A stretch of DNA of 21,466 nucleotides. Source: a virus. The stretch lies in the IMG/VR virus record IMGVR_UViG_3300042563_001803, positions 1-21,466 of that record; one strand, given 5' to 3'. This document shows, piece by piece, positions 1 to 21,466 of the stretch. How positions within the stretch are numbered: position 1 is the stretch's first letter; each line of letters starts with the position of its first letter. Position numbers and translations under genes: made by a program. Under the pieces are notes generated by a model. That model saw only the letters and a program-made list of their open reading frames with translations, did not search any database and was not told the origin of the DNA.

Positions 1-52
1 ATCTACTATTCCTTAGTAATAGTTATAAGTCAGAGTTAGTATAATATATATT

Positions 53-80
53 CCCGCAAGATTAATTTCTTGTGGGATTA
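53..80 (+). terminator. Intrinsic terminator-like hairpin
   Basis: A 9-bp stem (53-61 with 68-76, one G-T wobble) encloses a 6-nt loop and is followed by an AT-rich stretch rather than a clean T run. It probably ends a transcription unit entering from the left of the window. The weak T tract keeps confidence moderate. Confidence 0.55.
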
Positions 81-118
81 TAATACTCTCATCCAAGCAG
101 GATATTCTTATGTCAAGT

Positions 119-327
119 AGATAGTAGTAATACTATTGGCAGTAGTAACTGTAATGCCTTGTTAGAACTAAGGACATTAGATAAAGAATATAAACTCTAG
201 AGACAGAGTCAAGGGTTGCAACCTTGTGAGAGTACCAATGAATAGCAATGTCTCTGTGCACAAGAGACTGGGTGTAAAGACACCAGAAATGTAGTATAAT
301 AAAAGGTTCTACCATTGCTATTTTTAA
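119..327 (+). ncRNA. Candidate structured RNA or long structured 5' leader
   Basis: This 200-nt stretch has no convincing gene but is full of hairpins. 121-126 pairs with 131-136 around a GTAA loop of GNRA type. 152-160 pairs with 170-179 as 9 bp with one bulged A. 194-198 pairs with 205-209, and directly abutting it 210-214 pairs with 222-226 around a 7-nt loop. 250-255 pairs with 263-268. 271-275 pairs with 280-284 around AAAG. AATAGCAATG (241-250) is perfectly complementary to CATTGCTATT (313-322), closing the last two hairpins into a branched domain that ends in a T run (321-325). It may be a stand-alone phage RNA terminating near 325, or the leader of the gene at 352. No known RNA family was recognised and the strand is inferred from the T run. 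Confidence 0.5.
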
Positions 328-351
328 TTCTAATTAACTAAACTAAATATT

Positions 352-486
352 ATGACTTTTGAAGATGCACAAGATATGTATATGTTATATAGCATATCAC
401 CAGAATTAACTTGTCAATGTGATGAGGTATCAGAATGCCAACAATGTTATGAAGAAAGAAAAAAAGAAAGAGATGAAAGAATTTAA
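352..486 (+). CDS. Small cysteine-motif protein (44 aa)
   Basis: A 44-residue reading frame starting at an ATG in the typical ATTATG context. The middle holds four cysteines spaced C-x-C-x5-C-x2-C (about residues 22-32), a possible small metal site, followed by a highly charged Glu/Lys/Arg tail. The end overlaps the preferred start of the next gene by 14 nt, as is common for coupled phage genes here. Family and role are not recognised. It is the first gene after the structured leader region. Being short, it could still be a chance frame, but the start context and overlap favour a real gene. Confidence 0.5.
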   Translation: MTFEDAQDMYMLYSISPELTCQCDEVSECQQCYEERKKERDERI

Positions 487-757
487 AGATTTAGAGTTTG
501 CAAAAACAGATATGGGAAATGTAGTAGCTGGACTAATGTTTGAAAATAACTATGGTATCTCTGTTACTATGGGACCATATACTAAAGGAGGCTTAGAAGG
601 TAAATTTGAAATTGCTGTACTTAAAATGCCTCCAGGAAAAGAGTTCAGTGTCATAGCATATGATACTCCTATAGCTGATGATGTTATTGGTCATCTAACA
701 CAGGAACAAGTTAGTGAGTATATAGCTAAAATAGAACAATTACCAATATTAGAATAA
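473..757 (+). CDS. Hypothetical protein (94 aa)
   Basis: A 94-residue soluble protein of mixed alpha/beta composition with no signal peptide or membrane segment. The frame is open back to 419 but those extra 18 residues are a low-complexity Lys/Glu run that overlaps the upstream small gene. The internal ATG at 473, which gives a normal 14-nt overlap, is the better start. The C-terminal third looks helical and acidic. No family was recognised. A weak 6-bp hairpin (763-768 with 780-785) lies just after the stop and has no T run. Confidence 0.7.
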   Translation: MKEFKDLEFAKTDMGNVVAGLMFENNYGISVTMGPYTKGGLEGKFEIAVLKMPPGKEFSVIAYDTPIADDVIGHLTQEQVSEYIAKIEQLPILE

Positions 758-807
758 ACCTTAACAGTAGGATGGTGAAACTGTTTATTAGTGTATGATT
801 TAAAAAT

Positions 808-1002
808 ATGATTATGAGAAACAAGAAAATCAGTTTATTTATTGCCGGCCTATGTACAGTAGCTTCAGCAATAAGTTTGTACAATGTAGTAACTGCAAAC
901 AAACAGAATGACCTTATAGTAGCATTAACAACATTTTGTTTATGCATTATGATGGTATCTGTAAGTTTATGGGATTATGAATATTTATCTAAAAAAAAGT
1001 AA
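808..1002 (+). CDS. Small two-TM membrane protein, holin-like in size
   Basis: A 64-residue protein with a basic N-terminus, a first hydrophobic segment at about residues 9-28, a short polar loop with Lys and Asn, a second hydrophobic segment at about 37-54 and a Lys-rich C-terminal tail. Both termini carry positive charge, consistent with a small two-TM hairpin in the inner membrane. Size and topology resemble class II holins, and a cell-wall hydrolase lies about 800 nt downstream with only small envelope proteins between, so a lysis role is plausible. No sequence family was recognised. A second ATG 6 nt downstream (814) is an equally possible start. Confidence 0.65.
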   Translation: MIMRNKKISLFIAGLCTVASAISLYNVVTANKQNDLIVALTTFCLCIMMVSVSLWDYEYLSKKK

Positions 1003-1004
1003 TT

Positions 1005-1154
1005 ATGAAAAAGAAAACAACATTGGTTGCAGTAGCATATGCTGTTGTGATCATAACAATCAGTATTTTATTAGGAAGTTGTGGAAGCTCTCACGCTACA
1101 TGTGATGCGTATAGCCAAGTAACTACAACTACTAATGATGCAGCATCCAAATAA
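1005..1154 (+). CDS. Tiny lipoprotein (49 aa)
   Basis: The start has the AATTATG context, 2 nt after the previous stop. The protein opens with four residues containing three lysines, then a hydrophobic stretch (about residues 7-23) and a lipobox L-G-S-C with Cys26 as the predicted lipidated residue. The mature part is only about 24 residues, begins CGSSHATCDAY and ends in a Thr-rich tail. Such a peptide would be anchored in a membrane facing the periplasm. Short phage lipoproteins of this type are sometimes outer-membrane spanin subunits; here that is inference from the neighbouring hydrolase. The end overlaps the longest possible frame of the next gene by 20 nt. Confidence 0.65.
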   Translation: MKKKTTLVAVAYAVVIITISILLGSCGSSHATCDAYSQVTTTTNDAASK

Positions 1155-1155
1155 G

Positions 1156-1410
1156 ATGCACACCATACTAAGAAAAAAAAGGCTTCTTAAGGAAAAAGAA
1201 GCCTTAGAACATAGGCTGTATGATTGCTTACAAGCAAGAGTAGAACATCCTGAACTTGTTCAAGCAGCAATGTCTGATTTACAGTATCACATTGTTGAAA
1301 TAGAAAATGAAATATTTCTATTAGATTCTATGAGACCAATAAGATTTGGTTTCTATGCTTTTATTGTCTCATCTATACTATTGCTTATTATAGCATTATG
1401 TATAAAATAA
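1156..1410 (+). CDS. Coiled-coil protein with C-terminal membrane anchor; paralogue of the lysin anchor module
   Basis: The protein has a basic N-terminus, a long charged helical region likely to form a coiled coil (about residues 3-56), the motif M-R-P and a terminal hydrophobic segment (about 62-82) reaching the C-terminus. The region from the P-E-L motif through D-L, I, E-I and M-R-P to the membrane segment lines up with the first 79 residues of the glucosaminidase-type protein at 1785, so this is a stand-alone copy of that anchor. The frame is open from 1135, but the ATG at 1156, one base after the lipoprotein stop, is preferred. The role is unknown; a partner or regulator of the hydrolase is possible. 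Confidence 0.7.
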   Translation: MHTILRKKRLLKEKEALEHRLYDCLQARVEHPELVQAAMSDLQYHIVEIENEIFLLDSMRPIRFGFYAFIVSSILLLIIALCIK

Positions 1411-1418
1411 CTATGATT

Positions 1419-1703
1419 ATGAAAAGATTTATTATTATGATTACAGTGGCATTATTAAGTTTTACTTATGCCGAACCTTATCCAATTCCACAAACTTTCT
1501 CTAAAGTTGAGAGAAGATTTGTAAGAAATATTGTAATGAACCACTTAGAACCTGTAACAAGAATTTACAAGTTAAAAACAGGTGAAATAATGGTTGAGTT
1601 TCCTACAAAAGTATTTGAATTAGGAACTAATGGATATATCACTAATGTTTGGATACTTGGTGATGATGAAGAAACCTGGGAATGGTTAAATCCAGAAGAT
1701 TAA
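1419..1703 (+). CDS. Secreted small hypothetical protein
   Basis: The protein begins M-K-R, followed by a hydrophobic core and a probable signal peptidase I site (S-F-T-Y-A before E-P) near residue 17. The mature part is about 77 residues, of mixed charge, and ends in an acidic Trp-containing tail. ATGs at 1398 and 1413 are also in frame. 1398 lies inside the preceding gene, and 1413 or 1419 gives a normal signal peptide. The gene sits between the coiled-coil membrane protein and the membrane-anchored hydrolase, suggesting a periplasmic or envelope role. A terminator follows at 1732. No family was recognised. Confidence 0.65.
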   Translation: MKRFIIMITVALLSFTYAEPYPIPQTFSKVERRFVRNIVMNHLEPVTRIYKLKTGEIMVEFPTKVFELGTNGYITNVWILGDDEETWEWLNPED

Positions 1704-1731
1704 TACCGCTGCGTGCATCTCTATCCGCATT

Positions 1732-1764
1732 AAGTAGACAAAAGGTGCAATAATCTACTTTTTT
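1732..1764 (+). terminator. Intrinsic terminator
   Basis: A 7-bp stem (1732-1738 with 1754-1760) encloses a 15-nt loop and runs into TTTTTT. The upstream part of the gap holds a small GC-richer element (TGCG at 1710-1713 facing CGCA at 1726-1729) that could stack on it. It separates the secreted-protein gene from the hydrolase gene. Confidence 0.6.
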
Positions 1765-1784
1765 ATTAATTAAAACTATATATT

Positions 1785-2459
1785 ATGCTATTTAGAAAAT
1801 TAAATAAGTTATATAAACTTAGAACAAAACTATATACATCTCTTGTAATGACTAGAAACTCAGATGCAAATCCTGAGCTAATAGAAATAAGAACAAATGA
1901 TTTAGAACAAAATATTGAAAAAATAAGTAAAGAAATAAAGTTTGAAGAACTAATGAGACCATTTATTTATATAATATGGGGGTTTATTGGAGTAATTATC
2001 TTTATGTTACTTAGTTTTATGACTGCTCCTGAAACACATGTTGTTTACCGTAAAGTTATAGAACAAAAAGAACCTATTGTAATATCTGAAAACTTAGATT
2101 TTTCTAAAGAAAAGCTTATAACATATGTTAAATCTCTTAACTTAAAGTTTCCACACATTGTATTAGCACAAGCTCAATTAGAGTCAGGTAACTTTAGTTC
2201 AAGAATATTTAAAGAAAATAATAATTTCTTTGGTATGAAACAAGCTAGAAGTAGACCAACTACTTGTATTAAATTACAGCATGGTCATGCTTATTATAAC
2301 AACTGGAAAGATTGTGTAATAGATTATGCACTTTATCAAGCAGCTTATCTAAAAAAGATAAAAACTGAAGAACAGTATTATAACTATATTGGTGCTAATT
2401 ATGCAGAAAGTCCTAATTATGAAAGTGTTGTAAGAGACATTGCTAAAAGCTACAAATAA
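1785..2459 (+). CDS. Membrane-anchored glucosaminidase-type peptidoglycan hydrolase (putative endolysin)
   Basis: A 224-residue protein. Residues 1-55 are charged and helical, 59-79 form one membrane segment, and about 105-222 form a domain that looks like the glucosaminidase (GH73/FlgJ-like) family. The catalytic-type glutamate is E133 in A-Q-A-Q-L-E-S-G, followed by the family-typical N-N-F-F-G-M-K (146-152), W174 and the C-terminal Y-A-x-x-x-x-Y region. The likely reaction is cleavage of the GlcNAc bond in peptidoglycan, with the domain outside the inner membrane. It would act in lysis or local wall opening. The membrane anchor is unusual for a phage endolysin, and its N-terminal module recurs in the protein at 1156. 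The next gene overlaps its stop (TAATG). Confidence 0.85.
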   Translation: MLFRKLNKLYKLRTKLYTSLVMTRNSDANPELIEIRTNDLEQNIEKISKEIKFEELMRPFIYIIWGFIGVIIFMLLSFMTAPETHVVYRKVIEQKEPIVISENLDFSKEKLITYVKSLNLKFPHIVLAQAQLESGNFSSRIFKENNNFFGMKQARSRPTTCIKLQHGHAYYNNWKDCVIDYALYQAAYLKKIKTEEQYYNYIGANYAESPNYESVVRDIAKSYK

Positions 2460-2878
2460 TGAGAGTATCAGTTAATTATGAAGACTCCGATGTTGCTAAA
2501 GCATTGGAGTCTATTATTAAACATCCTAATAGTAAAGAGTTTGTTAAGTTACTTACTCCTATGCTATGCAGTAGTAGTCAAGGTATACAACATTTCTTTA
2601 AACTAATGATAAGTAATAAGTTACCGGAAGTAATTCCAGTAGGCACATTATGTTATATGCCTATTAATCAGATGAGTTATAGTTCTAATAAAGAACTAGT
2701 TGCTAATAGTGACTTATGCATTGATAACAATATTATTGTATCAATTCAAGGTTTTAGAGGATACCATGAGTATAGTGATTATATGGTTGAACATACTACT
2801 ATTCTAGAAGATGGTACAAGAAAGAAAGAAATTACATATACTTCTACTGAATATCTTACAGTTATAGATGAAATTTAA
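2459..2878 (+). CDS. Hypothetical protein (139 aa)
   Basis: The start overlaps the hydrolase stop by one base (TAATG), so the two are probably translationally coupled. The N-terminal 55 residues look helical and the rest is rich in beta-forming residues, with many Tyr and Thr near the C-terminus. It has no signal peptide, membrane segment or recognised motif. It ends its unit just before a strong terminator at 2918. Coupling to the hydrolase hints at a linked function, but nothing in the sequence defines one. Confidence 0.7.
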   Translation: MRVSVNYEDSDVAKALESIIKHPNSKEFVKLLTPMLCSSSQGIQHFFKLMISNKLPEVIPVGTLCYMPINQMSYSSNKELVANSDLCIDNNIIVSIQGFRGYHEYSDYMVEHTTILEDGTRKKEITYTSTEYLTVIDEI

Positions 2879-2917
2879 GACTGTGTATTCTGAGAATATG
2901 CTTTTCCAATAAATAAC

Positions 2918-2944
2918 AGGGGAATATAATGTTCCCCTTTTATT
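2918..2944 (+). terminator. Strong intrinsic terminator
   Basis: A 7-bp GC-rich stem (2918-2924 with 2932-2938) with a 7-nt loop leads into TTTTATTG. It closes the unit carrying the hydrolase and its coupled neighbour. Confidence 0.8.
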
Positions 2945-3029
2945 GTTTTAGCTATATAATGCAATATTTTATTTTATACAAGCAATCATACATAGAATTA
3001 TCACGTATTTTTACTATAGATATAAAAAA

Positions 3030-3293
3030 ATGCAGTATAGTCTACCAAATGGAAAAGTTATTTATCTCTCAATAGAACAATATTTAGAGATGACTGATCT
3101 AGATATACAGTTTTTAATGTCAATAGACCATGGAGTACATATTGTTGATCCATTTACAGGTTCAGCAGTAGAAGATACTACCTACAAAGAATATGATTTC
3201 TCATACATTGCTGATGAGAATGAAGAAAATGATGCATTAGATGATATTTCATTAGATGACATCATTAATTTAGAGGATCCCACAGATATATAG
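3030..3293 (+). CDS. Conserved-looking short acidic phage protein (87 aa)
   Basis: An 87-residue acidic protein. The first half contains the pattern Y-L-x-M-T-D-x-D-I-Q-F-L-M-S, which I associate from memory with short proteins found in many Bacteroidota and crAss-like phages. Next comes a D-P-F-T-G-S segment, then a strongly acidic second half (Asp/Glu rich from about residue 53). It has no membrane or signal sequence. The gene stands after a 150-nt gap containing a terminator and probably a promoter (a TATAAT at about 2954-2959 is the only candidate seen). The function is unknown; the acidic tail would suit a DNA-mimic or protein-binding role, which is inference only. Confidence 0.75.
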   Translation: MQYSLPNGKVIYLSIEQYLEMTDLDIQFLMSIDHGVHIVDPFTGSAVEDTTYKEYDFSYIADENEENDALDDISLDDIINLEDPTDI

Positions 3294-3296
3294 TAT

Positions 3297-3314
3297 TTAA
3301 TTTTGCAAAATTAA
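3297..3314. promoter_or_regulatory. 18-bp perfect palindrome, possible operator
   Basis: TTAATTTTGCAAAATTAA is its own reverse complement. It begins three bases after the preceding stop codon and about 90 bp upstream of the gene at 3406. Perfect symmetry suits a dimeric DNA-binding protein. As RNA it would form only a weak A-U hairpin without a T run, so a terminator is less likely. Confidence 0.4.
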
Positions 3315-3405
3315 GTATTAACTACTTACTACTGGTTTGAGTAACTATAGTATAGTATATCAACTCACCTATCAATTTATTTATTTATTTATTAAATTAA
3401 AAGTT

Positions 3406-3885
3406 ATGAATTCAACAGTTAAAGTTGTAGCTGATGCTACTACAGGTTCAGTTATTATGGTTTCACCAAATAATCCAGATTTTGCAAGTGTAAGATTAGA
3501 ACAAACAAAAATAGTTATTGGAAACAATAACTTCATTGAGAAGAAAACAGTATCTACTTTATTACAAGGTTCTACTACTGATTTATTATCAATGGGATTA
3601 TATGCAGGACAGGATCTTCCTGGAGTAATAGTTATTGAAGAGTCTTTGACTGCATTCAATAAGAAAACTCCTGAGCGTGATCTTAAGATTGCAGGTGATA
3701 CAGGTATTGTATGTTCTGTAGATGGAAATCCTATCTATAGAAGAGCAGTATATTCTACTGCATCTAATGCACAAGATTTACTTGTTCAGCATAATAATAT
3801 TGAGCAGTTGCGCAATGCATATAATAATGCAAATAAAGCTAATAGTTCAGCTATTACAGCAGCAGCAAGTGATTTTAATATCTAA
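3406..3885 (+). CDS. Conserved-looking phage protein, isolated transcription unit (159 aa)
   Basis: A 159-residue protein. The frame extends upstream to a TTG at 3337, but the AAGTTATG at 3406 is the convincing start. The sequence is rich in Thr, Val, Ser and Ala. It begins with a beta-rich region (M-N-S-T-V-K-V-V-A-D-A-T-T-G), carries K-T-V-S-T-L-L-Q-G in the middle and ends in an Asn/Ala-rich helix. The composition resembles an abundant phage structural or DNA-coating protein; I could not name the family. It stands alone between a 110-nt A/T-rich leader (with TTTA repeats at 3377-3393) and a strong terminator, which suggests its own promoter and high expression. Confidence 0.75.
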   Translation: MNSTVKVVADATTGSVIMVSPNNPDFASVRLEQTKIVIGNNNFIEKKTVSTLLQGSTTDLLSMGLYAGQDLPGVIVIEESLTAFNKKTPERDLKIAGDTGIVCSVDGNPIYRRAVYSTASNAQDLLVQHNNIEQLRNAYNNANKANSSAITAAASDFNI

Positions 3886-3909
3886 TATTAGAGTAAAGTT
3901 TGTTATAAG

Positions 3910-3940
3910 AGAGGGATAGAAATGTCCCTCTTTTTTTATT
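3910..3940 (+). terminator. Strong intrinsic terminator
   Basis: A 7-bp stem AGAGGGA/TCCCTCT (3910-3916 with 3925-3931) with an 8-nt loop is followed by seven T. It ends the isolated unit of the 159-aa protein. Confidence 0.85.
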
Positions 3941-3952
3941 TATGATTTAAAA

Positions 3953-4441
3953 ATGTATAAAATGGAAAAGCTAAAACAAAATGTAAAAGATTATCAGTTA
4001 TCTTCTAATACTTATGTAAAGTATGAGCAAGATGGTTATAACCAATATCAGAACTATCTTTATAAAAGAGCTCTATATGGTTTAAACTCACTAACTGAAG
4101 AAGAATTAGCTACTATGTGTAGCAAGAAGAAGCAAAGAATTATTAATGTATACAAGAGAGCTCAGGTTGTGATTAATAGTTACAAACAAAAAGTAACTAT
4201 AGCTTATAGTAATCATATATTTAAGACACTCTTTCCAAATAGTCCAATAACAGACTTCTTACTGTCTAATAGTGAGCTAGATGAGAAGTTTACTAATACT
4301 CTAAATTTTAAAGATTTAGGCATTGATAAGTCTCAAATTATCTCTATCTTTATGACAGAAGGAATCCTTCCTAAAAACTTTTTGAGTTTAGAAGGAGCTC
4401 AAAATCAGTTACCAAGACTAAAGAATGAATGTAAAGCTTAA
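3953..4441 (+). CDS. Hypothetical helical phage protein (162 aa)
   Basis: A mostly helical protein with a basic central segment (E-E-L-A-T-M-C-S-K-K-K-Q-R-I at about residues 47-60) and a Tyr-rich N-terminus. A second ATG 9 nt downstream (3962) is an alternative start. The overall pattern is familiar from Bacteroidota phages, but no function is known to me. The last 17 nt overlap the HNH nuclease gene, so it belongs to the same unit as the nuclease and helicase. A nucleic-acid-binding or recombination accessory role is possible from context only. Confidence 0.7.
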   Translation: MYKMEKLKQNVKDYQLSSNTYVKYEQDGYNQYQNYLYKRALYGLNSLTEEELATMCSKKKQRIINVYKRAQVVINSYKQKVTIAYSNHIFKTLFPNSPITDFLLSNSELDEKFTNTLNFKDLGIDKSQIISIFMTEGILPKNFLSLEGAQNQLPRLKNECKA

Positions 4442-4835
4442 AGAATGTGATGGTTGTCAGAAGATGACTGTTATATGGAAGAACCATGAGGGATTTAAAT
4501 ATTGTAAATATTGTTGGAGTTGCCAAAATCCCAAGAATAAAGATAATATACAGAAACCAACTGACTATAAAATCCCTCAGGTTTCTTCTAAGAGAAAAAA
4601 GAAAGACACAGAGTATCTTAAGTTAAGAGAAAAGTTTCTTTCTGATCATTCTATGTGTGAGCTTAATTATCCTTGCTGTAGTAGTGGTGCATCAGATGTG
4701 CACCACACTTTTGCAGGTTCTAATAGAGATGCATTTTATTTAGTACAAAGTACTTGGAAAGCAGCTTGTAGAGCTTGTCACAAACATTTACATGAACATC
4801 CTGCAGAGGCTAGAATACTAGGACACTTAAAATAA
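4425..4835 (+). CDS. Zinc-ribbon HNH nuclease, NinG/Rap-like
   Basis: A 136-residue basic protein. A zinc ribbon lies at the N-terminus (C8-x2-C11 and C27-x2-C30), then a Lys/Arg linker (about 56-60), then an HNH-type core. The core has C78 and C84/C85, D91-V-H93-H94, the C115-x2-C118-H119 pair and H123. The layout resembles phage NinG/Rap-type recombination nucleases, which cut branched DNA. It lies immediately before an SF2 helicase, which fits a recombination or branch-processing pair. A homing endonuclease is the main alternative, but there is no intron or interrupted gene nearby. Confidence 0.8.
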   Translation: MNVKLKECDGCQKMTVIWKNHEGFKYCKYCWSCQNPKNKDNIQKPTDYKIPQVSSKRKKKDTEYLKLREKFLSDHSMCELNYPCCSSGASDVHHTFAGSNRDAFYLVQSTWKAACRACHKHLHEHPAEARILGHLK

Positions 4836-4839
4836 TATT

Positions 4840-5934
4840 ATGAACAGAGAAGAAATACAAACAGCAGCACTAAAAGCTACTGAAGGTAAACAAAGATGTA
4901 GTATTGTATTAGGAACTGGTGTAGGTAAGACTCTTGTTGGTCTAAAGCATATGGAACTTAATACTACATCTCTTATGAGAACATTAGTAGTTGCACCTAA
5001 AAAATCTATTTTCCAATCTTGGAAAGATGATGCAGAAAGTTTCAATATGCAGGAACAACTAAGTAGAATTACATTTACAACTTATATAAGCTTAAATAAA
5101 CACAATCCTGCTGACTTTGATGCTGTGTATTTAGATGAAGCTCATAGTTTGTTAGATAGTCATAGAGGTTTCTTGCAGTTATATAAGGGAAAAGTACTTG
5201 GTCTTACAGGTACACCTCCAAAATATAAAGATTCTGAGAAAGGTAAATTAGTACAAGAGTTTTGTCCTGTAGTATATACTTTTAAAGCAGATGATGCTAT
5301 AGAGAATGGAATACTAAATGATTATCAAATTATAGTACATGAACTATCATTAGATACTAGAAATAATTATCCTGTAACACTGAAGACTAAAAGTTTTATA
5401 ACTTCTGAGTTACAGAATTATAATTATTGGGGACAAAGACTTGAAACTGGTTCTGGTCCTGTGCATATTCTTAGAGTAATGAGAATGAAAGCTATGATGG
5501 AGTATGCTAGTAAAGAAAAATATACTAAGATACTGATGAACAGTATTACTACTAAGTGTATTGTATTTGCTAATACTCAAGATCAGGCTGACAGACTATG
5601 TACTTATTCTTATCATTCTAATAATCCTGAATCAGAAGATAATTTACAACAGTTTAAAGATGGAAATATCAGTGAGTTATCTACTGTTATGCAGCTAAAT
5701 GAAGGTGTTAACATACCTAATCTTAGACAAGGTATTATTATGCATGCATATGGTAATGAAAGAAAAGCTAGTCAGAGAATAGGTAGATTACTACGTCTTA
5801 ATCCAGATGAAAAAGCTATTGTACATATACTATGTTTTATGAATACAGTAGATGAAAAGTGGGTAAAAGAAGCTTTAGAAGGATTTGATCAAAGTAAAAT
5901 ACTTTGGAAAGATTATAATGTTTCACTATATTAG
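4840..5934 (+). CDS. SF2 DEAH-type helicase
   Basis: A compact two-domain superfamily 2 helicase of 364 residues. Motif I is G25-T-G-V-G-K-T31, motif II is D99-E-A-H102, motif III is T123-G-T125 and motif VI is Q312-R-I-G-R-L-L-R319. Between the domains lies a region with a segment aromatic in Tyr/Trp near 195-200. It is an ATP-driven DNA or RNA translocase acting in the cytoplasm, probably in phage replication, repair or recombination with the HNH nuclease 4 nt upstream. It is smaller than RecG or SNF2 proteins and nearest in size to UvsW-like phage helicases. The start has a TATTATG context. Confidence 0.9.
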   Translation: MNREEIQTAALKATEGKQRCSIVLGTGVGKTLVGLKHMELNTTSLMRTLVVAPKKSIFQSWKDDAESFNMQEQLSRITFTTYISLNKHNPADFDAVYLDEAHSLLDSHRGFLQLYKGKVLGLTGTPPKYKDSEKGKLVQEFCPVVYTFKADDAIENGILNDYQIIVHELSLDTRNNYPVTLKTKSFITSELQNYNYWGQRLETGSGPVHILRVMRMKAMMEYASKEKYTKILMNSITTKCIVFANTQDQADRLCTYSYHSNNPESEDNLQQFKDGNISELSTVMQLNEGVNIPNLRQGIIMHAYGNERKASQRIGRLLRLNPDEKAIVHILCFMNTVDEKWVKEALEGFDQSKILWKDYNVSLY

Positions 5935-5938
5935 TATT

Positions 5939-6193
5939 ATGGAAGATAATAAAACACATAAGCTGGTTCTATATAATGATGACAAAATTAGTTTTCCATA
6001 TGTTATGGCATGTCTAATAAGATTGTGTAATTATGAACCTAATCAAGCAGAGCAATGTGCATTAATTGCACATGACAAAGGAGAATGTGCTATTAAACAT
6101 GGTACATATGAGGATATGTTTGATTTAATGTATAATTTTGAAGCTTTAGAAATTAAAGTAAAAATTAAGGAATATGCGGGCAATATGTATTGA
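5939..6193 (+). CDS. clpS: ClpS-like adaptor protein
   Basis: An 84-residue protein matching the ClpS core. K-L-V-L-Y-N13-D14-D15 corresponds to the ClpS strand and loop that bind the alpha-amino group of N-degrons (E. coli N34, D35, D36). H45 in A-L-I-A-H-D-K-G corresponds to E. coli H66. The hydrophobic pocket is altered: F19 aligns with E. coli M40 and A41 with M62. ClpS delivers N-degron substrates to ClpAP. A phage copy could redirect the host ClpA/ClpC protease or protect chosen proteins. It lacks the long N-terminal extension used in ClpA delivery. The frame is open from 5885, but ATTATG at 5939 just after the helicase stop is the right start. The end overlaps the next gene by 20 nt. 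Confidence 0.8.
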   Translation: MEDNKTHKLVLYNDDKISFPYVMACLIRLCNYEPNQAEQCALIAHDKGECAIKHGTYEDMFDLMYNFEALEIKVKIKEYAGNMY

Positions 6194-6449
6194 TGATACT
6201 AATAAACCAAGTAGAGTTCCACAGAATGAGTGGATTAAAGAGGGTGAAACTTATACTATTACTAGGTTTGTAAGAATGGAATTAGAAAAAGATAAGTTTG
6301 GAGTTCTTTTAAAAGAAGTTCAGCTTAGTTCTAAGTCCTTTCCATATGAACTATATGATGCTGAAAGATTTCTACCTCTTGACTTATTAACTAATGCCCT
6401 TCATAAAGAAGAAGAATCAGTATTAGAAGCTGACTTAGAGTTAGTTTAA
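6174..6449 (+). CDS. Small beta-type phage protein (91 aa)
   Basis: The protein opens M-R-A-I-C-I-D-D, then I-K-E-G-E-T-Y-T-I and later F-P-Y-E-L-Y-D-A-E-R-F. This pattern of short strands around a W-x-x-x-G-x-x-Y-T-I core is one I know from small SH3/KOW-like proteins common in Bacteroidota phages. The acidic C-terminal tail (about 78-91) is unstructured-looking. The start lies 20 nt inside the ClpS-like gene, so the two are probably co-translated. The function is unknown. Confidence 0.75.
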   Translation: MRAICIDDTNKPSRVPQNEWIKEGETYTITRFVRMELEKDKFGVLLKEVQLSSKSFPYELYDAERFLPLDLLTNALHKEEESVLEADLELV

Positions 6450-6466
6450 ACTTATAAAATTTATTT

Positions 6467-6646
6467 ATGGAAAGATTACTAAACATATCAAGTGTATTGC
6501 TTGTGCTGTACTTTTTTTGCTCACAGTTATGTGCTATGTACTTTTGGTGGGAGTATTCTTCTACTCATAGTTTCATAGATGCAACTATACTTGGTACTAT
6601 AATATCAGAATTTAAAGGACTTTTGTTCCCATTTTTTATAGGATAA
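6467..6646 (+). CDS. Small membrane protein (59 aa)
   Basis: A 59-residue frame starting at TTTATG. It has a hydrophobic N-terminal segment (about residues 5-27), a polar middle containing W-W-E-Y, and a second partly hydrophobic segment to the end (about 38-58, G-L-L-F-P-F-F-I-G). It fills an otherwise empty 230-nt gap between two genes on the same strand. It probably lies in the inner membrane. No family was recognised. The one-sided hydrophobicity and start context make a real gene likely. Confidence 0.55.
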   Translation: MERLLNISSVLLVLYFFCSQLCAMYFWWEYSSTHSFIDATILGTIISEFKGLLFPFFIG

Positions 6647-6677
6647 AGTATGTATATATAAAAATTAATTTAAGCTC

Positions 6678-7112
6678 ATGGAAGATTATAAAATAGAAGA
6701 AGTTATTAGATCTCTTAAAGCTTTAGACAGAAATTCTAGAAAGAGATCTCTTGTAGACCAAAGAAGTTACTTGTTTGGTTTATTACATCAGAAATTTGAG
6801 ATATCTGAACAAAAAATTGCTCATCTTACAGGATTTACTAGATCTAGAGTAAACTATGCAAGAAGAATGCCTGTCCAGTTTATGAATGATGAATCTTATC
6901 AACAAAATGTTTATGTCTATGCACAACTTTATCCACATAATTTTAGAAAATCTTATGCAGTTAAGTCTCATAGACATCATACTATTAAATTAGTAATTGA
7001 TAATAAAACAGGAAGAAAACTAAAAAGAATTAAAGGCATTCTTAATCATAGTGATATAAGAGACACAGTTAAACATTTATTAGAAAAAAGTTTGAAGTTA
7101 TGGGAAGAGTAA
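6678..7112 (+). CDS. Helix-turn-helix DNA-binding protein
   Basis: A 144-residue basic protein. Residues 43-63 (S-E-Q-K-I-A-H-L-T-G-F-T-R-S-R-V-N-Y-A-R-R) form a good helix-turn-helix, with T51-G52 at the turn and an Arg-rich recognition helix. The C-terminal half is basic and rich in His/Lys with a final amphipathic helix. It probably acts as a transcription regulator or DNA-organising protein of the phage; its target is not known. The 18-bp palindrome at 3297 is one candidate site. The end overlaps the next gene by 13 nt. Confidence 0.7.
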   Translation: MEDYKIEEVIRSLKALDRNSRKRSLVDQRSYLFGLLHQKFEISEQKIAHLTGFTRSRVNYARRMPVQFMNDESYQQNVYVYAQLYPHNFRKSYAVKSHRHHTIKLVIDNKTGRKLKRIKGILNHSDIRDTVKHLLEKSLKLWEE

Positions 7113-7351
7113 AAGAAATATTTATGCAAATGTATTATGCTAATGGTAATAATATACCACAAGAAGCTACTATAGCTGACTTGCAGAGAATGGAAGATTT
7201 AAAAATTTATGAATGGAGAGAGTATGAAAGGACTATTAAACTTAAAGAAGAAAGACTTAAGATTGATCAAAATAATCTTCAAGTACAACAAGACCAAGCT
7301 GAGAGACAAAGTCAGCAAAAAGAAGTTATTAAGCAATATAAAAACAAATAA
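7100..7351 (+). CDS. Coiled-coil phage protein (83 aa)
   Basis: Residues 1-30 are mixed with I-P-Q-E-A-T-I-A-D-L. From about residue 31 the protein is a continuous charged helix rich in Glu, Lys and Gln, likely a coiled coil. It overlaps the HTH gene by 13 nt and its stop overlaps the next start (TAATG). Similar short coiled-coil proteins recur in Bacteroidota phages, but I know of no function. Confidence 0.65.
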   Translation: MGRVKEIFMQMYYANGNNIPQEATIADLQRMEDLKIYEWREYERTIKLKEERLKIDQNNLQVQQDQAERQSQQKEVIKQYKNK

Positions 7352-7458
7352 TGAAGAGGGTGATTAAAAATATAGGATATATGTTATTATATATTGCAGT
7401 AGTATTTCTTATTGTAGGAACAATTAAAAATTATGTGTGTTTACCGTTTATTAAATAA
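7351..7458 (+). CDS. Single-pass micropeptide (35 aa)
   Basis: A 35-residue frame whose ATG overlaps the preceding stop (TAATG). It consists of a basic start (M-K-R-V-I-K-N), one hydrophobic segment at about residues 8-24 and a short polar tail. It is followed six bases later by the secreted-protein gene. It is an inner-membrane peptide of unknown role. The overlap and clean topology support it despite its length. Confidence 0.45.
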   Translation: MKRVIKNIGYMLLYIAVVFLIVGTIKNYVCLPFIK

Positions 7459-7464
7459 AAAATT

Positions 7465-7911
7465 ATGAAAACTTTATTATTATTAGTAGGATTAGTACTA
7501 AGCTATACAGCAAGTGCACAATGGGTTAGTAAGCATGTAGATAATGGCTTTGATGAGCCATATAACATTGCTTACACAGAAGACAGAGGTTCTTATCTTA
7601 AATTAGAAAATTCAGATGGAGAAATATTTCTTTATATTGGAGGAGGTTATACATGTGATGATGAATTAACAGTAGAGGCTTCATTTATAATTAATGGAGA
7701 ATATAGTAAGTACACATTCCGTGCAGTTACATCTGATGATAGGAAAAATGTATTTTTTGTTAGTGATTTATTAAATGAAACTTGTCTTGCTGATTTTAAA
7801 GCATGTAGCTCAGTTAAAATAAGAATTAATGATACAGCATGTAGTTCAGAAGTATATACTTTTAATATGTCTGGTAGTACAGCTGCTCTAAAGTTTGTTA
7901 TTAATCAGTGA
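7465..7911 (+). CDS. Secreted/periplasmic hypothetical protein
   Basis: A 148-residue protein with a textbook signal peptide: M-K-T, a leucine-rich core and cleavage after T-A-S-A, giving a mature start Q-W at about residue 19. The mature domain is beta-rich, begins W-V-S-K and contains Asp/Tyr-rich strands. It has four cysteines (Y-T-C-D-D, E-T-C-L, K-A-C-S, T-A-C-S) that could form disulfides outside the cytoplasm. Phage proteins exported to the periplasm can act in superinfection exclusion or envelope modification; here that is conjecture. The following gene starts on the overlapping GTGA. Confidence 0.7.
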   Translation: MKTLLLLVGLVLSYTASAQWVSKHVDNGFDEPYNIAYTEDRGSYLKLENSDGEIFLYIGGGYTCDDELTVEASFIINGEYSKYTFRAVTSDDRKNVFFVSDLLNETCLADFKACSSVKIRINDTACSSEVYTFNMSGSTAALKFVINQ

Positions 7912-8099
7912 AACACTTTATAAAATACTTATTGGTATGGGTAAGCCAAAACTTATCCATACCTTTTTGGATGGTTGGTCATGTACATTTATCAATGAAT
8001 GTGTATGCTGATATACATGAAATACTCATGTCCTTTGGTATGAACATTATTGTAGCAATAGGATTTATTATAGATTATATAGAAACAAGAAAGAAATGA
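7908..8099 (+). CDS. Two-TM membrane protein with GTG start
   Basis: A 63-residue hydrophobic protein. The first possible start is GTG at 7908 within the preceding TGA (GTGA overlap), and this fits the tight packing. No ATG gives the full N-terminal segment. Hydrophobic stretches lie at about residues 4-25 and 42-56, with a charged R-K-K end. Its stop overlaps the next ATG (ATGA). It is coupled to the secreted protein upstream, so the two may act together at the envelope. No family was recognised. Confidence 0.6.
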   Translation: MKHFIKYLLVWVSQNLSIPFWMVGHVHLSMNVYADIHEILMSFGMNIIVAIGFIIDYIETRKK

Positions 8100-8308
8100 A
8101 ACAAACAGCAGTAGAAAAAGCACAAGAGTTAGTGAATAAAATGTATGATGAAATGTTTTATTATAAAGATGGATATAGTTCAAGTGATGCAATTGGTGCA
8201 GCCAAAAAATGTGCTTTAATTGCAGTAGATGAGGTACTAGAGAATTCACATACAAATGTATTTACAAAATATTGGCAAGAAGTAAAACAAGAAATTATTA
8301 ATCTTTAA
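8096..8308 (+). CDS. Small phage protein of the A-A-K-x-C-A-L-I-A-V-D-E type (70 aa)
   Basis: A 70-residue soluble helical protein. The core A-A-K-K-C-A-L-I-A-V-D-E-V-L followed by Y-W-Q-E-V-K-Q-E-I is a pattern I know from many short proteins in Bacteroidota phages and prophages. It starts on ATGA with the upstream membrane protein. The function is unknown; it may be a small helical adaptor. It is the last gene before a 108-nt gap with a hairpin and promoter-like sequence. Confidence 0.75.
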   Translation: MKQTAVEKAQELVNKMYDEMFYYKDGYSSSDAIGAAKKCALIAVDEVLENSHTNVFTKYWQEVKQEIINL

Positions 8309-8324
8309 ATCAGAATAAGATGGC

Positions 8325-8362
8325 AGAAAATAGGAAAATATAGGGGTAAACACCTATTTTCT
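8325..8362 (+). other. Hairpin with a competing inner stem
   Basis: AGAAAATAGG (8325-8334) pairs perfectly with CCTATTTTCT (8353-8362). A second copy ATAGG (8340-8344) can pair instead with the same strand (8353-8357) around an 8-nt loop. The two folds exclude each other. No T run follows, so this may be an attenuator, processing site or mRNA end structure rather than a simple terminator. Confidence 0.45.
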
Positions 8363-8366
8363 AAAC

Positions 8367-8396
8367 TTTACAATAATATTATATTTGTCATATAAT
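8367..8396 (+). promoter_or_regulatory. Sigma-70-like promoter candidate
   Basis: TTTACA (8367-8372) and TATAAT (8391-8396) lie 18 bp apart, about 20 bp before the ATG at 8417, in a gap between two runs of overlapped genes. Bacteroidota promoters usually have a different consensus and such hexamers arise easily in AT-rich DNA, so support is weak. Confidence 0.3.
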
Positions 8397-8416
8397 TAAT
8401 AATTTAAAACAAGAAA

Positions 8417-8743
8417 ATGAAAACAACTTTAATTAACACTTGGAAGGAGTGGGGAGTAATATGTTTTACTCCAATGGTAGCTATTGATTTTGAAGATAAA
8501 TCATTTAGAATAGCTTGGATTATATTTCAGTGTGAGCTGAGTAAAAAACAAAATAAAATGATAACAGAAAAAGTAACAATTGAAGATGTGGTAAATAACA
8601 ATGCTTATTGTCCTATTTCCATAGATGTATTTCCTAATAATATGGGAATTAATTTAGTAAGTGTAGATTCAGTTGAGTATACAAAACAAGAAGATGGACA
8701 GTTAGTGTCTATGACTGTTAACTTTATTCCTAGTAATGAATAA
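8417..8743 (+). CDS. Hypothetical protein (108 aa)
   Basis: A 108-residue protein starting at an ATG preceded by ACAAGAAA, first of a new run of genes after the hairpin and promoter-like gap. It has aromatic strands in the first 40 residues (W-K-E-W-G-V-I-C-F, F-R-I-A-W-I-I-F), a Lys-rich loop and a beta-type C-terminal half. It has no signal peptide and no recognised motif. The composition suggests a small folded cytoplasmic domain. The function is unknown. Confidence 0.7.
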   Translation: MKTTLINTWKEWGVICFTPMVAIDFEDKSFRIAWIIFQCELSKKQNKMITEKVTIEDVVNNNAYCPISIDVFPNNMGINLVSVDSVEYTKQEDGQLVSMTVNFIPSNE

Positions 8744-8754
8744 ATTAAAATAAT

Positions 8755-8982
8755 ATGGCAGCAGATATAACAGTATGTCCAGGAACAGATTGTCCTGTAA
8801 AAGAAAAGTGCTATAGATTTACAGCACCTAAAAGTGAATTATGGCAAAGTTACTTTATGGAAATACCTGGTAAGATAGAAGATGACAAGTTTACTTGTGA
8901 TATGTATTGGGGAGAAGAAGCTGAAGGTATATGGAATCAATTAAAAGATATAACAGATGGGAAAGATAATACTGGAGTTTGA
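8755..8982 (+). CDS. Four-cysteine phage protein
   Basis: A 75-residue acidic protein with C8, C13, C19 and C48. The pattern C-P-G-T-D-C-P-V-K-E-K-C-Y-R-F followed by a later C-D-M-Y-W is one I know from Bacteroidota phages. Four cysteines with a conserved Tyr/Trp setting could bind zinc or an iron-sulfur cluster, but neither is shown. Its last 26 nt overlap the next gene. Confidence 0.75.
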   Translation: MAADITVCPGTDCPVKEKCYRFTAPKSELWQSYFMEIPGKIEDDKFTCDMYWGEEAEGIWNQLKDITDGKDNTGV

Positions 8983-9190
8983 CTCTGAAGATGCAGAAGA
9001 TGCTAGAGTAGCATTAGATGGTAGTAACTGGAAAGCTGTAGTCTGGGATCTTGATCAAGAACTTAGAAATACTGTAAAACATGGATACATTGGTAATAAA
9101 GAAGCTACTTCAGAAGAAGTTGATGCAGCTGATGATATTAGAAAAAAACTTAGAGAAATAATAGAGAACTATAATTTAAATCTATACTAA
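8957..9190 (+). CDS. Small acidic phage protein, D-A-R-x-A-L-D-G type
   Basis: A 77-residue protein with K-I-I-L-E-F-D-S-x-E-D-A-E-D-A-R-V-A-L-D-G, then W-D-L-D-Q-E-L-R and a C-terminal helix ending N-Y-N-L-N. This pattern recurs widely in short phage proteins, from memory. It is highly acidic and soluble. It overlaps the four-cysteine gene by 26 nt and its stop overlaps the following ATG (TAATG). The function is unknown to me. Confidence 0.8.
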   Translation: MGKIILEFDSEDAEDARVALDGSNWKAVVWDLDQELRNTVKHGYIGNKEATSEEVDAADDIRKKLREIIENYNLNLY

Positions 9191-9591
9191 TGAAAAAATT
9201 TAAATCAGAAGATTTGGTATTCAGTATTGTTAGTGAACATTATGATATGGCAAAGAAAACTGATCAGAGTATTAGTTATCTATGGTATATGTATGATCAA
9301 GGAATAAAGTCCGGAGAATTTAAACCATTTATTTATATGGCAGAGATGCAGTTATTAAAAGAAATGGGTTATGTTAATGTAGAAGAAATATCTAATATGG
9401 TAGATATGTTAAGTTCTGATGATAAAGAAAACTTTTACATATTATCTTTATCTCTTAACACACTTAGAAACAAAAGAATAAAAGATCATGGTAGATATGC
9501 AGATGAAAATGAAGCTTACACAGATTTAGTAGATAATTATACTCATAGAATAGTTAATCATGACTTATTTACTAAAACATATGTAAAATGA
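9190..9591 (+). CDS. Hypothetical protein (133 aa)
   Basis: A 133-residue helical, mildly acidic protein coupled to its upstream neighbour by TAATG and to the downstream one by ATGA. It has no signal peptide, membrane segment, cysteine cluster or recognised motif. Alternating hydrophobic and charged residues suggest an all-alpha fold. It is part of the run of small accessory genes from 8417 to 10048. Confidence 0.7.
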   Translation: MKKFKSEDLVFSIVSEHYDMAKKTDQSISYLWYMYDQGIKSGEFKPFIYMAEMQLLKEMGYVNVEEISNMVDMLSSDDKENFYILSLSLNTLRNKRIKDHGRYADENEAYTDLVDNYTHRIVNHDLFTKTYVK

Positions 9592-9776
9592 GTAAGTTAC
9601 ACAAAAACTTCATTATAGAGATAATGGAAACTGAAATGGAAAAGTATAAGAAAATGTATCCAGAAGTTGAGCTTCCTAAATTATTAGCTCAAGATATCCA
9701 TACAAGATTTAAGTGCACTAAGTATGTTTCAAAAGAAATTAGTAAAGAATTAATTAAAAACAACAAAGCATTATGA
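9588..9776 (+). CDS. Small hypothetical protein (62 aa)
   Basis: A 62-residue basic helical protein with ATGA overlaps at both ends, which is strong evidence for a real gene despite its size. It has a Lys/Glu/Met-rich first half, a short P-E-V-E-L-P linker and a second basic helix. No family was recognised. Confidence 0.6.
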   Translation: MSKLHKNFIIEIMETEMEKYKKMYPEVELPKLLAQDIHTRFKCTKYVSKEISKELIKNNKAL

Positions 9777-10048
9777 AAGAACAAGAACTAATTGACCTAG
9801 GTTTTGAGAAGATTGAAGTAACTCATGATGAAAGTGATAATGGTTATGACTATTACTACTATGAGCTAAGACTTACTGCAGGACTAATATTATCTTCTTG
9901 TGATAATATTGAAGTTAAAAATAAAAAATGGATAGTAAGTAACTTTGATTGGCCACTAATAGAATCATTACATAAGAATCATATTATTTATCTGACACAG
10001 ATGGTAGATCAGATATTGAATCATACAGATCATCATGCTCATCTTTAG
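9773..10048 (+). CDS. Small phage protein with L-G-F-E-K-I-E-V opening (91 aa)
   Basis: The protein begins L-I-D-L-G-F-E-K-I-E-V-T, followed by D-Y-Y-Y-Y-E-L-R-L and the weakly conserved W-I-V-S-N-F-D-W region. This order matches a type of short beta-rich protein common in Bacteroidota phages. The final 65 nt overlap the end of the minus-strand gene at 9984-10301, encoding a His-rich tail (H-T-D-H-H-A-H-L). Either the tail is a real extension or the two genes were brought tail to tail by rearrangement. The start couples to the previous gene by ATGA. Confidence 0.7.
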   Translation: MKEQELIDLGFEKIEVTHDESDNGYDYYYYELRLTAGLILSSCDNIEVKNKKWIVSNFDWPLIESLHKNHIIYLTQMVDQILNHTDHHAHL

Positions 10049-10301
10049 ACATTAGTTTTGCTTTTTCTGCAAGAATGTTAAAGATAACTACAGTAGCTGA
10101 AGATTTCCAACACTCATCTATTTTTTCAGTAATTATGTCCATAGGTGCAGGAGTAGATAACACTTCTCCTGTTCTTAAATGGATTTTAGTTCCTGCATCA
10201 GGATTCATTGGATTAATAAAAGATACTCTTGTTATGTGAGTGACATTAAGATGCTCAATATATGAACCATCTTTATCTTTGAGTTCTATGGGTAGAAACA
10301 T
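9984..10301 (-). CDS. Small minus-strand protein, partner of the phosphoesterase
   Basis: A 105-residue protein whose ATG overlaps the stop of the metallophosphoesterase gene by one base (TAATG read on the minus strand), so the two form an operon. The N-terminal 60 residues have a beta pattern (L-N-V-T-H-I-T-R-V, then T-K-I-H-L-R-T-G-E-V-L) that loosely resembles small FlbD-like domains. The C-terminus is helical and acidic. The function is unknown; a regulatory or substrate-binding partner of the phosphoesterase is plausible. Its 3' end overlaps the converging plus-strand gene by 65 nt. Confidence 0.65.
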   Translation of the reverse strand: MFLPIELKDKDGSYIEHLNVTHITRVSFINPMNPDAGTKIHLRTGEVLSTPAPMDIITEKIDECWKSSATVVIFNILAEKAKLMSKDEHDDLYDSISDLPSVSDK

Positions 10302-11341
10302 TATAGTATAATATTACCTTCTATTTTGTAATTAGTCACTGAAACTTTATCTTTGATCTTCTTCATTATGGCAAAACCATGGTTCCATTCATTGATTTCC
10401 ATGTATTCAGGAGCAAGATCACACATGCATCCTAAACTATATGCTTTAATTGTAGTTGGTTCACCTACTCCATAAACTCTCTGTGAGCTTTCACTAGACT
10501 TATGAAAGTGATTTACTATAGAATTAGACTTAAGTCTCATTAGAAGTGTTCTAGCAGGTACTACACCACCAGCTCCAGGAATTTTATCTCCGTGCTCTAT
10601 AGTGTAGTCACCAAATACTACTTTACTTCTAAAAGGTATGAACTCTATTCTGTATTCTGCAACATGTAGAATAACATCTAGTCTGAATTCATCCATGTCT
10701 AATAGTTCTGATGCCTTAATTCTAAGGTATCTTTCAAATCTATTTTCATGGTTACCTGTAATGTAATAGATAGGAATACCAGGGAATCTATCTCTAAGAT
10801 AAGCTAAGAATTCTTTTCCTGCTTCTATCTCATCTTTAAAATGTATTACTCTTGGATCTTTCTCATGAAATGAAAGCTGATAGAAGTCTAATAAGTCTCC
10901 ATTAATTAATATGGAGTCTACATTTTCTTCTTCAAACTTAGTAAACATAGTTTCTAAGGCTGTATTATCATGAAAAGGTATATGAACATCACCAAAAACA
11001 CCTAATCTCATACATCCTGTTGGAAAAGTAAACTGATTTCTTGTTTTTGTGTGTGATTCTGGTAAAGCAAAAATAGTAGGTGTAATTTTGGTTTTAAGTT
11101 CTTTTACAAATTTATTGTTTTCACTATTAAGCACTCTTTCTCTTGATCTTTTACCAGTTTGACCTCTATAGTATCTTACTCTAGTATAAGTATGTTCAAA
11201 TGATTGAAAAAATGCAGTATTTTCTGCATAAATTTTTCTGGCTAAAGTTTTAGAAGGTGCTTCTGGAAATTTTTCTAAATATTCTAATACAATTTCTGTA
11301 TTTTTATGTATAGCATGTGTATTCTTTGAGTTTTTTCCCAT
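10301..11341 (-). CDS. Calcineurin-like metallophosphoesterase with N-terminal helical domain
   Basis: A 346-residue protein. Residues 1-70 form a helical region (L-A-R-K-I-Y-A-E-N, then R-V-R-Y-Y-R-G-Q-T-G) that looks like a DNA-binding or adaptor domain seen in phage phosphoesterases. From 111 the calcineurin fold is complete: G117-D-V-H120, G148-D149, G196-N-H-E199, E249-H-G-D252 and N277-H-F-H280 supply the two-metal site. It should hydrolyse phosphodiester or phosphomonoester bonds. Substrates could be DNA ends (as for Mre11/SbcD relatives), cyclic nucleotides or RNA. It is first in a two-gene minus-strand operon, and its start lies only 24 bp from a divergent gene. Confidence 0.85.
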   Translation of the reverse strand: MGKNSKNTHAIHKNTEIVLEYLEKFPEAPSKTLARKIYAENTAFFQSFEHTYTRVRYYRGQTGKRSRERVLNSENNKFVKELKTKITPTIFALPESHTKTRNQFTFPTGCMRLGVFGDVHIPFHDNTALETMFTKFEEENVDSILINGDLLDFYQLSFHEKDPRVIHFKDEIEAGKEFLAYLRDRFPGIPIYYITGNHENRFERYLRIKASELLDMDEFRLDVILHVAEYRIEFIPFRSKVVFGDYTIEHGDKIPGAGGVVPARTLLMRLKSNSIVNHFHKSSESSQRVYGVGEPTTIKAYSLGCMCDLAPEYMEINEWNHGFAIMKKIKDKVSVTNYKIEGNIIL

Positions 11342-11365
11342 TACTAATAATATAAAATAATCAAT

Positions 11366-11740
11366 ATGTTTACTGTTAAATTAACTAAACAGGGTGGAAA
11401 GTTAGTATATCCTGATGATAAATCAAAATTAAATTATCAAATGTTTTTAGATAAACTTTCTGAAGGACAGAAAGTAGAAATGTTTATTGGTCTAGCAGAT
11501 ACAGACCATAGTGTGGCCCAGCTTGCAAAAGTGCATGCTTGTATTAGAGAACTAGCCAAAGAATCTGGCTACACATTTGATGAAATGAAAACCATTGTTA
11601 AACAACAATCTGGTTTATGTTATGATGGAGGAGATGCTACTTTATGTAAATCTTTTGCAGATTGCAGTAAAGATGAATTATTACTAGCTATTCAAGCTTG
11701 TATAGAAATTGGAAGAGATTTAAATATTAATCTTGACTAG
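11366..11740 (+). CDS. NinB-like recombination protein (putative)
   Basis: A 124-residue protein. The order of elements resembles NinB-type ssDNA-binding recombination proteins: an N-terminal beta part, a helix with A-Q-L-A-K-V-H-A-C-I-R-E-L-A, a basic segment F-D-E-M-K-T-I-V-K, K-S-F followed by S-K-D-E-L-L-L-A-I-Q, and a C-terminal G-R-D-L-N-I-N. The similarity is to overall layout, from memory. If correct, it would help strand exchange with the HNH nuclease, SSB and Sak4-like genes nearby. It diverges from the phosphoesterase gene and its 3' end overlaps a converging minus-strand gene by 14 nt. Confidence 0.55.
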   Translation: MFTVKLTKQGGKLVYPDDKSKLNYQMFLDKLSEGQKVEMFIGLADTDHSVAQLAKVHACIRELAKESGYTFDEMKTIVKQQSGLCYDGGDATLCKSFADCSKDELLLAIQACIEIGRDLNINLD

Positions 11741-12041
11741 GCTCTACATAATCCTCATCACCTTCTTCAGGAATTACTTTTTCAGTAAATAGATTCTGTT
11801 CTTTCATGTTCTTTTCAATTTCTGATACTAATAGTGTGAGAGTGTAAAAAGCTCTCTCAAGATCAGTTAGTTCTTGAAAAGGTTTAACAATGATATTTTC
11901 TAATTTATCTACTCCTTCTGGATTTGATGAAACAGTTTTAAAAACTGTATATAAAGAATCTTTTACCATTAAATAAAAGTTCTTATTTACTTTTATATCC
12001 ATTAAAGCGTCATCTTTAATTTCTTTAACATTTACTGGCAT
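11727..12041 (-). CDS. Conserved-looking minus-strand hypothetical protein (104 aa)
   Basis: A 104-residue helical acidic protein beginning M-P-V-N-V-K-E-I-K-D-D-A, with E-L-T-D-L-E-R-A-F-Y-T-L-T-L-L in the middle and an acidic tail. I recall this pattern from Bacteroidota phages but no function. It is a single-gene minus-strand unit wedged between two plus-strand genes, overlapping the upstream one tail to tail by 14 nt. Only 23 bp separate its start from the divergent glycosylase gene. Its promoter must therefore lie in that gap or in the glycosylase gene. Confidence 0.7.
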   Translation of the reverse strand: MPVNVKEIKDDALMDIKVNKNFYLMVKDSLYTVFKTVSSNPEGVDKLENIIVKPFQELTDLERAFYTLTLLVSEIEKNMKEQNLFTEKVIPEEGDEDYVEPSQD

Positions 12042-12064
12042 AACACTTAAATTTTAACAAATAT

Positions 12065-12778
12065 ATGAAAGAAAAATTAAACATAGAAGAAATTAAACAA
12101 AAAATATTTGATAAACTTCAACCATCAGGTTGGGGACAAAAACTTAAACCTTTTTTATTTAGTGGAGATTTTGACAATATACTTATGCAATTACATAAGT
12201 TATCTATTTTAAACAAAAAGTTTACTCCAACAGTTAAAGATTTTTTTAGGGCATTTGAAGAATGTCCTTATGATGAACTTAAAGTTATTATGGTTGGTCA
12301 AGAGCCATACTTGAATGTAGGATCTTCAGATGGACTTGCATTTAGTTGTAGCAATAATCCTAGAATAGAAACAAGTTTAAAATTTATACTTGATGAAATA
12401 AATAAAACAGTTTATGATGGACATAATGTATCTATAGATCCAGATCTTAAAAGATGGAGTAATCAAGGAATATTATTACTTAATACTTCATTAACTTCAC
12501 AAGTATGTACATCAGGTAGACATTATGAAATATGGAAACCATTTATGGCATATTTATTTGACTTATTAAATCATAATGAAAATAAATTAATATATCTTTA
12601 CATAGGAAAAAAAGCTCAAGAATGGGCTGATTCTATAGATGAAGATAACTATAAATTTTTAGTAACTCATCCTATTAATCCTGCTAGTTTACATACTAGA
12701 AGATGGGACTCTAATAACATATTTTTAAAAGTACAATTATTAGTACAAGAACATTATAATATTAATATAATTTGGTAA
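12065..12778 (+). CDS. ung: Family-1 uracil-DNA glycosylase-like protein
   Basis: A 237-residue protein with the family-1 UDG fold. V-I-M-V-G78-Q-E80-P-Y-L83 corresponds to the water-activating motif G-Q-D-P-Y-H, S-D-G-L-A-F-S follows, then G135-I-L-L-L-N-T-S-L-T, and H202-P-I-N-P-A-S-L corresponds to the H-P-S-P-L-S loop with its catalytic histidine. Two positions are non-standard: the catalytic Asp is Glu (E80) and the following His is Leu (L83). It would remove uracil from phage DNA, if active. The changed site may slow catalysis or turn the protein into a uracil-DNA reader. It opens the replication run. Confidence 0.85.
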   Translation: MKEKLNIEEIKQKIFDKLQPSGWGQKLKPFLFSGDFDNILMQLHKLSILNKKFTPTVKDFFRAFEECPYDELKVIMVGQEPYLNVGSSDGLAFSCSNNPRIETSLKFILDEINKTVYDGHNVSIDPDLKRWSNQGILLLNTSLTSQVCTSGRHYEIWKPFMAYLFDLLNHNENKLIYLYIGKKAQEWADSIDEDNYKFLVTHPINPASLHTRRWDSNNIFLKVQLLVQEHYNINIIW

Positions 12779-12780
12779 AC

Positions 12781-13368
12781 ATGGAAGAAATATTTAATAA
12801 ACTTACAAAAGAAAAGTTAACACCTAATAATTTCTATGTTCTATATTGTATTAAAAGTAGTATAAAGCCTCATGATTTTGTTAATAGTAGTTTAGCTGTA
12901 ACATTATTGAAGCAAGAAGGTTGGCTAGATGAAAATTTGCAGTTAACAGATAAAAGTATTATCTTTACTTCTGAACTTGATACTTATTTTAAAAAAGTAA
13001 AAAAGAAAACATCAACCAATCTTCTTGGCGAGAATTTTATAGACAATATAAAAAAATACACTGAAGTTTTTCCAAACAGAAAGTTAGGTACTGGCAAGTA
13101 TGCAAGATCTAATCCTAAAAATTTAGAAAATTCTTTTAGATGGTTTTTTGAGAACTATGAGTATGATTGGAGTGTAGTATTAAAAGCAGCTGAAAAATAT
13201 GTGTCTGAATATATGCTTATGAATTATCAGTATATGAGAACCTCTCAGTATTTTATAAGAAAACAAAATATTGACAAAACTTGGGACTCTGATCTAGCAG
13301 ATTATTGTGAACTAATAATTAATAAATCAGATGAAGATGTAGTATTTATAAAAGAAAGAATAATATGA
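12781..13368 (+). CDS. Putative replisome accessory protein (helicase-loader candidate)
   Basis: A 195-residue protein. A TTG at 12772 is in frame but overlaps the glycosylase stop region, so the ATG at 12781 is preferred. The first 70 residues could be a winged helix, followed by a Lys-rich linker (K-K-V-K-K-K at about residues 67-72) and a helical domain with P-N-R-K-L-G-T-G-K-Y-A-R-S and a Trp/Tyr-rich helix pair. The family is not firmly recognised. The position between UDG and the DnaB-type helicase and the two-domain layout suggest a replication initiator or helicase loader. The end couples to the next gene by ATGA. Confidence 0.6.
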   Translation: MEEIFNKLTKEKLTPNNFYVLYCIKSSIKPHDFVNSSLAVTLLKQEGWLDENLQLTDKSIIFTSELDTYFKKVKKKTSTNLLGENFIDNIKKYTEVFPNRKLGTGKYARSNPKNLENSFRWFFENYEYDWSVVLKAAEKYVSEYMLMNYQYMRTSQYFIRKQNIDKTWDSDLADYCELIINKSDEDVVFIKERII

Positions 13369-13550
13369 GTAAAGTAAAGTTTCATAGGTGGGCAATAGCA
13401 ATTTTGGGGAGTGTGTTAGCTTACTTTATAATTAATGTGTTTATTGTCCCTCTCAAGGTATGGCAATACGTAGCTATAGAAGTGTTAATAACAATGTTTC
13501 ACTTTCTATATAATAATGTAATAGTAAGCATAAATGTTTCTGATGAGTAA
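13365..13550 (+). CDS. Small two-TM membrane protein (61 aa)
   Basis: A 61-residue protein with a basic N-terminus and two hydrophobic segments at about residues 9-28 and 34-55, separated by V-P-L-K-V-W. It is coupled by ATGA to the upstream replication gene and sits directly before the helicase. A membrane protein in a replication operon could tether the replisome to the inner membrane, but that is inference. No family was recognised. Confidence 0.6.
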   Translation: MSKVKFHRWAIAILGSVLAYFIINVFIVPLKVWQYVAIEVLITMFHFLYNNVIVSINVSDE

Positions 13551-13563
13551 TTAAAAATAAATT

Positions 13564-14541
13564 ATGTTAGACCAGAAAAAAGTACAGGCATTAATACCCG
13601 TAAGTGAGAGAGACTCATTAAAAAAGGCTCTTATAAAGATGAAAGCTAGAAGGAATGGAGATCTAAAGTCTCTCAAAACAGCTTGGCAGAGTTTTAATGA
13701 TGCTTTTTGTGATGGATTAGAGTGGAGAACAATCACCGTAGTTGGTGCAAGACCTGGTACAGGTAAAACTTTATTTATGGAACAGTTAGTAAATGATACT
13801 ATTGACATAAATAAAGATCAAAAATTTAGAGTTCTAAAGTTTCAGTTTGAGATGTTAGATGAGACTAATGGTATTAGAAAACTAAGTATGAATGTTAATG
13901 CTGATTATAACACATTAATGAGTAAAGATGGACCAATTGATAAAGCTTTATTTCAAAAGTGTGTAGATGTGTATGAAAAAACAGTAAGTACAGATATTAT
14001 TGATGTTGTTTATGACCCTTGTACTATAGAAGACATGATTGCTACAGTTACATACTATATGCAAAAAAACAAAGAAGGGGAAAATTTTACTAATACATTA
14101 ATAACAATAGATCACTCTACTCTATTTAAACTAAGTAAGCAGTTCAAGGATAAATTTGATATGCTATATGGTTTAGGAGAGGCACTTACTGAACTTAAGA
14201 AAAAGTTTCCAATTGCTTTTTTAGTTCTCAGTCAGCTTAACAGAAATGTTGAGCATCCTGACAGAGCAAAAGATGGACAATATGGTAACTATGTTCTAGA
14301 TTCTGATTTATACGGGTCTGATGCTTTATTACAACATGCTGATGTGGTTATTGGAATTAATAGACCTTACAGTAGAAGAATAAAATTTTATGGTCCTGAA
14401 AGATACATTGTTAATGATGAAAACTTATTAGTTTTCCATTACTTAAAATCAAGAAACAGTGTAACAGGTATGAATTTTTTCAAACTGGATAGAGATTTAG
14501 TAAGAATAATAGAAATTGATGCACCACCAACAAGTAAATAA
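13564..14541 (+). CDS. DnaB-type replicative helicase (RecA-fold domain only)
   Basis: A 325-residue protein holding the C-terminal RecA-like domain of the DnaB/gp41 family. Walker A is G61-A-R-P-G-T-G-K-T69, E97 is the likely catalytic Glu in Q-F-E-M, motif H2 is L179-I-T-I-D-H184, motif H3 is S223-Q-L-N-R227 and K-S-R-N-S (295-299) is the likely arginine-finger region. It should form a hexamer and unwind DNA at the phage fork. The usual N-terminal collar domain is missing or reduced to about 45 residues, shorter than the 450-odd residues of DnaB. The start has an AAATTATG context. Its neighbours are replication genes. Confidence 0.9.
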   Translation: MLDQKKVQALIPVSERDSLKKALIKMKARRNGDLKSLKTAWQSFNDAFCDGLEWRTITVVGARPGTGKTLFMEQLVNDTIDINKDQKFRVLKFQFEMLDETNGIRKLSMNVNADYNTLMSKDGPIDKALFQKCVDVYEKTVSTDIIDVVYDPCTIEDMIATVTYYMQKNKEGENFTNTLITIDHSTLFKLSKQFKDKFDMLYGLGEALTELKKKFPIAFLVLSQLNRNVEHPDRAKDGQYGNYVLDSDLYGSDALLQHADVVIGINRPYSRRIKFYGPERYIVNDENLLVFHYLKSRNSVTGMNFFKLDRDLVRIIEIDAPPTSK

Positions 14542-14547
14542 TAAAAT

Positions 14548-15147
14548 ATGTTTGATAGAAAAGAAAAAGAAAAAGAATTATTTGCATATCATGCAAACTT
14601 CTTTAGTAAAAACCACATTACTAATTATCAGTTTTTAGTTAAAACTGCATTTTTTAGTAAAGGAAAATCTGGAAGAAATATCCAGTTATTTGAAGCAGAA
14701 CTTAATAAAGGTTTAGATTCTTATGTAGAAATTATTGATGTACAAAGAGATGAGAAAGGAATAGAAAAGGACTTAGTTTCTATGTATTCTGATAGACCAA
14801 TATTTAAGTTAGTAGCTAATCCATATTATGCTGAAGAGTATGAATTGAAAACAAGCACAAGTGCAAGAGGTAATGAGTATTCAGCTTATATAGTTCCTGC
14901 ATCTGAACTAGTATGCATCTTAAAAGATGGTACTGAGATATCATTTAATGAGTATGAAAATAAGAGAGATGAGCTAATAAAATTAAATGCAAAAGAACAG
15001 TATAAAGTTGATTTATTTCCTGATTTTGAGGAAGAATTTATTCCTAAAGAAAAAGAAATAACTTTAAGCACTGATACTGAATCAGCATCAGATATTCTTT
15101 TAAGAATTTCTCTTGATCTTGCAAAGCTAGCAAAAAAACTAAAGTAA
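14548..15147 (+). CDS. Conserved-looking replication-module protein (199 aa)
   Basis: A 199-residue soluble protein. The first 120 residues are beta-rich with many Tyr and Phe and the pattern N-P-Y-Y-A-E-E-Y-E-L. The remainder is acidic and helical with a Lys-rich last helix. It lies 6 nt after the helicase and 1 nt before the Sak4-like gene, so it belongs to the replication operon. I do not recognise the family. Its composition would allow an OB-like nucleic-acid-binding domain, but no motif proves it. Confidence 0.65.
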   Translation: MFDRKEKEKELFAYHANFFSKNHITNYQFLVKTAFFSKGKSGRNIQLFEAELNKGLDSYVEIIDVQRDEKGIEKDLVSMYSDRPIFKLVANPYYAEEYELKTSTSARGNEYSAYIVPASELVCILKDGTEISFNEYENKRDELIKLNAKEQYKVDLFPDFEEEFIPKEKEITLSTDTESASDILLRISLDLAKLAKKLK

Positions 15148-15148
15148 T

Positions 15149-15871
15149 ATGAGTATAGTACTTCCAACTAAAAAAGTAAAAGTAGAAAGAAATAATCCTA
15201 AAAGATTGATTATCTACTCAAAACCTAAAACAGGTAAAACAACTGCATTTGCTGGACTAGAAAATAATCTAATTTTAGATTTAGAAAATGGTTCTGAATA
15301 TGTAGAAGCTCTTAAAGTCAAAATAAGTTCTTTACAGGATTTACTAGATGCAGGAAAAGCTATTAAAGAAGCAGGATGTCCATATAAGTATGTTACTATA
15401 GATACAGTAACTGCATTAGAAGATATGGTTGGTCCTTTAGCTGTTAAATTATATAAACAAACACCAATGGGCAGTAAGTATGATGGAACAAATGTTCTTA
15501 CTTTAGCTAATGGTGCTGGTTATTTATATTTAAGACAAGCTTTCTTTCAAGTTTTAGATTTTATTGATACCTTAGCACCCCATATTATTTTATCTGGTCA
15601 TATTAAAGACAAACAGGTAGATGATAAAGGTGAAATGGTAATGGCTGCAAATATAGATTTGACAGGTAAAATTAAGTCTTTAATTTGTGCAAATGCAGAT
15701 GCAATAGGCTACATGTTTAGAAAAGGTAACCAAACTATTCTAAGTTTTAAAACTAATGATGGAGTGACTTGTGGTGCAAGACCAGAGCACTTGAGAGATC
15801 AAGAAATAGTAATTTCTGAAATGAATGAAAAAGGTGAATTAAACATTCACTGGGATAAAGTATACATATAA
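15149..15871 (+). CDS. Sak4-like RecA-fold ATPase
   Basis: A 240-residue RecA-fold ATPase without extra domains. Walker A is S24-K-P-K-T-G-K-T31, an acidic strand L-I-L-D-L-E-N-G follows, Walker B is Y81-V-T-I-D85, and L-S-G-H-I-K-D-K matches the motif with polar tip residues in Sak4/RadA-like phage proteins. These proteins anneal single strands or promote strand exchange together with a phage SSB, and an SSB-like gene follows 24 nt downstream. It probably drives phage homologous recombination during replication. It is distinct from full RecA in length and in the missing C-terminal domain. Confidence 0.85.
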   Translation: MSIVLPTKKVKVERNNPKRLIIYSKPKTGKTTAFAGLENNLILDLENGSEYVEALKVKISSLQDLLDAGKAIKEAGCPYKYVTIDTVTALEDMVGPLAVKLYKQTPMGSKYDGTNVLTLANGAGYLYLRQAFFQVLDFIDTLAPHIILSGHIKDKQVDDKGEMVMAANIDLTGKIKSLICANADAIGYMFRKGNQTILSFKTNDGVTCGARPEHLRDQEIVISEMNEKGELNIHWDKVYI

Positions 15872-15895
15872 TTAACAACTAAAAACAAAAACAAA

Positions 15896-16573
15896 ATGGG
15901 ATTAAGTACAACAGATCTAGGAAGTGGAACAGGTTCAGGAATGCCAAAAACAATTGGTCCAGGTAATCATGTATTAAAAATTAACAGTATTGTCTTAGAA
16001 GACTTTCAATTTATTGATGGTGCAAAGCATTTAATACTAAATGTAGAAACAGAACCTATTGAAGGTTTTGAAGGATTTATGATTGATAAAGATGATGAAA
16101 GTAAAGGTCATCACAAAGGTCAGATTGGTAGAGTTAAAGCTAGCCAATATGCTTTTGCAGATGGAGAAACTAAATCAGGAATTAAGATTCAAAGAGATAG
16201 ATCTATCATGATCTTCTTAAATAACATGGCAAAGAACTTGGAGTTTTATGAGTGGTTTGTAGAGCAGGATAATAAGTTCAATACTATTGAAGATTTTGTA
16301 AAGAACTTTAATGATAATGCTCCTTACAAAGGTATAGAAATAGAATTCTGTATTGCTGGTAAAGAGTATATGAATAAGTCTGGTTATGTAAATTATGACA
16401 TGTGGTTACCAAAAGCAGAAAATAAAACATATGCTTATGGAGAAAATGTTATGACTTATAGTGAAGCAAAACATCTTAAAAAGATGGAAGTTAAAGAAGT
16501 AAAAGGATTTGGTGATGATGAAGATGACTTTACAACACCACCTAAAAGTTCTTCTGACTTTAATTTAGATTAA
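15896..16573 (+). CDS. Single-stranded DNA-binding protein-like
   Basis: A 225-residue protein. It begins with a Gly/Ser-rich arm, then a beta-rich domain (about 20-165) with V-L-K-I-N-S-I-V-L and conserved aromatic residues, and ends with a flexible acidic tail: G-D-D-E-D-D-F at about 206-212 and a final D-F-N-L-D. The tail resembles the protein-docking tail of SSBs. Its place directly after the Sak4-like ATPase is the usual pairing. It should coat ssDNA and recruit recombination proteins. It is longer than bacterial SSB and the OB fold is inferred. A strong terminator follows. Confidence 0.7.
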   Translation: MGLSTTDLGSGTGSGMPKTIGPGNHVLKINSIVLEDFQFIDGAKHLILNVETEPIEGFEGFMIDKDDESKGHHKGQIGRVKASQYAFADGETKSGIKIQRDRSIMIFLNNMAKNLEFYEWFVEQDNKFNTIEDFVKNFNDNAPYKGIEIEFCIAGKEYMNKSGYVNYDMWLPKAENKTYAYGENVMTYSEAKHLKKMEVKEVKGFGDDEDDFTTPPKSSSDFNLD

Positions 16574-16581
16574 TTATACTT

Positions 16582-16618
16582 ATATAAGGGGAGTTAGTCT
16601 AGCTTCCCTTATATTTTT
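16582..16618 (+). terminator. Strong intrinsic terminator after the SSB-like gene
   Basis: A 12-bp stem (16582-16593 with 16603-16614, one G-T wobble) with a 9-nt loop leads into TTTT. It splits the replication region into a helicase-to-SSB unit and a primase-led unit, so the primase must have its own promoter or rely on read-through. Confidence 0.85.
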
Positions 16619-16631
16619 AAATTAAGTTACT

Positions 16632-17612
16632 ATGATTTCAACAAAAAATTTAATTTATGATTTGGCAGATGTGCCAAGAGAATGGATATTTGAACACTAT
16701 CTTAATTTACCAGAAAGACTTACTGGACAAGACCTTAAAATAAAATCTGTATTTAATTTACGTGAAAGAACTCCTTCTATGTGTATCTACATGGATACAA
16801 ATAACATCTATAAGTTTAAGGATTTCTCTTCAGGTATAGGTGGTGACTCACTAAGTCTTGTACAAAATCTATTTAATCTTAATACAAGAGGTGTTGCATC
16901 TTTTAAAGTAATAGAAGATTATAACCAGTATGTTTTAAATAATGGTTATAATCCTATAAACTCTTATAAGCAACAAAGCAGATATAAAGTTACTGACTTT
17001 GAAATTAGACACTGGAATACTCTTGACCAAAAATACTGGATGGGATATAAGATTGGTTCTAAGTTATTAGAGAAATATAATGTTCACCCTTTAGAATATT
17101 ATATTATGCAAAAAACAGATGAAAATGAAATTTTGTCTAGTATAACTATCAAAGGAAATTACATCTATGGTTACTTTAAAGAAGATGGTACTCTATATAA
17201 GATATATCAACCTAAAGTAAAAGACAGTAAGTTTATTAAAGTAAGAGATTACATTCAAGGTTCTGAACAACTAACTTATGATAAACCATATCTTATTATT
17301 ACTTCATCTCTTAAAGATCTGATGGCTTATAATAAGTTAAGACTTGTTAATTCTGAAGCTATTGCACCAGACAGTGAAAATACTATGATTCCAGAAAATA
17401 TTATGAGCTCTATAAGTTCTAAATGCAAACAGATTTGTTTACTTTTTGACAATGATGAGCCTGGAATTAAAGCTGCTGAAAAGTATAAGGCTAAATATGG
17501 TTTTAATTATGTAGTACTTCCAATGGAAAAAGATTTGTCTGACTCAATTGCAAAACATGGAGTTGATAAAGTTAGAGATGTGTTACTACCATTACTAAAA
17601 GAAGCATTATGA
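16632..17612 (+). CDS. DnaG-type primase with degenerate motifs
   Basis: A 326-residue protein. The N-terminal 80 residues (R-E-R-T-P-S-M, then F-K-D-F-S-S-G-I-G-G-D-S-L-S-L-V) follow the fold of the primase zinc-binding domain but have no zinc-ligand cysteines. The TOPRIM part begins near 219 (Y-L-I-I-T-S-S-L-K-D-L-M) and has the acidic pair D273-N-D275 with P277-G278, then K300-D301. The usual TOPRIM glutamate position is Ser. It should make RNA primers for the DnaB-type helicase encoded upstream. The changes are compatible with a phage-specific branch but could reduce activity. The next gene couples by ATGA. Confidence 0.8.
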   Translation: MISTKNLIYDLADVPREWIFEHYLNLPERLTGQDLKIKSVFNLRERTPSMCIYMDTNNIYKFKDFSSGIGGDSLSLVQNLFNLNTRGVASFKVIEDYNQYVLNNGYNPINSYKQQSRYKVTDFEIRHWNTLDQKYWMGYKIGSKLLEKYNVHPLEYYIMQKTDENEILSSITIKGNYIYGYFKEDGTLYKIYQPKVKDSKFIKVRDYIQGSEQLTYDKPYLIITSSLKDLMAYNKLRLVNSEAIAPDSENTMIPENIMSSISSKCKQICLLFDNDEPGIKAAEKYKAKYGFNYVVLPMEKDLSDSIAKHGVDKVRDVLLPLLKEAL

Positions 17613-18043
17613 GTTGGCTATATCAAGGACAACCTTTTAATAATTCAATGATACCTGAAGATGCAGAAGGATTTGTCTATGAAATGCAAGCTACTATTGA
17701 TGGTAAACTTGTTAAGTATATTGGAAAGAAAAACTTTTACTCTAATGTAAAGAAAAGATTTGGTAAAAGAGCTTTAGCTCAAGTAACTGATAAAAGAACC
17801 AAAAAGTATACTGTTGTTACAAAAGAAAGCTATGAGAATTACTATAGCAGTAATAAAACTTTACAAGAAGCTCACAAAGCTGGAATTGAAATAAGAAGAT
17901 ACATAATTCAGATATGCTTTTCTAAAACAGAACTTACTTATTTTGAAGTTAAGTTTCAGTTTGTCAGAGGAGTGTTAGAAAGTGATGAATTCTTAAATGG
18001 TAATATTTTGGGCCGGTTCTATGGTCCATTTAAAAAACAATAA
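17609..18043 (+). CDS. GIY-YIG-like phage endonuclease (putative)
   Basis: A 144-residue basic protein. The first part has G-F-V-Y-E-M, a G-K-L-V-K-Y-I-G-K-K-N-F segment (the YIG-like strand) and Y-Y-S-S-N-K-T-L. The end has E-L-T-Y-F-E-V-K-F-Q and G-N-I-L-G-R-F-Y-G. This order resembles phage endonucleases related to T4 endonuclease II and Seg proteins. It would cut DNA, either host or branched phage DNA. It overlaps the primase stop by ATGA. A homing role is possible, but tight coupling to the primase suggests a fixed phage function. Confidence 0.6.
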   Translation: MSWLYQGQPFNNSMIPEDAEGFVYEMQATIDGKLVKYIGKKNFYSNVKKRFGKRALAQVTDKRTKKYTVVTKESYENYYSSNKTLQEAHKAGIEIRRYIIQICFSKTELTYFEVKFQFVRGVLESDEFLNGNILGRFYGPFKKQ

Positions 18044-18045
18044 CT

Positions 18046-18450
18046 ATGACAGAAAATGATATGACAGGCCTTCTACTTAAGTTGGCTGACCTTGGTGTGA
18101 CCGGAATTAAAATATTTTATTCAGGTGGTGGAGACAGTGGTGCTATTGATGATATTGTATATACAACAGAAGAAGTAGAAGATATTGATGATATTAACTA
18201 TTTAGAAAATTATGGTGATCATGTTTATTACTTAAAAGATCTTGACTCAGCACTTAATCAAGACATAGAAAACTTTGCTACAGAACAAATCTTAAGTGAT
18301 ATTGAAGATTGGTGGAATAATGATGGTGGTTATGGAGTAATGCTTATTGCTGTTCCTTCCGGTAATTATAAAATTGATAATGCTATTTATATTACTAATA
18401 CTGAAGAGTATTATCATGATGGTAATTTAATTGATCAAAGTTTAAACTAA
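18046..18450 (+). CDS. DUF6878-like protein
   Basis: A 134-residue acidic protein. Y-S-G-G-G-D-S-G-A-I-D-D-I, I-E-D-W-W-N-N-D-G-G-Y-G and the final I-T-N-T-E-E-Y-Y-H-D-G match the pattern I recall for the DUF6878 family. The biochemical role is unknown. The gene starts 2 nt after the nuclease and its stop overlaps the next ATG (TAATG). It belongs to a tightly packed cluster that ends in the VWA/MoxR pair. Confidence 0.65.
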   Translation: MTENDMTGLLLKLADLGVTGIKIFYSGGGDSGAIDDIVYTTEEVEDIDDINYLENYGDHVYYLKDLDSALNQDIENFATEQILSDIEDWWNNDGGYGVMLIAVPSGNYKIDNAIYITNTEEYYHDGNLIDQSLN

Positions 18451-18791
18451 TGGCACATCCATGGCAACATGCAAAATCATCAGCTAGAAAGTTTGGTGGT
18501 GTAGCAACAGATTATTTAGAAATACATGAATGGTTTGATGAAACTAAAGCATGGATTGGGCACAGTAAGCACAGAATGTTTAGACATCACTCAGAAGGTA
18601 TTTTTGAATGTGAAAAAAAATTTGGTATTATGATTACAAATTCTGATAATAAAGATGTGTATGTAAGATATGTTGGTGAACAACATGTAAAGGAAGACTG
18701 CAATGGATATATTCCTACTGCAAAAGAATGGGTGGATAATATAAATACACCAACAAAGTGGATGATTAAAACCTTAAAAATTGAAGACTAA
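18450..18791 (+). CDS. DUF6915-like protein
   Basis: A 113-residue protein with M-A-H-P-W-Q-H-A-K-S-S-A-R-K-F-G-G, then H-E-W-F-D-E-T-K-A, H-R-M-F-R-H-H-S-E-G-I-F and V-G-E-Q-H-V-K-E-D. This is the DUF6915 pattern as I recall it from bacteria and phages. The repeated His and Glu positions suggest a metal-dependent enzyme, though no activity is established to my knowledge. TAATG overlaps link it to both neighbours. Confidence 0.75.
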   Translation: MAHPWQHAKSSARKFGGVATDYLEIHEWFDETKAWIGHSKHRMFRHHSEGIFECEKKFGIMITNSDNKDVYVRYVGEQHVKEDCNGYIPTAKEWVDNINTPTKWMIKTLKIED

Positions 18792-19198
18792 TGATTTTTA
18801 ATAAAGAAGAAACAAAGAACTTATTAAACATGTTAAGGTCACCTGATGATGAAAATGCTGTAATAGCATTTGAATCTTTAAAAAATGTTGACATAAAGGC
18901 ATATATTGGAGAACTAATTGTATTATATAAGTTTGGTAAACAAACAAATGATGTTTGGGAAGCTAATTGTCCTAAGTGTTTTACTGCTATAAGTAAAGAA
19001 ATAGATATAGATAAAACATTATCTACTGGTGAATGTCTTTCAGCCATGACATTTAATAAAGTTAGTATGTATTCTATAGAGCTTTTTATGGAATTATTTA
19101 CAGAAAATATGGTTGGCTTTTTAGGTCAAATGGGATATCCTGTTGACAAATTTGATATAATATTAAAACTAAAAGATGGACAAAGCACAAAGTCTTAG
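18791..19198 (+). CDS. CxxC-containing hypothetical protein (135 aa)
   Basis: A 135-residue helical protein with one C-P-K-C pair near residues 57-60 (N-C-P-K-C-F-T-A-I). The rest is rich in Phe, Met and Leu helices. The start overlaps the DUF6915-like stop and the end overlaps the VWA-type gene by 23 nt, so it is probably co-translated with them. The family is not recognised. It may be a subunit of the downstream VWA/MoxR assembly. Confidence 0.65.
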   Translation: MIFNKEETKNLLNMLRSPDDENAVIAFESLKNVDIKAYIGELIVLYKFGKQTNDVWEANCPKCFTAISKEIDIDKTLSTGECLSAMTFNKVSMYSIELFMELFTENMVGFLGQMGYPVDKFDIILKLKDGQSTKS

Positions 19199-20363
19199 TA
19201 AGACAGCAAAAGAACTAATGTTAAAAGAGCCCTATTATGGGTTCTTTCTACTAATGCTAAATAAATTATGGGACAGTAAAAAAGTTCCAACTGCTGGTGT
19301 AAGCAAAAATGGTATTAATTACCAACTATGTATTAATGAAGAATTCTGGATGGGTCTAAGTGAAGATCATAAACTTGGTCTACTTAAACATGAATTACTT
19401 CATATTGCATTTGGACATCTTACTACTTACTTTAAGTTTAGTAATCATAAGATGGCTAATATAGCAATGGATATGGAGATTAACCAATATATTGATGAAG
19501 ATTGGTTACCAAAAGGTGGTATAGATATAAATGACTATGAAGATCTTGATCTTGATAGAAAAGCAGGTGCTAGATATTATTATGATAAACTATCACAAGC
19601 TAAAGATGAAAAAGATAAAAATGGTACATCTGGAGATGAAAACTTTGATAAGCTATGTGATAGCATGGATGGAGATGGAGAAGGTTTACCTGATCATAGT
19701 ACATGGTCAGACTTTGAAGATCTTACTGAAGCTGAGCAAAAGCTAATTGAAAAACAATTACAGAAAGTTCTATCAGATGCTAAAGAGCAAACTGTTAAGA
19801 AAAGAGGTAATATTCCTGGAGAGATTGATGGAGTTATTATTATAGAAGAAATTGTACCACCCAAGTTTGATTGGAGAGGGTATATGAGAAGATTTACTGG
19901 TATAAGCACAAAAGTGTTTACTAAGAAAATCCGTAAAAAGGAAAATAAAAGATATGATGGTAATCCTGGTCTTAAGATCAAGATGAAACAACATATGTTA
20001 TTAGGTATAGATACCTCAGGTTCTGTAAGTGATACAGAATTAATTGAGTTTATGAATGAGATTCATCATATTTATAAAGCAGGAGTAGATGTCACTATAA
20101 TTCAGTGTGACACACAAATAAGATCAGTAGAACCTTATAGAGGTAAGAGTGATCTTGAAGTACATGGTAGAGGAGGAACTGAGTTTGATCCTGTCTTAGA
20201 GTATTATAATGAAAATAACAAGAAATATACAAGCCTAGTATATTTTACTGATGGAGAGTGTAATGCAAGAGTAAAACCAAAAGGTAATGTCCTTTGGGTT
20301 ATATCAGAGAGATCAGAAATGAATAATGATCTGCCAGGCAAAGTAATTAAGTTAGAACTATAA
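19176..20363 (+). CDS. VWA-like protein with N-terminal metallopeptidase-type domain (DUF2201-like)
   Basis: A 395-residue protein. The N-terminal domain carries an intact zinc-protease-like H72-E-L-L-H76 with H81 five residues on. A charged linker (about 135-210) joins it to a VWA-type domain with a MIDAS site: D279-T-S281-G-S283, T335 and D359. Proteins of this layout (DUF2201-like) usually pair with MoxR-type AAA+ ATPases, and one begins 13 nt downstream. The likely role is metal-dependent binding, and perhaps cleavage, of a partner protein remodelled by the ATPase. The target is unknown. The gene overlaps its upstream neighbour by 23 nt. Confidence 0.85.
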   Translation: MDKAQSLSKTAKELMLKEPYYGFFLLMLNKLWDSKKVPTAGVSKNGINYQLCINEEFWMGLSEDHKLGLLKHELLHIAFGHLTTYFKFSNHKMANIAMDMEINQYIDEDWLPKGGIDINDYEDLDLDRKAGARYYYDKLSQAKDEKDKNGTSGDENFDKLCDSMDGDGEGLPDHSTWSDFEDLTEAEQKLIEKQLQKVLSDAKEQTVKKRGNIPGEIDGVIIIEEIVPPKFDWRGYMRRFTGISTKVFTKKIRKKENKRYDGNPGLKIKMKQHMLLGIDTSGSVSDTELIEFMNEIHHIYKAGVDVTIIQCDTQIRSVEPYRGKSDLEVHGRGGTEFDPVLEYYNENNKKYTSLVYFTDGECNARVKPKGNVLWVISERSEMNNDLPGKVIKLEL

Positions 20364-20376
20364 AAAAAGAAAAGTT

Positions 20377-21466
20377 ATGAGTCAAGTACAATTGAATGTA
20401 GAAGAATTAAAAGATTTTATTAAACACATGGTTAAGAATAACCAACATATTCAAGCTGAAGGTAAAGTACCTGTAGCAATTAATATTGAAGGTGATGCCG
20501 GTCTAGGTAAAACTTCTGCTATCATGCAGTTAGGTAAAGAACTTAATATGCAAGTTGTAAAATTAAATCTATCTCAGATAGAAGAATTAGGTGACTTAGT
20601 TGGTTTTCCTGTAAAAGAATTTGAGATCACAAATGCAGAAGGTAAGTCTACCTGGATTAATGAAGTTCAGATAGATGCAGCTATGAAGAAAGGATACAAA
20701 GTTGGTGCTAAAAGAATGGCACATGCTGCTCCTGAATGGATTCAAGGTAAAGGTGAAGGTGGTTTCTTAGTATTAGATGATTATACTAGAGCTGATCATA
20801 GATTCATGCAAGCAACCATGGAAATCTTAGATAGACAGGAATATGTATCCTGGAAGTTACCTAAGAACTGGCATGTTATCCTTACTACTAATCCTGATAA
20901 TGGTGATTACAATGTAACTACATTAGATGTTGCTCAAAAGACAAGATTTATTTCTTGTGAGCTAAAGTATGATGCAAATGTCTGGGCTAAATGGGCAGAG
21001 AATGCTGATATAGATGGTAGATGTATAAACTTTATGTTGATGAATCCTGAGCTAGTAACTCAAAGAATTAATCCTAGAAGTATTACTACATTTTTCAATG
21101 CTATTAGTTCTATTCCTAAGTTTGAAGATAACTTACCTTTAATTCAAATGATTGGTGAAGGTTCTGTTGGTCCTGACTTTAGTTCTATGTTTACTATGTT
21201 TATTAATAATAAGTTAGATAAGATTATTTCTCCGGAAGATATCTTAACTAAAGATGAAGCATATGTAATGGGAGCTCTGACAAGTGCAGTTGGTGAAGAT
21301 GATGAGTTTAGAGCAGATTTAGCAAGTATAATTGCAACTAGAGTAATTAATTATTCTTTAGTTTATGCTAATAAAAATAGTGTAACTGATGCAATGAATC
21401 AAAGACTAATTAAACTTACAACTGATTGTAAAGCATTCACTAATGACCTTAGATATTATATGGTTA
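20377..21466 (+). CDS. MoxR-type AAA+ ATPase (cut by window edge)
   Basis: The gene starts at AAAGTTATG and remains open to the right edge (at least 363 residues), so it is partial at the 3' end. Walker A is G39-D-A-G-L-G-K-T46, Walker B is F130-L-V-L-D-D-Y136, and the sensor-1 strand is L-T-T-N-P-D-N near 169-175. The order and spacing fit the MoxR/CbbQ branch of AAA+ proteins, which act as chaperones with VWA-domain partners. It is adjacent to the VWA-like gene, so the two probably form one complex. Walker B ends in D-D rather than the common D-E. Confidence 0.85.
   Translation, partial: MSQVQLNVEELKDFIKHMVKNNQHIQAEGKVPVAINIEGDAGLGKTSAIMQLGKELNMQVVKLNLSQIEELGDLVGFPVKEFEITNAEGKSTWINEVQIDAAMKKGYKVGAKRMAHAAPEWIQGKGEGGFLVLDDYTRADHRFMQATMEILDRQEYVSWKLPKNWHVILTTNPDNGDYNVTTLDVAQKTRFISCELKYDANVWAKWAENADIDGRCINFMLMNPELVTQRINPRSITTFFNAISSIPKFEDNLPLIQMIGEGSVGPDFSSMFTMFINNKLDKIISPEDILTKDEAYVMGALTSAVGEDDEFRADLASIIATRVINYSLVYANKNSVTDAMNQRLIKLTTDCKAFTNDLRYYMV

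Follow-up and report, generated by a model that had tools for sequence, protein, structure and literature searches.

ClpS adaptors encoded by phages have been described before, in jumbo phages (PMC7824862) and in Agrobacterium phage Atu_ph07, a ClpS-carrying phage for which seven Clp proteins were reported (PMC6102473), and several annotated phage ClpS models can be found in BFVD. In E. coli, delivery is driven by the pore loops of ClpA pulling on the N-terminal extension of ClpS: residues 2-15 are gripped by the D2 ring and residues 16-26 by the D1 ring, and delivery is inhibited when entry of the extension is blocked (PMC9663308). Moreover, E79, E82 and K84 of E. coli ClpS contact ClpA (PMC12493166). 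Little is known about the bacterial N-degron pathway during phage infection. Here, we analyzed a ClpS-like gene in a 21,466-base virus record (the whole record is hereafter the window), which also carries replication genes (DnaB-like and Toprim).

The gene lies at positions 5939-6193 of the plus strand and its translation of 84 residues, MEDNKTHKLVLYNDDKISFPYVMACLIRLCNYEPNQAEQCALIAHDKGECAIKHGTYEDMFDLMYNFEALEIKVKIKEYAGNMY, is a member of the ClpS domain family PF02617 (E=3.7e-13; score 49.5 bits, gathering cut-off 23), a profile that is also matched by 40 of 40 aligned relatives. As expected for a divergent sequence, the protein scores far below the cut-offs of the NCBIfam ClpS equivalogs. An AlphaFold2 model, obtained with a 40-row alignment, has a mean pLDDT of 91.9 and the order strand-helix-helix-strand-helix-strand, and its best PDB matches are ClpS in every case, among them the M. 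smegmatis protein (9ayo_B; Z 15.6, rmsd 0.9 over 76 residues) and that of E. coli (3o2b; VIA Z 14.3, 78 residues). Profile, fold and phylogeny thus bear out the initial annotation, which had recognized a phage-encoded ClpS-like protein and had proposed the AlphaFold comparison as a check. With E. coli ClpS (1mbu, 3o2b and 1r6o) the phage protein shares the fold and the alpha-amino ligands, but it carries Phe, Ala and Ala at the positions of M40, M62 and V65, lacks the extension and, as in Bacteroidota ClpS, is shorter after helix 3.

We then examined the N-degron pocket. Residues N13, D14 and D15 (5975-5983) and H45 align with N34, D35, D36 and H66 of E. coli ClpS, so their earlier assignment as alpha-amino-binding residues was correct, and they are strongly conserved in the phage family (N13 and D14 in 46/46 sequences, D15 in 45/46 and H45 in 44/46). 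F19 (5993-5995), at the gatekeeper position, aligns with M40, while the stretch from A41 to A44-H45 (6059-6073) holds the equivalents of M62, V65 and H66. The pocket had also been called altered, and Phe and Ala do differ from the E. coli residues M40 and M62; both, however, are ordinary in cellular Bacteroidota ClpS. Of 60 such proteins, taken as the best-scoring matches of the family searches, 60/60 carry Phe at the M40 position, while at M62 24 have Ala, 20 Ser and 16 Thr, which indicates that F19 and A41 represent the pocket of the host lineage and rules out a phage innovation at these sites. A cellular parallel, with Tyr at M40 and Ala at M62, is also provided by Leptospira ClpS1 (PMC12493166), which differs from the phage protein in being cellular and in having an N-terminal extension. 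In two phage members (L075 and L093) Asp replaces the pocket His, as reported for Leptospira ClpS1. The change typical of the phages in this region is A44, since 35/46 phage sequences have Ala at the V65 position, where almost every host has Val or Ile; in addition, the T38 position is Ile in the window protein and mostly Asn in hosts.

In contrast to the pocket, the N-terminal part of the protein departs clearly from that of cellular homologs. Alignment places the beginning of the phage protein at about residue 22 of E. coli ClpS, and the flexible extension of about 20-25 residues expected of a delivery adaptor is absent from the phage family: in 46/46 distinct members only about 12 residues precede the NDD motif, and in the window protein codons 1-6 (5939-5956) form a residual stub, MEDNKT, in place of the extension of about 25 residues. 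In cellular Bacteroidota ClpS, by comparison, the nearest in-frame ATG lies a median of 28 residues before NDD, and only 2/58 have an ATG 14 residues or fewer before it, each with another ATG further upstream. Translation starts at the ATG at 5939, and several relatives (including L032, L068, L087 and L090-L092) have an in-frame stop 1-6 codons 5' of the equivalent ATG, which shows that the short N-terminal form is real. These stops also exclude a longer reading frame from the TTG at 5885 or from upstream ATGs; the open frame seen there in the window is an artefact of the overlap with the preceding helicase gene, and where other relatives have an open frame upstream, it overlaps that gene as well.

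The second departure concerns helix alpha-3 (Y57-A69; 6107-6145, with limits taken from the model), the equivalent of the ClpA-docking helix. As a first MAFFT alignment had placed gaps in this helix, a gapless alignment was used instead, given that the phage and host cores are of equal length. The mean Jensen-Shannon divergence between phage and host sequences was 0.11 in the pocket and 0.45 in helix 3, with a value of 0.29 at the remaining positions, the pocket being the least and helix 3 the most diverged of all elements (P=0.001 for the pocket and P=0.006 for helix 3 versus all other sites, with sites taken as independent and shared ancestry uncorrected). The position of E79 is mostly Glu or Asp in hosts, but Leu, Met or Ile in 43/46 phage sequences; that of E82 is most commonly Lys in hosts, but Phe, Leu or Tyr in 46/46 phage sequences; and the following position is Pro in 44/56 hosts, but Glu, Asp or Gln in 46/46 phage sequences. 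The window protein has F61 at the E82 position and L63 at that of K84, a lysine also missing from Bacteroidota hosts, and, unlike most of its family, it keeps a Glu (E58) at the E79 position.

Searches of IMG/VR with the alignment yielded 436 relatives, and the best 80 of the 436 were read. The gene is under purifying selection, with dN/dS values of 0.06 against the relative L002, 0.15 against L003 and a family median of 0.27. In the phylogenetic tree, a branch with a support of 67 sets the 46 phage sequences apart (94 for 41 of them), and this clade sits among Bacteroidota ClpS, in a tree built on few columns and with many forks open. The phage proteins resemble cellular Bacteroidota ClpS (PF02617) in core length, N-degron ligands, the Phe/Ala(Ser,Thr) pocket and their place in the tree, while differing from them in the missing extension of about 25 residues, in helix 3, in position 65 and in several surface positions. 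A second phage clade, found with huge-phage sequences, comprises 32 distinct ClpS proteins, all with 25-26 residues before NDD; of these, 31/32 carry Glu or Asp at the E79 position and 32/32 Val or Ile at that of V65. Because this second clade combines the full extension with host-like E79 residues, truncation and helix-3 change occur together in one clade and do not characterize phage ClpS in general. The query genomes of the second clade (LR745206, LR756502 and LR756504; L162, L163 and L164, respectively) measure 635-642 kb and encode 2-3 ClpP proteins each. A ClpC-like double-AAA protein without a recognized Clp N-domain was also observed in all three, alongside the full-extension ClpS.

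The ClpS proteins of the huge phages LR756502, LR756504 and LR745206 have a long extension and come with the phage's own ClpP and ClpC-like AAA proteins, while on the contigs of the window's family ClpS was found alone. Neither ClpP, nor ClpA/C-type AAA proteins (AAA_2), nor L/F-transferase was detected in 15 long family contigs, which may be fragments. In Bacteroidota, the host phylum of this virus family, ClpS was present in 195/198 and L/F-transferase in 40/41 of the cellular genomes sampled, and Clp_N proteins, with ClpB counted in, in 41/41. Being common in Bacteroidota, these components would make host N-degron proteolysis available to such a phage, for use or for counteraction.

Based on these observations, we tentatively propose, with a probability of roughly 0.45, that the phage ClpS binds N-degrons in competition with host ClpS and does not deliver to ClpCP. 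The protein would be a Bacteroidota-type ClpS core in which the pocket has been kept, the N-terminal extension lost and the unfoldase-docking helix rebuilt. During infection it would most likely bind proteins with N-terminal Leu, Phe, Tyr or Trp, which would then be withheld from host ClpS-ClpC(A)P, so that it could shield N-degrons or serve as a competitive anti-adaptor; the steps we infer are N-degron binding, failed delivery, competition with host ClpS and a benefit to the phage. For a ClpS in which recognition is kept and the part that is pulled on is absent, binding without delivery is what the E. coli work leads one to expect, and it is for this reason that we prefer this explanation over the others considered. 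A protein docking in a modified manner on host ClpC and delivering chosen N-degron proteins, such as host or defence factors, for degradation would also account for the kept pocket ligands and for a helix 3 that is changed and yet conserved among the phages of the clade, a pattern expected of a re-tuned interface, and delivery to host ClpAP is indeed the published view of jumbo-phage ClpS (PMC7824862). Nevertheless, we regard such an active adaptor as less likely, since none of the 46 members has the extension that ClpA pulls in E. coli. Of the two functions suggested in the initial annotation, reprogrammed degradation and a decoy, the decoy accordingly seems to fit the sequences better, the delivery tail being absent.

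Loss of the extension would also suit a protein that occupies the N-domain of ClpC without delivering anything, thereby lowering host Clp proteolysis in general, and structures of ClpS in complex with the ClpA N-domain exist (1r6o and 1mbu, both among the PDB matches of the model). We consider this improbable, however, as the docking helix is the very element that has diverged most, with hydrophobic residues in most members where hosts have charged ones, and as a pure blocker would have no use for conserved N-degron ligands. Those ligands, which together with the pocket are the least diverged from cellular ClpS, also make it less probable still that the fold has been re-used without any link to Clp, for example to bind a phage protein together with the product of the downstream gene, even though the tight coupling to that gene (a 20-base overlap and joint loss in two loci) and the Asp in place of the His ligand in two members would be compatible with it. 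Regarding the proposed competition with host ClpS, three points weigh against it or temper it: the rules of delivery are those of E. coli ClpAP, and the extension may be dispensable for ClpC of Bacteroidota; the window protein itself has a Glu (E58) at the E79 position; and, as all phage sequences form one clade, the differences may partly reflect lineage drift.

Phage ClpS as such is already known. No description of the truncated variant came up in the literature searched, nor did a study of phage ClpS as an anti-adaptor or a sub-jumbo phage clade whose lone ClpS lacks the extension and has an altered docking helix. A phage ClpS in which recognition is kept and the delivery part is lost would offer a small, clean protein for probing the N-degron pathway in infection, and the clade represents a natural test of whether ClpC needs the N-terminal extension as ClpA does.

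The surroundings of the gene are well conserved. In every testable locus (78/78), an SF2 helicase gene (ResIII and Helicase_C in Pfam; 4840-5934, plus strand) lies directly 5' of clpS, and clpS adjoins the helicase in 75/77 uncut helicase loci, while a small conserved gene (6174-6449, plus strand; M[KR]xICID...ADLEL[IV]), which overlaps the 3' end of clpS by 20 bases, is adjacent in 75/79 loci. The initially described placement of clpS, with an SF2 helicase on one side and a small conserved phage protein on the other, therefore holds: both neighbors are real and their order is kept. In two loci (L238 and L240; 3592-3624 in each) clpS and the small gene are absent together, and a homolog of the window gene at 6678-7112 directly follows the helicase. 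In the two examined of the four exceptions to the pairing of clpS and the small gene (L003 and L037) clpS and its partner are split by a GIY-YIG-like endonuclease gene, named from its sequence, which is inserted exactly at their junction. Among isolated phages, those of Flavobacterium, Bacteroides and Cellulophaga carry the nearest relatives of the helicase, none of which reaches 60% identity, and a prophage search of 395 Bacteroidota genomes, run without a positive control, gave no helicase match at 1e-40.

The small gene product had no Pfam and no solid PHROG match, and its AlphaFold2 model reached a pLDDT of 74 with weak SH3-like matches; with a model of such modest confidence, an HspQ/YccV-like partner is no more than a possible reading. 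Its conserved C-terminus (ADLEL[IV]/ELDLV) is reminiscent of sliding-clamp-binding peptides. The conserved C-terminal tail of the phage ClpS was discarded as a phage-specific functional motif: the small gene begins (M[KR]xICID) within its last codons, and this overlap explains most of their conservation. A candidate promoter, TTTGTATATT, was dropped as well, as it showed no enrichment in the window. Elsewhere in the window, positions 19176-20363 encode a DUF2201 metallopeptidase-VWA protein; many phages have relatives of it, and it may be a source of new N-termini. Positions 12065-12778 encode a protein of the Uracil-DNA glycosylase superfamily, here carried in a phage genome.
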